From Bordetella genomosp. 5 (lineage in GTDB: Bacteria; Pseudomonadota; Gammaproteobacteria; Burkholderiales; Burkholderiaceae_B): 64,000 nucleotides of DNA. The translations under genes and the position numbers were made by a program. The DNA lies in assembly GCF_002261475.1 (NCBI RefSeq), contig NZ_NEVN01000012.1:1-64000 (forward strand). The letters are read 5' to 3'. The notes under the pieces are model-generated. The model was not told where the DNA came from and searched no databases. It worked only from the letters and a program-made list of their open reading frames with translations. Of this stretch, positions 1 through 64,000 are shown one piece after another (positions within the stretch are counted from its first letter, which is position 1; every line of letters begins with the position of its first letter).

Positions 1-2
1 AG

Positions 3-314
3 CTGATCATCGCCGGCGTCGTGACCGAAGTGTGCGTGGCCTTCCCGGCGCTGTCGGCCCTGGCCGAAGACTTCGAAGTGTTCGTCGTGACCGATGCCTC
101 GGGCACCTTCAACGAAATCAGCCGCGATGCCGCCTGGGACCGCATGAGCAGCGCCGGCGCCCAGCTGATGACCTGGTTCGGCGTGGCCTGCGAGCTGCAC
201 CGCGACTGGCGCAACGACATCGAGGGTCTGGGCACGCTGTTCGCCAACCACATCCCCGACTACCGCAACCTGATGGCCAGCTACTCCGCGATCCAGGCCG
301 CCAGCAAGAAGTAA
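3..314 (+). CDS. Isochorismatase-like hydrolase, YcaC type (3' part only)
   Basis: This is the C-terminal 103 codons of a cysteine hydrolase of the isochorismatase-like superfamily; the start lies outside the window. The reading frame is open from base 3. The motif GVVTEVCVAF at the beginning carries the cis-peptide region and the nucleophilic cysteine of this family. The following text (SALAEDFEVFVVTDASGTF, AWDRMSSAGAQLMTWFGVACEL) matches the YcaC-like branch, which has about 200 residues and an unknown physiological substrate. Family membership is clear, but the substrate cannot be inferred. Confidence 0.85.
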   Translation: MIIAGVVTEVCVAFPALSALAEDFEVFVVTDASGTFNEISRDAAWDRMSSAGAQLMTWFGVACELHRDWRNDIEGLGTLFANHIPDYRNLMASYSAIQAASKK

Positions 315-425
315 ACGATGACGAGCATGGCCCGCGCGACGCGCCAGGCCATGACGATGCAGTTTTTAATCGGGCGGCGTTGTGCCTCGCGCCACCGCCG
401 TCCGCCAGACACCCCGGACCCCGCC

Positions 426-680
426 ATGAGCACGCATTCGATCACCGCCGACGCCCTGGACCTGCCCAGCCATCCCTGGCTGGCGCGCGCGGTCCGTTAC
501 CTCGAAACGACGGGGCCGCTTCTGATCGCCGCGATGCTGTTGCTCGGGCTGATGTACACCCCGTTACCGACGCCGTCCAGCGACACGCCGCAGCCGGCCG
601 TCGCCAAGCGCGCCCCGGCCATCGAGGCGGCGCTGGCGCCCGAACTCATGATGGTGGTTTCGTTGCGCGCGCAACCCTGA
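426..680 (+). CDS. Small hypothetical single-pass membrane protein
   Basis: An open frame of 84 codons begins at ATG 426; an in-frame ATG at 318 would add 36 residues. The protein has one clear hydrophobic segment (residues about 29-44, GPLLIAAMLLLGLMY) followed by a Pro/Ala-rich tail. I recognise no family. Its stop codon (678-680) directly abuts the stop of the convergent DUF1445 gene. The upstream extension looks low-quality, so I prefer the 426 start. It could be a spurious frame. Confidence 0.35.
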   Translation: MSTHSITADALDLPSHPWLARAVRYLETTGPLLIAAMLLLGLMYTPLPTPSSDTPQPAVAKRAPAIEAALAPELMMVVSLRAQP

Positions 681-1487
681 CTACAGGATCGCCATGCGGC
701 TGTTCTGCAGATCCGTGACCAGCATGTGGCCGGGCGCGTGCGTGATGCAGAACTCCGGCCGTACCGCGGCGACCACCGACTGCGGCGTGACGCCGCAGGC
801 CCAGAACACCGGCATCTCGCCGGGCCGGATCTCGACGGCATCGCCGTAGTCGGGCTGGTTGATATCCGCGATGCCGATCAAGGACGGATCGCCCAGGTGC
901 ACCGGCGCGCCGTGCACCGACGGAAAGCGCGACGTCACCTGCACCGCGCGGATCGCGTCTGCCGCCTTGAGCGGCCGCATCGACACCACCAACGGACCGC
1001 CGAACACGCCGGCACGGGCCGTCTGAATATTGGTGCGATACATCGGCACGTTACTGCCCTGCTCGATATGCCGCACCGGCAAACCGTTGTCGAGCATGGC
1101 TTCTTCGAACGAAAACGAGCAGCCGATCAGAAACGACACCAGGTCGTCGCGCCAGTACTCGCTCACGTCGGTGGGCTCGGCCACCAGCTCACCATCCTTC
1201 CAGACCCGATAACGCGGAATGTCCTTGCGGATATCGATGTCGTGGCCCAGCGTGGGAAGCGCGGGATCGCCCGGCTCCGACATGGCCAGCAGCGGACACG
1301 GCTTCGGGTTGAGCTGGCAGAAGTGCAGAAAATCCGCGGCCAGCGCGCGCGGCAGGATGGCGAGGTTGGCCTGCACCTGGCCCGGCGCGAGATTGGCCGT
1401 GGGGCCGGTGAGCTTGCCCGACCGGGCATCGAGCCGTGCCTGGTACGCCAGGGCGGCTCCGTTTCGTGCATGCGCTTGCGTGGACAT
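681..1487 (-). CDS. DUF1445 family putative hydro-lyase (YcsI-like)
   Basis: The 268-residue product matches the DUF1445 / YcsI family, annotated as putative hydro-lyases and related to D-glutamate cyclase. Recognisable family blocks are [18 protein letters not shown] near the N-terminus, [16 protein letters not shown] in the middle, [11 protein letters not shown] and the C-terminal [11 protein letters not shown]...[12 protein letters not shown]. The start at 1487 is chosen because an AAGGGAA ribosome-binding site precedes it and homology begins just after; an in-frame ATG at 1571 would add 28 atypical residues. No operon partner is visible. The physiological substrate is unknown. Confidence 0.8.
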
Positions 1488-1785
1488 CGAATTCCCTTGT
1501 GAATGCCTGGCCGGCAGTCCGACCGCGATATCAGGCATTGCACCGCAGCCGCGCGCGCGGCGTCCAATCACAAGTTCCGATAGACCCCGATCAAAATTTC
1601 TTATTGCGGGTTTGCCCTAGGTCGCGGGGGCCGCCCGTCGCGGGGGCCGCCCATCGCGGCGACTCGCCTGCTCCGAAGCGCTCACCGGCAGGAGGTAGAA
1701 GGGTCGCGCGAAGCGTGAACTCGACACGGCGATGAACGGCTGCCCGAGAGGCCTCGCGCCGACCGCAATGGCGCGCCCCCAATGC
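1488..1785. other. Intergenic gap with a short tandem repeat
   Basis: No convincing gene is seen between the DUF1445 start and the htpG terminator. A 16-bp unit (GTCGCGGGGGCCGCCC) occurs twice in tandem at 1621-1652, followed by a partial third copy. The remaining bases hold no motif I recognise, although a promoter for the DUF1445 gene must lie here. Confidence 0.5.
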
Positions 1786-1842
1786 AAAACGCCTGCCCCG
1801 CTCCGCCCGGCATCAGGGCCGGGCGGGCGGAACAGGCGTTTT
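1786..1842 (-). terminator. Rho-independent terminator of htpG
   Basis: A long inverted repeat follows the htpG stop. The outer arms are AAAACGCCTG and CAGGCGTTTT, with a GC-rich inner stem of CCGCCCGG type and a short loop. On the minus strand the stem ends in TTTT, the layout of an intrinsic terminator. Confidence 0.85.
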
Positions 1843-1878
1843 CCGGACGCGCCCGCTCGCGCGGGCGCAGTCAGTGCA

Positions 1879-3786
<1,908 letters not shown>

Positions 3787-3886
3787 GGTTCGAAGTGGCT
3801 AGGTAAATGAATGGGAGCCCCGAGGGCGACCCCGTCATCGGCCGGCGAGGCGTTCTGCCCCGCACAGCCGCCGGTAAACCCTAGGC

Positions 3887-3914
3887 ATGTGGGGGTCTTG
3901 CCACGGTTTTCAAG
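3887..3914 (-). promoter_or_regulatory. Heat-shock (sigma-32 type) promoter of htpG
   Basis: On the minus strand the sequence reads CTTGAAA (3914-3908), 13 bases, then CCCCCACAT (3895-3887). This is close to the E. coli sigma-32 consensus (CTTGAAA, 11-16 bases, CCCCATnT). It lies about 100 bp upstream of the htpG start, and htpG is a classical heat-shock gene. The motif is seen directly; use of it by sigma-32 is inferred. Confidence 0.75.
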
Positions 3915-3998
3915 GCCGGTGAGCGGCTTTATGACTGACTCCCGGCTGACACCGCTAAAATGCCGCACTTTTCCCGTACCCCTGCCGGCCCTCCGCCC

Positions 3999-5387
3999 AT
4001 GCAACCCTCCTCCCTGACCCAACCCCTGCCCTCCGGCACGCCCGAGGCCGACGCCAGCCACGACCTGGTCTACGGCCACGACGATCGCCCGGCGCCCCCG
4101 GTGGCCTTCATTGCCGCCCTGCAACACCTGCTGGCCATCCTGGTGCCCATCGTCACCCCCGGCCTGCTGATCTGCCAGGCCCTCGGCGTGAGCAGCCGCG
4201 ACACCACCCTGATCGTGTCCATGTCGCTGGTCATCTCTGGCATCGCCACCTACGTGCAGTGCAAGCGCTTCGGCCCGCTGGGCGCGGGGCTGCTGATCGT
4301 GCAGGGCACGAGCTTCAACTTCGTGGGTCCGCTGATCGCCGGCGGCTCGGTCATGGTGAAGCAGGGCACGCCGGTCGAGGCCGTCATGGCCGCGATCTTC
4401 GGCGTCGTCATCGCGGGCTCGTTCATCGAGATGGGCGTGAGCCGCATCCTGCCGTTCGTGAAGCGCCTGATTTCGCCGCTCGTGACCGGCATCGTCGTGC
4501 TGCTGATCGGCCTCACCCTGATCAAGGTCGGCCTCATCAGCATGGGCGGCGGCTACTCGGCCATGGGCAACGGCACCTTCGCCAGCGCGGAGAACCTGAC
4601 CCTGTCCGGCCTGGTGCTCGGCACCATCATCCTGCTGAACCGCGTGCCGGTCGTGTGGGTGCGCAGCACCGCGCTCGTGCTGGCGCTGGCCGTGGGCTAC
4701 ATCGCCGCCGCCTTCATGGGCCGCCTGGACTTCACCGGCGCCCGCGAAGCCGCCCTGTTCCAGATCCCCACCCCGCTGCACTTCGGCCTGGGCTTCTCGT
4801 GGGCGCTGTTCGTGCCGATGCTGATCATCTATCTGGTCACCTCGCTCGAGGCCATCGGCGACGTCACCGCCACCAGCAAGGTCTCGAAGCAGCCCGTCGA
4901 CGGGCCGCTGTGGATGCAGCGCATCAAGGGCGGCGTACTGGTCAACGGCGCGAACTCGCTGCTGGCCGGCATCTTCAACACCTTCCCGAGCTCGGTCTTC
5001 GCCCAGAACAATGGCGTGATCCAGCTCACCGGCATCGCCAGCCGCCACGTCGGCGTCTGGATCGCCGGCATGCTGATCCTGCTGGGCCTGTTCCCGGCCG
5101 TGGCCGGCCTGCTGCAGGCCGTGCCCGAGCCCGTGCTGGGCGGCGCAGCCATGGTGATGTTCGGCGCGGTCGCCGCATCCGGCATCAACATCCTGGCCGG
5201 CGTCCAGCTCGACCGCCGCGCGCTGCTCATCATCGCCGTGTCCCTGGCCCTGGGCCTGGGCGTCTCGCAAGTGCCGCAGATCCTGTCGCACCTGCCCGAC
5301 GCGGTGAAGAACGTGTTCGAATCCGGCGTCGCCACCGGCGGCATCGCCGCTTTGGTGATGAACTGGTTCCTGCCCGAGAAGAAGTGA
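3999..5387 (+). CDS. NCS2 nucleobase:cation symporter (xanthine/uracil/urate permease)
   Basis: The 462-residue membrane protein belongs to the NCS2 (nucleobase-ascorbate transporter) family, which takes up purines or uracil by cation symport across the inner membrane. It shows about 12-14 hydrophobic segments, the LQHLLAILVP block of TM1, the glutamate-containing LVTSLEAIGDVTATS block, and the signature FAQNNGVIQLTGIASRHVG. These features are closest to xanthine/urate transporters (XanP/XanQ/UacT) rather than UraA. ATG 3999 is preferred; an in-frame ATG at 3960 would add 13 atypical residues. It is divergent from htpG. The exact substrate is not decidable here. Confidence 0.9.
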   Translation: MQPSSLTQPLPSGTPEADASHDLVYGHDDRPAPPVAFIAALQHLLAILVPIVTPGLLICQALGVSSRDTTLIVSMSLVISGIATYVQCKRFGPLGAGLLIVQGTSFNFVGPLIAGGSVMVKQGTPVEAVMAAIFGVVIAGSFIEMGVSRILPFVKRLISPLVTGIVVLLIGLTLIKVGLISMGGGYSAMGNGTFASAENLTLSGLVLGTIILLNRVPVVWVRSTALVLALAVGYIAAAFMGRLDFTGAREAALFQIPTPLHFGLGFSWALFVPMLIIYLVTSLEAIGDVTATSKVSKQPVDGPLWMQRIKGGVLVNGANSLLAGIFNTFPSSVFAQNNGVIQLTGIASRHVGVWIAGMLILLGLFPAVAGLLQAVPEPVLGGAAMVMFGAVAASGINILAGVQLDRRALLIIAVSLALGLGVSQVPQILSHLPDAVKNVFESGVATGGIAALVMNWFLPEKK

Positions 5388-5527
5388 GGGCGGACGGCGC
5401 CAATCATCTCCGTGGACGGCGCGGCGCCTATGCCTGAGGAACAGTAGAAGTTGAGCGGCGCCGCAGCGGCGCGCCGCTCGACGCCTCGGGGCGCGGACCC
5501 TCCTCCGGCCTGCGCCCCGCACCTCGC

Positions 5528-5556
5528 CTGACAATCTTGTCCAGGCCGCATATAAT
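5528..5556 (+). promoter_or_regulatory. Sigma-70 promoter of tRNA-Leu
   Basis: CTGACA at 5528-5533 and a perfect TATAAT at 5551-5556 are separated by 17 bp, near-consensus sigma-70 elements. The mature tRNA begins 54 bp downstream of the -10 box, leaving a short leader to be trimmed. Confidence 0.85.
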
Positions 5557-5609
5557 CGCGGTCTTCTCTTCTACCGCGATACGTCATCCGGACGCATCCG
5601 CGACCCTCG

Positions 5610-5694
5610 GCCCGAGTGGTGAAATTGGTAGACGCAGGGGACTCAAAATCCCCCGCCGCAAGGCGTGCCGGTTCGATTCCGGCCTCGGGCACCA
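5610..5694 (+). tRNA. tRNA-Leu (anticodon CAA)
   Basis: The 85-base cloverleaf has acceptor arms GCCCGAG and CTCGGGC, discriminator A and an encoded CCA. The anticodon stem GGGGA/TCCCC encloses loop CTCAAAA, giving anticodon CAA (5644-5646), which reads TTG. A long variable arm, as expected for Leu, and a GGTTCGATTCC T-arm are present. No integrase gene lies next to it, so there is no sign that it serves as an attachment site. Confidence 0.97.
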
Positions 5695-5884
5695 CCCTCC
5701 GCTTTCCCTGATTCTGCTTCCCTGCGCCGTCTCGTCGGCACGGCTGGCTTCCTGCGCGCGCGTCTGTTGCGTACGCAAGAACGGTTCGGAGGACTGCGCG
5801 TGCGCCTCTCCCCCTCCCTGTCACCACGCGGCGGCCATTGGCTATCTCGACCTACGAAGCCTGGATCCGCGAATCAAACGCCCC

Positions 5885-6673
5885 TCACTTGCGCGGTGGC
5901 TTGCTGGCCGGCAGGAAGCTCTCGTCCAACGTGCGCATGCGCGAGTTGTAGATGTGGTCGCGCATCGCCTCGCGGGCCTCTTCGGGGTCCTGGTCTTTGA
6001 TGGCCTGAAAAATGCGCGCGTGCTCTTGCTGCACGCGCTCGCCGCGGGTCACGGCGCTGGCCAGGGCCAGGCTGCGCATGACGCGCATGTAGTCGAAGAT
6101 CTGCTGCGATAACGACTGCAGCATGGTGACGAACAGGTCGTTGCCACAGGCTGCCGCGATCGCCTGATGGAAGCGGAAGTCGGCTTCGTTGCCCACCTGG
6201 CGTGCCTCGAAGGCGGCCTGCATGTCGTGAAGGGCTGCGGCCATGCTTTGCAAATCTTCGTCGGTACGGCGCTGGGCCGCCATATAAGCCGCGTCGCCTT
6301 CCAGCGCACTGCGCAACTCCATGCATCGCACGAGCTCCGCCAGCCCGCCGATCGGCGCGAGGCGAACCAGTTCCGGGCTCGGACGCTTGCGGACATAGGA
6401 GCCCGCGCCCCGCTGCGACACGATGATGCCGTCGGCCTGCAGTCGAAACAGCGCTTCGCGCACCACGGGTCGCGATACACCGAAGGCCGCACAGAGGTCG
6501 TGCTCGGACGGCAACCGGCTTTCCTCCGGGTACTTGCCGTAGGTGATCTGCTGCAGCAGGCGGTCGTAGAGCTGGTCGGCAAGTCGCGGCGGACGCTGCG
6601 CGCGCAGGTCTTCCGTGTCGGAAGCCAGCGGCGCGGCGACGGGCGCGGTACGTTTCGCTTGGGTTCTGGGCAT
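5885..6673 (-). CDS. GntR-family regulator (FadR/FCD subfamily)
   Basis: The 262-residue product has an N-terminal winged helix-turn-helix (about residues 28-95, with ADQLYDRLLQQI, RLPSEHDLCAAFGVSRPVVREALFRLQADG and SQRGAGSYV) and a C-terminal all-helical FCD ligand domain containing an FRFHQAIAAACGN block. Such proteins are usually repressors that sense a carboxylic acid. The ATG at 6673 is chosen because the HTH follows at normal distance. It is transcribed divergently from the SDR/Bug/GST/ThDP/enolase cluster and is the likely regulator of it. The effector is unknown. Confidence 0.88.
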   Translation of the reverse strand: MPRTQAKRTAPVAAPLASDTEDLRAQRPPRLADQLYDRLLQQITYGKYPEESRLPSEHDLCAAFGVSRPVVREALFRLQADGIIVSQRGAGSYVRKRPSPELVRLAPIGGLAELVRCMELRSALEGDAAYMAAQRRTDEDLQSMAAALHDMQAAFEARQVGNEADFRFHQAIAAACGNDLFVTMLQSLSQQIFDYMRVMRSLALASAVTRGERVQQEHARIFQAIKDQDPEEAREAMRDHIYNSRMRTLDESFLPASKPPRK

Positions 6674-6763
6674 AGAAAATTCCGGAAACAGGTGCCAGTG
6701 TAAGTCCTCATACCGCCCCGGCCGCACGGCGGGGACGGCTGAGCGGGGTCCGTTAAAACACTA

Positions 6764-6791
6764 GTTGCCTTACAACTTAACAATCGTGTAA
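6764..6791. promoter_or_regulatory. Candidate operator region between GntR gene and cluster
   Basis: In the 167-bp divergent gap an AT-richer stretch holds small inverted repeats: GTTG-ccttA-CAAC (6764-6776) and TTACA/TGTAA (6770-6774 and 6787-6791). Autoregulated FCD-type GntR proteins often bind such sites in divergent promoters. The match to any known operator is weak. Confidence 0.25.
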
Positions 6792-6840
6792 TTTTAGCCA
6801 AACCACGCGCATACGCGCCGACGAAGATGAAGGAGACAGC

Positions 6841-7629
6841 ATGGACTTGGGTATCGCTGGCAAATGGGCCCTGGTATGCGGGGGAAGCAAGGGCCTGGGC
6901 TGGGGATGCGCCCAGGCGCTCGCGAGCGAAGGCGTGAATGTCGTGCTCACGGCACGCGATGGCGTGCGGCTCGAGCAGGCGGCGAACGCGTTGCGCGCCG
7001 TCGCACCCCGCGCCGAGGTGCGGACAGCGGTCGGCGACATCACGACGCCGGAAGGCCGCCGAGCCGCCCTGGATGCCGCGCCGCGCGTGGACATTCTGAT
7101 CAACAACGCGGGGGGACCGCCGGCCGGCGACATGCGCGACTGGGCGCGCGACGACTGGATCCGCGCGCTCGACGCGAACATGCTCGCGCCCATCGCACTC
7201 ATCCGCGAGACGGTCGACGCCATGGCCGAGCGCAATTACGGACGGGTGATCAACATCACATCGTCGGCGGTCAAAGCCCCCATCGCCGCGCTCGGCCTGT
7301 CCAACGGCGCGCGCACCGGGCTCACCGGTTTCGTGGCGGGACTGGCACGCCAGCCCGCGCTGGCCGGCCGCAATGTCACGCTCAACAACCTCCTGCCGGG
7401 CACCTTCGACACCGATCGTCTGCGCGCCAATCTCGCCGTCATGGCGGAGCGCGCCCAGCAGCCGCTGGACGATTACACCGGCATGCGTCGTCGCGCCATC
7501 CCGACGCAGCGCTTCGGCACGCCCGACGAGTTCGGCGCCCTGTGCGCGTTTCTGTGCAGCGTCCACGCCGGCTACATCACGGGGCAGAACCTGCTGCTCG
7601 ATGGCGGCGCCTACCCCGGCACGTTCTAG
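6841..7629 (+). CDS. SDR-family oxidoreductase lacking the usual Tyr-Lys pair
   Basis: The 262-residue protein is a short-chain dehydrogenase fold: GGSKGLGWG at the nucleotide site, DILINNAGG, the ITSS serine block, and a C-terminal ITGQNLLLDGG. The position of the catalytic YxxxK is occupied by LSNGAR (LGLSNGARTGLTGF), so both Tyr and Lys are replaced. A similar substitution is typical of the 3-oxoacyl-ACP-reductase-like SDR branch, so it may be a family trait rather than decay. It is the first gene of the cluster controlled by the divergent GntR protein. Its reaction is unknown. Confidence 0.85.
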   Translation: MDLGIAGKWALVCGGSKGLGWGCAQALASEGVNVVLTARDGVRLEQAANALRAVAPRAEVRTAVGDITTPEGRRAALDAAPRVDILINNAGGPPAGDMRDWARDDWIRALDANMLAPIALIRETVDAMAERNYGRVINITSSAVKAPIAALGLSNGARTGLTGFVAGLARQPALAGRNVTLNNLLPGTFDTDRLRANLAVMAERAQQPLDDYTGMRRRAIPTQRFGTPDEFGALCAFLCSVHAGYITGQNLLLDGGAYPGTF

Positions 7630-7768
7630 ACCTGGACACGCAAGGCGTGCAGTCCGACGTCTTCCGGCATGCCGCGCGCGCACTCACATGCCATCGCGAA
7701 TGTGAGTACGGCGACGGGATGCAGTTCATCGCTGTGAGTCGTACCTATAAAAACCATGGAGACAAACA

Positions 7769-8731
7769 ATGTTGAAGATTCGGATACGGACGGCCTGCCT
7801 CGCGCTCGGCCTCTCCCTCGCCGTGCTCCCGAGCACGCACGCCTCGGCACCCGTGCGGATTGTCGTGCCCTACAACCCCGGCGGCGGTTCCGACCTGTTC
7901 GGCCGGCTCTTCGCCCCGGGCCTGGGCAAGGCGCTCAAGGAAACGGTCATCGTGGAAAACCGCTCGGGCGCGGGCGGCATCATCGGCACCGAGACCGTGG
8001 CGCGCTCCACGCCCGACCAGAAGATGCTGCTGGTGTCCGACTCGGCCGTCTACACGATCGTGCCGTCGCTCTACCAATCCCTTAACTACGGCGTCAAGGA
8101 TCTGACGCCGGTCGCCAATCTCGCGACCTTCGGCAATGTGCTCGTGGTGCCCGCCAACTCGCGCTTCAAGACGTTTTCCGACGTGCTGGATGCCGCGAGG
8201 AAATCTCCCGGCTCGCTGACCATCGGGTCGTCGGGCACCGGCGGCATCACCCATCTTGCCGCCGAGAAACTCATGAAGGAAGCCGGCATAAAGCTGATGC
8301 ACGTGCCCTACAAGGGTAGCGGGCCGGCCATCACCGATACGGGCGGGGGCCACCTCGACATGGTGTTCACCGGGCTGCCATCGGTGCTCGAGTTGCTGCG
8401 CAGCGGCAAGCTGCGCGCGCTGGCCATCGCCACGCCACAGCGCTCTCCCTACGCGCCGGACATCCCGACGATCAGCGAGTCCGGCGTGCCGGGCTTCACG
8501 GCAATGATCTCGCAGGGCTTGTTCGCACCGGCCAACGCAACGCCCCAAACCATCAAGCAGCTCAACCAGGCGGTGCAGGACTTCATGCGTCAGCCCACCA
8601 CGCAGGAAACGCTGCGCAAGATGATGGTCGAGCCGGTCTACCAAAGCGCCGACGAATACAAGCAATGGCTCGACAAGGAGGCGGGCGACTGGTCCGCCCT
8701 CATCAAGCAGTCGAACGTGAAAGTGGAATGA
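7769..8731 (+). CDS. Bug-family periplasmic binding protein (TTT receptor)
   Basis: The 320-residue product has an N-terminal signal peptide (about 26 residues, hydrophobic core ALGLSLAVLPS) and the Bug/TctC fold. Hallmarks are VRIVVPYNPGGGSDLFGR, VENRSGAGGIIGTETVA, the HVPYKGSGPAITD loop and DIPTISESGVPGF. Bug proteins capture small carboxylates or amides for tripartite tricarboxylate transporters, but no TctA/TctB genes lie in this window. A GGAGA Shine-Dalgarno sequence sits about 7 bases before the ATG. Its ligand is probably the substrate of the surrounding enzymes. Confidence 0.93.
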   Translation: MLKIRIRTACLALGLSLAVLPSTHASAPVRIVVPYNPGGGSDLFGRLFAPGLGKALKETVIVENRSGAGGIIGTETVARSTPDQKMLLVSDSAVYTIVPSLYQSLNYGVKDLTPVANLATFGNVLVVPANSRFKTFSDVLDAARKSPGSLTIGSSGTGGITHLAAEKLMKEAGIKLMHVPYKGSGPAITDTGGGHLDMVFTGLPSVLELLRSGKLRALAIATPQRSPYAPDIPTISESGVPGFTAMISQGLFAPANATPQTIKQLNQAVQDFMRQPTTQETLRKMMVEPVYQSADEYKQWLDKEAGDWSALIKQSNVKVE

Positions 8732-8771
8732 CCACGGCGCGGCGCGCCTGGCCAGCAGTGCCTGAGCCGGT

Positions 8772-8813
8772 CGCACCTAGCCGGCCGCACCTGGCCGGCC
8801 GCACCTGGCCGGC
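8772..8813. repeat. Three tandem copies of a 14-bp repeat
   Basis: The unit CGCACCTGGCCGGC occurs three times back to back at 8772, 8786 and 8800; the first copy has A for G at position 9. It lies in the gap between the Bug gene and the GST gene. The reverse-complemented, rotated unit differs at only two of 14 positions from the 14-bp repeat at 53538-53630. Confidence 0.85.
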
Positions 8814-8850
8814 GGTGAACTTCCCAGTCTCAACACGAGAGGTAATTGCA

Positions 8851-9477
8851 GTGATAGATCTGTATGCATGGCGCACCACGAACGGGCTGCGCGCCACGAT
8901 CGCCCTGGCTGAATCCGGCCTGCCCCACCGTGTGATTCCCATCGACGTGGGCGCGGGGGCCCACAAGACGGACGAGTACCGGCGCATCAACCCGGCAAGC
9001 CAGATCCCCGCGCTGGTCGACCCCGCCGGACCCGGTGGCAAGCCGCTGGTGCTGGCGCAATCAGGCGCCATCGTTCTCTATGCCTGCCAGAAAGCCGGCC
9101 GCTTCGTCCCTGGCGACGACGCCGGCCGTGCGCTCGCGATGCAGTGGGCGTGGCAAGCGGGCACCGACGTCGGCGGCACGAGCGCCGCCATGAACCAGGT
9201 GGAAGTCGTGTCGCCTGAAAAGGTCCCCGCGCACATCGACCTGTTCCGCAAGCGCTTTCTACGCTATTTCGGCGTGGTCGAGCAGCATCTGGCCGGACGC
9301 GATTACCTTGCCGGCGAGCTGAGCTACGCAGACTTCGTGCTCTACCCCAACTACGCGCTGCGCGCCGACGCGCTCGACCCCGTGGCGTTTCCGGCGTTGA
9401 CGGCATGGGCTGGTCGGCTGGCGGCGCGCCCCGGCGTGATCGACGGGATGCGCCTGTACACGGAGAAGCGGGGATGA
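8851..9477 (+). CDS. Glutathione S-transferase (YfcG/Ure2p-like)
   Basis: The 208-residue protein has a thioredoxin-like N-terminal GST domain (IDLYAWRTTNGLRATIALAESG, SQIPALVD, LAQSGAIVLYACQKAGRF) and an all-helical C-terminal domain. The text resembles E. coli YfcG and other Ure2p-like glutathione transferases. The start is taken as GTG 8851 because GAGAGG precedes it by 8 bases; the frame is also open upstream to 8665 but that part runs through a repeat. It overlaps the next gene by ATGA. In this context it may isomerise or conjugate a pathway intermediate, which is inference. Confidence 0.88.
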   Translation: MIDLYAWRTTNGLRATIALAESGLPHRVIPIDVGAGAHKTDEYRRINPASQIPALVDPAGPGGKPLVLAQSGAIVLYACQKAGRFVPGDDAGRALAMQWAWQAGTDVGGTSAAMNQVEVVSPEKVPAHIDLFRKRFLRYFGVVEQHLAGRDYLAGELSYADFVLYPNYALRADALDPVAFPALTAWAGRLAARPGVIDGMRLYTEKRG

Positions 9478-11027
9478 GCCAGGCTTCGATGAACGGCGCC
9501 CAGGCGCTGGTGCAGACGCTCGTGGACGCGGGCGTGACGACCTGCTTCGCCAATCCCGGCACCTCGGAGATGCACTTTGTCTCCGCGCTGGATCGCGTGC
9601 CCGGCATGCGGTGCGTGCTGGGCCTGGCCGAAACGGTGGTGACCGGTTGCGCCGACGGCTATGGCCGCATGATGGGCACGCCCGCTGCTACCCTGCTGCA
9701 TTGCGGGCCAGGCCTGACGAATGGCCTGGCGAATCTGCACAACGCCAAGCGTGCCTACACGCCGGTGGTGAACATCGTGGGTGACCACGCGACCTACCAT
9801 GCGCGCTACGACACGCCGCTCACCTCGGACGTGGCGACGCTGGCCGCGCCGATGTCCTGCTGGGTTCACGTGTCGCGCCATGCCCGCGAAGTGTCCGACG
9901 ATGCCGTCGAGGCCGTGCGGCAATCGATGACGGCCCCCGGCGGCGTGGCGACGCTGGTCCTGCCCGCCGACACGGCCTGGACCCAATCGGATGGTCCCCG
10001 GCCGCCGTTGCCCGCGCCGACACCGGTGCGCGCCGACATGGCCCGCATCGACGACGCCGCCCGCGCGCTGCGCGGCGGCGCGCCGGCACTGATCCTGCTC
10101 GGGACGAGCGCGCTGAGCGAGGCCGGTTTGCACGCCGCCTGGCGAGTCGCCGGCGCAACCGGGGCCGCGCTCCGAACGACCACTTTCGTCGCGCGCATGC
10201 CCCGCGGGCGCGGCCGTCCGCCGATCGACCGCCTGCCTTATGCCGTCGACCAGGCGCTCACCACGCTCGCCCCATTTCCGGTGGTGATTCTGGCCGGCGC
10301 GACGCCTCCGGCCGCCTTCTTTGCCTACCCCGACAAGCCGAGCGACCTGTGCGCCCCAGGCACACGGATCATCTCGCTGGCCGGCGTCGGAGAGGACGCC
10401 GAGCGCGCGCTGCAAGATCTCGCCGATGCCCTGCAGGCACCGCAGCGCGAGACCCCTCCCTCATCGGTCGAAACGTCTCTGCCCACCGGCGCCTTCACGC
10501 CGCAGGGCTTCGGGCAGGTCCTCGCCCGCCTGATGCCCGAACACGCCATCGTCATGGAAGACGCCGTGACGTCGGGCCGCGGGCTGTTCGTGCCGACGTT
10601 CGATGCAGCGCCCCACGACTGGCTGCAGAACACTGGCGGCGCCATCGGCGGCGGCATGCCGACGGCGACCGGGGCAGCGATCGCGTGCCCCACACGCCGC
10701 GTGATCTGCCTGCAGGCCGATGGCGCGGGCATGTATTCGCTGCAGGCCCTCTGGACCCAGGCGCGCGAGCGACTCAACGTCGTGACCATCGTGTTCTCGA
10801 ATCGCGCGTACCGGATCCTGCAAGGTGAACTGAAGGCGGTGGGGGCCACGCCAGGGCCCGCGTCGCAAGCGCTTTTCAGCCTGGACGATCCGCCGCTCGA
10901 TTGGGTCCGCCTGGCCGAAGGCATGGGCGTGCCGGCCACGCGCACCGACACGATGGAAGGCCTGGCGCAGGCACTCGCACGCGGCGTGCGCGCGGATGGC
11001 CCGTTTCTCATCGAATTGCAATGTTGA
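9474..11027 (+). CDS. ThDP-dependent enzyme, acetolactate synthase large-subunit-like
   Basis: The 517-residue protein has the three-domain layout of the pyruvate oxidase/acetolactate synthase/benzoylformate decarboxylase family. The ThDP-activating glutamate lies in VLGLAETVVTGCADGYGR, and the ThDP-Mg motif is LQADGAGMYSLQALWTQARE through NRAYRIL near the C-terminus. The FAD-site region of true acetolactate synthases is poorly recognisable and there is no small subunit gene, so a 2-oxoacid decarboxylase or carboligase role is more likely than amino acid biosynthesis. It is translationally coupled (ATGA) to the GST gene. Confidence 0.88.
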   Translation: MSQASMNGAQALVQTLVDAGVTTCFANPGTSEMHFVSALDRVPGMRCVLGLAETVVTGCADGYGRMMGTPAATLLHCGPGLTNGLANLHNAKRAYTPVVNIVGDHATYHARYDTPLTSDVATLAAPMSCWVHVSRHAREVSDDAVEAVRQSMTAPGGVATLVLPADTAWTQSDGPRPPLPAPTPVRADMARIDDAARALRGGAPALILLGTSALSEAGLHAAWRVAGATGAALRTTTFVARMPRGRGRPPIDRLPYAVDQALTTLAPFPVVILAGATPPAAFFAYPDKPSDLCAPGTRIISLAGVGEDAERALQDLADALQAPQRETPPSSVETSLPTGAFTPQGFGQVLARLMPEHAIVMEDAVTSGRGLFVPTFDAAPHDWLQNTGGAIGGGMPTATGAAIACPTRRVICLQADGAGMYSLQALWTQARERLNVVTIVFSNRAYRILQGELKAVGATPGPASQALFSLDDPPLDWVRLAEGMGVPATRTDTMEGLAQALARGVRADGPFLIELQC

Positions 11028-11060
11028 ACAGGCGGCCCGCCGCCTACACGTGGAGTGCTC

Positions 11061-12167
11061 ATGAAGATCGATAACGTTACCGTCACCCTGTTTGCCTGGG
11101 ACGACATTCCGCCCACCAGCTACGCGGCGCACACGGGAAAGTTCGCGGGCGCGAGCAAACTGGGCCTGCTTTCCATCCAGACCGATACCGGCGTAACGGG
11201 ACACGCCTTCCTCGGCTCCGCCTACTATCCGGCGGACCTCGACGCCCCGAATCTAATCAAGTACCTGAAGCCCATTCTGATGGGGCAGGACCCACTGGAT
11301 CGCGAGCGGCTGTTCCAGGCGATGTGGCGGCGCTCACGCACCACGACCGTCCGCACGATCGGCGCGTGCGACGTGGCGCTGTGGGACATCGCCGGCAAGG
11401 TCGCGGGCTTGCCCATTCATCGCCTGATCGGCAGCTACCGCGACAAGATCAAGGCCTACGCGAGCTCGATGATCCTCGACTCGCCGGAAGAGTATGCGGA
11501 CGAGGCGCTGCATTATCAGTCTCGCAACTGGGCCGCCTACAAAATCCATCCGCCCCATCCCTGGCAGGAGGACATCCGCGTCTGCGAGGCCGTGCGCAAG
11601 GCGGTGGGCGACGACTACCTGCTGATGCTCGACGCAGCCTGGGCCTACCAGTACCCCGAGGCGGTCCGTGTGGGGCGCGCCATCCAGGACCTCGACTACT
11701 ACTGGTACGAAGACCCGTTGCAGGACTCCGATCTCTACAACTACGTGAAGCTGAAGCAGCAACTGCATATTCCGATCATGGCGACGGAGGCCCCGGCCGC
11801 GGTCCTCGATGCGTACGTGCCCTGGATCCAGCAAAGCGCCACCGACTTCCTGCGCGGGGATGTGCCACTCAAGGGCGGCATCACGAACATGCTGAAGACC
11901 GCGCACCTGGCCGAGGCGTTCCGCATGAACTATGAGATCCACCACGGCGGCAACTCGCTGAACAACGTGGCACAACTGCATGTCGCCATGGCGCTCAAGA
12001 ACACCGAATTCTTCGAGGTGCTGCTGCCCGGTGGCGCGCAGAAGTACGGTCTGATCGAAGACATCGAGCCCGACGCCGACGGCTACGTGCATGCACCCAC
12101 CGAACCGGGCTTGGGCGCACGGATCGATTTCGAGCTGATCGAACGCAAGCGCGTGGCCGTGCTGTAG
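11061..12167 (+). CDS. Mandelate racemase/muconate-lactonizing enzyme family protein
   Basis: The 368-residue protein is an enolase-superfamily member. Predicted metal ligands are D191 (LMLDAAW), E217 (YWYEDPL) and E243 (MATEAPA), with K161 in AYKIHPP and H294/H295 in EIHHGGNS as the acid/base groups. This arrangement fits the mandelate racemase subgroup, which abstracts the alpha proton of a carboxylate; many members are sugar-acid dehydratases. ATG 11061 follows a GTGGAG ribosome-binding site; a GTG two codons earlier is possible. It is the last gene of the cluster and is followed by a hairpin. Confidence 0.9.
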   Translation: MKIDNVTVTLFAWDDIPPTSYAAHTGKFAGASKLGLLSIQTDTGVTGHAFLGSAYYPADLDAPNLIKYLKPILMGQDPLDRERLFQAMWRRSRTTTVRTIGACDVALWDIAGKVAGLPIHRLIGSYRDKIKAYASSMILDSPEEYADEALHYQSRNWAAYKIHPPHPWQEDIRVCEAVRKAVGDDYLLMLDAAWAYQYPEAVRVGRAIQDLDYYWYEDPLQDSDLYNYVKLKQQLHIPIMATEAPAAVLDAYVPWIQQSATDFLRGDVPLKGGITNMLKTAHLAEAFRMNYEIHHGGNSLNNVAQLHVAMALKNTEFFEVLLPGGAQKYGLIEDIEPDADGYVHAPTEPGLGARIDFELIERKRVAVL

Positions 12168-12172
12168 CAAGG

Positions 12173-12210
12173 CCGGCCACGCTGGTCCCTGTTGGGGGCA
12201 GCGTGGCCGG
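12173..12210 (+). terminator. Hairpin after the enolase-superfamily gene
   Basis: CCGGCCACGCT (12173-12183) and AGCGTGGCCGG (12200-12210) form a perfect 11-bp stem with a 16-base loop just after the stop codon. There is no T-run, so it may be an end-protecting hairpin or a weak terminator. Confidence 0.55.
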
Positions 12211-12315
12211 GGCAACAATGCCACACTCCGTGTCCAACGCCGCTGGCCAGACGCTAAGGTGGCGATCCGACCTGATCGATCGTCCTGGGGTGTCCACGGA
12301 ATGTCATCATTTTTG

Positions 12316-12345
12316 TTGACTAACAGCGTTCCGCTTGGCTACGCT
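12316..12345 (+). promoter_or_regulatory. Candidate hicAB promoter
   Basis: TTGACT (12316-12321) is followed after 18 bp by TACGCT (12340-12345), about 30 bp upstream of hicA. The surrounding DNA is less GC-rich than its neighbours. The -10 box is weak. Confidence 0.4.
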
Positions 12346-12373
12346 ATTTCTGCTCGTCACTGCCAAGTTCGTG

Positions 12374-12547
12374 ATGAAGCAGAGTGAGTTCGTGAGGTGG
12401 CTGCGCGCTCCAGGAGCGGAGTTCAGGCATGGCTCGCGCCACCTGAAGGTGTACCTCAATGGCAGACAGACCACCCTGCCGAGGCACCCCAGCCACGAAA
12501 TCGGGGAATCCCTCCGACTGCGAATTCTTAAGCAAGTCGGTCTGTGA
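12374..12547 (+). CDS. hicA: HicA-type mRNA interferase toxin
   Basis: The 57-residue product starts MKQSEFVRWLRAPGAEF and contains the dsRBD-like HicA fold with the active-site region HGSRHLKVY and the conserved TLPRHPSHEI ending in ILKQVGL. Length and wording are very close to E. coli K-12 HicA (MKQSEFRRWL..., GSNHLKL, PRHP.DEI). HicA cleaves mRNA and is neutralised by HicB encoded just downstream. The ATG at 12374 is chosen over 12335 by homology. Confidence 0.93.
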   Translation: MKQSEFVRWLRAPGAEFRHGSRHLKVYLNGRQTTLPRHPSHEIGESLRLRILKQVGL

Positions 12548-12605
12548 AGACTGACAGGCGTCTCTCTTTCGCCGACTGCGTCGACCCGAGCCAGGAGCCA
12601 CCTTC

Positions 12606-13022
12606 ATGCTGCAATTCCCCGCCCTGATCGAAACCGATGGCACCGGGTTCACAGTGTCGTTTCGTGATATTCCTGAAGCTCTCACCGGCGCCGCGACGCA
12701 CGAAGAAGCGTTGGAGATGGCAGCGGACGCCTTGCTGACGGCGATGGATTTCTACTTCGAGGATGAGCGTGCGGTGCCAGCGCCGTCCAAGGCTCGGGGG
12801 GACGAAGTGCTGATCAGCTTGCCGGCGAGTGTGCAGGCGAAGATTCTTGTGCTCAATGAGTTGGTCGCGCAGGGGGTCACGCAGGCAGAGCTGGCGCGCC
12901 GGATGGGCCTGCCTCGGCAAGAGGTGAGCCGTCTCGTGGATCTGCATCACACGACCAAAATCGATACGCTGGATCGCGCGCTGGAAGTGTTGGGCAAGCA
13001 GATGGATATCACGCTCGCCTGA
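12606..13022 (+). CDS. hicB: HicB-type antitoxin with C-terminal HTH
   Basis: The 138-residue protein has an N-terminal partial RNase-H-like domain (DGTGFTVSFRDIPEALTGAATHEEALEMAADALLTAMDFYFED) and a C-terminal helix-turn-helix (TQAELARRMGLPRQEVSRLVDLHH). It has the same length and layout as E. coli K-12 HicB. It binds HicA and represses the hicAB promoter. The pair sits between two catabolic clusters, consistent with a small mobile module. Confidence 0.93.
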   Translation: MLQFPALIETDGTGFTVSFRDIPEALTGAATHEEALEMAADALLTAMDFYFEDERAVPAPSKARGDEVLISLPASVQAKILVLNELVAQGVTQAELARRMGLPRQEVSRLVDLHHTTKIDTLDRALEVLGKQMDITLA

Positions 13023-13277
13023 GTGCGCGTCTTCGTCCTGGGCGTCCAGGGCTTCGATCTTGTCGAGCAGGATTTGGCGCGGGTCCATCTTGTGTCCTTG
13101 CAGGGCGTGGTGCGGACGACGGTCAGGACGAGCGGCTGAGCGTCCGGCCGAGGCAGGATGCGCACCGTACGTTCCGGACGATGGCGTCCGACCTCGTTCG
13201 CATGGGCCGCCATGATAACTGTCGTGCCGCGCCCGCGACGTGCGCGTGGCGCGCCGCGGACTTCCTCGCAAAGCTAA
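13023..13277. other. Intergenic region after hicB, possible gene remnant
   Basis: No intact gene is seen. On the minus strand an ATG at 13088 opens a short frame (MDPRQILLDKIEALDAQDED) that runs into the antisense of hicB. It faintly resembles the N-termini of small DUF2281-type antitoxins and could be debris left by hicAB insertion, but this is weak. Confidence 0.2.
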
Positions 13278-13310
13278 AGCGGCACAGCCCCCCGCAGGCG
13301 CTGTGCCGCT
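13278..13310 (-). terminator. Terminator of the Bug/aromatic operon
   Basis: The arms AGCGGCACAGC (13278-13288) and GCTGTGCCGCT (13300-13310) make a perfect 11-bp stem. On the minus strand the stem is followed by TTTAGCTTT, as in an intrinsic terminator, 12 bp after the Bug gene stop. Confidence 0.8.
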
Positions 13311-13321
13311 CCTCACCCCAC

Positions 13322-14314
13322 TCAATCGATCACCGCACCCGCCGTGCGCACGACCTTGCCCAGGCGCTCGTATTCCTGGTTGGAGAATGCGCGCAGTTCT
13401 TCCCGGGTGGTGGGCGCGGGCTGTGCGCCGCGGGCTTCGAGCTGGGCGCGCATCTCGGGCTCGGCCATCGCCTTGTGGACCGCGGCGTTCAGGCGGTCCA
13501 GCACTTTGGCGGGCGTGCCCTTGGGTGCGTAGAGCGCGTCCCAGGCGAAGAAGGCGTAGCCCGGCACGCCGGCTTCGGCCACGGTGGGCACGTCGGGCAG
13601 CGACGCCACGCGCTCGGCCGTCGTGACGGCGAGCGCGCGCAGGCGCTGCGCCTTGATCTGCGGCGCCACGTTGGGCATCACGTCGATCAGCAGCGACAGG
13701 CGTCCGCCCATCAAATCGGTCATGGCCGCCGCGCCGCCCTTGTAGGGTACGTGCACGATGTTCACGCCGGCCATCTGCTTGAGCTGCTCGCAGGCCAGAT
13801 GCGAGGTCGTGCCGTTGCCGGCGGAACCACAGGTGAGCATGCCGGGCTTGTCGCGCGCGGCGTCCAGCAGATCCTTCAGCGAACGATAGGGATCGGCGGG
13901 GTTGACCACCACGGCCGCCGCGATCGTGGTCAGGCGCGAGATCGGCTCGAAGTCATCGCGGGAGAAGCCGGTGGTCTTGTAGAGCCAGTGGTTGATGGCT
14001 TGCGTGCCGTTGGTGGCGTAGGCCAGCGTGTAGCCATTGGGCTCGGCACGTGACGCGGTGGCGCTGCCGATGTTGCCGCCCGCGCCGGGGCGGTTCTCGA
14101 CGATGATAGTCTGGCCCAGGTCGCGCATGAGCGGTTCGCTCACCAGCCGCGCCAGGGTGTCCGCGCCGCCGCCCGCCGGGAACGGCACGATCAGATTGAT
14201 CGGGCGGCTGGGCCAGGTCTCGGTGCCCGCGGCGCTTACCGCGGGGCCGCTCATGCCGATACAGGCGGCGATACCCGCGACCCAGAGCGCCGCGGGTGAA
14301 TTGACGATACGCAT
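13322..14314 (-). CDS. Bug-family periplasmic binding protein (TTT receptor)
   Basis: The 330-residue product has a signal peptide (cleavage near SAAGTETWPSRP) and the Bug fold: INLIVPFPAGGGADTLARLV, VENRPGAGGNIGSATASRA, HVPYKGGAAAMTDLMGG and DVPTVAEAGVPGY. It is the last gene of the minus-strand aromatic operon and probably binds the carboxylate growth substrate in the periplasm, although no membrane TctA/B pair is present. A GAGGAGACAAC ribosome-binding site precedes the ATG. A hairpin separates it from the aldolase gene upstream, which may adjust its expression. Confidence 0.93.
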   Translation of the reverse strand: MRIVNSPAALWVAGIAACIGMSGPAVSAAGTETWPSRPINLIVPFPAGGGADTLARLVSEPLMRDLGQTIIVENRPGAGGNIGSATASRAEPNGYTLAYATNGTQAINHWLYKTTGFSRDDFEPISRLTTIAAAVVVNPADPYRSLKDLLDAARDKPGMLTCGSAGNGTTSHLACEQLKQMAGVNIVHVPYKGGAAAMTDLMGGRLSLLIDVMPNVAPQIKAQRLRALAVTTAERVASLPDVPTVAEAGVPGYAFFAWDALYAPKGTPAKVLDRLNAAVHKAMAEPEMRAQLEARGAQPAPTTREELRAFSNQEYERLGKVVRTAGAVID

Positions 14315-14371
14315 GATGTTGTCTCCTCGAGTGAACCATTGGCCTTGTCCCGGCCTTCCGGTAAGTAAAGC

Positions 14372-14391
14372 GCCGGCGGGCTCCCGCCGGC
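14372..14391 (-). terminator. Intercistronic hairpin between aldolase and Bug genes
   Basis: GCCGGCGGG (14372-14380) and CCCGCCGGC (14383-14391) form a perfect 9-bp stem, followed on the minus strand by GCTTTACTT. It could be an attenuating terminator or an mRNA-stabilising hairpin before the binding-protein cistron. Confidence 0.55.
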
Positions 14392-14398
14392 ACGAATG

Positions 14399-15202
14399 TC
14401 AGTAGACGCCCGCCGCGCCACTGGTGGCCGCACGTCCATGACGTGCCGCCAGATCGGTTGCCGCGCGCGCCAGCAACGTCGCGTCCACGCCCACGGCCGT
14501 GAACACGCTGCCGCGTGCGATGTAGTGTTCTGCCAGGACCGGATCGCTCACCAGGATTCCGGCCGCCTTGCCGTGGCTGCGGATACGCGCCAGCGCCGCA
14601 TCGATCACGGTCTGCATCGCGGGATCGGCCGGCCGGCCGCGATAGCCGTAATCCGCGGCCAGGTCGGCCGGGCCGATGAAGACGCCGTCCACGCCGTCGA
14701 CGGCGCAGATCGCGTCGAGAGCCTCGATGCCGCGGCGCGTCTCGACCTGCACGAGGGTGCACATGGTGTCGTTGGCCTCGTCCAGATAGGCAGGCAGGCG
14801 ATTCCAGCGCGAGGCTCGCGCCAGCGCGCTGCCCACGCCACGAATGCCTTCGGGCGGATAACGCATGGCGGCCACTGCCGCCGCGGCCTCCTCGGCACTC
14901 TGGATCATCGGCACGAGCAGCGTGCGCGCGCCGACGTCCAGCAAACGCTTGATCTCGACGGGATCGTTCCAGGCGGGCCGCACGACGGGCTCGACCGGGT
15001 AGGCCGCCAACACCTGCAACTGCGCGAGGATCGAATCGAGCGTGTTGGGTGCATGTTCGCCATCGATCAGCAGCCAGTCGAAGCCGGCGCCGGCCACGAC
15101 CTCGGTGGCATACCCACTGGCCAGGCCCAGCCACAGGCCCACTTGAGAGTCGCCGCGCGCCAGCGCCGCCTTGAACGCATTCGGAGGGGTTTTCATGGTC
15201 AT
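14399..15202 (-). CDS. HpcH/HpaI-family class II aldolase
   Basis: The 267-residue product matches 4-hydroxy-2-oxoheptane-1,7-dioate aldolase (HpaI) and relatives, which split 4-hydroxy-2-oxo acids to pyruvate plus an aldehyde. Seen blocks include [14 protein letters not shown], the catalytic [19 protein letters not shown], metal-ligand glutamate in [13 protein letters not shown] and aspartate in [14 protein letters not shown]. It starts at ATG 15202, sharing a base with the stop of the hydratase gene (TGATG), or at ATG 15196. Next to an HpaH-like hydratase it plausibly gives the last step of a ring-cleavage pathway. Confidence 0.9.
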
Positions 15203-16008
15203 CACTCGAAGCGGCAGCTCACGGCGCCCAGGGTGCCGTAGTCGACGTGGAACACATCGCCGCGCTCCGCATACACGGGTCGCGTGAACGAGCCGCTCAG
15301 CACGATCTGATCGCGTTCGAGGGCAACGTCGTGCTCGGCCAGGCGATTCGCGAGCCACACCACACCGTTCGCGGGATGGTTCAGCACGCCCGCCGCCAGG
15401 CCGGTTTCTTCGATGACGGCATTGCGCGACAGGATCGCGCCGACCCAGCGCAGATCGAGTTCGTTGACGCGCACCGGGCGCCCGCCCATCACCACGCCGG
15501 CATTCGCGGCGTTGTCGGCGATCGTGTCGAACACCTTGCGCGGGCGACGCGAGTCGGGATCGATCTGGTGCGATCGGGCATCGATGATTTCCAGTGCCGG
15601 AATCACATAGCGCACCGCGTCCAGCACGTCGAAGAGCGTGACGCCGGGACCGCGCAGCGGCTTGTCGATAATGAACGCGAGCTCCACCTCGAGGCGCGGC
15701 ACGATGAAACGATCACGCGCGATGGACGCGCCATCGGCGAACAGCATGTCGTCGAGCAGCGCGCCGAAGTCGGGCTCGTCGATCTGCGACGACAGCTGCA
15801 TGGCGCGCGAGGTCAGGCCGATCTTGTGGCCGACCAGACGCCGGCCCTCCGCCAGCTTGAGGTCGACCCAGCGGCGCTGAACGGCATAGCCATCGGCGAT
15901 GTCCATGTCGGGATGGTCGAGCGAAACCTGACGGATCTGGGTGCGCGTGCGCTCTGCCTCATGCAGGCGGCGTGCGATGTCTTCGATGATAGGAGCGGCT
16001 AGAGCCAT
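15202..16008 (-). CDS. 2-oxo-hepta-4-ene-1,7-dioate hydratase-like (HpaH/MhpD family)
   Basis: The 268-residue product belongs to the 2-keto-4-pentenoate hydratase family, most like HpaH (267 residues). Motifs include [25 protein letters not shown], the metal-binding [24 protein letters not shown] and [13 protein letters not shown]. It adds water to a 2-oxo-4-enoate before aldol cleavage. It lies directly between the SnoaL-like gene and the HpaI-like aldolase. The usual HpaH substrate comes from homoprotocatechuate, but the other genes here do not include a homoprotocatechuate dioxygenase, so the true substrate may differ. Confidence 0.9.
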
Positions 16009-16034
16009 GAAAGACCTCGAGAGTTTGGTAGGTG

Positions 16035-16463
16035 TCAGTGCGTGGCGGGTTCGGGCGGCAGATGGCGCCGGCTGGTCTTCTGCGCCAGCCGCCACCCCGC
16101 CAGCGTCTCGATCCACTCGTCGGTGCAGGACCGGATCGACACGAGACGCGGCGTGGCGTCCGCGCCGGGCGCCGTACGGCTTTCGTAGGCGAGCAGGTAG
16201 AACTGCACGCGCACCCGCCCCTCCTGCGCCGGCTCTGCTTGCAGGTTGGTCACGATGTGTGCGGTTTCGCGCGCCGGATCGCGTTCGGCCAATGCGGCGG
16301 CCACGGCCTGGGGGCCGACCAGTGCCTGCCCCTGCCGGTGCCAGACACCGTCGGCGGCCATCAGCGCGGCAACCTCGTCGTGGCGGCGCTGGTCCAGCGC
16401 GCTGAAGAACGCCAACACATGGCGGCAGGCGGCGTCGCGGTGCGAGAGAGAAGAATCGTTCAT
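16035..16463 (-). CDS. SnoaL/NTF2-like fold protein
   Basis: The 142-residue protein has the cone-shaped NTF2-like pattern: HVLAFFSALDQRRHDEVAALMAADGVWHRQGQALVGPQAVAAAL, then two strands ending in CTDEWIETLAGWRLAQKTSR. The family includes beta subunits of ring hydroxylases and small isomerases. Its ATG (16463) overlaps the reductase stop by ATGA, so it is co-translated with the oxygenase electron chain. It is distinct from the beta subunit encoded at 19342-19833, so it is a second NTF2-fold protein in the operon with unknown function. Confidence 0.75.
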   Translation of the reverse strand: MNDSSLSHRDAACRHVLAFFSALDQRRHDEVAALMAADGVWHRQGQALVGPQAVAAALAERDPARETAHIVTNLQAEPAQEGRVRVQFYLLAYESRTAPGADATPRLVSIRSCTDEWIETLAGWRLAQKTSRRHLPPEPATH

Positions 16464-17710
16464 GCGGCAAGCTCCGGGTTGCGCGGCGCGAGTGGCGCCA
16501 CCGCGTCAGGCGCGTCAATGCAGTCTTCATAATCCGCGGGGGCCGCGGCACCTTGCTCCACGAGCTTGCGCGCAACGCGGAAGTCACGGCCGGCATCGAT
16601 GCCGACGGCGGCCACCACCGCGCCGGCCGCGTCCAGGCCGAGGTAGAGACGACCGGTGGCTCCCGCAGGACGCATGACGGTCCGGCGCGCCAGCGCAGGA
16701 AAGCCCGCGATCTGGATCATGTGCTCGTATTGCTCGGACCACACCAGCGGCACGGGTGCATAGCTGACCGGCTCGCCCAGCATGGCGCGTGCGGCGGCGG
16801 CGCCCTGGTCCTGGGCGTTCTGCCACGACTCGAGCCGCAGCCCTTCGGGCACACGGGGATGGGCCAGCACGGCGACGTCGCCCGCCGCATAGATATGCGG
16901 ATCGGAGCTGCGACAGGTGGCGTCGACGAGCACCCCGCGCGCGCACGCGAGCCCGGCCTCGCGCGCCAGGTCATCGTTGGGTTGCATGCCCACGCCCAGC
17001 AACACGAGATCGGCGGGCACCTGCGTGCCGTCGGCCAGCCGGACCCGCCCGCCCTGTGCATCTTCTTCGAGCGCCGTGACGCCCTGGCCGATGCGCACGG
17101 TCACCCCGGCCGCCTCGTGGCGGTCGAGCAGAAACGCCGACACGGGGGCCATGACGCTGCGCGCGCAGAAGCGCGGCGCGGCCTCGATCACCGTCACGGT
17201 GCACCCCAGCGTGCGTGCGGTGGCGGCGAGCTCCAGCCCGATCCAGCCGCCACCGATGATGACGAGGCGGGGCTGGCTGGCCAGCGCCGCGCGCAGCGCC
17301 AGCGCATCGTCGAGCGTGCGCAGGGTCCGCACCCGCGCGCTGTCGAACCCCGGCAACGGCGGGCGGCATGGGCTGCCGCCGGTGGCCAGCAGCAGCTTGT
17401 CATAGCCGATCGCGGCGCCATCGGCGAACCGCAATTCGCGCGCCGCTGCGTCCAGCGCGACGGCGGCGCGCCCGGCCAGAAATTCGACGTCGAGGGCCTG
17501 CATGTCCGCCATGCTGAGCAGCGTGGTCCCGGCGGCCTCGGTCGCGCCCGTGATCAGGCCCTTGGACAGGGGCGGTCGTTCGTAAGGCGCATGCGCCTCG
17601 GCGCCGCACAACACGATGCGGCCGGCATGACCGCCATCGCGCAAGGTGCGCGCGGCCCAGGCGCCGGCCTGCCCCGCGCCCACGATCACGAAAGTACCGG
17701 CGGCTTTCAT
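16460..17710 (-). CDS. Ferredoxin reductase component of a Rieske oxygenase
   Basis: The 416-residue protein is a glutathione-reductase-type FAD/NAD(P)H ferredoxin reductase like AndAa or BphA4. It has FAD-binding FVIVGAGQAGAWAARTLRDGG at the N-terminus, a second Rossmann motif LVIIGGGWIGLELAATARTLG (about residue 150), and the IYAAGDVAV FAD-contact motif. It passes electrons from NADH to the adjacent Rieske ferredoxin. The ATG at 17710 overlaps the ferredoxin stop by ATGA. NagAa-type reductases have a different fold, so the electron chain resembles three-component dioxygenases. Confidence 0.92.
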   Translation of the reverse strand: MKAAGTFVIVGAGQAGAWAARTLRDGGHAGRIVLCGAEAHAPYERPPLSKGLITGATEAAGTTLLSMADMQALDVEFLAGRAAVALDAAARELRFADGAAIGYDKLLLATGGSPCRPPLPGFDSARVRTLRTLDDALALRAALASQPRLVIIGGGWIGLELAATARTLGCTVTVIEAAPRFCARSVMAPVSAFLLDRHEAAGVTVRIGQGVTALEEDAQGGRVRLADGTQVPADLVLLGVGMQPNDDLAREAGLACARGVLVDATCRSSDPHIYAAGDVAVLAHPRVPEGLRLESWQNAQDQGAAAARAMLGEPVSYAPVPLVWSEQYEHMIQIAGFPALARRTVMRPAGATGRLYLGLDAAGAVVAAVGIDAGRDFRVARKLVEQGAAAPADYEDCIDAPDAVAPLAPRNPELAA

Positions 17711-18036
17711 GCCTCGTCGGCCCGCAGATACACCGTGCCCTCTTCCACGCGGATTTCGTAGCAGCGCAGATCGGTGGTGACGGGAGGGCACTGCGGCTTG
17801 CCGGTGGCGATGTCGAACACCCCCTGATGCAGCGGGCACTCGATCGTGCCGTCTTCGACCCAACCTTCGGCGAGGCTGGCATTGCCGTGCGGACACTTGT
17901 CCTGCGTGGCACAGACCTGCCCATCGAGCTCATACAGGCACACGGCCTCGCCCTCGTGCATCACGCGCAGCGTGTGCGTGTCGGGCGAAATGTCCTTGAC
18001 CAGTGCCACCGGTTTCCAGATAGCGGTATCCATCAT
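17707..18036 (-). CDS. Rieske [2Fe-2S] ferredoxin
   Basis: The 109-residue product carries the Rieske cluster motif CPHGNASL and ECPLHQGVFD (CxH ... CxxH) and has the size of ferredoxin components of ring-hydroxylating dioxygenases. It shuttles electrons from the reductase to the oxygenase. It starts at ATG 18036 (a second ATG follows directly), two bases after the alpha-subunit stop, and its own stop overlaps the reductase start, so the genes are tightly coupled. Confidence 0.93.
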   Translation of the reverse strand: MMDTAIWKPVALVKDISPDTHTLRVMHEGEAVCLYELDGQVCATQDKCPHGNASLAEGWVEDGTIECPLHQGVFDIATGKPQCPPVTTDLRCYEIRVEEGTVYLRADEA

Positions 18037-18038
18037 GA

Positions 18039-19328
18039 TCAGAACCCCATCGCCTCGCGGTAATACTGATAGAACGAACGGATCAGCACCTCGGTCACCA
18101 TGTAGTCGGCCGGCTCGGTGTCGCGTCCGCCCATCTCGACGATGCCGCGCGCGCCGGGGTAGCCGGTCACGCCGATCTGGCACTGCGTGAGCATCTCGCT
18201 GTCGTCCATCGAGACAAAGCCCGCCGGGCCCAACAGGTTGGCGTGCTTCAGGCGCAGCCGCGTCATCTCTTCGTCATCGTCTTCGTAGCCGTAGTACGTG
18301 AAGACGAGCTCGTGCTCGGTGGGGCTGCGCGGAATCACGTGGCGGGTCTTGAGCGAGTTCGCCTGGATGCCGAACTGCGCGGCGGGAAAAACCCATGCGC
18401 CGCCGACGCGGCCGCGGTTGAACTCGGCCCGCGGCGTAACCGTTTCCAGGTCCAGCAGCTCGAGGTCGTTACGGAACCGGCTCATCTCCGAGGTGGCTTC
18501 GGTGACCTTCTTGCCTTCGTTGTGCGACACCATCACGCTGTGCGCGCCGCCGCCGGTCGGAATGCACTCCGACTTGGAGTCGGCACGCCACAGGCCAAAG
18601 GTGATGTAGAAGGTGTGCAGCAGCGTGGCGTGGTACGGATCCTTCAGGTTCTCGAGGTACATCTTCCAGTTGCTGGGAATCAGCTGACGGCTATAGCCCA
18701 GCAGCTTGAGCTTCTTGCCCGGCAACATGTGATCGATTTCCGCCAGCACCTCGGGGCCGCAGAAATCCTCGAAGCTCGGCGCCTCGTCGGAGAACGTGGC
18801 CCAGATCGAGCCGCCGCGATTCACGCTGCGCAGCTTGCGGATGCCGTTCTGCTTAGGGTCGAAATCGCGCGGCATGCCGCCCTTGCCCATCGCGCCGCGG
18901 CGAAACGGCACGCCTTGCAGATTGCCGTTGAGGTCATAGTTCCACTGGTGATAGGGGCAGGTGAAGTCCGCGACCTTGCCGGTGTTCTGCCAGCAGATCT
19001 GCGCGCCGCGGTGGGCACAGCGGTTTTCGAGCACGGCGATCTCGCCGCTCTCGGTGCGCACCATGATCACCGGACTGGTGCCGATCCAGTTGCGCTTGTA
19101 GCAGCCCACCTCGGGCACTTCGCATTCCAGACCCACGTAGTTCCAGGTCTTGCCATTGAAGAAGATATCCATCTCCTTCTGGAACACGGCGGGATCGGTA
19201 TAGACCCAATTCGGAATCCGGGTATGGCCCTCCTGGGGCCAGCGCCGTTCGATGTGGATGGGCTGTTCCGCGCGCGCCTCGGCGTGATCGGTACAGGCGT
19301 GCTGGGCGTCGTTGTGTGTGCAGGTCAT
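18039..19328 (-). CDS. Aromatic-ring hydroxylating oxygenase alpha subunit (NagG/AndAc-like)
   Basis: The 429-residue protein has an N-terminal Rieske domain (C104-A-H106 and C124-P-Y-H127) and a C-terminal catalytic domain. The mononuclear iron ligands are probably H233 and H238 in LENLKDPYHATLLH, with D230 as the bridging aspartate and an acidic ligand in GPAGFVSMDDSEM. Much of the wording (WNYVGLE, CPYHQWNY, LQGVPFRRG, HTFYITFGLWRADSKS, VEMGG) follows salicylate 5-hydroxylase NagG and anthranilate dioxygenase AndAc. The substrate is therefore likely an ortho-substituted benzoate, which is inference. ATG 19328 is preferred to 19385. Confidence 0.93.
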   Translation of the reverse strand: MTCTHNDAQHACTDHAEARAEQPIHIERRWPQEGHTRIPNWVYTDPAVFQKEMDIFFNGKTWNYVGLECEVPEVGCYKRNWIGTSPVIMVRTESGEIAVLENRCAHRGAQICWQNTGKVADFTCPYHQWNYDLNGNLQGVPFRRGAMGKGGMPRDFDPKQNGIRKLRSVNRGGSIWATFSDEAPSFEDFCGPEVLAEIDHMLPGKKLKLLGYSRQLIPSNWKMYLENLKDPYHATLLHTFYITFGLWRADSKSECIPTGGGAHSVMVSHNEGKKVTEATSEMSRFRNDLELLDLETVTPRAEFNRGRVGGAWVFPAAQFGIQANSLKTRHVIPRSPTEHELVFTYYGYEDDDEEMTRLRLKHANLLGPAGFVSMDDSEMLTQCQIGVTGYPGARGIVEMGGRDTEPADYMVTEVLIRSFYQYYREAMGF

Positions 19329-19341
19329 GGCGATTCCGGAA

Positions 19342-19833
19342 TCAAACGGGCACGATGAGCGAAGTGCGCACCCGGTAGTTGTCATAGACGCAGTCGCGGT
19401 GCGCGAGGCGCCAGCCGGCGTCGGTTTCGCGCCAGGTGTCGAGATAGCGGCCGACCATGTTCAGGCTCGGCTCGCGATCGGACAGCGATTCCATGATGGC
19501 GAAGTTGGCCTGCGCCCGGACCTCGTTGCCCGCGCGTTCGCGCACCATCACGCCACTGATGAAGTGGCGCAGCGAGCGCGGCTCGAACATCGTGGTTTCG
19601 CGCAACGCGGTGACACGGTCCTTGAGCATGTTCTTGTTCATGCAATAGATGAGGCCGAGCGGCAGGCCGGCATCATGGTTTTCGCGCGATAAGACGCGGT
19701 AGTGGCAGTCTTCGGTAAAGAAGGCAGGCCAGGCTTCGAGGTCGCCCTCGTCCAGGCAGTGCCCGTAGTCTTCGTACAGATCGCGCAGTTCGGCGCGCAG
19801 CGCGCGGGCGCGGAGATCGTCGGCGTTCGGCAT
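19342..19833 (-). CDS. Aromatic-ring hydroxylating oxygenase beta subunit
   Basis: The 163-residue protein has the NTF2-like fold of small subunits: LYEDYGHCLDEGDLEAWPAFFTEDCHYRVLSREN near the N-terminus, MLKDRVTALRETTMFEPRSLRHFISG in the middle, and the C-terminal strand pair VGRYLDTWRETDAGWRLAHRDCVYDNYRV. It resembles NagH/AndAd and pairs with the alpha subunit encoded 13 bases downstream. It is structural and has no cofactor. Confidence 0.92.
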   Translation of the reverse strand: MPNADDLRARALRAELRDLYEDYGHCLDEGDLEAWPAFFTEDCHYRVLSRENHDAGLPLGLIYCMNKNMLKDRVTALRETTMFEPRSLRHFISGVMVRERAGNEVRAQANFAIMESLSDREPSLNMVGRYLDTWRETDAGWRLAHRDCVYDNYRVRTSLIVPV

Positions 19834-19858
19834 GTCGGTCGGAATCCTTGGTGTCAGG

Positions 19859-20959
19859 TCAGCGCGCCGCGGCGAGTTGGGCGCGGTTGCTCTCGAAGCC
19901 GCTCTGGCTGCCCAGCGCGAGGATCGGCTCTTGCATCCGCTCCTGCCAGATCAGCGACTCCATCGCGATCTGCAGCGGGTGATCCTGCACGGTCAGCGAC
20001 GACGTCGTGCTGTTCTTGGTGTGGTGCGAGTGCATGGCCCAGCCCGGCGCCGACAGCAGCAGATCGCCCGCCTTCCAGTCGAGCCGCACGCCATTGACCT
20101 TGCTGTAGCCCTCGCCGCGCAGGTAGTAATTGATGGCCGAAGAACTGTGCCGGTGCGGGACGTGGTGGTTGTCCGGCGGCGAGCTCGAGATCGTGGCAAA
20201 GAAGCTGTGCGTGGTGCCGATGCGGCGCTCTGTCGCCGGGTTGTAGAGCACGAACAGGCGGCGTCCGTTGTAGCCCTTGGCGATGTCTTCCACCGACGGC
20301 AGATGCTCGGCCACGCTGGCATAGGGCCAGTGCAGCGCGCGCGAGGCCAGCACGTCGATGTCGATCAGCCACTCGTAGCCCAGCAGGCGCGCGCCATCGG
20401 CGCCCACCGGCACGTCGAGCGCCAGGTCGCGCGCGCGGGCCGCGCCCGGCGCCGGCCCTTCGCGCCGCGTGGTGTTCGCGTCGGAGGGCGGCACGGCGCC
20501 TTCGAACTCTTCCACGAAGTGGACCTCGAGCTTCTCGAGCAGCGGGGCGTTGGAATACGACAGGCGCACCCACGGCGTCTTGCCCTCGTTGCGGTACTGA
20601 TGGATCTGCATCGAGGGCGTGTTCCACACGTCCCATTTGCCAATCGAGAAAGACCGGCCATCGACCGTGGCCACGCCCTCCCCGCTGATACAGATCTCCA
20701 GCATGTTGGAGTTCTTGCGCAGGTTGAGCGTGCTCTCGCCGGGATTGAGCACATTGATGGTCACGTCGGTGCCCGGGGCGAGGCCCAGGCCGGGCGCGGT
20801 GGCCTCGGGGTGCACGATCAGGCTCGCGCGCCGGCCGTTGTCGGGCCGCGGCGCGTCGATCAGGCGCTCGATCTCGCTATCGATCTCTTCCTTGGTGATC
20901 ACCACCGAAGGCCACATATTCTGTTGGCGAGGCGCGGCCCCGCTCACGTTCACGAACAT
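19859..20959 (-). CDS. Double-cupin protein, gentisate/salicylate-dioxygenase-like
   Basis: The 366-residue protein has two cupin domains (about residues 65-130 and 250-325), the layout of gentisate 1,2-dioxygenase and related ring-cleavage enzymes. In this protein the N-terminal cupin lacks the HxH of motif 1 (ESTLNLRKNSNMLEI), while the C-terminal one has HVPHRHSSSAINYYLRGEG (H269, H271) and GWAMHSH (H310) as candidate iron ligands. In classical gentisate dioxygenases the iron sits in the N-terminal cupin. It is the gene just upstream of the Rieske oxygenase genes and may open the ring. GAGGAGAACGAG precedes ATG 20959. Confidence 0.8.
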   Translation of the reverse strand: MFVNVSGAAPRQQNMWPSVVITKEEIDSEIERLIDAPRPDNGRRASLIVHPEATAPGLGLAPGTDVTINVLNPGESTLNLRKNSNMLEICISGEGVATVDGRSFSIGKWDVWNTPSMQIHQYRNEGKTPWVRLSYSNAPLLEKLEVHFVEEFEGAVPPSDANTTRREGPAPGAARARDLALDVPVGADGARLLGYEWLIDIDVLASRALHWPYASVAEHLPSVEDIAKGYNGRRLFVLYNPATERRIGTTHSFFATISSSPPDNHHVPHRHSSSAINYYLRGEGYSKVNGVRLDWKAGDLLLSAPGWAMHSHHTKNSTTSSLTVQDHPLQIAMESLIWQERMQEPILALGSQSGFESNRAQLAAAR

Positions 20960-21012
20960 CTCGTTCTCCTCGTCTTCGGCGGCGCACCGCCGGCTATTTC
21001 CACGCCGCCGCC

Positions 21013-22017
21013 TCAATGCGCCAGCAACAGGTTTTCCCGGGTTTGCGGGGCGAGCTTCACGCCCAGGTCGCGCTCGCGGGCGGCCTCGTAGACCACGCGC
21101 GCCAGCGCGAGGTCGGACAGTCCCATGCCCATGCCCTTGAAGAGCGTCATGCGAGCCCCCTCGGGGCGGTGATGGACGCCGCCTTGCGCAAGCAGGTCCG
21201 ACAGCACGGTGACGCCGGTCCAGGGCTCGGGGCCGGTGCCGAAGCGCTCGCGCAATTCGCGCGAGCCGCGCCGGGCGTTCTCGATGTCGTCGACCGCCAC
21301 GAGATCCGCGCGCTCGAACACATCTGGCATGAACTCCGCGCGTGCCGGCAGGATGGCGCCGACGGCGTTGAGGTGCAGGCAGTCGCGCAGTTGCGACGCG
21401 CCCACGAAAGGAGACTCCGCACGGGTGATCAGGGTCACGATGTCGGCCCCCTCCAGCGCGGCGTCCAGGCTGCCGGCGGCGTCGACCTCGAAGTCGTATC
21501 GCTCACGCGCCTGGCGCACGAATGCCTCGCGCTTCTCGGGCGTGGGGCTGAACACACGCACCGTCTGGGGCGAGCGAACGGCGGCGAGTGCGGCCAGTTG
21601 CGTGACCGCCTGCGGCCCCGTGCCGATGAGCGCCGCATGACGCGAAGTCGCGGGTGCCAGCAGGCGCGTGGCCAGACCGGTGATGGCAGCCGTGCGCAAC
21701 ATGCCCAGTGCGCGCGCTTCGATCACGGCGAGCAGCGTGCCGCGGGTCGCATCGAACAGAGTGAACACAGACCCGCCGCCCTGCTTGGTATGTACCCAGG
21801 TCTTGAAGCCGCAGAGCCCGCCCTCGCCCGTCATCACGGAGCCGAGCGCATGCATCGAACTGCCTTCGCCCCACGTGGCGAGCGCCTTGGGCACGTTGTG
21901 GGCCTGCCCCAGGCCTTGCTGCGTCAGGGTGTCGGCCAGGGCGTCGATCGCGCGCGGCATGTCCAGCACGCCCACCACGTCGGCCTCGGAGAGATATCGC
22001 ATCGCCGGGTTCATCAT
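21013..22017 (-). CDS. Ornithine cyclodeaminase/mu-crystallin family protein
   Basis: The 334-residue product has the OCD/mu-crystallin fold: substrate-side GFKTWVH, the RTAAITGLATRLLA block and an NAD(P) Rossmann motif ALIGTGPQAVTQLAAL (about residues 128-143), then LHLNAVGA and FKGMGMGLSDLALA. Members are cyclodeaminases or NAD(P)H-dependent imine/ketimine reductases. Its presence in a ring-degradation operon hints at a nitrogen-containing intermediate, which is speculation. The ATG overlaps the stop of the upstream FAA hydrolase gene (ATGA), so the two are co-translated. Confidence 0.87.
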   Translation of the reverse strand: MMNPAMRYLSEADVVGVLDMPRAIDALADTLTQQGLGQAHNVPKALATWGEGSSMHALGSVMTGEGGLCGFKTWVHTKQGGGSVFTLFDATRGTLLAVIEARALGMLRTAAITGLATRLLAPATSRHAALIGTGPQAVTQLAALAAVRSPQTVRVFSPTPEKREAFVRQARERYDFEVDAAGSLDAALEGADIVTLITRAESPFVGASQLRDCLHLNAVGAILPARAEFMPDVFERADLVAVDDIENARRGSRELRERFGTGPEPWTGVTVLSDLLAQGGVHHRPEGARMTLFKGMGMGLSDLALARVVYEAARERDLGVKLAPQTRENLLLAH

Positions 22018-22868
22018 TGCTCCTCCCGCCGCGGCGGTTCATCCATGACGGCGTGGCTGAGTCGGCCCACGCCGGTGATATCGACCTCGAACACATCGCC
22101 GTCGCGCAGGAACCGCGGCGGCTGGCGCGTGGCGCCCACGCCTTCGGGCGTGCCCGTGGCGATCACGTCGCCGGGTGCCAGGGCGGTAAAGCTGCTGATG
22201 TAGGCGATCAGCGCCGGGATCGAGAAGATCAGGTCGGAGACGCTACCGTCCTGCATCGGCTCGCCATTGAGGAACGAGCGCACGCGCAGGCGGGTGGGGT
22301 CGGCGATCTCGTCGGCCGTGACGAGCCACGGGCCGAGCGCGCCGGAGCGTTCGAAGTTCTTGCCCGGCGTGACCTGCGCGCTGTGTTTTTGAAAGTCGCG
22401 CACGGAGTTTTCGGCCATACAGGTGTAGGCGCCAACATGCGACATCGCATCGCGCTCGGCGATGTGCCGGCCGCCCCGTCCGATCACGACGGCGAGTTCG
22501 GCCTCGAAATCGAGTCGCTCCGAGACGTGCGGCCGCCAGGCCGCCGCGCCATGTCCGACGAAGCTGTCCGCATAGCGCGGGAAGATCGACGGGTGAGCAG
22601 GCAGCTCACGCCCGGCTTCGCGCACATGCTTGCCGTAGTTCAGGCCCACGCACAGGATCTTGCTACAGGACTCGACCGGCGGCAGCCATGCCAGGTCGGC
22701 GATTGCCAATGTCGGCGCGGGAGCGCGGGCGGCTTCGGCCAGGGCCTCGTGCCCCGCCCCGAGTGCGCTCGCCAGATCGGGCCAACGGTCCGTCATCAAG
22801 CGGATCTCGTCGCCTTCGCGTATGCCCCAGGCAGGCTTGCCTTCGAGCAAGAAGCGCTGAAGCTTCAT
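22014..22868 (-). CDS. Fumarylacetoacetate hydrolase family protein
   Basis: The 284-residue protein has a short N-terminal domain and the FAH beta-roll: ILCVGLNYGKHVREAG, FPRYADSFVGHG, the metal-binding LDFEAELAVVIGRGGRHI, VTPGKNFERSGALGPWLVTADEI and the C-terminal APGDVIATGTPEGVG. Members hydrolyse acylpyruvates (for example fumarylpyruvate in the gentisate pathway) or act on related 2-oxo acids. It is the first gene of the minus-strand aromatic operon, with its promoter in the operator-rich gap before the GntR gene. ATG 22868 follows the family start MKLQRF. Confidence 0.9.
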   Translation of the reverse strand: MKLQRFLLEGKPAWGIREGDEIRLMTDRWPDLASALGAGHEALAEAARAPAPTLAIADLAWLPPVESCSKILCVGLNYGKHVREAGRELPAHPSIFPRYADSFVGHGAAAWRPHVSERLDFEAELAVVIGRGGRHIAERDAMSHVGAYTCMAENSVRDFQKHSAQVTPGKNFERSGALGPWLVTADEIADPTRLRVRSFLNGEPMQDGSVSDLIFSIPALIAYISSFTALAPGDVIATGTPEGVGATRQPPRFLRDGDVFEVDITGVGRLSHAVMDEPPRREEQ

Positions 22869-22926
22869 GGGTTGTCTCCTCGAACCATCGAATTCGCGGC
22901 ACGCAAAAAAACAATCATTTCGCTTT

Positions 22927-22938
22927 ATTGCATGCAAT
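22927..22938. promoter_or_regulatory. Palindromic operator copy 1 (ATTGCATGCAAT)
   Basis: This is the first of three identical 12-bp perfect palindromes in the divergent promoter gap between the FAA hydrolase gene and the GntR gene. It lies about 60 bp upstream of the catabolic operon start. Perfect short palindromes of this type are typical half-turn binding sites of FCD-type GntR dimers. Confidence 0.8.
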
Positions 22939-22978
22939 GCCGTCGCTGTTTTGTGCTTTCCGGCTATTTTTCCGCAGT

Positions 22979-22990
22979 ATTGCATGCAAT
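22979..22990. promoter_or_regulatory. Palindromic operator copy 2 (ATTGCATGCAAT)
   Basis: This is the second identical palindrome, 52 bp from copy 1, which equals about five helical turns and places the sites on the same face of the DNA. A G follows the palindrome in all three copies (ATTGCATGCAATG). Confidence 0.8.
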
Positions 22991-23031
22991 GGAAGCGTCG
23001 CGCAAGCAAATTTGGCGGCCAAAGCGGTCTC

Positions 23032-23043
23032 ATTGCATGCAAT
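23032..23043. promoter_or_regulatory. Palindromic operator copy 3 (ATTGCATGCAAT)
   Basis: This is the third identical palindrome, 53 bp from copy 2 and about 40 bp upstream of the GntR start codon, a position suited to autorepression. Confidence 0.8.
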
Positions 23044-23083
23044 GGCGGGCTACACTAACGAGGCAAAAAGAACCGGACCCACC

Positions 23084-23842
23084 ATGGCTGCCCAAATCGA
23101 CAAAGTGATCTCAGAGCTACGCGACATGATTCTGTCGGGCGAGCTCGCGCCCGGCGAACGTGTCGTGGAACTGCAGTTTTCGGCCCGCCTGGGCGTGTCG
23201 CGCACGCCGCTGCGTATCGCACTGACCGAGCTGGAAAAAGAAGGCTTGGTCGAGCGCCTGCCGTCCCGCGGATTCCGGGTGCGTGCCTTTACGGTGGACG
23301 AAATCGGCGACGCCGTTGAAGTGCGCGGCGTGCTCGAGGGCCTGGCGGCGCGCCTGCTGGCCGAGCGCGGCGCCTCACCCGAGGTGCTGACGCAATTGAC
23401 CGAGACCGTGGCCGAGGGCCGCAGCCTGCTTGCACCGGCCGAACGCGATCCGAATGTGCTGGTGGATGCGAGAGCCTGGGGCAGGATCAACCAGCGCTTT
23501 CACGAGATCCTGTGCCAGGCGGCGGGCAATCGGGCGCTCTTGTCGGTGCTCGAACACAACAACAAAACGCCGTTGGCCGGCCCTGCCGCGCTGACCTTGC
23601 CCTCGACGCCCTCGGTGCTCGAGACGCCCTATGTGCTGCGGGCCCAGGCCGACCATGAAGACCTGTTGCGCGCCATCATGCGGCGCGAGTCCAGCCGTGC
23701 GGAGAGCCTGATGCGCGAGCACGCCTATCGCAGCCGCGAAAACAAGCGCGTGATGCTCGAGTCGATCAAGACGGGCCGGCACGGCCTGGCGCTGGCAGCG
23801 GTGCCCGCACCGACACCCACCGAAGAAGCCGCGGCGAGCTGA
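23084..23842 (+). CDS. GntR-family regulator (FCD/VanR subfamily)
   Basis: The 252-residue product has a winged HTH at the N-terminus (IDKVISELRDMILSGELAPGERVVE, ARLGVSRTPLRIALTELEKEGLVERLPSRGFRV) and a helical FCD domain with NQRFHEILCQAAGN. The motif R-x-E-L-E-x-x-A-A in the domain linker (EVRGVLEGLAARLLAERGA) is typical. It is transcribed divergently from the aromatic operon, and three identical palindromes fill the gap between them, so it most likely controls both directions. ATG 23084 is chosen because the HTH begins directly after it. Confidence 0.92.
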   Translation: MAAQIDKVISELRDMILSGELAPGERVVELQFSARLGVSRTPLRIALTELEKEGLVERLPSRGFRVRAFTVDEIGDAVEVRGVLEGLAARLLAERGASPEVLTQLTETVAEGRSLLAPAERDPNVLVDARAWGRINQRFHEILCQAAGNRALLSVLEHNNKTPLAGPAALTLPSTPSVLETPYVLRAQADHEDLLRAIMRRESSRAESLMREHAYRSRENKRVMLESIKTGRHGLALAAVPAPTPTEEAAAS

Positions 23843-23890
23843 GCCGCGCGCCGCTCAGGCCGATTGCCACGCGCCGCAGCCGGCGCCCCT

Positions 23891-24775
23891 TCAGATCCCG
23901 AACGATGCCACCCAGCCGCGGAACGTGTCGAGCTCTTTCGAACGGTGCTGGTAATCGGTGTCGGGCAGCACGAAGTAGTAGCTCACGTCGCCCAGGTCCA
24001 CACACAGATCGAACGGCGCCACGAGCTTGCCTTCGGCGAGTTCCTTTTCCACCAAAGGTTTTTGCGCGATGGCGACGCCGTAGCCGGCCAGCGCGGCCTC
24101 GTAGGCGAGTGCCGACGATTCGTATTGCAGGCCATGCGACACGTCCACGCGTGTCGCGCCGGCGGCGCGCAGCCAGATCTCCCAGTAATCGGGCCGGGCC
24201 AGCGTGTGCAGCAGCACCTCGTTCATCAGGTCGCGCGGCTTACGCAGGCGCGCCGCCTTCTCGGGCGTGCAGACAGGCGTGAGCTCGTTGACCATCACCT
24301 TGTAGCTCTTCCAGCCTTTCCAGCGGCCATCGCCCAGGCAGATCGCCGCATCCACGGCCTCGGACTTGAAGTCGGGCGGCGCCACCGACGTGTGCAGCTT
24401 GACGTCGACACCCGGAAAACGACGATGGAAGCTCGACAGGCGCGGCAGCAGCCAGCGCATGGCGATGCTGTGCGGCGCCTTGATCACGAAGGGGCGACGG
24501 CGCTTGAGCGATGCGGTCAACGCCGTGCTGGCGCGATGCAGGCCGGCGAAGTGCTGCGCGACCTCGTCGTGATAGGCGCGGCCGGCATCGGTGAGCACGA
24601 TGCGGCGGTGCTGGCGCTCGAACAGCCGGGTGCCGAAATGCTGCTCGAGCTGCCGGATCTGACGGCTCACGGCAGCCGGCGTCACGCACAGCTCGGCGGC
24701 GGCCTCGGTGACGCTGCCCAGTCTGCCCACCACGTCGAAGCAGCGCAGGGCATTGAGTGGAGGTAAGGAATCCAT
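23891..24775 (-). CDS. LysR-family regulator (GcvA-like)
   Basis: The 294-residue product has the LysR N-terminal HTH (LNALRCFDVVGRLGSVTEAAAELCVTPAAVSRQIRQLEQHFGTRLFERQHRRIVLT) and a substrate-binding effector domain. The opening MDSLPPLNALRCFD is typical of the GcvA-like branch. It is divergent from the Bug/amidase operon with a 121-bp gap and is the likely regulator of that operon. Its stop faces the GntR gene end at 48 bp. Confidence 0.92.
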   Translation of the reverse strand: MDSLPPLNALRCFDVVGRLGSVTEAAAELCVTPAAVSRQIRQLEQHFGTRLFERQHRRIVLTDAGRAYHDEVAQHFAGLHRASTALTASLKRRRPFVIKAPHSIAMRWLLPRLSSFHRRFPGVDVKLHTSVAPPDFKSEAVDAAICLGDGRWKGWKSYKVMVNELTPVCTPEKAARLRKPRDLMNEVLLHTLARPDYWEIWLRAAGATRVDVSHGLQYESSALAYEAALAGYGVAIAQKPLVEKELAEGKLVAPFDLCVDLGDVSYYFVLPDTDYQHRSKELDTFRGWVASFGI

Positions 24776-24896
24776 GGCGCAACTCGCTTAACAAAAACTC
24801 AACTGAATGACGATGGAAATTGCTTGAGCCGGCGCTTGCGGCGTCCCACTATCCCCGTACCGCCGTGCCAGGCGGAAGACAAAAAGGGGAAGTGCC

Positions 24897-25901
24897 ATGT
24901 TCACGATCATTACCCGGCAGCTCAGGGTCGCTTCGGTATTGCTGGCGACCAGTCTGAGTCTATTCCAAACCACGCCCGCGGCAGCCGCTGGCGCCGTTGG
25001 GGGCTTCCCGGATAAGCCGGTCAGCATCATCGTGCCCACGACGCCGGGCGGCACGGCCGACATCCTCGCCCGCCTCATCGGCCCCAAGCTGGCCGAGAAG
25101 TGGAAGCAGCCCGTGGTGGTCGAGAACAAACCCGGAGCCGGCACCCTGATTGGGTCCGAATTTGTGGCGCGCGCCAAGCCCGATGGCTACACGCTGATGC
25201 TGAGTTTCAACGAGCTGGCCACGCTGCCCGCGCTCAACAAGGACGTGAAGCTCAACGTCGACTCGCTCACGCGCGTGGGCCAGATCGGCAGCCTGCCGGT
25301 GCTGGTGCTCACCAACCCCAAGATCACGTCGAACAATCTGCAGGAATTGATCGCGCTCTTCAAGGCCAATCCCGGCAAGTACACATACTCGTCGAACGGC
25401 GCGGGCTCGTCGCTGCAGCTCTTCACCGAGCTGTTCAAGCGCGAGGCGGGCGTGGACGTGCTGCACATCCCGTATCGCGGCGCGCTCGAGGCCTCGATGG
25501 CGGCGATCGCCGGCGAGGTCGATCTGCTGGTGCAGTTCGCCTCGGGCAACGTGCTCAATCACGTGAAGGCCGGCAAGCTGAAGGCCTATGCGGTGGCATC
25601 CGACAAGCGCCTGGAGGGGCTGCCGGACGTGCCGACCGCCGCCGAGGCCGGCCTGCCGGGCCTGCGCCTGCAAGCCTGGTACGGGCTGTTCGCGCCGGCC
25701 GGCACGCCCGACGCGCTGGTGCAGAAGATCAATAAAGACCTCAACGATGCCCTGGCCCTGCCCGACATTCAGGAACGCCTGAAGGGCATCAACCTGCAGC
25801 CCACACCCAGCACGCCCGCCGACTTCGATCGCTTCTTCCGCGCGGAGTCCGAGCGCTGGGCCGCGCTGATCAAGGCCGCGGGCATCCAGAGCAACCAATG
25901 A
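24897..25901 (+). CDS. Bug-family periplasmic binding protein (TTT receptor)
   Basis: The 334-residue product has a signal peptide (hydrophobic core VLLATSLSLFQTTPAAAA) and the Bug fold with VSIIVPTTPGGTADILARLIG, VENKPGAGTLIGSEFVARAKPDGYTLM, DVLHIPYRGALEASMAAIAGEVD and DVPTAAEAGLPGL. It overlaps the amidase gene by ATGA, so it and the amidase form one translational unit. That pairing suggests that it binds an amide or a related acid, by inference. Confidence 0.93.
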   Translation: MFTIITRQLRVASVLLATSLSLFQTTPAAAAGAVGGFPDKPVSIIVPTTPGGTADILARLIGPKLAEKWKQPVVVENKPGAGTLIGSEFVARAKPDGYTLMLSFNELATLPALNKDVKLNVDSLTRVGQIGSLPVLVLTNPKITSNNLQELIALFKANPGKYTYSSNGAGSSLQLFTELFKREAGVDVLHIPYRGALEASMAAIAGEVDLLVQFASGNVLNHVKAGKLKAYAVASDKRLEGLPDVPTAAEAGLPGLRLQAWYGLFAPAGTPDALVQKINKDLNDALALPDIQERLKGINLQPTPSTPADFDRFFRAESERWAALIKAAGIQSNQ

Positions 25902-27292
25902 CACCCGACCGGAGCGACACCTTGGCCTACGATCCCGCCTCCCACCCGACCCTGACGTTTCATGAGGCCACGCCGGCCTTCGCGAGCGGCAAGGATACGC
26001 CGCGGGACTATCTCGAACGCTGCCTTGCCACGATCGAGGCCCGCGAGCCGCAGCTCAAAGGCTGGGTGGTGCTCAATCCCGAAGGCGCGCGCGCCGCGGC
26101 CGATGCGTCGGCGCGGCGCTACCGCGAGGGGCGCCCGCTGTCGCCGATCGATGGCATGCCCATCGGCGTCAAGGACCTGATCGAAACGAAGGACATGCCC
26201 ACGCAAATGGGCTGCCGCGCGTTCGACGGCAACTTCCCGAAGAACGACAGCGCCTCGATTCGCGCGCTGCGCGAGGCGGGCGCCATCATCCTGGGCAAGA
26301 CCGTGACCACCGCGCTCGGCTTCCTCGACCCTGGCCCGACCACCAACGCCTTCGACCCCGCGCGCACGCCGGGTGGGTCATCCAGCGGCTCGGCCGCGGT
26401 GGTCGGCGCGAACATGGTGCCCGTGGCGCTGGGCTCGCAGCTGGTGGGATCGATCCTGCGGCCCGCGAGCTTCAACGGCAACTGGGCAATCAAACCGACC
26501 GTGGGCGCGATCAACCGCGGCGAGCGTCTGGGCCTGAGCCAGGCGCATTTGGGCGTGCATGCGAACTCGGCGATCGATATGTGGCACACCGCCATCGAGA
26601 TCGCACGGCGCGTGGGCGGCGACCCCGGCCAGCCCGGCCTGCAAGGCCCGGACGACACGCCCACCGCACGGCAACCGCGTTGCCTCGCCGTGCTCGAAAC
26701 CGAGGGCTGGGCGCGCGCCGAGCCGGCCGCCCGCGCCGCCTTCGACGCCTTTGCCGAACAGGTCGAACGCGCCGGCGTGCGGCTGCTGCGTCGCAAGGAC
26801 AATCCCCTGGTCGAGCTGCTCGATCAGGCCGTGGCCGACGCGGCCGGTCTGTCGTTGCGGCTCATTTCCTGGGAACAACGCTGGTCGCTGGAAAACCTGG
26901 TCGAAAAGCACCCCGACACGCTCGGGCCCAGCCTGGTGCGGCAGCTGGAGAGCGGCCGCGCAATGACGCTGGAGGCTTACCGCGAATGCCTGCAGCTGCG
27001 CGAGCATGCGCGCTTGCGGCTGGCGGCGCTGGCCGCGCAATGCGACGGCTTGATCTCGCTGAATGCATGCGGCGCTGCGCCGCTGATCGAGGCGATCAAG
27101 GACTCCCGCTATCCCACCGGCGATGTCTCGTTTGCCTGCGCCTCGTCGCTGCTCGGCGCGCCGGCGATCAACGTGCCGGCCCTGTCGCTCGACGGCCTGC
27201 CGCTCGGCGTGCAGGTGCTGGGTTTCGCGCAGCGCGATGCCGATGTGGTGAGCATCGGGCGTTGGGTGCGCGATCTGGTGGTCAGAGGCTGA
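25898..27292 (+). CDS. Amidase (amidase signature family)
   Basis: The 464-residue protein has the Ser-cisSer-Lys triad of the amidase signature family: catalytic lysine K92 in GMPIGVKDLIET, the glycine/serine loop GGSSSGSA at 159-166, and the nucleophile S185 in GSQLVGSILRPASFNG. It hydrolyses amides to acids in the cytoplasm; the substrate cannot be read from sequence. It is coupled to the Bug gene upstream (ATGA overlap) and probably acts on what that protein helps import. No leader peptide is present. Confidence 0.93.
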   Translation: MTPDRSDTLAYDPASHPTLTFHEATPAFASGKDTPRDYLERCLATIEAREPQLKGWVVLNPEGARAAADASARRYREGRPLSPIDGMPIGVKDLIETKDMPTQMGCRAFDGNFPKNDSASIRALREAGAIILGKTVTTALGFLDPGPTTNAFDPARTPGGSSSGSAAVVGANMVPVALGSQLVGSILRPASFNGNWAIKPTVGAINRGERLGLSQAHLGVHANSAIDMWHTAIEIARRVGGDPGQPGLQGPDDTPTARQPRCLAVLETEGWARAEPAARAAFDAFAEQVERAGVRLLRRKDNPLVELLDQAVADAAGLSLRLISWEQRWSLENLVEKHPDTLGPSLVRQLESGRAMTLEAYRECLQLREHARLRLAALAAQCDGLISLNACGAAPLIEAIKDSRYPTGDVSFACASSLLGAPAINVPALSLDGLPLGVQVLGFAQRDADVVSIGRWVRDLVVRG

Positions 27293-27368
27293 GGCCAGCG
27301 CGGCTGCGCGGCCGCATCAGGGAGGCCGCGCCCCGCGCCGATGATCCAGCCTTCGGCACGGCCGTGCA

Positions 27369-28391
27369 TCACGGCTCCGGAATGTTTTCCCGGAAGATCA
27401 CCTGCAGGCGCGGCAGGTAGCTCGGCTCGGGCGCACCCTTCACCGCGGCCACCAGCAGCTTGACGATCTCGCGCGCCTCGACGCGCGGGTTCTGGTCGAT
27501 CACGGCGTCCATGGTGCGATCGAGCAGCAGGCGGCGCGTGGCCTCGGTGAGGTCGTGGCCCACGAACACGATGCGAGGTGCCGGACGCGCCTCGCCCGGG
27601 CGCGCTTCTTTCAGCGCCCGTGCGATGCCCTGGTTGCCCGCGCCGATGTTGTAGATGGCGTGCGGCGGCTCCTTGCGCAGCAGGTCTTGCGTGACGGCAA
27701 ACGCGCGGTCGCGGTCGTCGCCGATCTCGAGAATGTGCGCGATGCGCAGGTGCGGAAACTCTTCGCTCAGCAACGAGCGAAAGCCCATCTCACGCTCTTC
27801 GTGGCCGCGATACGCCAGCGACCCGACGAACACCGCAACCTTCTGCTCGGTATGCTGCGGCAGGAACCGCCCGAGCAGCAGCGCGGCCAGCCGGCCTGCC
27901 GCGCGGTTGTCGATGCCCACGTAACCCAGCCGCGCCGAGATCGGGATATCCGACACCAGCGTACTCACATGCACGCCGCTGTCGCGCAGCGCCATGATGG
28001 CGTCGCGCACCTGCGGATGGTCCAGCCCCACCAGGCCCACGGCCTGCGTCTGCTCGCGCAGCTCGTAGAGCTTCTGCGCAAGCTTGTTGGCGTCGAACCC
28101 TTCGATCAGATGCAGGCGGGCCCGCACATCCGGCCGCGTCGCCGCTTCTTCGAGCAGGTGCTGGCCCAGCGCGGTCATGAAGCTGTTGGTGCCGGCGGGT
28201 AAAACGAAATCGACCCGCACGTCCTGGCTGGCCGCGTCGGCCCCCTGGATGAAATAACCCAGGCGATTGGCAATGGCCAGCACGCGATCGCGCGTCTTGC
28301 CGCGCACGCCGTCGCGGTCGTTCAGCACCCGGTCGACCGTGGCCGTGGACACGCCCGCTTCGCGGGCAATGAGGGAAATGGTGGGACGCAT
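27369..28391 (-). CDS. LacI-family transcriptional regulator
   Basis: The 340-residue product starts with the LacI HTH and hinge (TISLIAREAGVSTATVDRVLNDRDGVRGKTRDRVLAIANRLGY) and continues with a periplasmic-binding-protein-like domain. The ligand domain is of the sugar-binding type. It is divergent from the 28.6-35.9 kb operon of sugar-type enzymes and is the probable local regulator. Direct repeats and a long-armed inverted repeat in the gap may be its operators. Confidence 0.93.
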   Translation of the reverse strand: MRPTISLIAREAGVSTATVDRVLNDRDGVRGKTRDRVLAIANRLGYFIQGADAASQDVRVDFVLPAGTNSFMTALGQHLLEEAATRPDVRARLHLIEGFDANKLAQKLYELREQTQAVGLVGLDHPQVRDAIMALRDSGVHVSTLVSDIPISARLGYVGIDNRAAGRLAALLLGRFLPQHTEQKVAVFVGSLAYRGHEEREMGFRSLLSEEFPHLRIAHILEIGDDRDRAFAVTQDLLRKEPPHAIYNIGAGNQGIARALKEARPGEARPAPRIVFVGHDLTEATRRLLLDRTMDAVIDQNPRVEAREIVKLLVAAVKGAPEPSYLPRLQVIFRENIPEP

Positions 28392-28436
28392 GCGGGACCG
28401 GGCTCTCAGGACACCATCAAGGCGATGGCAGCGAAG

Positions 28437-28463
28437 CCATCATAAACCATCATTTGCCATCAT
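28437..28463. promoter_or_regulatory. Three CCATCAT direct repeats at 10-bp period
   Basis: CCATCAT occurs at 28437, 28447 and 28457, each followed by three variable bases, so the copies lie one helical turn apart. They sit 46-72 bp upstream of the LacI-family gene start. They may be regulator binding half-sites or simple slippage repeats. Confidence 0.5.
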
Positions 28464-28524
28464 TCGGGATCAAAAAGGTAACGCCCGGCCACTATGAGCG
28501 CGAGGCGCCTTTACCCCTGATTGT

Positions 28525-28558
28525 TTTGATGTGATTATCGCGGCTCAATAACATCAAA
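28525..28558. promoter_or_regulatory. Inverted repeat TTTGATGT/ACATCAAA
   Basis: TTTGATGT (28525-28532) and ACATCAAA (28551-28558) are perfect 8-bp inverted arms with an 18-bp spacer, 58-91 bp upstream of the Gfo/Idh/MocA gene. This is a plausible operator for the LacI-family protein, although the spacer is longer than in classical LacI sites. Confidence 0.4.
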
Positions 28559-28615
28559 CACCGCACGGCAGGATGCCAGGCAGTCGAGGGCATACCGGAC
28601 CGGCAGGAGGAGCAT

Positions 28616-29707
28616 ATGTCGCACCCTACCCTGGTGCCGGACCCGCCGGTTCGGGAACGGCGCTTTCGCATCGGCTGCATCGGCGCGGGCATGATCATGG
28701 CCGAGTGCCATCTGGCCGCCTACCAGCAGGCCGGCTTCACGGTGGCGGCGATCGCGTCGCGCACGCGCAGCAAGGCCGCCGAGGTCGCCCAGCGCTATAG
28801 CATCCCGCGCGTGCACGAAGATCCGCTGGCCCTGATCGCCGATCCGCAGATCGAGATCGTGGACATCGCGTATCCGCCGGACCTCCAGCCGGCCTTGATC
28901 CGCGCCGCCCTGCGCGCCCCGCACGTGCGCGGCGTGCTGGCGCAGAAGCCGCTCGCCCTGTCGCTCGACGAGGCTCGGGCCCTGCGCGACGAGGCGCGTG
29001 CCGCCGGCAAGATCCTGTCGGTGAACCAGAACATGCGCTACGACCAGTCGATGCGCACGCTCAAGCAACTGCTCGATCAGGGCGTGCTGGGCACGCCCGT
29101 GTTCGCGCAGATCGACATGCACGCGATCCCGCACTGGCAGGATTTTCTGCGCGACTACGACCGGCTGACGCTCTCGAACATGAGCGTGCATCACCTGGAT
29201 GCGCTGCGATACCTGTTCGGTGAACCCACCGAGGTCACCAGCATCACGCGCCCCGATCCGCGCACCGAGTTCGCGCATCAGGATGGCCTGGTGTGCACCA
29301 CCCTGCGCTTTGGCAGTGGCCTGCTCGCGCTCTCGCTCGAAGACGTGTGGTCGGGCCCGCGCGCCGAGGGCTATCCCGATGATCAGCACATCCGCTGGCG
29401 CGTGGAAGGCACCGAGGGCGTGGCGCGCGGCACGATCGGCTGGCCCACCGGCGAGCCGTCGACCCTGAGCTACGCCTCGCGCGCGGCCAACGGCCACACC
29501 GATGGACGATGGGTGACCCCGACGTGGGACACGATGTGGTTTCCGCATGCCTTCATCGGCGTGATGGAGCAGTTGCAGTACGCGCTGGCCAGCGGCACCG
29601 AGCCTGCGTTGAGCGTGACCGACAACGTACGCACGATGGCGCTGGTCGAGGCCGCGTATACGTCCATCGCCGAAGGCCGCACAGTACGGCTGCCGGCTGT
29701 TGAATAA
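28616..29707 (+). CDS. Gfo/Idh/MocA-family oxidoreductase
   Basis: The 363-residue protein has an N-terminal Rossmann domain (IGCIGAGMIMAECHLAAYQQAGF) and the family lysine motif as QKPLAL, followed by the alpha/beta C-terminal domain with the VHHLDALRYLFGEP block. Members oxidise or epimerise sugars, inositols or related polyols with NAD(P). The ATG follows a strong AGGAGGAG ribosome-binding site. It is the first gene of a seven-gene operon with an isomerase, DUF4432, SDR and CoA enzymes. Confidence 0.92.
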   Translation: MSHPTLVPDPPVRERRFRIGCIGAGMIMAECHLAAYQQAGFTVAAIASRTRSKAAEVAQRYSIPRVHEDPLALIADPQIEIVDIAYPPDLQPALIRAALRAPHVRGVLAQKPLALSLDEARALRDEARAAGKILSVNQNMRYDQSMRTLKQLLDQGVLGTPVFAQIDMHAIPHWQDFLRDYDRLTLSNMSVHHLDALRYLFGEPTEVTSITRPDPRTEFAHQDGLVCTTLRFGSGLLALSLEDVWSGPRAEGYPDDQHIRWRVEGTEGVARGTIGWPTGEPSTLSYASRAANGHTDGRWVTPTWDTMWFPHAFIGVMEQLQYALASGTEPALSVTDNVRTMALVEAAYTSIAEGRTVRLPAVE

Positions 29708-29737
29708 CCAGACAAAAAACAGACGGAGACAACCATC

Positions 29738-30652
29738 ATGATCCAGACCGGAATCTTCTCGGGCTACTTTCCCTATGAGCTGGAGCGCACCGCCAAGGTG
29801 ATCCGCTCGCACGGTTTCAACACCGTGCAGCTCGACCTGCATTTCAAGGACATGGAGCTCGGCCCGGGCCAGCTGACCGCGCAGAAGTGCACCCAGATCC
29901 GCGACACCTTCCGCAATTACAACCTGCCGGTGTCCTGCATCTCGGCCTACACCAACATCGTTCACCCCGACCCCGCCGAGCGTCAGCGCCGTAACGGCTA
30001 CCTCAAGGAAATCCTGACGCACGCCCGTCAGCTAGGCTCGCCCTATGTGATCTCGGAAACCGGCACCTTCGCCACCGACAGCGACTGGGTGCATCACCCG
30101 AAGAACAAGACGGAAGAAGGCTGGGACCAGTGCCGCGCGGTGATCGCCGAGCTGTCGCAGCACGCCTACGACCATGGCGCGGTGTTCCTGCTCGAGACCT
30201 ACGTGAACAACGTGGTGGGCTCGGTCGAGGAGACGCTGCGCATGTTTGCCGAAGTGGATCACCCGGGCCTGGGCCTGCTGATGGATCCGACGAACTACTT
30301 CGAGGCGCACAACATCGATCAGATGGACCGCACGCTGAATCAGGTGTTCGACGCGCTCTCCGACAAGATCTGCATCGCGCATGCCAAGGACGTGAAGCGC
30401 TCGGGCGACGACAAGTCGGAGAAGCACAGCGACATCGGTGACGAAGGCGCGGCCGAGAGCCACACCTTCCGCGGCGTTGGCGAGATCGAACTGCCGGCGC
30501 CGGGCCTGGGCGCGCTCAATTACGACCTGTACCTGCAGCGCCTGGCGAAGAAGCATCCCAACATCCCCATCATCATCGAACACCTGACCGAAGACGACGT
30601 GCCGCGCGCCAAGAACTTTCTGGACGAACGGCTGCGCGCCAACGGCCTGTAG
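29738..30652 (+). CDS. Sugar phosphate isomerase/epimerase-like TIM barrel
   Basis: The 304-residue product belongs to the xylose-isomerase-like/AP-endonuclease-2 TIM-barrel family (IolE/IolI/hydroxypyruvate isomerase relatives). Candidate metal ligands are the glutamate in FLLETYV, the aspartate in LLMDPTNYF, the histidine in IAHAKDVK and the glutamate in IIIEHLTEDD. It likely isomerises or dehydrates the keto product of the preceding oxidoreductase, as IolG and IolE do in inositol breakdown. It is cytoplasmic and has no leader. Confidence 0.88.
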   Translation: MIQTGIFSGYFPYELERTAKVIRSHGFNTVQLDLHFKDMELGPGQLTAQKCTQIRDTFRNYNLPVSCISAYTNIVHPDPAERQRRNGYLKEILTHARQLGSPYVISETGTFATDSDWVHHPKNKTEEGWDQCRAVIAELSQHAYDHGAVFLLETYVNNVVGSVEETLRMFAEVDHPGLGLLMDPTNYFEAHNIDQMDRTLNQVFDALSDKICIAHAKDVKRSGDDKSEKHSDIGDEGAAESHTFRGVGEIELPAPGLGALNYDLYLQRLAKKHPNIPIIIEHLTEDDVPRAKNFLDERLRANGL

Positions 30653-30774
30653 GCCGCCGGCACGCTCGAAGGCGCGCGGCGCGGCAACGATCGAGGCCCG
30701 CGGCGCGCCTGCCCACACGATTCTGAACACCGACACCGGCAGACGCGCGAGCGCGCATCGGCCAGGGAGAACTC

Positions 30775-31953
30775 ATGCCTGACATTTACGGGACCTGGAT
30801 GACGCGCCGCGACGTAGAGGCGCGCGCCGGACAGCTTGCGCAGTTTGCCGGCGTACGCCTGATGACGCTGGACGACGGGCTGGAACGTGGCATCCGCATG
30901 CTGGAGTTCCGCAGCGGCACGGGCCTGCGTTTTACGGTGCTGGTGGATCGCGCGATGGACATCGCGGACTGCGAGTACCGCGGTTTCGCCATGGGCTGGC
31001 AATCGCCTGCGGGCTTTCGCCATCCCGGTCTGCACGACTACGAAGGCGAAGGCGGGCTGGGCTGGATGCGGTCGTTCTCGGGCCTCATGATCACCTGCGG
31101 CCTGGACCATATTCTGTTCATGTACGACGCCCCGACCGACAACTACGTGTATGGGCCGCGCAAGACGGCGAAGCAATCCATCCATGGCCGCGTCGGCACC
31201 ATCCCCGCGCGCCTGACCGGCTACGGCGAGCGCTGGGACGGTGACCGCTGTGTCTTGTGGGCCGAGGGCGTGGTGAGCCAGGGCACCGTGTTCGGCGAGC
31301 ATCTCGAGCTGCATCGCCGCATCGAAATCGAGGTGGGCAGCAACGACATCAGGCTGTCGGATCGCGTGGTGAACCGCGGCTTTTACCGCACGCCGCACAT
31401 GCTCTGCTATCACATCAATCTGGGCTACCCGGTGCTCGACGAGGGCTCGCGCTATCTCGCGCCGATCCGCGACGTGGTGTGGGCCGCGCACGAGCAGGAC
31501 TATCGCAAGCAGGGCGTGGGCTATCGCCGCATGCCGGCGCCGCAGCTGGGGTTTCATGAGCAGGTGTGGCAGCACGAGATGGCCGCCGCCGACGATGGCA
31601 GCGTACCGGTGGCGCTGGTGAACGACGCGCTCGGTCTGGGCATGCAGGTAAGCACCTACAAGCACCAGTTCCCGTGTCAGTACCAGTGGCAGAACCTGCA
31701 ATCGGGCCAGTACGCGATGGGCATCGAACCCTCGACCAATCATGTGCTGGGCCAGGGCGCGGCGCGCGAGCGCAACGAGCTGATCTGGCTCGAACACGGT
31801 GACGAGCGCCGCTACGACACCACGTTCAGCGTGCTGGGCTCGGCCGCCGAGATCGCGGCCTGCGAGGCGCGCATCCGTGCCATCGCGGACCAGCCCGAGA
31901 CCGACTATCCGCCGTTGTCGGGCCGCTTCGCGCCCATCGCGGGGCGGACATGA
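30775..31953 (+). CDS. DUF4432 family protein (aldose-epimerase-like fold)
   Basis: The 392-residue product matches the DUF4432 family, distantly related to aldose 1-epimerases (galactose-mutarotase-like beta sandwich). Family wording is seen in VLVDRAMDIADCEYRGFAMGW, GGLGWMRSFSGLMITCGLDH, HGRVGTIPA, PHMLCYHINLGYPVLDEG and GIEPSTNHVLGQ. The function is unproven; sugar mutarotation is the usual guess. Its stop overlaps the SDR start by ATGA. Confidence 0.85.
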   Translation: MPDIYGTWMTRRDVEARAGQLAQFAGVRLMTLDDGLERGIRMLEFRSGTGLRFTVLVDRAMDIADCEYRGFAMGWQSPAGFRHPGLHDYEGEGGLGWMRSFSGLMITCGLDHILFMYDAPTDNYVYGPRKTAKQSIHGRVGTIPARLTGYGERWDGDRCVLWAEGVVSQGTVFGEHLELHRRIEIEVGSNDIRLSDRVVNRGFYRTPHMLCYHINLGYPVLDEGSRYLAPIRDVVWAAHEQDYRKQGVGYRRMPAPQLGFHEQVWQHEMAAADDGSVPVALVNDALGLGMQVSTYKHQFPCQYQWQNLQSGQYAMGIEPSTNHVLGQGAARERNELIWLEHGDERRYDTTFSVLGSAAEIAACEARIRAIADQPETDYPPLSGRFAPIAGRT

Positions 31954-32711
31954 GCACGCGCTTCTCGCTGCAAGACCGCCGCGTGCTGTACACCGGCGCG
32001 GCCGGCGGCTTCGGCGTGGACACCACGCTGACCCTGCTCGAAGCGGGCGCCCGCGTGATCGCGCTCGACAACCACGCCGGCCATATCGATCGCCTGCAGA
32101 GCGCCGTGCCGGCGCGGCTCGCCGACCGGCTGCAGATCCTGCAGGCCGATTTGGCCGACGCGGCCGCGCTGGCCTCGCACCTGGAACGGCTGACGGCCGA
32201 GGGCGTGATCGACGTGGTCATCAACAACGCGGCGATCTATCCCTCGCGCCCGTTCGAGGAGTACAGCGACGCCGAGCTGGCACGCGTGCACCGCGTCAAC
32301 GTGGAGGCCGCCGTGCAGATCGTGCGCGCGGCGCTGCCGGGCATGCGCGCCCAGCACTGGGGCCGCGTCATCAACATCTCGTCGATCACGCTGTCGGGCG
32401 GCTGGGAAAACCTGCTGCCCTACGTGCAGTCGAAGGGCGCGATGGTGGGCGCCACGCGGGCCTTCGCCCGCGAGTTCGGCAAATGGGGGATCACGGTCAA
32501 CGCGATCTCGCCGGGCGCCTTTCCCACCGACGCCGAGAAGATCCATCCCGACCCCGAGGGCTACAACCGCATGGTGCTCGAGCGCCAGTCGGTGAAGCGA
32601 CGTGGCCACGCGGGCGATATCGCCGCGGCCATCGTGTTCCTCGCCTCGGAGGAGGCAGGTTTTATTTCCGGACAGACGCTGGCCGTGGACGGCGGCTGGG
32701 TCATGCATTGA
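31950..32711 (+). CDS. SDR-family oxidoreductase
   Basis: The 253-residue protein is a classical short-chain dehydrogenase: nucleotide motif TGAAGGFG, VINNAAIY, the catalytic serine in NISSITLSG and an intact YVQSK (Tyr-x-x-x-Lys), ending FISGQTLAVDGGWVMH. It oxidises or reduces a sugar or hydroxy-acid intermediate with NAD(P). Its start is embedded in the stop of the DUF4432 gene. Unlike the SDR at 6841 it retains all catalytic residues. Confidence 0.93.
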   Translation: MSTRFSLQDRRVLYTGAAGGFGVDTTLTLLEAGARVIALDNHAGHIDRLQSAVPARLADRLQILQADLADAAALASHLERLTAEGVIDVVINNAAIYPSRPFEEYSDAELARVHRVNVEAAVQIVRAALPGMRAQHWGRVINISSITLSGGWENLLPYVQSKGAMVGATRAFAREFGKWGITVNAISPGAFPTDAEKIHPDPEGYNRMVLERQSVKRRGHAGDIAAAIVFLASEEAGFISGQTLAVDGGWVMH

Positions 32712-32741
32712 GGCGCATCGGCGCACGCAAAGGGTAGAAGC

Positions 32742-33938
32742 ATGAGTATTCTTTCTGGCTACAAGGTTCTCGACTGCTCGATCGCCATGGCGGGGCCGTT
32801 TGCGGCGCAGCGCCTCGGAGACCTGGGCGCCGACGTGATCAAGATCGAGCCGCCCACCGGCGAATGGCAGCGTCACGCGCCCGCGGGCGGCATCACGGGC
32901 AACAAGATCAACGTGTCGTTTCTCTCGTTGAATCGCAACAAGCGCTCGCTGGCGATCGACCTGAAGAGCGCGGGCGGCAAGGAGATCATCCAGAAGCTCG
33001 CGGCACAGGCGGATGTGTTCATTCAGAACTACCGGCCGGGCGTGGCGGGCCGCCTGGGCGTCGACTACGAAACCCTGTCGGCGCTGAACCCTCGCCTCAT
33101 CTATGTGTCGATGTCGGGCTTCGGCGAAGATGGACCGTACGCCACCCGACCCGGGCAAGACCTGCTGCTGCAGGCGATGTCGGGCGCGATGCTGTCGTCG
33201 GGACGCGCCGGCGAGGCGCCGCGCGCGGCGGGCCAATATGTGGTCGACGCCGTCACCGCCTACTGCGCCTTCGAGGGCGTGCTGGCCGCGCTGCTGCACC
33301 GCGAACGCACCGGCGAAGGCCAGAAGGTCGAGGTCAACATGCTGGACGCGATCACCACGATCCAGATGCAGGAGCTGTCGGTGTTCACCGTGGGGCACAA
33401 GCCGCAGGTGCGCAGCGCCGAGCCGCACGCCCACGTCTACATCCGTGCGCCCTACGGCACCTTCGCCACGAGCGACGGCTACCTGGCGCTCGCCATGCCC
33501 GACATGAACGTGCTGGCCCGCGTGACCGAGGAGCCGCGTCTGGCGGCGTACACCGGCGAACGCGACGGCTGGGAAAAGCGCGACGAGATCTATGCCCTGG
33601 TGCGCGACACGCTGGCAAAGGCCTCGACGGCCGACTGGTTCGCCAAGCTCGACGCGGCCGGCATCTGGTGCAGCCCGGTCTACGGCTATGCCGATCTCGT
33701 GGAGGATCCGCAGATCGCGCACAACGGCACCTTCGTCGAGTACGAGCACCCGACCGAAGGCCGCATCAAGACGCCGGGCTTTCCGATCCGTTTTTCCCGG
33801 ACACCGAGCCAGGTGGTGCGCGGCGCGCCGCTCACCGGCCAACACACCGACGAGGTCCTGCGCGACTTCGGCTTCAGCGCCGACGAGATCGACGCGCATG
33901 CGGCCTCGGGCGCAGTGCTGCGGGGAGCCGCCGAATGA
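32742..33938 (+). CDS. CaiB/BaiF class III CoA-transferase
   Basis: The 398-residue protein is a family III CoA-transferase. It shows LSGYKVLDCSIAMAGPFAAQRLGDLGADVIKIEPPTGEW, the LKSAGGK block, and D169 in QYVVDAVTAYCAFEGVLAALLHRERTGEG, which falls at the same number as the catalytic Asp169 of formyl-CoA transferase. It forms an acyl-CoA from a free acid by CoA exchange. In this operon it would activate the acid made by the sugar-type enzymes before the enoyl-CoA hydratase. Its stop overlaps the next gene (ATGA). Confidence 0.93.
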   Translation: MSILSGYKVLDCSIAMAGPFAAQRLGDLGADVIKIEPPTGEWQRHAPAGGITGNKINVSFLSLNRNKRSLAIDLKSAGGKEIIQKLAAQADVFIQNYRPGVAGRLGVDYETLSALNPRLIYVSMSGFGEDGPYATRPGQDLLLQAMSGAMLSSGRAGEAPRAAGQYVVDAVTAYCAFEGVLAALLHRERTGEGQKVEVNMLDAITTIQMQELSVFTVGHKPQVRSAEPHAHVYIRAPYGTFATSDGYLALAMPDMNVLARVTEEPRLAAYTGERDGWEKRDEIYALVRDTLAKASTADWFAKLDAAGIWCSPVYGYADLVEDPQIAHNGTFVEYEHPTEGRIKTPGFPIRFSRTPSQVVRGAPLTGQHTDEVLRDFGFSADEIDAHAASGAVLRGAAE

Positions 33939-35083
33939 GCGAGCGCGCCCTGCCCTATCGCGGCCTGACGTGGGATCATCCGCGCGGTTTCAACGCCCTG
34001 CATGCGGCCACCACGCACACGCCGCTGGTGCAGTGGGACAAGCAATCGCTCGAAGGCTTCGAGTCGGCGCCCATCGCGGAGCTCTGCGCCCGCTATGACC
34101 TGGTCGTGCTCGACCACCCGCATCTCGGCGAGGCCCTGGCGCACGATTGCCTGCAGCCGCTCGACACCGTGTTCGCACCCGAGGATCTGGCGCGCATCGC
34201 GCGCGACAGCATCGGGCTGTCGTACGACAGCTATCGCATGGCCGATCGTCAGTGGGCCCTGCCGCTGGACGCCGCCACGCAGGTGATGGCCACGCGCGCC
34301 GACCGGCTCGACGGCCCCGTGCCGCGCACCTGGCGCGAGGTGCTGGCGCTGTCTCGGCGCAGTGGCTCGGTCGCGCTGAGCTGGGGCGGACCGCATCCGT
34401 TCCTGTCGCTGCTCTCGATCGCGGCCGCCATCGCGCCCGATACCGACCTGCGCCCGCACGGCGCCTGGCACGACGAGGCCACGCTGGTCGAGGCCTGCGA
34501 GCTGCTCACGGAGCTGGCCCGGCTCACGCCGGCGCAGGCCCTGGCCTACAACCCGATTGCCCTGCTCGGCCACATGAGCGCGCGCGACGACATCACGCTC
34601 TGCCCGCTGGTCTACGGCTACGTGAACTACGCGACGTCCGCGGTGGCGAAGCCGCTGACCTTCCGCGACGCGCCCGAGGCCGATGCGGGCCGGCCCGGCT
34701 CGATCCTAGGCGGCACCGGCATCGCGATATCGCGCCGCTGCATCGTGGGGCCCAAGCTGCGCGCGCATCTATTGTGGTTGCTGGCTGCCGACACGCAGAG
34801 CCGCTTCATCCCGCAGCACGAAGGCCAGCCCAGCCATCGCGGCAGCTGGGCCGATGCGAGCGTGAACGCGGCCAGCGGCAACTTCTACGCCAACACCGCG
34901 CGCACGCTCGAAGCCGCGTCGATCCGGCCACGGCACGATGGCTATATCGCCTTCCAGAGCGAGGCCTCGCAATTCCTGCGCGACGGCGTGGCCGCGCGCA
35001 CCCCGTCACAGACGCTGGCGCGCGGTCTGACCGAGCGTTTTCAGGCCAGCCTGGCCGCCGCCCCCCAGCCCACCGCAGCATAA
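33935..35083 (+). CDS. Solute-binding-protein-like protein without signal peptide
   Basis: The 382-residue product resembles family 1 extracellular solute-binding proteins of sugar ABC transporters (LTWDHPRGFNAL at the N-terminus, WALPLDAATQVMATRADRL, RTWREVLAL, LCPLVYGYVNYA, PGSILGGTGIAISRRC). There is no signal peptide or lipobox: the mature-like domain starts at residue 9 and the start is fixed by an ATGA overlap with the CoA-transferase gene. No ABC permease or ATPase genes are near. It may be a cytoplasmic ligand sensor or carrier. Function unknown. Confidence 0.75.
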   Translation: MSERALPYRGLTWDHPRGFNALHAATTHTPLVQWDKQSLEGFESAPIAELCARYDLVVLDHPHLGEALAHDCLQPLDTVFAPEDLARIARDSIGLSYDSYRMADRQWALPLDAATQVMATRADRLDGPVPRTWREVLALSRRSGSVALSWGGPHPFLSLLSIAAAIAPDTDLRPHGAWHDEATLVEACELLTELARLTPAQALAYNPIALLGHMSARDDITLCPLVYGYVNYATSAVAKPLTFRDAPEADAGRPGSILGGTGIAISRRCIVGPKLRAHLLWLLAADTQSRFIPQHEGQPSHRGSWADASVNAASGNFYANTARTLEAASIRPRHDGYIAFQSEASQFLRDGVAARTPSQTLARGLTERFQASLAAAPQPTAA

Positions 35084-35092
35084 GGATTCAGC

Positions 35093-35863
35093 GTGAGCGC
35101 ACTCGTCAATCTCAGTATCGATGGCCATGTCGCCATCATCGAACTCAATCGCCCCGAGAAGCTGAACGCGATGACGCCCGAAATGGCGGACCTGCTGATC
35201 GCGGCCGTGGAGCAGTGCAACACCGATTCGCAGGTGCGGGCGGTGATCCTGACCGGCGCGGGCCCCAAGGCCTTCTGCGCCGGCTCGGACATCACCGAGC
35301 TCGACCGCTACGCCACGCCGTGGGACTTTCGCAACCGGCTCGACTACTGCGACTGCGTGCGCATGCTGAAAAAGCCGACCATCGCGGCGATCAACGGCTA
35401 CACCTTCGGCGGCGGCCTCGAGATGGCGTTGGCTTGCGATATCCGCATCGCCTCCGACAATGCGCGCCTGGGCGCGCCCGAGATCAAGCTGGGCTGGATC
35501 GGCGGCGGCGGCATGACGGCGCAGCTCGTGCATGCGATCGGCCCGAGCAACGCCGCGCTGATGGTGCTCACGGGCGACCCGATACGCGCCGAGCAGGCGC
35601 TGGCCTGGGGCTTGGTGAGCGAGGTCGTGCCGCAGGAGCAACTGCGCGAACGCGCGCAGGCGCTCGCCGCCACCATCGCGTCCCGCGCCCCCATCGCGGC
35701 CGAGACCGCGCGCGTGAATCTGCGCGCCGCGCTGTCGATGCCGCTCGAAAAGGCCGTGGAGTACGAACGCGATCTGCAGGCCATCTGCTTCGCGACGGCC
35801 GACGCCAAAGAAGGCCGCAAGGCGTTCGAAGAAAAGCGCGCGCCGAAGTTCGAGCGCCGCTGA
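35093..35863 (+). CDS. Enoyl-CoA hydratase/isomerase family protein
   Basis: The 256-residue protein is a crotonase. The oxyanion-hole segments FCAGSDITELD and NGYTFGGGLEMALACDIRIA are present, and both glutamates used by true hydratases are kept (GLEMA and GAPEIKLG). It starts at GTG 35093, preceded by AAGGA. It ends the operon and would hydrate or cleave the CoA ester formed by the CaiB-type transferase. The substrate is unknown. Confidence 0.92.
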   Translation: MSALVNLSIDGHVAIIELNRPEKLNAMTPEMADLLIAAVEQCNTDSQVRAVILTGAGPKAFCAGSDITELDRYATPWDFRNRLDYCDCVRMLKKPTIAAINGYTFGGGLEMALACDIRIASDNARLGAPEIKLGWIGGGGMTAQLVHAIGPSNAALMVLTGDPIRAEQALAWGLVSEVVPQEQLRERAQALAATIASRAPIAAETARVNLRAALSMPLEKAVEYERDLQAICFATADAKEGRKAFEEKRAPKFERR

Positions 35864-35888
35864 GTCGGGTGGAACGTGAGGGGCGGCC

Positions 35889-35958
35889 GTAGCTGGCCGC
35901 CCGCTGTTGGCCGCCCGATGTTGGCCGCGCGCTGTTAGCTGCGCGCCGTTGGCCGCCC
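35889..35958. repeat. Five degenerate tandem copies of a 14-bp repeat
   Basis: Units start at 35889, 35903, 35917, 35931 and 35945 with consensus GCTGTTGGCCGCCC. The period of 14 is not a multiple of three, and the array is in a noncoding gap after the enoyl-CoA hydratase gene. The unit differs in sequence from the arrays at 8772 and 53538 but has the same period. Confidence 0.85.
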
Positions 35959-36060
35959 CCATCAGCTGAACCCCTCCTGAACGCACGGAAGCGTCATGGC
36001 GCGCCGGTATACTTTCCGGGCCTGTGACTCCCTGGCGCGCCGCCCGAGGCCGCGCGCCGC

Positions 36061-38139
36061 ATGCATGCCATGCCCGCCATCTCCGTTCTGCTTCGCCCCC
36101 TGCTTGTGGTCTTCGCCTGCCTGACGGCGGGCCTCGTTCACGCCGCTCCGCCGTCATTGGCACAATGCCACGGCATCAAGGATCTGGCGTTCGTCGCCCA
36201 CCTCGACGACGACCTGCTCTTCATGAACCCGGACATCGCGGCCAACATCGAGGCGGGCGGCTGCGTGCGCCTCGTGTACCTGACCGCGAGCGACGCGGGA
36301 GAAGGCGAAGGCTACATGCTGGGCCGCGAGCGCGGTGTGCGCGCGGCCTATGCCTATATGGCGAAGAAGCCCGATCAATGGCGCGAAGGCGCGGGCATCG
36401 TGGGTGGCCGCACGATCGCGCGCTTCACGCTGCAGGACAATCCGCGCGTGCAGCTCTGGCACATGCGGCTCAAGGATCCCTGGCTCGGCAAAGGCTGGGG
36501 CAGCCTCACCCCGCTCAGTCGCACCGAGTCCGAACCGGGCCAGACCGTGGACACGCTCGGGCCCTACCCCGAGACCTACACGCGCGATGAGCTGGTGCAG
36601 ACGCTCGCCGCGATCATTCGCGATTACGGCCCCACCACCGTACGCCATCTCGACGACAACATGGTCGTGCCGTACACGCAGCTCTGCTGGCGTTGCGCGG
36701 GACACGGCCATCCGGACCACATCGCCAGCGCGCGGCTGGTGCGCGAGGCCATGGTGCACGCGCCCGGCAACTACGCCGAGACCGGCTACATCGATTACCC
36801 CAGCCAGGAGCGCGCCAGCAATCTCACCGAGGCCGAGATCGCGAGCAAGTCGGTGATCTTCCAGCACTACGCCTGGAACGACTACCACTACTGCGCCGGC
36901 CCCACGGGCTGCCAGGAACCCGCCGGCCCGGCGGCCGCGTGGGTGCAGCGCGCCTACTACGTCTCGCGCCAGGACATGACGCCGCAGCTCTATCCCGACG
37001 GCCGCGGCGGCATGGTCGTGTTCGCGGCGGGCGAGACCAACGCCGCCATCAACGAGTGGTTGCCGGGTCAGCAACGCTGGCAGAGCCTGGGCGGACGCAC
37101 CACCGGACCGCTCGTGTCGTTCGCCCATGCCGACGGCACCGCCGGCCTGATCGCGCGCGATCCGCTGGGCGGTCTGTGGGCCAACAAGCAGCGCCATGAC
37201 GGCACGTGGCAAGGCTGGCAGGCGCTCGGCACGCTGCGCGCCACGCAGATCCCCGCCGTCGCACTGCGCGGCGACGCGGCCGCCGTGGCGCTGGGCTACG
37301 ACGGTCAGTCGCATTGGTCGGCGCCGACCGGCATCGATGGCAGCTGGGGCCCCTGGCAGGCCCTGCCTCCGCTCGAAAACGCCACCGGCAGCCCGGCGAT
37401 CGCGCGCAGCGCCGATGGCCGCTACGTGGTGTTCGCGCTCGACAGCACCGGCGACCTCCACTACACGCGCCAGCTTCATCCGCGCACCGACCGCGAGACC
37501 GGCTGGCAAGCCTGGCTGCCGGTGGCCGCGCCTACCGCGGCGGGCGGCCTGGTCGCCATCCGCAACGGTTCCGACCGGATCGAGCTCTACATGCGCGAGC
37601 GCGGCAGCAACCACCTGCTGCGCCTGAAGCAGACCTCCGGCCCGCGCGACCTCGCGCTCGCCTGGGGCCCGGCTGCCGATCTCGGCGTAACGTTCATCGG
37701 CCGTCCCGCCGTGGCCGCCGATGAAAAAGGCAACGTGACCCTCGCCGTGCTCGAGCGCGCCGGCGGTCCGCTCTGGCTGGTCGAACACGGCAAGCCGGTG
37801 GCGCTCGGCGCCACGGCCGCCTCGCCCCCCGCGCTCAGCGTGGTCAACGGCACGCTGTATGTCGTCGCACGCAGCGCGGGCGGCCCGCAACGCTATCAGG
37901 TGCTGTCGCGCCGCAATGGCGCCTGGGGCCAGACACTCACGCTCGGCGAGATGCCCGCCACGGGCGGCGGCCCGTTCGCCGCGCTCGCCGCCCGCCCGGC
38001 CGACGTGCCCAACCTCGGCGCCAACAGCGTCAACCGCGCGCTCGTCGTGCGGCCCACACCCGGCGCCACCGACGCCCTCACCGTAGAACGCATGCCGACC
38101 CAGGCCTCGCGGCCGGCGACGGCGAACGTGGCGAAGTAG
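36061..38139 (+). CDS. Secreted PIG-L family deacetylase with C-terminal beta-propeller
   Basis: The 692-residue protein has a signal peptide (cleavage near VHAAPP, residue 29), a PIG-L/LmbE deacetylase domain (about residues 38-290) and a C-terminal region of repeated WQxW/WGPW blades (about 315-670) like PLL-type lectin propellers. The zinc motif AHPDDE is present as AHLDDD (H47, D50, D51 region), with a second HGHPDH at 215-220. PIG-L enzymes remove acetyl from GlcNAc-type sugars. An exported enzyme with a sugar-binding-like propeller suggests extracellular glycan deacetylation, which is inference. Confidence 0.85.
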   Translation: MHAMPAISVLLRPLLVVFACLTAGLVHAAPPSLAQCHGIKDLAFVAHLDDDLLFMNPDIAANIEAGGCVRLVYLTASDAGEGEGYMLGRERGVRAAYAYMAKKPDQWREGAGIVGGRTIARFTLQDNPRVQLWHMRLKDPWLGKGWGSLTPLSRTESEPGQTVDTLGPYPETYTRDELVQTLAAIIRDYGPTTVRHLDDNMVVPYTQLCWRCAGHGHPDHIASARLVREAMVHAPGNYAETGYIDYPSQERASNLTEAEIASKSVIFQHYAWNDYHYCAGPTGCQEPAGPAAAWVQRAYYVSRQDMTPQLYPDGRGGMVVFAAGETNAAINEWLPGQQRWQSLGGRTTGPLVSFAHADGTAGLIARDPLGGLWANKQRHDGTWQGWQALGTLRATQIPAVALRGDAAAVALGYDGQSHWSAPTGIDGSWGPWQALPPLENATGSPAIARSADGRYVVFALDSTGDLHYTRQLHPRTDRETGWQAWLPVAAPTAAGGLVAIRNGSDRIELYMRERGSNHLLRLKQTSGPRDLALAWGPAADLGVTFIGRPAVAADEKGNVTLAVLERAGGPLWLVEHGKPVALGATAASPPALSVVNGTLYVVARSAGGPQRYQVLSRRNGAWGQTLTLGEMPATGGGPFAALAARPADVPNLGANSVNRALVVRPTPGATDALTVERMPTQASRPATANVAK

Positions 38140-38183
38140 CCGGACGGAAATCGGCGCCTGCGCAGCGCGTGCAAGGGTCGAGA

Positions 38184-38205
38184 CGCGTGGCCTGATGGCC
38201 ACGCG
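38184..38205 (+). terminator. Hairpin after the PIG-L gene
   Basis: CGCGTGGCC (38184-38192), TGAT loop, GGCCACGCG (38197-38205) is a perfect 9-bp stem 45 bp after the stop. It lacks a T-run. Confidence 0.55.
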
Positions 38206-38219
38206 CTTGGCTCCCCCGC

Positions 38220-38460
38220 CTGCCGCGCCTGCGCCGCTCGGGCGCGACACGCTTGCGCGACGCGCAAAACAGCACGTTGGCGCTGGAAAGCCGATTCGAC
38301 CTCGCCTACAACGCAGCGCATGCGCTGAGCCTGGCCGCGCTGCGTTGGCGAGGCTTTCGCGCCAGCCAGCGCTATATCGTTTTCCAGCTGCTGCCGGACA
38401 CGCTCGATCTGGGGCCGGCCGTGTGGCGTGTTCTCGACCAGAAGCAAAGGTTTACGGCCC
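38220..38460 (+). pseudogene. Remnant of a HEPN-like gene
   Basis: An in-frame stretch reads LRDAQNSTLALESRFDLAYNAAHALSLAALRWRGFRASQRYIVFQLLPDTLDLGPAVWRVLDQKQRF, split here only for reading. It matches the helical core of HEPN-type small proteins (RFDLAYNAAHALSLAALR, YIVFQLLPDTL) but has no start codon with a ribosome-binding site and loses the family text after about 38450, where homologues continue with a KRN/EYEG block. It appears truncated at both ends. The nucleotidyltransferase or antitoxin partner often found with HEPN genes is absent. Confidence 0.6.
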
Positions 38461-38604
38461 GATTGAGGCGCGTTGATTCCGCCGTACGAATTTAAAGGGA
38501 ATTCCCCCATTCTCGCGGTGTCGGACGCTGGTACCATGCCGCGCACGGATCCGCCCGTCGGCGGACCCATTCCCACACTTGGCGTTGAGCCACGCGGAGA
38601 CTCG

Positions 38605-39621
38605 ATGAAAGCCCTGAACCTGGTAGCGGCCGGCGCCGCTCTGCTCGTATCGTCCTGGACGGCGCATGCCGGTCCGACCTTCGACAACGTCAAGAACAAA
38701 GGCTTTGTCCAATGCGGCGTGTCCACGGGCGTGGCCGGCTTCTCGGTGAACGACAGCAAGGGTGGCTGGATCGGCCTCGACGTCGACCTGTGCCGCGCCA
38801 TCGCGATCACCATGTTCGGTGATGCGTCCAAGTCCAAGATCATGGCCGTGAGCGCGCTGCAGCGCTTTACCGCCCTGCAGTCGGGCGAAGTCGACGTGCT
38901 GCCGCGCAACACGACGCTCTCGCTCACGCGCGACACCACGCTCGGCTTGATCGGCGTGGGCGTGAACTACTACGACAGCCAGGGCATCATGGTGAACAAG
39001 TCGCTCAACGTGAAGAGCGCCAAGGAGCTCAACGGCGCCACCGTATGCGTGCAGCCGGGCACCACCACCGAACTCAACCTGGCCGACTGGTTCCGCGCCG
39101 AGAACATTGCCTTCAAGCCGGTGGTCGTTGAACGCCTGGACGAAGTGATCCGCGCCTTTGCGATGGGCCGTTGCGACGCCTTTACCGGCGACAAGTCGCA
39201 GCTCGCCGCCGCCCGCACCACGCTCGAGAATCCCGAGCAGTACGTGATCATGCCCGAGAACTTCTCCAAGGAGCCGCTCGGCCCGATGGTGCGTCAGGGC
39301 GACGAGAAGTGGTTCAACGTGGTGCGCTGGACGCTGAACGCCATGCTCGAAGCCGAGGAATATGGCATCACCTCGAAGAACGTCGACGAGATGCTCAAGA
39401 GCAACAACCCCAACGTGCAGCGTCTGCTGGGCGTGACGCCGGGCATGGGCAAGAATCTCGGCGTGGACGACAAGTGGGCCTACAACATCATCAAGAACAT
39501 CGGCAATTACGGCGAGAGCTTCGAGAAGAACCTCGGCATGACCAGCCCGATGAAACTCGCCCGCGGCCTGAACGCTTCGTACAAGGATGGCGGCCTGATG
39601 TACGGCTGGCCGGTGCGCTGA
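38605..39621 (+). CDS. Amino-acid ABC transporter substrate-binding protein (AapJ/BztA-like)
   Basis: The 338-residue product has a signal peptide (MKALNLVAAGAALLVSSWTAHA) and the family 3 solute-binding fold: VKNKGFVQCGVSTGVAGFSV, GWIGLDVDLCRAIAITMFGD, RFTALQSGEVDVLPRNTT, GATVCVQPGTTTELNLADWF and CDAFTGDKSQLAAARTTL. It closely follows the general L-amino acid receptors AapJ/BztA. It is an orphan here, with no permease or ATPase genes. An upstream in-frame extension from 38473 is rejected because the leader peptide begins at 38605. A terminator follows. Confidence 0.93.
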   Translation: MKALNLVAAGAALLVSSWTAHAGPTFDNVKNKGFVQCGVSTGVAGFSVNDSKGGWIGLDVDLCRAIAITMFGDASKSKIMAVSALQRFTALQSGEVDVLPRNTTLSLTRDTTLGLIGVGVNYYDSQGIMVNKSLNVKSAKELNGATVCVQPGTTTELNLADWFRAENIAFKPVVVERLDEVIRAFAMGRCDAFTGDKSQLAAARTTLENPEQYVIMPENFSKEPLGPMVRQGDEKWFNVVRWTLNAMLEAEEYGITSKNVDEMLKSNNPNVQRLLGVTPGMGKNLGVDDKWAYNIIKNIGNYGESFEKNLGMTSPMKLARGLNASYKDGGLMYGWPVR

Positions 39622-39656
39622 TCGAGGCACAAGCCGCGACAGCGGGTTAACGGCAA

Positions 39657-39685
39657 ACGGGCGCCCGATGCGCCCGTTTTCTTTG
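39657..39685 (+). terminator. Rho-independent terminator after the amino-acid binding protein
   Basis: ACGGGCGC (39657-39664) and GCGCCCGT (39670-39677) flank a CCGAT loop and are followed by TTTCTTTG, a good intrinsic terminator. Confidence 0.85.
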
Positions 39686-39729
39686 CGCGGCCCGCCGATC
39701 GGGGAGCGCAGGGAACACAACAGTCGGTG

Positions 39730-40017
39730 TCAGCGTGATCTGGAGGTCACGCGAGGATCCAGCCCCGCGCGAATCGCCAGCGACACCAACATGTCGAGGC
39801 TGAAGCGATCCCACTTGTTGCGGATCAGGTCGGAGATGCGCGGCTGGCTGACACCGAGCGCCGCGGCGGCCTGGGCCTGAGTCCAGCGCCGCGCCTCGAT
39901 ACATTCGCGCAGGTTACCCATGAGCTCCGCCCGAAGCGCCAGCAAGGCGGCCTCCTCGGCGGAAAAGCCCAGGTCGGCAAAAACATTGCCACTGGATTCA
40001 ATGATCGTTGTACTCAT
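39730..40017 (-). CDS. XRE-family HTH antitoxin
   Basis: The 95-residue product has a HTH of the type found in antitoxins of RelE-like toxins (NLRECIEARRWTQAQAAAALGVSQPRISDLIRNKWDRFSLDMLVSLAIRAGL). Its ATG at 40017 overlaps the stop of the toxin gene (ATGA), so the toxin gene comes first as in higBA systems. It should bind the toxin and repress their shared promoter. Confidence 0.88.
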   Translation of the reverse strand: MSTTIIESSGNVFADLGFSAEEAALLALRAELMGNLRECIEARRWTQAQAAAALGVSQPRISDLIRNKWDRFSLDMLVSLAIRAGLDPRVTSRSR

Positions 40018-40334
40018 CGCGTTTCCTGTAGAGACCGGTAGCGGCGGATGGCCAGCTCCAGATCGGACAACGAGAGTGCGCGGGATTTCTTTTGAAAGGC
40101 ATGCAGCACGTAAATCGCCTCCATCCGGCGAGCGATAAAAATAATCCGCCACTCGCCTGCCACATGAATCCGGATCTCGTACACGCCCGGTCCGACGGTG
40201 ATCAGAGGCTTGAAGTCGCTGGGCATGAAGCCTCGCTGGATCGCGTCCAACTCGAAGCCAGCTTGTCTTCGTGCGTCGGCAGGAAAGGCGCGCAGCTCGG
40301 CCAGGGCCGAGCCGACAAAGCATAGCGGCTTCAT
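40014..40334 (-). CDS. RelE/HigB-type toxin (phage Gp49-like family)
   Basis: The 106-residue protein matches Gp49-like/RelE-superfamily toxins: LCFVGSALAELRAFPADARRQAGFELDAIQRG, KPLITVGPGVYEIRIH, WRIIFIARRMEAIYVLHAFQKKSRAL. These toxins usually cleave mRNA on the ribosome. It starts at ATG 40334 within an AT-rich stretch; the minus-strand TATAAT at 40347-40342 lies so near the ATG that, if used, the transcript would be almost leaderless. The pair is in accessory DNA next to gene remnants. Confidence 0.88.
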   Translation of the reverse strand: MKPLCFVGSALAELRAFPADARRQAGFELDAIQRGFMPSDFKPLITVGPGVYEIRIHVAGEWRIIFIARRMEAIYVLHAFQKKSRALSLSDLELAIRRYRSLQETR

Positions 40335-40629
40335 ATAAATAATTATATAAAAACAATGGATACCGATGGTTCGCCTAGCCAGTATCAGGACAGAATCTTG
40401 CACTGGCCCATGCCCGAAATCGGCCTGCGCCGGGCGCATGCGAGGGGATCCGGAAGTATGCAGATCCCGACAGGTGGCGGGGATCAAGTGAGATCGCGGT
40501 GCCCCTTGCGGATGACCGCAGCCCAGTGAGGGGCTTGATGCCCGGTAACGAGCGAACGCTGACCTCGTGCGCCGGACGCCGTCGCGAAGGCATCGCGCCG
40601 CGTGCGACAGCCAGCGCGCATCGAGCGCC
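40335..40629. other. Intergenic gap upstream of the toxin gene
   Basis: An AT-rich patch at 40332-40356 presumably holds the toxin-antitoxin promoter and operator. I see no gene or other motif in the rest. Confidence 0.4.
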
Positions 40630-40866
40630 TTAAGCGCGGCGGCCGAAAGCCGTGAGTTGGTAGTGGGCGTCGATCAGGTCTTCGACATCGGCCTCGTCAG
40701 CATCGGCGCTGACGGGAGCGGCGACGGCTGCTTGCGCTGCGCAGGCGTAGCGCGCATGGGTGCCGCCGGCCTGGAAGCCGCTCAGCTCATTGGCCTGCAC
40801 CACAGCGCCGACGCTGCAGGCGATCAGGCCCAGGCAGATCATGATGGCTGCAACAGGATGGGCCAT
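40630..40866 (-). CDS. Small exported protein of unknown function
   Basis: The 78-residue product begins with a signal-like segment (MAHPVAAIMICLGLIACSVGAVVQANE) and ends in an acidic, Ala-rich tail with YACAAQAAVAAPVSADADEADVEDLIDAHYQLTAFG. I recognise no family. The gene starts 2 bases after the stop of the second small exported gene, so both form a two-gene operon. Confidence 0.55.
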   Translation of the reverse strand: MAHPVAAIMICLGLIACSVGAVVQANELSGFQAGGTHARYACAAQAAVAAPVSADADEADVEDLIDAHYQLTAFGRRA

Positions 40867-40868
40867 GA

Positions 40869-41147
40869 TTACTCTCCGGCGGCGACCAGCACACCCTGGG
40901 CCATCAACAGCGTGTCGCGCAGGCCGTAGTACGGCTTGGCGGCCTGCTCGCACAGCTCCGCTTTCAGGGAGGACACCGGCGTGCCGGTGGCGGCCGCCGA
41001 TTGCGAGGCGGCCGGCGCGACGGCGACGGGCTCATCGGCATGCGCATCGGGCAAGGCGATCAGGGCCAGCAGGGCGGCGCCGAGCGCGAGCGCGAGTCCC
41101 TCGGGGATCTTGATGGCGCGGGCGCGGACAAAAGCGCGGGATTTCAT
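40869..41147 (-). CDS. Small exported protein of unknown function
   Basis: The 92-residue product has a likely signal peptide (basic MKSRAFVRARAIK then GLALALGAALLALIALPDAHADE) and a mature part with one cysteine (KAELCEQAAKPYYGLRDTLLMAQGVLVAAGE). An AAGGAGAAGTCT ribosome-binding site precedes ATG 41147. It is the first gene of a two-gene unit and is preceded by AT-rich promoter DNA with a perfect 8-bp inverted repeat. The function is unknown. Confidence 0.6.
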   Translation of the reverse strand: MKSRAFVRARAIKIPEGLALALGAALLALIALPDAHADEPVAVAPAASQSAAATGTPVSSLKAELCEQAAKPYYGLRDTLLMAQGVLVAAGE

Positions 41148-41524
41148 AGACTTCTCCTTAGTTCGTTTTTTGTACGATAGCTTCTGGCTAATCAATAGGG
41201 CCATTGAATTGATTCAATGAATTTAATAGCTTTTTTCTTTGAGGCTATGGACCGCCCTGCGTTGATCGCTGCCCGGTGTTTGAGGCTGTTATCGGTCACC
41301 GGGGGGTGAACCTTCCCAAGTTCACGACGTTCGTTGCAGGGTCCGGCGCTGTTGCTATGGCAAGCCGCGTTCCCGGCACGGCCCGACAAGGCGCCGGCCA
41401 AGTCGTGGAACTAGCGTAGCCAGCCGGCGTGACACCGGGGCATCAAGTTGTAAGGGAAGGCAAAGACCGAGGGGTCGGCGGCGGGATATAGTGAGAGCCC
41501 GCAGGGACATCGAGACGAAACGCA
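41148..41524. other. AT-rich promoter region and gap without recognised genes
   Basis: Bases 41148-41240 are unusually AT-rich for this window and should hold the promoter of the small exported pair. The rest up to the integrase fragment contains no frame that I can support. Confidence 0.5.
41202..41219. promoter_or_regulatory. Perfect inverted repeat CATTGAAT-TG-ATTCAATG
   Basis: Eight-base arms at 41202-41209 and 41212-41219 are separated by two bases. The site lies about 55 bp upstream of the small exported operon and is a good operator candidate. Confidence 0.55.
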
Positions 41525-41755
41525 ATGAGTACTGGCTTCGAGGGCGTGCGGCCCGCATCCGAATCATCGATCGAGATCGGCTTCGTCTACCGTGGCGAAC
41601 ACTGCATCGAACGGCTGCGGATCAGGCCCACCGCGGCAAATCTGAAGCGGGCGGCGCAGCAGCGTGCCGATATTCTCGAGGCGATCGCGCGCGGCGACTT
41701 CGACTACGCGGCGTATTTTCCGAACTCGCGCCGCAAGGCCTCGCCGCCGGGCTGA
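41525..41755 (+). pseudogene. Phage-type integrase fragment (N-terminal arm-binding domain only)
   Basis: The 76-residue frame reads like the DUF3596 arm-DNA-binding domain of tyrosine integrases: IEIGFVYRGEHCIERLRIRPTAANLKRAAQQRADILEAIARGDFDYAAYFPNS. Full-length enzymes continue with a core-binding and a catalytic domain of about 300 residues, which are absent downstream. It therefore marks a lost prophage or island end. A role as a stand-alone DNA-binding peptide is not excluded. Confidence 0.72.
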
Positions 41756-42036
41756 GGCCGATCGCCGAGGCCCGATCGAGGCGAAAATCGCGCCCGCGGG
41801 CCCGGCAAGCAAATGCTACAAGGTACGACTCGAGACCGCGAAATTGCGCACTTTTTGCTCAGCCGGTCGGATTCCCGGCGGTAAATCGGGGATCGGAGCG
41901 GCTTGGGAACAGGCGCAAACAGGATTGACGCCGTGTAAATCTGACCCGGGGCAGGGCCCCGGATCGCCGCGGCCATGCCGCGCGTGGCGAACGAACGCGG
42001 CCGCATCGGGCCGCGCTCGCCGCCAAACCTTACCGA
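41756..42036. other. Gap after the integrase fragment
   Basis: No integrase core domain, gene or clear repeat was found here; the sequence is GC-rich and noncoding in appearance. Confidence 0.45.
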
Positions 42037-42516
42037 TCAGGCGTTCACCGCCTCGCCATTCGCCAGCGGGGCGGCCGTCGCGCCCGCGCCTTCGGCTTGC
42101 TGCATGAACTGGCGCAGGAACAACACCAGCTCCTGCAGCAGGCGGTCCCACAGCTCGGTATTGGCGCGCAGATGATTTTCGCTGACGCCACCCGCCAGGA
42201 TCACATCCATCTCGAGCACGAGGAAATTGCCCTGCACGCTCAGGCGGGCGAAGCGCTTGCCCGCATTCCAGCTATCCGCGAGACCCGCCGGCAGATCGCC
42301 CTGCACGCGCAGCGCGCAGCTGAAGGTGTAGTCGACGAATTCACCCTGGGTCTGGGCGGGATTGCCGAAGCGCAGCGAGAAACCGATGCCCTGCGAGGCA
42401 CTCAGCAGTTGGGACAGACCGTTCTGTTCGGACACGGTGACGCGATAGCCCTGCTCTTGCAGAAGGGCCTGCACGCGGGGCAAGGTGACGGCTTGGATGA
42501 TGGTGGCTTCGGTCAT
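42037..42516 (-). CDS. YbjN domain-containing protein
   Basis: The 159-residue product matches the YbjN family: VTLPRVQALLQEQGYRVTVSEQNG at the N-terminus, FVDYTFSCALRV, WNAGKRFARLSVQGNFLVLEMDVILAGGVSENHLRANTELWDRLLQELVLFL. The fold resembles type III secretion chaperones, and some members are sensory-transduction regulators. The ATG at 42516 is chosen over 42618 by homology. No operon partner is seen. Confidence 0.85.
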   Translation of the reverse strand: MTEATIIQAVTLPRVQALLQEQGYRVTVSEQNGLSQLLSASQGIGFSLRFGNPAQTQGEFVDYTFSCALRVQGDLPAGLADSWNAGKRFARLSVQGNFLVLEMDVILAGGVSENHLRANTELWDRLLQELVLFLRQFMQQAEGAGATAAPLANGEAVNA

Positions 42517-42747
42517 GTATTTCCCGTGGAAGAGTGGATCGGCGCTCAGGCGTTGGACGGGTATGACGGCCTGGCGGCAGGTGCCGAACCGTTTCCCGCC
42601 GCATAGCTTATCGCCCATTCGCCGCGCCCGCTCGGCCTATATACGGCCGATCTCTGCCCTATAGCGTCCTGCTGCGCCCCGTCCGCGGCTCGACCTGCCT
42701 CTGTCGGAAGCACCCCCGCGCGCGCAGCCGGACGGAATCCGCGCCGT

Positions 42748-44031
42748 TCAGGTCTGCGGCGCCGGATCCTGCGACGCCGTCTGCGCGAAGAACAGGTCCG
42801 TCACGAGCCGATGGTCGATGGGCTCGCCGGTGAGCGTGCGCGCCAGCAGCTCGCTGCCGAGCAACTGCAGCGAGAACACCATGTCGGGTTGCACGCGGCG
42901 CATCTTCTGCAGATGCTTACTGGCGCTGACCATTGCCACCGTCTTGGTGTCCGGGCCGGCCACTTCCTTGGCGGCCAGCACGATGAAGGCGTTGTCGGCA
43001 TCGTCGTCGCGCAGCGCGAGAATGAAGCGCGCACGCGCGGCGCCGGCAGTGGCCAGGACCGTCGCGCTGGAAGGATCGTCGATGATGAGGTCGGCATCCG
43101 CCGGAAATTCATGCGGCACGCCGGGCGGCACGATCACCGTCACCGGGAAATCGCGGCCGCGCATGCCTTGATACACGCTTTGTGCCAGCGGCGTGGCGCC
43201 GGCGATGATCACATGGTTCTTGCGCATGGCGTGTGAAATCCGGCCTCGGACCAATCGTTTGAGACTGCCCCCGATGATGGGGCCGATCACCGCGCTGACC
43301 GCGGTGGCGAACACCGTGATGCCCAGGATGATGATGGACACCGTGAAAAAGCGCGCCGCGGTCGAGTGCGGCACGATGTCGCCATAGCCGACCGTGGCCA
43401 TGGTCACCACCGCAAAATAGAGGGCTTGCGGCAGATCGGTCAAGGCGGGCACGAACTCCGCGCCGAGATACAACGCCCCGAACACCGCGTAGAGCAGTAG
43501 CGACCCCACGCTGACCAGCGCGAAGAGACTGCCCGCCGCCAGGCTGGCGCGGTCGAACTGGCGCCAGGACGCGCACAGCAGCACGACCACCAGCAGCGTG
43601 TAGCTCAACAGCGCGGCGCGATGCAGGCCGGCGGCGCCCAGATACACGAACAGCGCCACGGTGAGCAGCAGCGCGAGCGAGAATGCCCACGCGACCCGCG
43701 CCCGTAGCAGCAACCCGACCGCCATCAGCAGCACGCCCGCGCCCAACACCAGGCGGGGCAACTCGAGGACCCCGATGGCGTCGATGGTGTCGCGCCAGGT
43801 GTCCAGCGCCGCCCAGACGCTGGCCTCGCCGGAGCCGGCGCGGCGCAGCAGCGGCGCCACGAACAGTGCGCCGTTGATCGCGACCAGCAGCGCCACGACA
43901 GCATGGGCGCCCGCCGCGAGACGGGCGCGCCAGCCGGCAGGCGCCGCTGGCGCGGACGATGAAGCCCCGGTGACGGGCGGTGCGGCGGACGGTGCGGCGG
44001 GCTGCACCGCGGGAGGTACGGCGGGGTTCAT
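42748..44031 (-). CDS. kch: Voltage-gated-type potassium channel with RCK domain (Kch-like)
   Basis: The 427-residue protein has a Pro/Ala-rich N-terminal tail, about six membrane segments (residues 40-250) and the K+ selectivity filter TVGYGD at 213-218, followed by a cytoplasmic RCK/TrkA-N domain (from about 270, NHVIIAGATPLAQSVYQGM). The wording FTVSIIILGITVFATAVSAVIGPIIGG and ALRDDDADNAFIVLAAKE follows E. coli Kch (417 residues). The GxGxxG of the RCK NAD site is degenerate (GATPLA), so nucleotide control is uncertain. Confidence 0.9.
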   Translation of the reverse strand: MNPAVPPAVQPAAPSAAPPVTGASSSAPAAPAGWRARLAAGAHAVVALLVAINGALFVAPLLRRAGSGEASVWAALDTWRDTIDAIGVLELPRLVLGAGVLLMAVGLLLRARVAWAFSLALLLTVALFVYLGAAGLHRAALLSYTLLVVVLLCASWRQFDRASLAAGSLFALVSVGSLLLYAVFGALYLGAEFVPALTDLPQALYFAVVTMATVGYGDIVPHSTAARFFTVSIIILGITVFATAVSAVIGPIIGGSLKRLVRGRISHAMRKNHVIIAGATPLAQSVYQGMRGRDFPVTVIVPPGVPHEFPADADLIIDDPSSATVLATAGAARARFILALRDDDADNAFIVLAAKEVAGPDTKTVAMVSASKHLQKMRRVQPDMVFSLQLLGSELLARTLTGEPIDHRLVTDLFFAQTASQDPAPQT

Positions 44032-44094
44032 GCGACGCTCCTCTCGAAACCGCGGCGCGTCCGGACACGCCGGACCATGACCTGGCGCAACCGC

Positions 44095-44862
44095 TCAGCG
44101 CAGCGGCACACCCGGCGCGCTGTCCGAACGGGTGCCCGGCAAGGGATGGATATGCTCGGGATGATACGTGTGGACCAGCGACATCTTGACGCTGCCGGTG
44201 GCGTTCTGCTGCGCCGCGTGCAGCGTGCGGCAATGAAAGAACACCACGTCGCCCGGCGCCAGCTCGGGGCAGACCGCGCGCGCGATCCACTCCTGGTTGG
44301 CAGGCAGATCGGCGCGGAAGAACTTGTGTTCGTCGAAGCACTCGGGGCCGAACGCCGCGCGATGCGAACCCGGGATGAAGTACAGCGCGCCGTTGTCGGC
44401 GAACTCGCGGCCCAGCGCCAGCCAACAGGACACGAGATCGGTGTCGGAAAACGACCAGTAGCGGATGTCCTGGTGCCAGCCGGTCAGGCTGCCGAAGGCG
44501 GGGTGCTTGGTCATCACGCAGTTGTGATGCACCGTCGAGAGCACCGGCGTGTCGCCTTCGTAGTAGTTGCGCAGCAAGGCCGCGATGCGGGGATCCGTGG
44601 CCCAGGCCTGGAACATCGGGCCGCGGCCGTAGGCGTTGAGCAGCCGGCGTACCGTGAGGCCGCCTTCGGATTCGCGCGAGGTCGGCGCGCCCGGGTATTG
44701 CAGGTCGGCTTCGTATTCGATGGGGGCCACCGCGTGTTCGAGGTCGTGCTGCGCGGCGGCGAGCAGATCGAGGCGTTGCGGGGGAGACGCAAAGTTGCGC
44801 ACGATCACGAAACCCTGCTCACGCAAGGTGGCGACCAGCTCGGCAACCGAAGGCGCAGACAT
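44095..44862 (-). CDS. Phytanoyl-CoA dioxygenase family protein
   Basis: The 255-residue protein is a non-haem Fe(II)/2-oxoglutarate dioxygenase of the PhyH family. The iron triad is visible as HQD in LTGWHQDIRYW and a distal histidine in FHCRTLHAAQQN; an arginine in the C-terminal part would hold 2-oxoglutarate. Family text includes LREQGFVIVRNF, NGALYFIPGSH and LAPGDVVFFH. The substrate is unknown. ATG 44862 is preferred because an in-frame start at 44913 adds only unrelated residues. Confidence 0.88.
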   Translation of the reverse strand: MSAPSVAELVATLREQGFVIVRNFASPPQRLDLLAAAQHDLEHAVAPIEYEADLQYPGAPTSRESEGGLTVRRLLNAYGRGPMFQAWATDPRIAALLRNYYEGDTPVLSTVHHNCVMTKHPAFGSLTGWHQDIRYWSFSDTDLVSCWLALGREFADNGALYFIPGSHRAAFGPECFDEHKFFRADLPANQEWIARAVCPELAPGDVVFFHCRTLHAAQQNATGSVKMSLVHTYHPEHIHPLPGTRSDSAPGVPLR

Positions 44863-44999
44863 CTTATTCCTCTCTACGGGCAAAGGTGGCGGCGCGCAAC
44901 GCCGCGCGGCCACGGCGTCATCGGCCGGCGGATCGCAGTGCGGTACCCCCGGCGCGAGGACGCACTAGCATACTCCTTTGACGGGAAGATGCGCCGCGC

Positions 45000-46124
45000 T
45001 CAGCGGTGCGTGTCGGCCTCGGCGGCAGCGAGCTCGCGCGTGCGTTCGTCGGGCAGACGATCGTGGTCGCGCTGGGTCTCGACGTTATGTACCCACTCGC
45101 GCCAGATCGCCACCAGCAGCGCCATCAGCACCGGACCCACGAAGAGCCCCACGATGCCCATGGTCTTGACGCCGCCGACCAGGCCGAAGAAGGTCGGCAG
45201 GAACGGCAGCTTGACCGGCCCGCCCACCAGGCGCGGACGCAGGGTCTTGTCGACGATGAAGAGTTCGATCGTGCCCCACAGAAACAGGCCGATGCCCTCG
45301 ACCACCTGATTGGAGCCCACGAGATACAGCGACACCAGCGTGAACGAGAGCGGCGCGCCGCCCGGGATCAGCGCCATGAAGCCGGTGATCGCGCCCAGCA
45401 GCACCGGCGACGGCACGCCCACCACCCAATAGGCCAGACCCAGCACGACGCCTTCGCCCAACGCGATCAGGGTCATGCCCGTCACGGTGGAGCTGACCGT
45501 GGCCGGCACCACGCGCGAGAAACGCTGCCAGCGCGCGGGCAGGATGCGTTCGCCCAGGATGTCGAGCTGGCCCACCATGCGGTTGCCGTCTTTGTAGACG
45601 AAGAACAGCGTGATCAGCATGAAGAGCACGGTCAGCAGGAGCTGGAACACATTGCCCGTGGCCGACAGCACCATGCGGTAGATGTTGCCCAGATGCTGGC
45701 CGGAGACCATCTCGACCAGGGCGCCCAGCGCGTGGGGCTCGCCCAGATATGTCTGCCAATAGATGGAGAGGCGCTCGCCCACCACGGGCAGCGAGCTGAT
45801 CCAGAGCGGTACCGCTACGCCATGCTTGTTGGCGGCCAGCGCCCAGCCGACGAAATTGCTCGCTTCCTGGATGGCGTACGACAGCGCGAACGACAGCGGC
45901 ACGATCAGCACGAGGATCACCGCCAGCAGCGCCAGCGTGGCCGCCATGATGTTGCGGCCGCCACAGAAATTCAGGAGTCGCCGATAGAGCGGCCAGGTGG
46001 CCAGCCCGATGATGAGCGCCGCGAGCGCCGGCACCAGAAAGCCCGACAGGAAATAAATACCTGCCAACAGCACCAGGAGCAACAGCCAGCGGGCAATCAG
46101 GAATGCGGGTAGTACAGGCTGCAT
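45000..46124 (-). CDS. AI-2E family transporter (PerM/TqsA-like membrane protein)
   Basis: The 374-residue integral membrane protein has about eight hydrophobic segments and AI-2E family text: FLVPALAALIIGLATWPLYRRL, the loop AIQEASNF, FVYKDGNRM, and the C-terminal GVPSPVLLGAITGFMALIPGGAPL and KLPFLPTFFGLVGGVKTMGIVGLFVGPVLMALL. The family includes TqsA (autoinducer-2 export) and several Na+/H+ or solute exporters, so the real substrate is open. It ends in a charged cytoplasmic tail. Confidence 0.88.
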   Translation of the reverse strand: MQPVLPAFLIARWLLLLVLLAGIYFLSGFLVPALAALIIGLATWPLYRRLLNFCGGRNIMAATLALLAVILVLIVPLSFALSYAIQEASNFVGWALAANKHGVAVPLWISSLPVVGERLSIYWQTYLGEPHALGALVEMVSGQHLGNIYRMVLSATGNVFQLLLTVLFMLITLFFVYKDGNRMVGQLDILGERILPARWQRFSRVVPATVSSTVTGMTLIALGEGVVLGLAYWVVGVPSPVLLGAITGFMALIPGGAPLSFTLVSLYLVGSNQVVEGIGLFLWGTIELFIVDKTLRPRLVGGPVKLPFLPTFFGLVGGVKTMGIVGLFVGPVLMALLVAIWREWVHNVETQRDHDRLPDERTRELAAAEADTHR

Positions 46125-46209
46125 GGGCGGGGCGGCTCACTCGAAAGTCGGTGGGAACTCCCGCAATATACCCACTTTTGCAGACAGGTTTTCCGCCCCT
46201 CGCCTGAAT

Positions 46210-46230
46210 GGGGCGGCGTGGCGCCGCCCC
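46210..46230 (-). terminator. Hairpin after the LysR gene
   Basis: GGGGCGGCG (46210-46218), TGG loop, CGCCGCCCC (46222-46230) forms a perfect 9-bp stem 8 bp beyond the LysR stop. No clear T-run follows on the minus strand. Confidence 0.6.
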
Positions 46231-46237
46231 TTGCCGC

Positions 46238-47266
46238 TTACATCACGAACTCGGGTGCTTCCAGGGGCACCCGGTGACGCGTGGCCTGGGCCGCCTCGGG
46301 CGAGAGCTCGGGCTGCTGCACGGCCATGCCGCAGGCGCCGTAATCGGCGTCGTTTTCGTCGCGGCCGCTCAAGAGCGGGCAGCGCGCGAACAGCTCGGCC
46401 ACCCAGTCGGAAAACACGCGCACCTTGGGCGACAGCTGGCGGCTCTGCAGATACAGCAGCGAAATCGGCACCGGCGAGGGCTTCCATTGCGGCAGCACCT
46501 CGACCAGCTCGCCTGATTGCAGATGCGGCAGCGCGATGTAGCGCGCGGTCTGGATCAGGCCGAAGCCCTGCACGCCGCACGCGACGTGCGCGCTCAGGTC
46601 GTTGACCGACACGATGCCCGGCACGTCGACCGTCTGCTCCTTGCCGTCGACCACGAAGTCCCAGCTGCAGTTGCGGCCGCCCGTCCCGAAGTAATGCACG
46701 GCGTAATGGCGCTCGAGGTCGGCCAGCGTGTGCGGCACGCCTTCACGCTCGAGATAGGAAGGCGCGGCGCAGGTCAGGGTCTGGAAGGTGCCGATGCGGC
46801 GCGCGACCAGGCTGGAATCCTCCAGCGGCCCCGAACGGATCACGCAGTCGACCGCCTCCTGCACCAGATCGACGCGGCGTTCGCCCATGCCGATCACCAG
46901 CTCCACGTCGGGGTAGCGCTGGTGGAACTCGCAGAGCGCGGGAATCAGCACCAGGCGCCCGATACAAGCCGGCACGTCGATGCGCAGACGCCCCTGCGGG
47001 CGCAACGCGGCGTCCTGGAAGCAGGCTTCGGTCTCCTCGACCTCGGCCAGGATGCGGGTGGAATGTTTGTAGTAGGCCGCGCCATCGGGCGTGAGGCTGA
47101 TACGGCGGGTGGTGCGGTTGAGCAGACGCACGCCCAGGTGCCGTTCCAGGTTCTGGATGATGGTGGTCACCGTGGTGCGCGGCAGCGCCAGGATGTCGGC
47201 GGCCCGGGTGAAGCTATTGGCTTCGACCACCCGCACAAACACCTGCATGGCTTGAAATCGGTCCAT
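46238..47266 (-). CDS. LysR-family regulator divergent from RND efflux operon
   Basis: The 342-residue product has a LysR HTH (MQVFVRVVEANSFTRAADILALPRTTVTTIIQNLERHLGVRLLNRTTRRISLT) and a substrate-binding domain of the CrgA/DsdC-like type (LRIDVPACIGRLVLIPAL). It is transcribed away from the mexEF-like operon with a 236-bp gap, the same arrangement as LysR activators of MexEF-OprN pumps, and likely controls the pump. The C-terminal tail beyond residue 300 is longer than in most LysR proteins. Confidence 0.92.
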   Translation of the reverse strand: MDRFQAMQVFVRVVEANSFTRAADILALPRTTVTTIIQNLERHLGVRLLNRTTRRISLTPDGAAYYKHSTRILAEVEETEACFQDAALRPQGRLRIDVPACIGRLVLIPALCEFHQRYPDVELVIGMGERRVDLVQEAVDCVIRSGPLEDSSLVARRIGTFQTLTCAAPSYLEREGVPHTLADLERHYAVHYFGTGGRNCSWDFVVDGKEQTVDVPGIVSVNDLSAHVACGVQGFGLIQTARYIALPHLQSGELVEVLPQWKPSPVPISLLYLQSRQLSPKVRVFSDWVAELFARCPLLSGRDENDADYGACGMAVQQPELSPEAAQATRHRVPLEAPEFVM

Positions 47267-47502
47267 GGTCCTGTGTCCTGAATGACAGACGTGTGCGCAG
47301 CATAACCCGGAATCGGTCCGAATTGTACGGCTGGAACGAACAGTATTGCCGAAATAGGATTGTTTATTCTAACCGTCAAAAGGCACAGAATTCGGCCATC
47401 TGTATCGGCCAGACCGGATTTTCACCCCCCGCCTTGCGCACCCTCCCCGCGCAGACAGCCGGCCTCTCCCCGATCCCCCCTATCTGCATCCAAGGAAGAA
47501 CC

Positions 47503-48696
47503 ATGACGGTTTCGCGCCATCGTATCGCCGTATTGTCGCTCGCCGCCGCCCTCGTCGCCGGCGCCGGCTTTTATCTGTGGAACCCGGGCCCGCACGGCGG
47601 CGCCACCGCCCAGGCCCAGGGCGCGCCCAGCGCGCCGCCGGTCGACGTGGCCCCCGCCTTCACGCGCTCCATCGTCGACTGGCAGCGCTATTCCGGCCGC
47701 CTCGAGGCGATCGACCGGGTCGATATCCGCCCTCTCGTGTCCGGCACGCTCACGCAGGTCCATTTCAAGGACGGCCAGCTGGTCAAAAAGGGTGACGTAT
47801 TGTTCACGATCGACCCGCGTCCGTACGCCGCCGAGGTCGACCGCGCCCAGGCCGCGCTGGCCGCCGCCCGCGCCCGCGTCTCGTACACCGCCTCCGACCT
47901 GGCCCGCGGTCAGCGTCTGATCACCGAAAACGCCATCGCCAAGCGCGACCTCGAAGAAAAACAGAATGCCGCGCGCGAAGCCGCCGCCAATCTGCAGGGC
48001 GCGCAGGCCGCGCTCGAGTCGGCCAAGCTCAATCTGGGCTACACGCGCATCGAGGCACCGGTCGACGGCCGCGTCTCGCGCGCCGAGGTCACGGTGGGCA
48101 ACGTGGTCAACGCGGGCGCCCAGTCGGTGGCGCTGACCACCCTGGTGTCGGTGGCCGAGATGTACGCATCGTTCGACGTGGACGAACAAACCTTCCTCAA
48201 GTACGTGAACCCGGCTCGCGCCGCGGGCACCGACGTGCCGGTGCAACTCGGCCTGGCCAACGAAGACGCGTACTCCCGTGAGGGCCGCGTGCAATCGATC
48301 GACAACCGCCTGGATACCACCTCGGGCACGATCCGCGTGCGTGCGGTGTTCGCCAACACCGATGGCAGCCTGCTGCCCGGCCTCTATGCCCGCGTGCGGC
48401 TGGGCGGGGGTGCACCGCGCGACGCCGTCCTGGTCGACGAGCGTGCGGTCGGCACGGACCAGAACAAGCGTTACGTGCTGGTCGTGGACGACAAGAACCA
48501 GGCGGCCTACCGCGAAGTGACGCTGGGCGCGAATGTCGGCCCGCTGCGCGTCGTCGAAAAGGGCCTCGAGGCGGGCGAACGCATCGTGGTCAATGGTCTG
48601 CAGCGCGTGCGCCCTGGCGAGCAGGTCTCGCCCAACCTGGTGTCGATGGATACCGCGCCCGCGGCCGTCAAGACCGCGCAGGCCACGCTGCAATAA
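47503..48696 (+). CDS. mexE: RND efflux periplasmic adaptor subunit (MexE-like)
   Basis: The 397-residue protein has an N-terminal membrane anchor (IAVLSLAAALVAGAGFYLW) and the membrane-fusion-protein order of domains: barrel-sandwich half IRPLVSGTLTQVHFKDGQLVKKGDVLFTIDPRPY, an alpha hairpin (AQAALAAARARVSYTASDLARGQRLI), lipoyl second half NLGYTRIEAPVDGRVSRAEV and the beta-barrel and membrane-proximal domains. It links the inner membrane pump to the outer membrane channel. ATG 47503 follows AAGGAAG; the long upstream frame from 47293 has no leader. Confidence 0.93.
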   Translation: MTVSRHRIAVLSLAAALVAGAGFYLWNPGPHGGATAQAQGAPSAPPVDVAPAFTRSIVDWQRYSGRLEAIDRVDIRPLVSGTLTQVHFKDGQLVKKGDVLFTIDPRPYAAEVDRAQAALAAARARVSYTASDLARGQRLITENAIAKRDLEEKQNAAREAAANLQGAQAALESAKLNLGYTRIEAPVDGRVSRAEVTVGNVVNAGAQSVALTTLVSVAEMYASFDVDEQTFLKYVNPARAAGTDVPVQLGLANEDAYSREGRVQSIDNRLDTTSGTIRVRAVFANTDGSLLPGLYARVRLGGGAPRDAVLVDERAVGTDQNKRYVLVVDDKNQAAYREVTLGANVGPLRVVEKGLEAGERIVVNGLQRVRPGEQVSPNLVSMDTAPAAVKTAQATLQ

Positions 48697-48729
48697 GAAA
48701 AAGCGGACGTACTTCCGTACGGAACAACA

Positions 48730-51700
48730 ATGAACATCTCCAAATTCTTCATCGACCGCCCCATTTTCGCGGGCGTGTTATCGGTGCTGGTCTTGCTGGG
48801 CGGGCTCCTGGCCATGTTCCAGCTTCCCATCTCCGAATACCCCGAGGTGGTGCCGCCATCGGTGGTGGTGCGGGCTCAGTATCCCGGCGCCAACCCCAAG
48901 GTGATCGCCGAAACCGTGGCCTCGCCGCTCGAAGAGGCGATCAACGGCGTCGAGGACATGCTGTACATGCAGTCGCAGGCCAATAGCGACGGCAACCTCA
49001 CGCTCACGATCAACTTCAAGCTCGGCATCGACCCCGACAAGGCGCAGCAGCTGGTGCAGAACCGCGTGTCGCAGGCGTTACCGCGCCTGCCGCCCGACGT
49101 GCAGCGCCTGGGCGTGACGACCGCCAAGAGCTCGCCCACGCTGACCCTCGTGGTGCATCTGATCTCGCCCAACGATCGCTACGACATCACCTATCTGCGC
49201 AACTATTCCATCATCAACGTGAAGGATCGCCTCGCACGCATCAACGGCGTGGGCGAGGTCACGGTGTGGGGCGCCGGTAACTACTCGATGCGCGTATGGC
49301 TCGATCCGCAGAAGATCGCGCAGCGCGGCATGACCGCGACCGAAGTGGTCAATGCGATCCGCGAACAGAACGTGCAGGTCGCGGCCGGCGTGATCGGCGC
49401 TTCGCCCACGGTGGGCGACGTGCCGCTGCAGCTCAACGTGAATGCGCGCGGCCGCCTGCAGACCGAAGAAGAGTTTCGCGACATCATCCTGAAGACCTCG
49501 CCCGACGGCGGCGTGACGCATCTGTCGGACGTGGCCCGCGTGGAGCTCGACGCCCAGGAGTACGGGCTGCGCTCGCTGCTCGACAACAAGCCGGCGGTGG
49601 GCATGGGCATCATGCAGTCGCCCGGCTCGAACGCGCTCGACGTGGCGACGCAGGTGCGCGCCGCGATGCAGGAGCTGTCGCAGGACTTCCCGCCCGGCGT
49701 GGAATACCGCATCGAATACGACCCGACCCAGTTCGTGAAGTCCAGTATCGAGGCCGTGGTGCACACGCTGCTGGAAGCCATCGCGCTCGTCGTGCTGGTC
49801 GTGATTCTGTTCCTGCAGACCTGGCGCGCGTCGATCATTCCGCTGCTCGCGGTGCCGGTGTCCATCATCGGGACCTTCGCGTTCCTGCTGATGTTCGGCT
49901 ATTCCATCAACGCGCTGTCGCTGTTCGGCATGGTGCTGGCCATCGGCATCGTGGTGGACGATGCGATCGTGGTGGTGGAAAACGTCGAACGCAATATCGC
50001 GGCCGGCCTCAGTCCCCGCGACGCCACCTATCGCGCCATGCGCGAGGTGAGCGGCCCCATCATCGCGATTGCGCTCACGCTGTGCGCGGTGTTCGTGCCG
50101 CTGGCCTTCATGACCGGCCTGTCGGGCCAGTTCTACAAGCAGTTCGCCATGACCATCGCCATTTCGACGGTGATCTCGGCCTTCAACTCGCTCACGCTCT
50201 CGCCCGCGCTGTCGGCGCTGCTGCTCAAGGGCCACGGCGAGAAGCCCGACTGGCTGACGCGTGGCATGAACAAAGTGTTCGGCCGCTTCTTTGCCTGGTT
50301 CAACCGGATGTTTTCGCGCGGTTCCGACCGCTACGCCACCGGCGTGACGGGCGTGATCCGCCGCAAGAGCTCGGCCATGCTGGTCTACGCCGTGCTGCTG
50401 GGCGCGACCGTGGGCATCTCGTATCTGGTGCCCGGCGGCTTCGTGCCCGCGCAGGACAAGCAATACCTGATCGGCTTTGCGCAACTGCCCAACGGCGCCT
50501 CGCTCGACCGTACCGAGTCGGTGATCCGCCGCATGTCGGAAATCGCGCTGAACGAGCCCGGCGTGCAGAGCGCCATCGCCTTCCCCGGCCTGTCGATCAA
50601 CGGCTTCACCAATAGCTCGAGCGCCGGCATCGTGTTCGTCACGCTCAAGCCCTTCGGCGAACGCAAGGATGCGGCCCTGTCGGGCGACGCCATCGCGGCG
50701 AGCCTGAATCAGAAGTTCGGCAGCATCAAGGACTCGTTCGTGGCCGTGTTCCCGCCCCCGCCGGTGCTGGGGCTGGGCACGCTCGGCGGCTTCAAGCTGC
50801 AGATCGAGGATCGGGCCGCGCTCGGTTACGAAGCGCTGGACCAGGCCACCCAGGCCTTCCTCGCCAAGGCCGCGCAGACGCCCGAACTCGGCCCGGGGTT
50901 CTCGAACTTCCAGATCAACGTGCCGCAGCTCGACGTGGATCTCGACCGCGTCAAGGCCAAGCAGCTCGGCGTGCCGGTGACCGAAGTCTTCGACACCATG
51001 CAGATTTATCTGGGCTCGATGTATGTGAACGACTTCAATCGCTTCGGCCGCGTGTTCCAGGTGCGTGCCCAGGCCGATGCGCAGTTCCGTTCGCATCCCG
51101 AAGACATCCTGCAACTCAAGACGCGCAACGCAGCCGGCGAGATGGTGCCGCTGTCGTCGCTGGTCAAGGTCAACCAGACCTTCGGGCCCGAGCAGGTGGT
51201 GCGCTACAACGGCTATACGGCCGCCGACATCAACGGCGGACCCGCGCCCGGCTATTCCACCAACCAGGCTCAGGCAGCCGCCGAACGCGTGGCCGCCGAA
51301 ACGCTGCCGCGTGGCATGAAGTTCGAGTGGACCGACCTGACCTACCAGCAGATCCTGGCCGGTAACGCCGGCGTGTGGGTGTTCCCGATCAGCGTGCTGC
51401 TCGTGTTCCTGGTGCTGGCCGCGCTGTACGAAAGCCTGACGCTGCCGCTGGCCGTGATCCTGATCGTGCCCATGAGCGTGCTCGCCGCGCTGGCCGGGGT
51501 GTACCTGACCGGCAACGACAACAACATCTTCACGCAGATCGGCCTGATGGTGCTGGTGGGGCTATCCGCGAAGAACGCGATCCTGATCGTGGAGTTCGCC
51601 CGCGAGCTCGAAATGCAGGGCGCCACGCCGCGCGAGGCCGCCATCGAGGCCAGCCGCCTGCGCCTGCGCCCCATCCTGATGACGTCCATCGCGTTCATCA

Positions 51701-51924
51701 TGGGTGTGGTGCCGCTGGTGCTCGCCACCGGCGCCGGCGCCGAGATGCGCTACGCCATGGGTGTGGCCGTGTTCTTCGGCATGCTGGGCGTGACGCTGTT
51801 CGGCCTGTTCCTGACGCCGGTGTTCTACGTGGTGCTGCGCAACCTAAGCAAGCGCAAGCTGCATTCGGCCTCGCAACACGAGGGTCCGCTGCACGTGTCC
51901 CACGAACCCGGCCACAGCCATTGA
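48730..51924 (+). CDS. mexF: RND multidrug efflux permease (MexF-like)
   Basis: The 1064-residue protein is a complete HAE1-type RND pump, very like P. aeruginosa MexF (1062 residues) in wording and length. It has 12 membrane segments, two large periplasmic loops, the paired proton-relay aspartates in IGIVVDDAIVVVENVERN (TM4) and the TM10 lysine in GLSAKNAILIVEFA. It expels hydrophobic or amphiphilic drugs using the proton gradient. It sits between the adaptor and outer membrane genes in the standard order. Confidence 0.96.
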   Translation: MNISKFFIDRPIFAGVLSVLVLLGGLLAMFQLPISEYPEVVPPSVVVRAQYPGANPKVIAETVASPLEEAINGVEDMLYMQSQANSDGNLTLTINFKLGIDPDKAQQLVQNRVSQALPRLPPDVQRLGVTTAKSSPTLTLVVHLISPNDRYDITYLRNYSIINVKDRLARINGVGEVTVWGAGNYSMRVWLDPQKIAQRGMTATEVVNAIREQNVQVAAGVIGASPTVGDVPLQLNVNARGRLQTEEEFRDIILKTSPDGGVTHLSDVARVELDAQEYGLRSLLDNKPAVGMGIMQSPGSNALDVATQVRAAMQELSQDFPPGVEYRIEYDPTQFVKSSIEAVVHTLLEAIALVVLVVILFLQTWRASIIPLLAVPVSIIGTFAFLLMFGYSINALSLFGMVLAIGIVVDDAIVVVENVERNIAAGLSPRDATYRAMREVSGPIIAIALTLCAVFVPLAFMTGLSGQFYKQFAMTIAISTVISAFNSLTLSPALSALLLKGHGEKPDWLTRGMNKVFGRFFAWFNRMFSRGSDRYATGVTGVIRRKSSAMLVYAVLLGATVGISYLVPGGFVPAQDKQYLIGFAQLPNGASLDRTESVIRRMSEIALNEPGVQSAIAFPGLSINGFTNSSSAGIVFVTLKPFGERKDAALSGDAIAASLNQKFGSIKDSFVAVFPPPPVLGLGTLGGFKLQIEDRAALGYEALDQATQAFLAKAAQTPELGPGFSNFQINVPQLDVDLDRVKAKQLGVPVTEVFDTMQIYLGSMYVNDFNRFGRVFQVRAQADAQFRSHPEDILQLKTRNAAGEMVPLSSLVKVNQTFGPEQVVRYNGYTAADINGGPAPGYSTNQAQAAAERVAAETLPRGMKFEWTDLTYQQILAGNAGVWVFPISVLLVFLVLAALYESLTLPLAVILIVPMSVLAALAGVYLTGNDNNIFTQIGLMVLVGLSAKNAILIVEFARELEMQGATPREAAIEASRLRLRPILMTSIAFIMGVVPLVLATGAGAEMRYAMGVAVFFGMLGVTLFGLFLTPVFYVVLRNLSKRKLHSASQHEGPLHVSHEPGHSH

Positions 51925-51940
51925 TTCCCGGAGTCTGACC

Positions 51941-53530
51941 ATGAAACAACGCTATGTGCGTGGCTCCGCCCTCTTGTTCTCCCTGCTGGTTCTGGCGGGG
52001 TGCGCGGTAGGACCGGACTACGAAAAACCCGCGGTGGCCACGCCCGCCGCGTACAAAGAAGCGGGCGTCACCACGCCCGCCAACCTGCCCGCCCACGAAG
52101 CCGGCACCTGGAAGGCGGCCACGCCGTCCGAGGATGCGCTGCGCGGCGAATGGTGGAAGATCTTCGGCGACCCCGCGCTCGATGCGCTGGAAGCCGAGGC
52201 GCTGCAGGCCAACCAGAATCTGCAGGCCGCCGTCGCGCGTCTGCAGCAGGCTCGCGCGCTGCAACGCGATGCGCGATCCGACTATTTCCCGCGCGTGGAT
52301 GCGGGCTTCGGCCCCACTCGCCAACGGCCCTCCCCGGCCTCGCAGGGCCTGGCCGATGACGCGCCGTCGTCGGCCAACACCCTCTGGCGCGGACAGGCCT
52401 CGGTGGCCTACGAGGCGGATCTGTTCGGGCGCGTGTCGCGCAATGTCGAGGCCGCTAGCGCCGACGCCCAGGCGAGCGAAGCGCTGTATCGCTCGGTGCT
52501 GCTCGCGCTGCAGGCAGACGTGGCCCAGGCCTACTTTCAGGTGCGCGAGTTCGACGCGGAATCCCGGCTGTTCCGCCAGACCGTGAGCCTTCGTGAAGAG
52601 AGCCTGCAACTGATTCAGCGCCGCTACGACGCGGGCGACATCAGCGAGCTCGACCTGGCGCGCGCCAAGTCCGAGCTCGCGTCCGCGCAATCGCAGTCGC
52701 TGGGCGTGGATCGCCAGCGCGCGGTGGCCGAGCACGCGCTGGCCGTACTGCTGGGCAAGACGCCCGCCGAGTTCACGATGCCGGCGCTGCCGCTCGCCCC
52801 GGTGCTGGTGCAGATCCCCGCGGGCCTGCCGTCCACCCTGCTCGAGCGCCGTCCCGACATCGCCGCGGCAGAACGCGCCATGGCCGCCGCCAACGCCCGC
52901 ATCGGCGTGGCCAAGTCGGCGTTCTTCCCGCGGCTGGATATCACCGGCGCGTTTGGCTACGAGTCGTCGTCGCTGGGCAATCTGTTCGAGTGGTCGTCGC
53001 GCACCTTCCTGCTGGGCCCGCTGGTGGGCGCGGCGCTGTCGGTGCCGATCTTCGATGGCGGCCGACGTCAGGCCGGCGTAGACCGCGCCCGCGCGGTCTA
53101 CGAGGAAGATGTGGCGCAGTATCGCCAGACCGTGCTCAACGCCTTCCGCGAAGTCGAAGACAACCTCGCCAACCTGCGCATCCTCGCGGACCAGACGCGT
53201 GTGCAGGACAGCGCGGTGGATTCGGCCGCGCGCGCCGCACGCATCTCGCGCACGCAATATCGCGAGGGCTCGATCAGCTATCTCGACGTGATCGAGGCCG
53301 ACCGCACGGTGCTCACGCAGCAACGCGTGTCGGTGCAGTTGAGCGGCGAACGCGCCCGTTCCGCGGTGGCGCTGGTACGCGCCCTGGGTGGCGGCTGGGA
53401 CACGCCGCTGCCCGGCGCCGCGCCGCAGGCCCGCACCGGCGACACGCCGGCCGACACGCCGGCCGAGACCCCGGCCGCCCGGCAACCACAGGCGCAAGTC
53501 GCCGGCGACACCCGCCTCGCGCGACGCTGA
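51941..53530 (+). CDS. RND outer-membrane efflux lipoprotein (OprN/OprM family)
   Basis: The 529-residue protein has a lipoprotein signal with lipobox LAGC (Cys21) followed by AVGPDYEKPAV, the usual N-terminus of NodT/OprM channels, and two TolC-like repeats with RLQQARALQRDARSDYFPRVDAG and AFGYESSSLGNLFEW. It forms the outer membrane exit duct of the pump. The C-terminal 40 residues (repeated DTPA/ETPA segments) are a low-complexity extension. Confidence 0.94.
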   Translation: MKQRYVRGSALLFSLLVLAGCAVGPDYEKPAVATPAAYKEAGVTTPANLPAHEAGTWKAATPSEDALRGEWWKIFGDPALDALEAEALQANQNLQAAVARLQQARALQRDARSDYFPRVDAGFGPTRQRPSPASQGLADDAPSSANTLWRGQASVAYEADLFGRVSRNVEAASADAQASEALYRSVLLALQADVAQAYFQVREFDAESRLFRQTVSLREESLQLIQRRYDAGDISELDLARAKSELASAQSQSLGVDRQRAVAEHALAVLLGKTPAEFTMPALPLAPVLVQIPAGLPSTLLERRPDIAAAERAMAAANARIGVAKSAFFPRLDITGAFGYESSSLGNLFEWSSRTFLLGPLVGAALSVPIFDGGRRQAGVDRARAVYEEDVAQYRQTVLNAFREVEDNLANLRILADQTRVQDSAVDSAARAARISRTQYREGSISYLDVIEADRTVLTQQRVSVQLSGERARSAVALVRALGGGWDTPLPGAAPQARTGDTPADTPAETPAARQPQAQVAGDTRLARR

Positions 53531-53537
53531 ACGGGCC

Positions 53538-53630
53538 GGCGAGGTGCGGCTGGCTAGGCGCGGCCGGCTAGGCGGGGCCGCCGAGGCGCGGCCGGCGAGG
53601 CGCGGCTGGCTAGGCGGGGCCGCCGAGGTG
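53538..53630. repeat. Tandem 14-bp repeat array (six units plus a partial)
   Basis: Units of 14 bp begin at 53538, 53552, 53566, 53580, 53594 and 53608 with consensus GGCTAGGCGCGGCC, then a partial copy to 53630. The array fills the gap between the efflux operon and thpR. It belongs to the same repeat family as 8772-8813, in inverted orientation. Confidence 0.9.
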
Positions 53631-53650
53631 GGCAGGTTCATAATGCTTGC

Positions 53651-54184
53651 ATGAACCCGCCCGCCGCCCGTCTCTTCTTTGCCCTGTGGCCCGCCCCCGA
53701 GGTGGCGCAGGCGCTGGATACCGGCTGGACCGCAGCGGCCCACGCCCACTGCGGCGGGCGCCGGATGCGGCCCGACACCCTGCATCTCACCCTTGCCTTC
53801 CTGGGCGCCGTCGAGCCGGCGCGCATCGCGCCGCTGGCTGCCCTCACCGGCGCCTTGCACGTGCCGCCGGGAGAGATTCAGCTGAGTCAGTACGGCCGCT
53901 TCGAACGCGCCTCCGTGGTGTGGGCCGGCCCCGACGCCGCCGATGGCGCGCTCAACAGCCTGCACGACAAGCTCTGGCAGGCGCTCGGCGACCTGGGCTG
54001 GCCGGTGCCGGCTCAGCCGTTTCGTCCGCACGTCACGCTGTTGCGAGACACGCGCGTGGCGCCCCCTTCGCCGCCCGCCCCGCTCGTGTGGCGCTACGAC
54101 CGCTGTGTGCTCGTGCGTTCCGAGCCGGGGGGTGGCGCGCGGTATCACGTGATCGCCCAGAGCGGGTCTGGCATCCCGGACTGA
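53651..54184 (+). CDS. thpR: RNA 2',3'-cyclic phosphodiesterase (2H superfamily)
   Basis: The 177-residue protein has the two HxTx motifs of the 2H phosphoesterases: HLTL at residues 45-48 and HVTL at 127-130, which form the active site that opens 2',3'-cyclic phosphates or joins 2'-5' RNA ends. The opening ARLFFALWPAPEVAQAL is typical of ThpR. It is cytoplasmic. The first ATG after the repeat array is used. Confidence 0.93.
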   Translation: MNPPAARLFFALWPAPEVAQALDTGWTAAAHAHCGGRRMRPDTLHLTLAFLGAVEPARIAPLAALTGALHVPPGEIQLSQYGRFERASVVWAGPDAADGALNSLHDKLWQALGDLGWPVPAQPFRPHVTLLRDTRVAPPSPPAPLVWRYDRCVLVRSEPGGGARYHVIAQSGSGIPD

Positions 54185-54248
54185 ACCGCCGGCCGCGCGC
54201 CGCGCCCCGTGGCACAATCCTGGCACCTCCTCTTTCGCAGCGGCCGCC

Positions 54249-54809
54249 ATGCTGATTCTGCTCGATCAAGACGGCGTCCTCGCCGACTTCGAACACGCGT
54301 TCATCGCCGCCTGGCGTGAACGCCACCCCGACATCCCGCCGATCGCGTTCGAAGACCGCAAGTCGTTCCATATCCTCGAAGACTACCCGCCCGAGCTGCG
54401 CGCCAAGGCCGAGGCGATCTACACCGCGCCCGGCTTCATCCGCAACCTGCCGCCCGTGCCCGGCGCCATCGAGGCCTGGCGCGATCTGAATGCGCTCGGG
54501 CTGCAGGTGGGCATCTGCTCGTCGCCGCTGCGCCAGTTCGAAAACTGCGTGGCCGAAAAGTATCTCTGGATCGAACGCCACCTGGGCCGCGCCGCCACCG
54601 AGCGGCTCATCCTCACGCGCGACAAGACGCTCGTGAACGCCGACCTGCTGATCGACGACCGGCCCGCCATCTCGGGGCTGGTGCGCCCCGCCTGGCGCCA
54701 TATTCTGTACGACGCACCCTACAACCGCCACGTGACCGACCGCCCGCGCCTGAACTGGCAGAACTGGCGCAACGTGCTGGCGGGCGAACTCTACCGGGCC
54801 GACGCCTGA
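54249..54809 (+). CDS. 5'-nucleotidase, deoxy(pyrimidine) type C (HAD fold)
   Basis: The 186-residue product is a HAD-superfamily phosphatase of the NT5C family. The nucleophile motif is DQDGVLADF (D6 and D8), motif II is CSSPL and motif III/IV is LLIDDRPA. It removes phosphate from 5'(3')-deoxynucleotides. It is compact and lacks a leader. No operon link is evident. Confidence 0.9.
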   Translation: MLILLDQDGVLADFEHAFIAAWRERHPDIPPIAFEDRKSFHILEDYPPELRAKAEAIYTAPGFIRNLPPVPGAIEAWRDLNALGLQVGICSSPLRQFENCVAEKYLWIERHLGRAATERLILTRDKTLVNADLLIDDRPAISGLVRPAWRHILYDAPYNRHVTDRPRLNWQNWRNVLAGELYRADA

Positions 54810-54894
54810 CCCCTCTGCCGGCGGTCATGATTTAGGGCTATCCTGAACGACACGGCGGCGCCTCACGCGCCCGCCAGATGGCCAGGAGCTTTTC

Positions 54895-56232
54895 ATGAAT
54901 CTGCATCGCCTGCTCAAGCAACGCGAGGCCGACGGCAAACCCTTGCGGGTGGCGCTGATCGGCACCGGCAAGTTCGCTTCCATGTTTCTGTCCCAGGCGC
55001 AGCGCACGGCGGGCCTGCGGCTGGTGGCGGTGGTCGACGACGATCCCGTCCATGCCCGCGGCGCGCTCACCCGGGCGGGCTGGCCGGCGCAGGCGCTCAG
55101 CGCCGACAGCATCCACCAGGCCTACAAGAGCGGCAAAGTCTATTGCTGCGACGACGCTGCCGCCACCATCGCCGACCCCGACGTCGAGATCGTGATCGAC
55201 GCCAGCGCCGGTGCCGCCGCCGGCATCGCCCACGCACAGGCCTGCGTCGAGCACGGCAAGCACATCATCATGGCCAATATGTCGGCCGACGCGCTCGTCG
55301 GGCCGTTGATGGCGCGACGCGCGCGCGAGGCCGGCCTGGTGTACTCCCTCGCCTACGGCGACCAGCCCGCGCTGATCTGCGAGATGGTCGACTGGGCCCG
55401 CGCCAGCGGCTTCGAGGTGATCGCGGCAGGCAAGGGCACCAAGTACCTGCCCGAATTCCATACCTCCACGCCCGATACGGTCTGGCCGTACTACGGCTTC
55501 ACCGACGAGATGGTCGCGGCGGGCGACTTCGACGCCCAGATGTTCAACAGCTTTCTCGACGGCACCAAGAGCGCGTTCGAGATGGCGAGCACCTGCAACG
55601 CCACCGGCCTCACGCCCTCGCCCTCGGGCCTGCACTTTCCCGCCTGCGGCACCGACGATCTCGCCCGCGTGCTGCGGCCGCGCGAAGACGGCGGCATGCT
55701 GCATCATCGCGGGCAGGTCGAAGTCGTGAGCTCGCTCGAGCGCGACGGCCGGCCGGTGTTTCGCGACCTGCGCTGGGGTGTGTATGTCACCGTGGCAGCC
55801 GACAGCGATTTCGTGCGCCGCTGCTTCAAGGAGTACGGCATGGTGACCGACCCGAGCGGCAATTACGCCGCCATGTACAAGCCTTATCACCTGATCGGCC
55901 TGGAGCTGGGCATGAGCGTGGCGAGCGTGGGGCTGCGCCGCGAGCCGACCGGCTCGCCCACGGCCTGGCATGCCGACGTGATCGCCACTGCCAAGCGCGA
56001 CATGGAGGCCGGCCAGGAAATCGACGGCGAAGGCGGCTATACCGTTTATGGCAAGCTCATGCCGGCACGCCAGTCCGTGGCCGACGCCTACCTGCCGCTC
56101 GGCCTCGCGCAAGGTGTCACGCTCAAGCGCGCGGTGCGCCAGTCGCAGCCGATCCGCTGGAGCGACGTGGCCAGCGACGAAGAAAGCCGCGCGGCGCGCT
56201 ATCGGCGCGAGATGGAGCAGATCTTCGGCTGA
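54895..56232 (+). CDS. NAD(P)-binding SAF-domain oxidoreductase (homoserine-dehydrogenase-like)
   Basis: The 445-residue protein has an N-terminal Rossmann domain (LRVALIGTGKFASMFLSQAQRTAGLRLVAVVDDDP) and a middle region like homoserine dehydrogenases (DASAGAAAGIAHAQACVEHGKHIIMANMSADALVGP). The C-terminal part is a SAF domain (GKLMPARQSVADAYLPLGLAQGVTLKRAV). Members are sometimes misnamed FlgA-like. The substrate is probably a sugar or hydroxy acid, but nothing nearby defines it. It is a single gene ended by a strong hairpin. Confidence 0.85.
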   Translation: MNLHRLLKQREADGKPLRVALIGTGKFASMFLSQAQRTAGLRLVAVVDDDPVHARGALTRAGWPAQALSADSIHQAYKSGKVYCCDDAAATIADPDVEIVIDASAGAAAGIAHAQACVEHGKHIIMANMSADALVGPLMARRAREAGLVYSLAYGDQPALICEMVDWARASGFEVIAAGKGTKYLPEFHTSTPDTVWPYYGFTDEMVAAGDFDAQMFNSFLDGTKSAFEMASTCNATGLTPSPSGLHFPACGTDDLARVLRPREDGGMLHHRGQVEVVSSLERDGRPVFRDLRWGVYVTVAADSDFVRRCFKEYGMVTDPSGNYAAMYKPYHLIGLELGMSVASVGLRREPTGSPTAWHADVIATAKRDMEAGQEIDGEGGYTVYGKLMPARQSVADAYLPLGLAQGVTLKRAVRQSQPIRWSDVASDEESRAARYRREMEQIFG

Positions 56233-56243
56233 CACCCGGGCAG

Positions 56244-56280
56244 CAACAACGACGGGACCCGCGGGTCCCGTTGTTGTTTG
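56244..56280 (+). terminator. Strong terminator hairpin
   Basis: A 16-bp stem (one G-T pair) is formed by 56245-56260 and 56263-56278 around GGGACCC/GGGTCCC with a GC loop, and its distal arm ends in GTTGTTGTTT. It follows the SAF oxidoreductase stop. Confidence 0.85.
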
Positions 56281-56315
56281 CTGCCCCGCCCGTCCGATCG
56301 GGCGGCAAGCCGGAT

Positions 56316-57839
56316 TCAGCGCGACTGAGCCAGCTTCGCGAACGCGTCGTCCAGCCGCTTCTGCGCCGCGTCCAGGCGCGCACGGGCGTCTTTGCTCCAC
56401 TGGCGATCCGAGGCCAGGCGCTCCTCGGCGGCCTTCTGCATGCGCACCACTTCCGCCGGCTGCGGGCCACCCAGGCCCAGGCTAGCGTTCACCATGTTGC
56501 GGGCCGACAGCGACTCGCGGAACTGCGCTTCGGTGAGCGGCAGCTTCGCGTTGTCGATGCCGAATGACTTCGCGGATTCCGTGTAGATGCGCTGCACCTG
56601 ATCCATCGGCAGATCGGCCGGCTTGAGATCATTCGCGCGGCCATAGCTCACCAGCTCCGACGCGAAGTGATGCCCCACGCGGAACGGCACGTCGGCCTTG
56701 CGCTGCAGCTCATCGGCGAGCTCGGTGGTCGTGGAGTATTCGGCGTTGACCTCGGCCAGCGCGCGCTCGGGGTTGAGCACCAGGCCATCGAGCATCGCCG
56801 ACAGCTTGCGGTACATGTCGGTGGCGCCGATCACGGCATCCTGTGCCTGTTCGCGCTTGTAGTCCGGCATGCCGGGCGTGACGTTGTGCGCCACCATCAC
56901 GGCCGTGATGGCCTGGCCCACGGTATCGCTCGCCTGCAGACGCGTGACGTTCAGCGCGTAGGGATTGCGCTTCTGCGGCATGATGCTGCTGGTGCCGGTG
57001 AGCTTGCCCTCCTGCAGCATCAGCCAGGGCTTGGTCTGGTGATATTGCGTATGCACGTCCTGCACGAAGGCGCCCACGGTGAGCGCCATCGTGCTCGCCA
57101 GCATCGCGGCTTCGGCGCCGATATCGATCTGCGCGAGCTGATTGGCGTCGTAGGAGTTTTCCGCCACCCCGTCGAAGCCGAGCAGATCGGCCAGACGCTT
57201 GCGGTCCACCGGGAAGCTCGACGTACCCAGCGCCGCCGAGCCCATGGGGCTGAGGTTCAGGCGGGCATAGGCCTCGCGCACCCGCTCCGCATCGCGCGAC
57301 AGCACCGCCGAATACCCCAGCAGATAGTGACCATAGGTGGTGGGCTGCGCCTGCACGCCGTTGGTGTAGGCCGGCACGATGACATCCGCATAACGCGCGG
57401 CCAGCGTGTTGAAGCGGGCGTTTGTTTCGTTGAGCGCGTCATACAGATCGAGCAGACGGTCACGCAGCATCACGCGCCGCGTGGTGGCGAGGATGTCCTG
57501 GCGGCTACGGCCGGAGTGCATGCGCGTGGCGTCGGGACCGGCGATCTTGGTGATCAGCGGCTCGACCTGCAGGTAATCGCCCGGCCGCTTGCCGCCCGGC
57601 TGATCGCCATCGGCGATGACCTTGGCCACCGCCTGCGCCGTCTTTACGCCCAGCGCCTGCGGCATGATGCCCTGCTCCACGGTCATCACGGTCGATGCCT
57701 TGTTGAATTCGCCGAGCCAATAGAAGTTATCGCGTTTGGGCGCGTCGGCGGCCAGCGTGGGCCCCGCCAGCGCCAGGGTGATGAACGAGCAGGCCAGGGC
57801 GCGCGCGAGCCGGTGCGCCGGGAACAGGGGTGCGGACAT
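56316..57839 (-). CDS. Exported argininosuccinate-lyase-like protein
   Basis: The 507-residue protein belongs to the argininosuccinate lyase/fumarase superfamily (TRMHSGRSRQDI, AQPTTYGHYLLGYS, and the signature GTSSIMPQKRNP at 282-293). Unlike the biosynthetic enzyme it has a signal peptide (MSAPLFPAHRLARALACSFITLALAGPTLA, cut near residue 30) and an extended C-terminus. The usual GYTHLQxAQP block reads AYTNGVQAQP, so the active-site histidine is replaced by asparagine (N160). Its substrate is therefore unlikely to be argininosuccinate in the urea/arginine pathway. It is divergent from a LysR gene. Confidence 0.85.
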   Translation of the reverse strand: MSAPLFPAHRLARALACSFITLALAGPTLAADAPKRDNFYWLGEFNKASTVMTVEQGIMPQALGVKTAQAVAKVIADGDQPGGKRPGDYLQVEPLITKIAGPDATRMHSGRSRQDILATTRRVMLRDRLLDLYDALNETNARFNTLAARYADVIVPAYTNGVQAQPTTYGHYLLGYSAVLSRDAERVREAYARLNLSPMGSAALGTSSFPVDRKRLADLLGFDGVAENSYDANQLAQIDIGAEAAMLASTMALTVGAFVQDVHTQYHQTKPWLMLQEGKLTGTSSIMPQKRNPYALNVTRLQASDTVGQAITAVMVAHNVTPGMPDYKREQAQDAVIGATDMYRKLSAMLDGLVLNPERALAEVNAEYSTTTELADELQRKADVPFRVGHHFASELVSYGRANDLKPADLPMDQVQRIYTESAKSFGIDNAKLPLTEAQFRESLSARNMVNASLGLGGPQPAEVVRMQKAAEERLASDRQWSKDARARLDAAQKRLDDAFAKLAQSR

Positions 57840-57971
57840 GAGGTGTCTCCAGGAATACGCGCCAGCGTCTGACGCGATTCGGGCTCGAGGGTGGCCCGAT
57901 GACGCCGATCTTAGACACGTGCGCCGCAAACGTAAAATATATGCACCCTGCGTTTAACATATCTTTCACAT

Positions 57972-58925
57972 ATGGCAACCGACCTGCGGCATCTCCGTTA
58001 TTTCCTGGCCGTCGCCGACGCCGGCCACATGACCCGCGCCGCCGGCAAGCTCGGGCTTCAGCAACCGCCCCTGTCGATGCAGATTCGCGCGCTCGAAGCC
58101 GAGCTGGGTTGCGTGCTGTTCGAACGCCTGCCGCGCGGGGTGGCGCTCACGGCGGCCGGCGAGCGCCTGCTGCCGCTGGCACGCCGGCTCGTGGACGACG
58201 CGGCGCAGCTGGTCGACACGATGCGGCGCGTGAGCGCCGGCATGGCGGGCGAGCTGACGCTGGGCTTCACGAGCTCGGCCTCGGCCCATGCGCTCACGCC
58301 GCGCTTGCTGCGCGCGCAGCGCCAGGCCTATCCCGACGTGCACACCAGCGTGCGCGAGCACAACGCCGCCGAGATCATGGAACAGGTGCGCACCGGTGCG
58401 CTCGACGCCGGCCTGTTGCGCCGTCTCGTCCAGGCGCCCGACGGTCTGCGCTGCGATGTGCTGCTCGAAGAAGACATGCTGCTCGCGCTGCCGCTGGATC
58501 ATCCCCGGGCGCGCGGCTACGACGCCGACGCGCCGCTGGCGCGCCTGCCCACGCTGGCGCTTGCCCACGTGGCGGATGAGCCCTTCATTCTGGTGCGCCG
58601 TCCCGGCGCCCCCGGCATGTATGCGGATCTGCTCGCGCGGCTGGCGGAACTGGGCCTGCAGGTGCGCATCGCCGCCGAGGTCGAGCGCATGATGACGAAC
58701 CTGAATCTGGTGGCGGCGGGCGCCGGCGTGTCGGTCGTGCCGGCGTCGATGCGCGGCAAAGACAGCGGCGGCGTGGCGTATTTCCGCATGCGGGCGCGCG
58801 AGCGCCTCACGGCGCCCATCACCCTCGTGTACCGGCCGCAGCCCGGCCATCCCGCGCTGGACGCGCTGGTGGCGTTGGCGCATCGCCTGGGCGCGCAGAC
58901 CCAGGCCCGGCGGGCGGCAACCTGA
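57972..58925 (+). CDS. LysR-family regulator
   Basis: The 317-residue product has a LysR HTH (LRHLRYFLAVADAGHMTRAAGKLGLQQPPLSMQIRALEAELGCVLFERLPRGVALT), closest in style to the BenM/CatM branch (QQPPLS), and an effector domain. It is divergent from the exported lyase-like gene with a 132-bp AT-rich gap and probably regulates it. A terminator lies between it and ilvD. Confidence 0.92.
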   Translation: MATDLRHLRYFLAVADAGHMTRAAGKLGLQQPPLSMQIRALEAELGCVLFERLPRGVALTAAGERLLPLARRLVDDAAQLVDTMRRVSAGMAGELTLGFTSSASAHALTPRLLRAQRQAYPDVHTSVREHNAAEIMEQVRTGALDAGLLRRLVQAPDGLRCDVLLEEDMLLALPLDHPRARGYDADAPLARLPTLALAHVADEPFILVRRPGAPGMYADLLARLAELGLQVRIAAEVERMMTNLNLVAAGAGVSVVPASMRGKDSGGVAYFRMRARERLTAPITLVYRPQPGHPALDALVALAHRLGAQTQARRAAT

Positions 58926-58990
58926 GCGCTGACGCGACCGCCCCCTGCCGCGCGTTCGGCATTCGCTGCGCGCATTCGCCGCGCAAAAAA

Positions 58991-59017
58991 AACGGTGCGC
59001 TCTCGCGCACCGTTTTG
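58991..59017. terminator. Bidirectional terminator between LysR and ilvD
   Basis: AACGGTGCGC (58991-59000), TCTC loop, GCGCACCGTT (59005-59014) is a perfect 10-bp stem with A-run before it and TT after it. It can serve both convergent genes. Confidence 0.88.
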
Positions 59018-59039
59018 CATTGCATGAGGCGTGTCGGGC

Positions 59040-60899
59040 TCAGCGCTTGAGCTGGCTCAGATCGCGCACCGCACCGCGGTCGGCCGAGGTCGCGAGCGCC
59101 GCGTAGGCGCGCAGCGCCAGCGACACCACGCGTTCGCGGTCGATGGGCTGCCAGGCGGCCTCGCCGCGCGCCTGCATGGCGGCACGGCGTTGCGCCAGCG
59201 TCTCGTCCGACACCGCCAGATGCATGCGGCGATTGGGGATGTCGATCTCGATGGTGTCGCCTTCTTCGACCAGGCCGATCGCGCCGCCCTCGGCCGCTTC
59301 GGGCGAAGCATGGCCGATCACGAGACCCGACGAACCGCCGGAGAAACGGCCATCGGTGAAGAGCGCGCAGGTCTTGCCCAGGCCCTTGGACTTCAGGTAC
59401 GAGGTCGGGTAGAGCATCTCCTGCATGCCGGGGCCGCCCTTCGGACCTTCGTAGCGGATCACGACCACGTCGCCCGCGACGATCTGGTCGTTCAGGATGC
59501 CTTCGACGGCGTCTTCCTGGCTTTCGAAGACGCGGGCACGGCCCGTGAACACCCACTGCGACTCATCGACGCCGGCGGTCTTCACGATGCAGCCCTTCTC
59601 GGCGAGGTTGCCGTACAGCACGGCCAGACCGCCATCCTTGGAGTAGGCGTTTTCTTTGCTGCGGATGCAGCCGGTCTTGCGGTCCATGTCGAGCGTCAGG
59701 AAGGTCTTGTCCTGGCTGAACGCCACGGTCGTGGGCACGCCGCCCGGCGCCGCGCGGAAGAACTTCTGCGCCGCTTCGCCGGCACCGCCCGCGATGTCCC
59801 AGGCGTTGATGGCCGCACCCAGCGTGCCGCTGTGCACGTTGCCGCAGCTCAGGTCGAGCAGGTCCGCACGGCCCAGCTCGCCCAGAATGCCGAGGATGCC
59901 GCCCGCGCGGTGCACGTCTTCGATGTGATATTTGTCGGTGGCCGGCGCGGCCTTGCACAGGCACGGCACCTTGCGCGAAATGCGATCGATGTCGGACATG
60001 GTGAAGTCCACGCCCGCTTCCTGCGCCGCGGCCAGCAGGTGCAGCACGGTATTGGTGGAGCCGCCCATCGCGACGTCGAGCGTCATGGCGTTTTCGAAGG
60101 CGGCCTTGGTAGCAATGCTGCGCGGCAGGACCGACGCGTCTTCTTGCTCGTAGTAGCGCTTGCACAGATCGACGATCAGGCGGCCGGCCTGCTCGAACAG
60201 GCCCTTGCGCCAGGCGTGCGTGGCCACGATCGTGCCGTTGCCGGGCAGCGCCAGACCGATGGCTTCGGTCAGGCAGTTCATCGAGTTGGCCGTGAACATA
60301 CCGGAACAGGAGCCGCACGTCGGGCAAGCACTGCGCTCGACCTGCTCGGCTTCGGCGTCGCTCACGTTGGGATCGGCGGCCTTGATCATGGCGTCGACCA
60401 GATCGAGCTTGGCAATCACCTTGCCGTCGGTCGGGGAGATGACCTTGCCGGCTTCCATCGGACCGCCCGACACGAACACGACCGGGATGTTCAGGCGCAT
60501 CGCGGCCATCAGCATTCCGGGGGTGATCTTGTCGCAGTTCGAGATGCAGACCATGGCGTCGGCGCAGTGCGCATTGACCATGTATTCGACCGAGTCGGCG
60601 ATCAGCTCGCGCGAGGGCAGCGAATACAGCATGCCGCCGTGGCCCATCGCGATGCCGTCATCGACCGCGATCGTGTTGAATTCTTTGGCGACACCACCGC
60701 CCGCTTCGATCTCGCGCGCCACCAGCGCGCCCAGATCGCGCAGGTGCACGTGGCCCGGCACGAACTGCGTGAACGAGTTCACGACCGCAATAATGGGCTT
60801 GCCGAAATCGCCGTCTTTCATGCCAGTGGCACGCCAGAGGGCGCGGGCGCCAGCCATGTTGCGGCCGTGGGTCGAGGTGCGGGAGCGGTAGTGCGGCAT
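59040..60899 (-). CDS. ilvD: Dihydroxy-acid dehydratase
   Basis: The 619-residue product is IlvD, the [Fe-S] enzyme that converts 2,3-dihydroxy-isovalerate and its homologue to 2-oxo acids in valine and isoleucine synthesis. Cluster cysteines are in [10 protein letters not shown] and [18 protein letters not shown], and the signature [11 protein letters not shown] is present. The start is placed at ATG 60899 ([20 protein letters not shown]), the usual family N-terminus; an ATG ten codons upstream is possible. Length agrees with E. coli IlvD (616). Confidence 0.97.
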
Positions 60900-61015
60900 A
60901 GCCTTCTCGAAAAGAAAGGGGTTCGGCAAAGCGGTAAATCATACGCTGGAACGGTTATCGGCGCGCTGGGCCGGCCCACGCCGGGCCTCCTCCGCGTTCC
61001 GTCCCTGGGGGAGAA

Positions 61016-61936
61016 TCAGCGTCGCCGGGGGCCCGCCAGCGCGGCGGGCCGGTCGGCCGAGAGCGCCTGCAACATGTCGAGCACCTGGCGCAACGCGCGG
61101 CTCACGGGCTTGTCGCGGCGCATCACCACGGCGAGCCGGCGCGCCAGCCGGGGCGTGAGGGTCTGGACGCGCAGCCCCGCCCGGTCCCCGGGCCGCGTGA
61201 CCGCCAGCCGGGGCACGATGCCGCAGCCCAGCCCCGCACGCACGAACTCCTTGAGCGCCTCGGTGCTGCCCAGCTCGGTGGCCGGACGCACGGCCACGCC
61301 GGCATCCTCGAACCAATCGTCCACGATGCGACGCGTGCGCGCCCCCGGCTCGAAGAGCACGAGCGGCTGCGCCGTGAGCGCCGTGGGCGTGACACGCGCC
61401 AGCGGCTCCGTCGCCTCCGGGAAGATCGCCACGAACTCGTCGTCCATCAGCGGCACCACCTGGAAATTGCGGCCCGGCGCGGGCAGCGTGACCAGGCCGA
61501 GATCGAGCTGGTTGTGCTCCACGTCGCGCAGAATGTCGTCGGTATTGCCCACGCTCGCGACCACCTCGAGCTCGGGGTAGCGCGAACGCAATCCGGCCAG
61601 GGCCTGCGGCAGCAGATAGGTACACGCCGTGGCGCCGGTACCGAGCCGCACGCGGCCCGAGACGCCCGTGGCCAGCGATTGCATGGCCTGATCGGCACCG
61701 GCCACGGCCGCCTCGATGCGGCGCAGATGCTCGACCAGCTCGGCGCCGGCCGCGGTCGGGCTCACGCGCCGGCCCACCCGCTCGACCAGCCGCAGCCCGT
61801 AGCGGCGCTCGAGCGTGCGCACCTGCTGGCTCACGGCCGGCTGGCTCAGGCCGTTGCGTTCGGCGGCGGCCGAAAAACTGCCGAGCTCGATGATGTCGAG
61901 CAGTACCCGCAAGTGATCGAGGTTGAGTCCGCGCAT
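61016..61936 (-). CDS. LysR-family regulator
   Basis: The 306-residue product has the LysR HTH (LDHLRVLLDIIELGSFSAAAERNGLSQPAVSQQVRTLERRYGLRLVERVGRRVSPT) and an effector domain with LGTGATACTYLLPQALAGL. It lies upstream of ilvD on the same strand with a 116-bp gap and may or may not control it. ATG 61936 is chosen because the HTH follows directly. Confidence 0.9.
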   Translation of the reverse strand: MRGLNLDHLRVLLDIIELGSFSAAAERNGLSQPAVSQQVRTLERRYGLRLVERVGRRVSPTAAGAELVEHLRRIEAAVAGADQAMQSLATGVSGRVRLGTGATACTYLLPQALAGLRSRYPELEVVASVGNTDDILRDVEHNQLDLGLVTLPAPGRNFQVVPLMDDEFVAIFPEATEPLARVTPTALTAQPLVLFEPGARTRRIVDDWFEDAGVAVRPATELGSTEALKEFVRAGLGCGIVPRLAVTRPGDRAGLRVQTLTPRLARRLAVVMRRDKPVSRALRQVLDMLQALSADRPAALAGPRRR

Positions 61937-61982
61937 GGAGTATCGGGCGCCACGCACCGGGCGCGGGCCGGAAAAACGCCCA

Positions 61983-62879
61983 TCATAAGATGACGGCGTC
62001 CTCCACGGGCGTGGCGTCCTGCCCGGCGCGGCTGGCGGGCGGCCCACCCGCCGGGGCGTCGGGCCAACGGAAATAGTCGCGCGGCGATACGCCGAGCGTG
62101 CGCCGGAACATGGTCGCGAAAGCGCCGGGGCTGGCGTAACCGAGCTGCTGCGCCACCTCGGCGATCGGCGCGCCGTGCGAGAGCAGCGTGAGGGCTTCCA
62201 TCAGCAGCACGCGCTGGCGCCACTCGTTGAAACTGGCGCCGGTGTGGGCGCGAAACATGCGCGTGAGACTGCGCCGGCTCAGGCCGCCGTAGGCGGCCCA
62301 GGCGTCCAGGCCATCGCGGCTGGCCGGATCGCGCAGCAGCGCCTGGCAGATGCGCCGCAGCCGCGGCTCGGCGGGCAGCGGCACGTGCAGCGAGGCCGGG
62401 CAGATATGCCGCATTTCGTCGAGGATCAGCGCGTGGATGTGACCCGCGCGTGCCCCCGACGCGCCCTGGCGCTGCAACGCGATCGCTTCGACGATCAGCA
62501 CCTGCAGGAGCGGCGACACCTGGATCGCCTGACATGCGCGCGGCAGGCCGTCGAGCATCGGATCGATGAAGAGCGCGCGAATCGCCACGCTGTCCCAGCC
62601 CCGCTTCTGGTGCAGCACGCCCGCCGGCAGCCACAGGGCCTGACCGGGAGCCACCACCCAGTTGCCGGTGTCGGTCAACACGGTGACCACGCCGCGCAAC
62701 GCGCAAAGCAGGAGACCGCGATCGTGCCGCTGCGGCGCGCTGATCACGCCGGCGGGATAGTCGGCGGCCTGCGCCGAAATGGCCGCCAGCGCTTCCGGCG
62801 TGTCGGGCAGGAAGGCCTGGGATGAGAAAGAAAAGGAAGGGTTCGCTGGGGCGGCTGAGGGTTTCGCGATCGCGGGCAT
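61983..62879 (-). CDS. AraC-family regulator
   Basis: The 298-residue product has an N-terminal cupin-type sensor domain (GVVTVLTDTGNWVVAPGQALWLPAGVLHQKRGW) and a C-terminal double HTH (LDAWAAYGGLSRRSLTRMFRAHTGASFNEWRQRVLLMEAL, IAEVAQQLGYASPGAFATMFRRTLGVSPRDYFR). This layout is common in regulators of efflux or metabolite genes. No clear target gene lies next to it; its start is 375 bp from the divergent acetyltransferase gene. ATG 62879 is preferred over longer frames. Confidence 0.9.
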   Translation of the reverse strand: MPAIAKPSAAPANPSFSFSSQAFLPDTPEALAAISAQAADYPAGVISAPQRHDRGLLLCALRGVVTVLTDTGNWVVAPGQALWLPAGVLHQKRGWDSVAIRALFIDPMLDGLPRACQAIQVSPLLQVLIVEAIALQRQGASGARAGHIHALILDEMRHICPASLHVPLPAEPRLRRICQALLRDPASRDGLDAWAAYGGLSRRSLTRMFRAHTGASFNEWRQRVLLMEALTLLSHGAPIAEVAQQLGYASPGAFATMFRRTLGVSPRDYFRWPDAPAGGPPASRAGQDATPVEDAVIL

Positions 62880-63254
62880 GGAGCAACGTACTACGTGATG
62901 AACGACGTACAACGGCGCAACGGATGAAAACGACAGCGACCCCGGGGTGCGGCAAGTCGGCGGGACGCGGGCCCCGCGCGTCGCGGTGGCCGGTAGTCCG
63001 GATCCGGCGCGCGGCGCGCATGGCGGCTCGCCCGGAGGTGCTCGCATGATACGGCAAGCAGCCGGCGCCGCCATTGGGGGTTAACGACTAGCCGGCGCGC
63101 AGCGCGGACGCACCCGCGATATATAAGATTTCCTTATGCAGAACATAAACCCGGAAATCTTCCCTTATTCGGCGCAGCGGCGCACACTTCGATCTGGCCG
63201 TGCACCGCATGGCTTTCCGAGTCCCCTTCGACGCGCCCATCGGCGCGCGCTCTC
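62880..63254. other. Divergent intergenic region with a long hairpin
   Basis: The gap between the AraC and GNAT genes is GC-rich for the first 230 bp with nothing recognisable. It then turns AT-rich at 63118-63175, where an imperfect inverted repeat (63125-63161) and probably the GNAT promoter are found. Confidence 0.5.
63125..63161. repeat. Bulged inverted repeat upstream of the GNAT gene
   Basis: AAGATTTCC (63125-63133) pairs with GGAAATCTT (63153-63161), and directly inside TTATG (63134-63138) pairs with CATAA (63144-63148). The 14-bp stem has a one-sided 4-base bulge (ACCC) and a 5-base loop. It may be a regulator site or a structured leader. Confidence 0.6.
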
Positions 63255-63806
63255 ATGAATGCGCCTCTTGCCCTGAGCCCCACGGTCCTGATCCGTGACA
63301 CCCTCGACGCCGACCTTCCGGCCATCGCCGCCATCTACGCGCAGCACGTGCTGCACGGCACGGCCTCTTTCGAACTCGAGCCGCCCTCGGCCGAAGAAAT
63401 GTTCGCGCGCCGCGCGGCGGTGCTCGGCCATGGCCTGCCCTACCTGACGGCGGAGTGCGGTGGCGTGGTGGTGGGCTACGCGTATTGCACGCCGTATCGT
63501 CCGCGCCCGGCTTACCGGCATACGGTGGAAGACTCGGTTTATGTGCAGGCCGGCCGCGCCGGCCTCGGTATCGGCGGCAAGCTGCTCGGCGCGCTGATCG
63601 AGCGATGCACCGAAGGCGGCTGGCGCCAGATGCTGGCGGTGGTGGGCGACAGCCGCAACGCGGCCTCGCTGGCCGTGCATGCGCGCCATGGCTTTCATCC
63701 CGTGGGAACCCTGCGCGATGTCGGGTTCAAGCATGGCGAGTGGCGTGACACCGTGCTGATGCAACGCGAACTCGGCACCGGCAGCCGCACGCCGCCGTCG
63801 CGCTGA
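63255..63806 (+). CDS. GNAT N-acetyltransferase (phosphinothricin acetyltransferase-like)
   Basis: The 183-residue protein is a GNAT enzyme of the Pat/YwnH branch: IRDTLDADLPAIAAIYAQHVLHGTASFELEPPS, VVVGYAYCTPYRPRPAYRHTVEDSVYV, the acetyl-CoA loop RAGLGIGGKLLGALI and HARHGFHPVGTLRDVGFKHGEWRDTVLMQREL. Members acetylate phosphinothricin, methionine sulfoximine or similar amino acid analogues. It is a single gene. Confidence 0.92.
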   Translation: MNAPLALSPTVLIRDTLDADLPAIAAIYAQHVLHGTASFELEPPSAEEMFARRAAVLGHGLPYLTAECGGVVVGYAYCTPYRPRPAYRHTVEDSVYVQAGRAGLGIGGKLLGALIERCTEGGWRQMLAVVGDSRNAASLAVHARHGFHPVGTLRDVGFKHGEWRDTVLMQRELGTGSRTPPSR

Positions 63807-63838
63807 CCCGGGCTCGGCCCCGGGCTCAGCCTCGGGAT

Positions 63839-64000
63839 TCAGATCCCCGGCTCGTCGGCCTGCTGTGCCGCCTTGTCGCGGATCCAGCGTTCGAAGCCGG
63901 CCTTGCGCAGCGCGCAGGCCGGGCATTTACCGCAGCCATGCCCCCAGGGGTGCTTCATGCCCCGCTCGCCAAGGTAACAAGTGTGGCTCTCGTCCACGAC
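63839..64000 (-). CDS. queC: 7-cyano-7-deazaguanine synthase (3' part only)
   Basis: The minus-strand frame is open from the window edge to TGA at 63839, giving the last 53 residues of QueC. It contains the zinc-binding pattern [15 protein letters not shown] then [17 protein letters not shown] (four cysteines), typical of QueC, which makes preQ0 from 7-carboxy-7-deazaguanine, ammonia and ATP for queuosine synthesis. The catalytic N-terminus lies outside the window. Confidence 0.88.

What the first reader, a model, noticed from the sequence alone, without database searches (positions are those of the whole stretch)
22927..23043. Three perfect, helically phased copies of a 12-bp palindrome between a GntR gene and an aromatic operon
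ATTGCATGCAAT occurs three times at 22927, 22979 and 23032, each followed by G. Spacings of 52 and 53 bp are about five helical turns, so all sites lie on one face of the helix. They fill the promoter gap between the FAA-hydrolase-led operon and its divergent FCD-type GntR regulator. The array suggests cooperative or looping control by one dimeric regulator on both promoters.
Basis: partly seen in the sequence, partly recalled or inferred. Interest (0 to 1): 0.75.

Follow-up and report, generated by a model that had tools for sequence, protein, structure and literature searches.

The report
Phased triple operator for a GntR repressor
Three identical 12-letter DNA words sit about five helix turns apart between a regulator gene and the aromatic-degradation genes it probably switches, and relatives keep near whole-turn spacing, which suggests one regulator grips several sites at once.

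Summary
ATTGCATGCAAT occurs three times in the 215-bp gap and nowhere else in the 5.2-Mb genome. All 22 orthologous loci used keep three sites 51-53 bp apart, while the DNA between them diverges. In 268 family genomes, paired sites occur in 51 and the reversed control in none. All 37 genomes (the window's own included) with a regulator orthologue of at least 66% identity carry the pair; the 14 other array genomes have a 28-60% identical GntR gene beside it. Spacings mostly fall near whole turns (about 31, 41, 52, 62-64, 73, 95 bp); 76, 50 and 55 bp are exceptions. The nearest solved structure is Atu1419, a zinc-binding tetrameric GntR repressor that loops DNA; its zinc ligands and main DNA-contact residues are conserved here. 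Best reading: an autoregulated repressor, probably tetrameric, bridging in-phase operators over two divergent promoters. Binding, repression, looping and inducer are inferred. A well-supported new variant of a known kind.

The parts
22927..22938 (.). operator site 1, ATTGCATGCAAT; would lie in the 5' leader of the catabolic operon if the promoter proposed at site 2 is right
   Evidence: exact copy; TGCATGCA core kept in 22 of 22 orthologous loci
22979..22990 (.). operator site 2, ATTGCATGCAAT; overlaps the inferred catabolic promoter
   Evidence: exact copy; all 12 bases unchanged in 22 of 22 orthologous loci
23032..23043 (.). operator site 3, ATTGCATGCAAT; 7 bp before TACACT, the inferred -10 of the regulator gene
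   Evidence: exact copy; core kept in 22 of 22 orthologous loci
22976..23005 (-). possible catabolic promoter: TTGCGC, 18 nt, AATACT (many relatives TTGCGA and AATAAT), with site 2 in its spacer and -10
   Evidence: read from the sequence and the alignment; the consensus scan found no promoter at its threshold, so this is inference
23051..23056 (+). possible -10 box TACACT of the regulator gene
   Evidence: TACACT after site 3 in 19 of 20 non-redundant relatives, by reading (position); no good -35; not found by the scan
23084..23842 (+). FCD-type (VanR-like) GntR regulator, 252 aa
   Evidence: PF00392 and PF07729; nearest solved structure 6z74, Atu1419, E 1.2e-36
22014..22868 (-). FAA-hydrolase family enzyme, first gene of the divergent operon
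   Evidence: PF01557; NCBIfam hits all below cut-off
21013..22017 (-). ornithine cyclodeaminase/mu-crystallin family protein
   Evidence: PF02423
19859..21016 (-). cupin protein, probably a ring-cleavage dioxygenase of the gentisate dioxygenase kind
   Evidence: Pfam cupin; partial matches to gentisate dioxygenases in PDB
18039..19833 (-). Rieske oxygenase alpha (18039-19331) and beta (19342-19833) subunits
   Evidence: Pfam; nearest PDB chain salicylate 5-hydroxylase 7c8z, E 7e-118; AndAc and AndAd models hit below cut-off
16460..18054 (-). Rieske ferredoxin (17707-18054) and ferredoxin reductase (16460-17713)
   Evidence: Pfam; NCBIfam hits below cut-off
14399..16463 (-). SnoaL-like protein, HpaH-type hydratase, HpaI-type aldolase
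   Evidence: SnoaL in Pfam; HpaH and HpaI pass NCBIfam cut-offs

Best explanation
The three palindromes are operators of the adjacent VanR-like FCD GntR protein. One dimer is thought to bind each palindrome. The regulator, probably a dimer of dimers as in Atu1419, holds two in-phase operators at once, or neighbouring dimers touch along one face of the helix. Site 2 covers the catabolic promoter, site 3 the regulator's own promoter, and site 1 lies in the catabolic leader as a roadblock or alternative loop partner. Without inducer both promoters are shut; an effector, from the aromatic pathway or another metabolite, releases the protein. Shown here: the sites, their conservation, the spacing rule and the co-occurrence with the regulator. 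Inferred: binding, tetramer, repression, promoter positions, loop and inducer.
For: The only copies in the genome are these three. In 22 of 22 orthologous loci three sites remain 51-53 bp apart. In 20 non-redundant relatives, sites are 96% identical pairwise, spacers 51% and 54%, flanks 37% and 45%. In the family scan 51 of 268 genomes match, reversed control 0 of 268. 37 of 37 genomes with an orthologue of at least 66% identity (own genome included) have the pair; the other 14 array genomes each have a GntR relative of 28-60% beside it. Spacings from 10 regulator groups: R = 0.85 at 10.5 bp, P about 1e-5; 17 of 19 spacings within 2 bp of whole turns. Arg40, Thr41, Arg44, Glu29 and Asn136, His140, His191, His213, invariant in 10 aligned sequences, line up with Atu1419 R45, T46, R49, E34 and zinc ligands N137, H141, H192, H214. 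Atu1419 palindromes also overlap -10 boxes and lie between -10 and -35 of its own gene, and EM shows a tetramer looping sites 190 bp apart. A VanR-like GntR was footprinted on two TTGCATGCA copies.
Against: No binding, expression or oligomer data exist for this protein. The promoter scan found none in the gap at its threshold. Ms0535, with the same core, is an activator, so the sign is not certain. Atu1419 also binds a single palindrome alone. Spacings of 76 bp (G120, G231), 50 bp (G081) and 55 bp (G185) miss whole turns by about 2.5 bp. R peaks at a period of 10.8 bp (0.88), where the mean phase is not zero. A 52-bp loop is very short. Spacings are partly inherited, so the P values overstate independence; with 7 spacing classes P is 0.005, or 4e-4 for the whole-turn statistic. 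Of 13 regulator matches of 39-44% identity I looked at 7: none has a TGCATGCA pair, and three have other paired palindromes 139 or 176 bp apart, so the rule does not hold for the wider family.
Confidence: 0.78

Rival explanations
1. Independent dimers: each palindrome binds one dimer for its own promoter, without contact between them; the fixed spacing reflects the distance between the two divergent promoters.
For: Sites 2 and 3 each lie at an inferred core promoter. Suvorova et al. describe divergons in which each of two sites controls its own operon (PMC4494728, section read). Atu1419 binds one palindrome without the other. AlkR is described as a dimer on one palindrome, although its ITC with one fragment suggested a tetramer (passages).
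Against: Site 1 has no promoter that I could see, yet keeps 51-53 bp. Spacing does not grow with the gap: the 302-bp gap of L036 keeps 52 and 52. Other regulator groups use spacings about whole turns longer or shorter.
Confidence: 0.2
2. The regulator is an activator: bound operators recruit or position RNA polymerase, and the array acts as an activating region.
For: Ms0535, a VanR-like GntR with the same core, activates its own operon (PMC4609117, passages). The regulator promoter shows no good -35.
Against: Sites 2 and 3 overlap inferred core promoter regions; Atu1419 with similar placement represses.
Confidence: 0.12
3. The palindromes are bound by another protein (a global or nucleoid factor), and the GntR is only a neighbour.
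For: A separate set of TGCATGCA palindromes in this genome lies beside a TetR-family gene, so the core need not mean GntR.
Against: Array presence follows the regulator gene genome by genome (37 of 37), and arrays beside 28-60% identical relatives recur in other gene contexts. The four pairs without a GntR match in the 7 kb fetched (L091-L094) have spacings 21, 14, 34 and 58.
Confidence: 0.04

Closest known systems
Atu1419 of Agrobacterium fabrum (PDB 6z74, 6za0, 6za3, 6za7, 6zab; PMC7797058)
   Same: Nearest solved relative by sequence (E 1.2e-36); VanR-group FCD GntR; short perfect palindromes at the promoters of its own gene and a catabolic gene; conserved zinc ligands and main DNA-contact residues.
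   Different: Its palindrome is ATGTATACAT, with two sites 190 bp apart and another before atu1420; here TTGCATGCAA, three sites 52-53 bp apart. Gly66 of its wing aligns with Ser here. The oligomeric state here is unknown.
Ms0535 of Mycobacterium smegmatis (PMC4609117)
   Same: VanR-like GntR footprinted on two TTGCATGCA copies upstream of its own gene (passages).
   Different: The copies start 12 bp apart; permease operon; reported activator; not compared with the present protein by sequence.
AphS/BphS GntR repressors of phenol and biphenyl degradation (PMC6449761)
   Same: GntR-family repressors of aromatic operons with multiple palindromes, taken to imply cooperative binding (passages).
   Different: Motif AAATmTCGAkATTT; not compared by sequence here.
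FadR-subfamily divergons with double sites (PMC4494728)
   Same: One class has nearly constant inter-site distance and is read as cooperative control of both operons (section).
   Different: Three evenly phased sites are not mentioned in the sections read (5, 10, 14, 17); the general consensus is TKGT/ACMA, here TTGC/GCAA.
BusR (GntR family, PMC8517857)
   Same: Tetramer reading two boxes on one face of the helix at fixed distance; +5 and -10 bp abolish binding (passages).
   Different: Its own subfamily with another effector domain, 22-bp separation, no loop seen.

Membership tests
GntR family, FCD subfamily regulator | GntR winged helix plus FCD effector domain | tested here: met
   PF00392 59.9 bits and PF07729 62.8 bits, both above cut-off
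GntR family, FCD subfamily regulator | operator signature with GT and AC half-sites (TKGT/ACMA) | tested here: not met
   Operators read TTGC/GCAA: outer TTG/CAA fits, the inner T/A is C/G. This is a common consensus rather than a strict rule; Ms0535 was footprinted on the same core.
VanR group of FCD regulators | no extra helix after the linker | not testable with these tools
metal-binding FCD regulators | Asn/Asp plus three His ligands | tested here: met
   N136, H140, H191, H213 invariant in 10 aligned sequences and aligned to Atu1419 N137, H141, H192, H214; metal itself not tested
tetrameric looping GntR (Atu1419-like) | tetramer in solution; one tetramer bridging two palindromes | not testable with these tools
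   No biochemical data; phased operators are compatible
cooperative multi-site divergon | inter-site distance constant and independent of gap length | tested here: met
   51-53 bp in 23 rows (window and 22 loci) with gaps of 190-302 bp

The most novel reading that the evidence does not exclude
A spacing code for a clade of tetrameric GntR repressors: operators recur at whole turns, most often five, because DNA is wound round the protein. 52 bp is about 17.7 nm of DNA, and Atu1419's two DNA sites are about 10 nm apart, so sites at opposite ends of a 10-nm particle would be joined by a half-circle of roughly this length; three sites would then give a nearly full wrap that closes both divergent promoters together. 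The arithmetic is mine.
Probability: 0.15. Interest if true: 0.7.

Novelty: new variant of a known kind. Interest (0 to 1): 0.5.

Why it matters
The Atu1419 paper states that GntR regulators had been described as dimers and shows looping for one tetramer with sites 190 bp apart. Here nature supplies many divergons with spacings near 3, 4, 5, 6 and 7 turns for related regulators. They can go straight into reporter and footprint assays to test how such a GntR reads helical phase, and they assign likely operators to unstudied catabolic operons in this bacterial family.

Tried and rejected
A hairpin in the leader between sites 1 and 2 looked possible in some relatives; alignment folding of 19 non-redundant spacers gave no consensus structure (its shuffled control is uninformative because nothing folded there either). 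Regulon elsewhere in the genome: none of the eight single-mismatch sites lies within 9 kb of a match to the regulator. Paired palindromes as a general trait of FCD paralogues in this genome: of 28 matches one search printed 25 (L115, L119, L120 gave no row); none of the 24 others has a pair by my criteria, and four have a single TTG-type palindrome (ATTGGATCCAAT, TTGGTATACCAA, ATTGTGCACAAT, TTTGTATGCAAT). Chance: reversed control 0 of 268; one genome (G093) has a control match. Rest of the order: 5 of 399 genomes match, 3 of them family members; the 2 others (G331, G420) have no GntR match in the 7 kb fetched. Longer and shorter spacings: 4 and 3 of 268 genomes. A plasmid search found 30 records, none with one place covering 80% of the query; of the 20 listed all match the region of the regulator gene; not used further. 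The catabolic substrate was not resolved.

Rows dropped: L039 (28% hit). My duplicate filter also removed G081 (spacings 50, 52) by mistake, so lack it. A 190-bp spacing at L070 was left out of the phase test by a 100-bp limit. Loci of one genome fetched from two collections (L016-L037 and L040-L066) overlap, so the 52 rows are not 52 species. The range 25-100 bp for random spacings and the 60% grouping were my choices. One search added six values by hand; they count sites with up to two mismatches, and two weaker sites of G226 (three and four mismatches) on their TGCATGCA core.

Literature: searches, 68 of the open PMC library; the lists are capped (10 of 1,929 papers, 30 of 952), so absence is only as good as that. 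In what was listed I saw no paper on this regulator or operon in Achromobacter or Bordetella. Seen beyond listings: PMC4494728 (abstract, sections 5, 10, 14, 17), PMC7797058 (abstract, sections 23, 25, passages), and passages of PMC4609117, PMC12042122, PMC8517857 and PMC6449761. Subscription papers are not held.

Full report
Observation. The 12-mer ATTGCATGCAAT is present at 22927, 22979 and 23032. The genome holds no other exact copy (0.03 expected at window base composition). The 215-bp gap lies between an FAA-hydrolase gene on the minus strand and an FCD GntR gene on the plus strand.

Conservation. A protein search of reference genomes gave 24 loci; I used 23. In all 22 loci L016-L037 (Achromobacter, Bordetella, Candidimonas) the same gap carries three TGCATGCA-cored palindromes 51-53 bp apart. 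The FAA, cyclodeaminase-like and cupin genes follow in all 22, and the Rieske oxygenase genes in 21 (L034 ends before them). L038 (Piscinibacter, 53% identical) has two sites 64 bp apart, and none of the ten operon genes was found there. Of 43 rows with 52/52 spacing, 20 are non-redundant; in these, sites are 96% identical pairwise, spacers 51% and 54%, outer flanks 37% and 45%. In 16 of the 17 Achromobacter loci a further, half-conserved GCATGC core lies 21-22 bp beyond site 1.

Family-wide test. TTGCATGCA pairs with 25-55 bp between them occur in 51 of 268 family genomes; the reversed pattern in 0 of 268. A regulator match of at least 66% identity occurs in 37 genomes (own genome included), all 37 with a pair. 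The other 14 array genomes have a relative of 28-60% identity with the array within 450 bp upstream. Six relatives of 50-59% identity (G128, G209, G210, G231, G196, G226) whose own gene the strict pattern had missed have related sites upstream: spacings 31; 52 and 30; 52 and 30; 76 and 31; 52; and, in G226, sites near -152, -100 and -48, two of them weak. Of 13 matches of 39-44% identity I fetched 7: none has a TGCATGCA pair; L159 and L163 have TTGTATACAA twice, 139 bp apart, and L161 has CTGGATCCAG twice, 176 bp apart. Three still more distant ones (28-31%: L071, L077, L085) do have TGCATGCA pairs 62-63 bp apart.

Helical phase. Ten regulator groups gave 13 spacing values; at 10.5 bp per turn the Rayleigh R is 0.85 (P about 1e-5) with mean phase near zero; R is highest at 10.8 bp (0.88) with a phase of about -0.2 turn. 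With only 7 spacing classes P is 0.005, or 4e-4 for the whole-turn statistic. With six values added, 17 of 19 lie within 2 bp of whole turns; the two exceptions are 76 bp. G081 (50 bp) and G185 (55 bp) are further deviations inside the main group. Four pairs without a GntR match nearby had spacings 14, 21, 34 and 58. In the tree of 33 regulators, 52-bp and 62-64-bp arrays are interspersed, which hints at more than one change of about a turn, but several joins are weak or join long branches.

Partner genes differ among array classes: FAA hydrolase (L070), DRL-type oxidoreductase (L071, L085), TctC receptor (L074), solute-binding protein (L033, second array), FAD oxidoreductase (L087); the genes tested at L082, L086 and L088 had no Pfam match. 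The array thus goes with the regulator and not with one enzyme set.

Regulator. The nearest solved structure is 6z74, Atu1419. R31, E34, R45, T46 and R49 of its DNA contacts and all four zinc ligands are conserved. Atu1419 is a tetramer whose two dimers each hold a palindrome about 10 nm apart; EM showed loops on a fragment with sites 190 bp apart, and it represses; it can also bind a single palindrome. I could not model the present protein.

Promoters. On the minus strand, TTGCGC (23005-23000), 18 nt and AATACT (22981-22976) bracket site 2; many relatives read TTGCGA and AATAAT. On the plus strand TACACT (23051-23056) follows site 3 and is present in 19 of 20 non-redundant relatives, by reading. 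The consensus scan found neither at its threshold, so both are proposals.

Mechanism. Most likely the protein represses both promoters by occupying sites 2 and 3, with site 1 adding a roadblock or loop partner, and releases DNA on binding an effector. The spacing rule says that relative orientation round the helix matters, which a bridging tetramer or touching neighbours would explain. Independent dimers would not explain why site 1 is held in register.

Pathway. The operon encodes a Rieske oxygenase related to salicylate 5-hydroxylase and AndA anthranilate dioxygenase, a cupin with partial matches to gentisate dioxygenases, and HpaH/HpaI-type lower-pathway enzymes that pass their cut-offs. 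The substrate is probably a hydroxy- or aminobenzoate; this is inference.

Novelty. Multiple palindromes for GntR repressors of aromatic operons, fixed double sites and a looping GntR are known. What I did not find in the capped listings of my searches is this evenly phased triple array, its spacing rule over a regulator clade, or any study of this regulator.

Noticed in passing
L010:1410-1632 (genome G000 contig C11, near 202,740-202,960): Three related palindromes (AAGTGCATGCACTT, AAGTGCATGCAATT, AATTGCATGCAGTT; core spacings 89 and 116 bp) beside a TetR-family gene, apparently an unrelated regulator using a similar core.
   Followed up: partly
L098 (-123), L099 (-128), L116 (-124), L118 (-116), upstream of the GntR genes: Single palindromes ATTGGATCCAAT, TTGGTATACCAA, ATTGTGCACAAT and TTTGTATGCAAT at similar distances before four other GntR genes of the same genome, possibly their own operators.
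   Followed up: no
L032 15811-15884, L033 15829-15902, L034 8516-8589: Three Bordetella loci carry a second array with 62-bp spacing beside a paralogous GntR (about 49% identical); at L033 the partner is a solute-binding protein gene. Two regulators with the same core may cross-talk.
   Followed up: partly
L159 and L163, -182 and -43: More distant regulators (40%) have two TTGTATACAA palindromes 139 bp apart, hinting at where the operator sequence changed in the family.
   Followed up: no
window 23891-25901: A LysR-type regulator (23891-24775, minus) and a TctC-type receptor (24897-25901, plus) lie next to the GntR gene; relation to the operon unknown.
   Followed up: no
G088 (same genus as the window), L017 and L073: The contig of G088 has the same length (1,158,282) as the Bordetella genomosp. 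12 contig of L017, so the window probably comes from a Bordetella-like Alcaligenaceae species.
   Followed up: no
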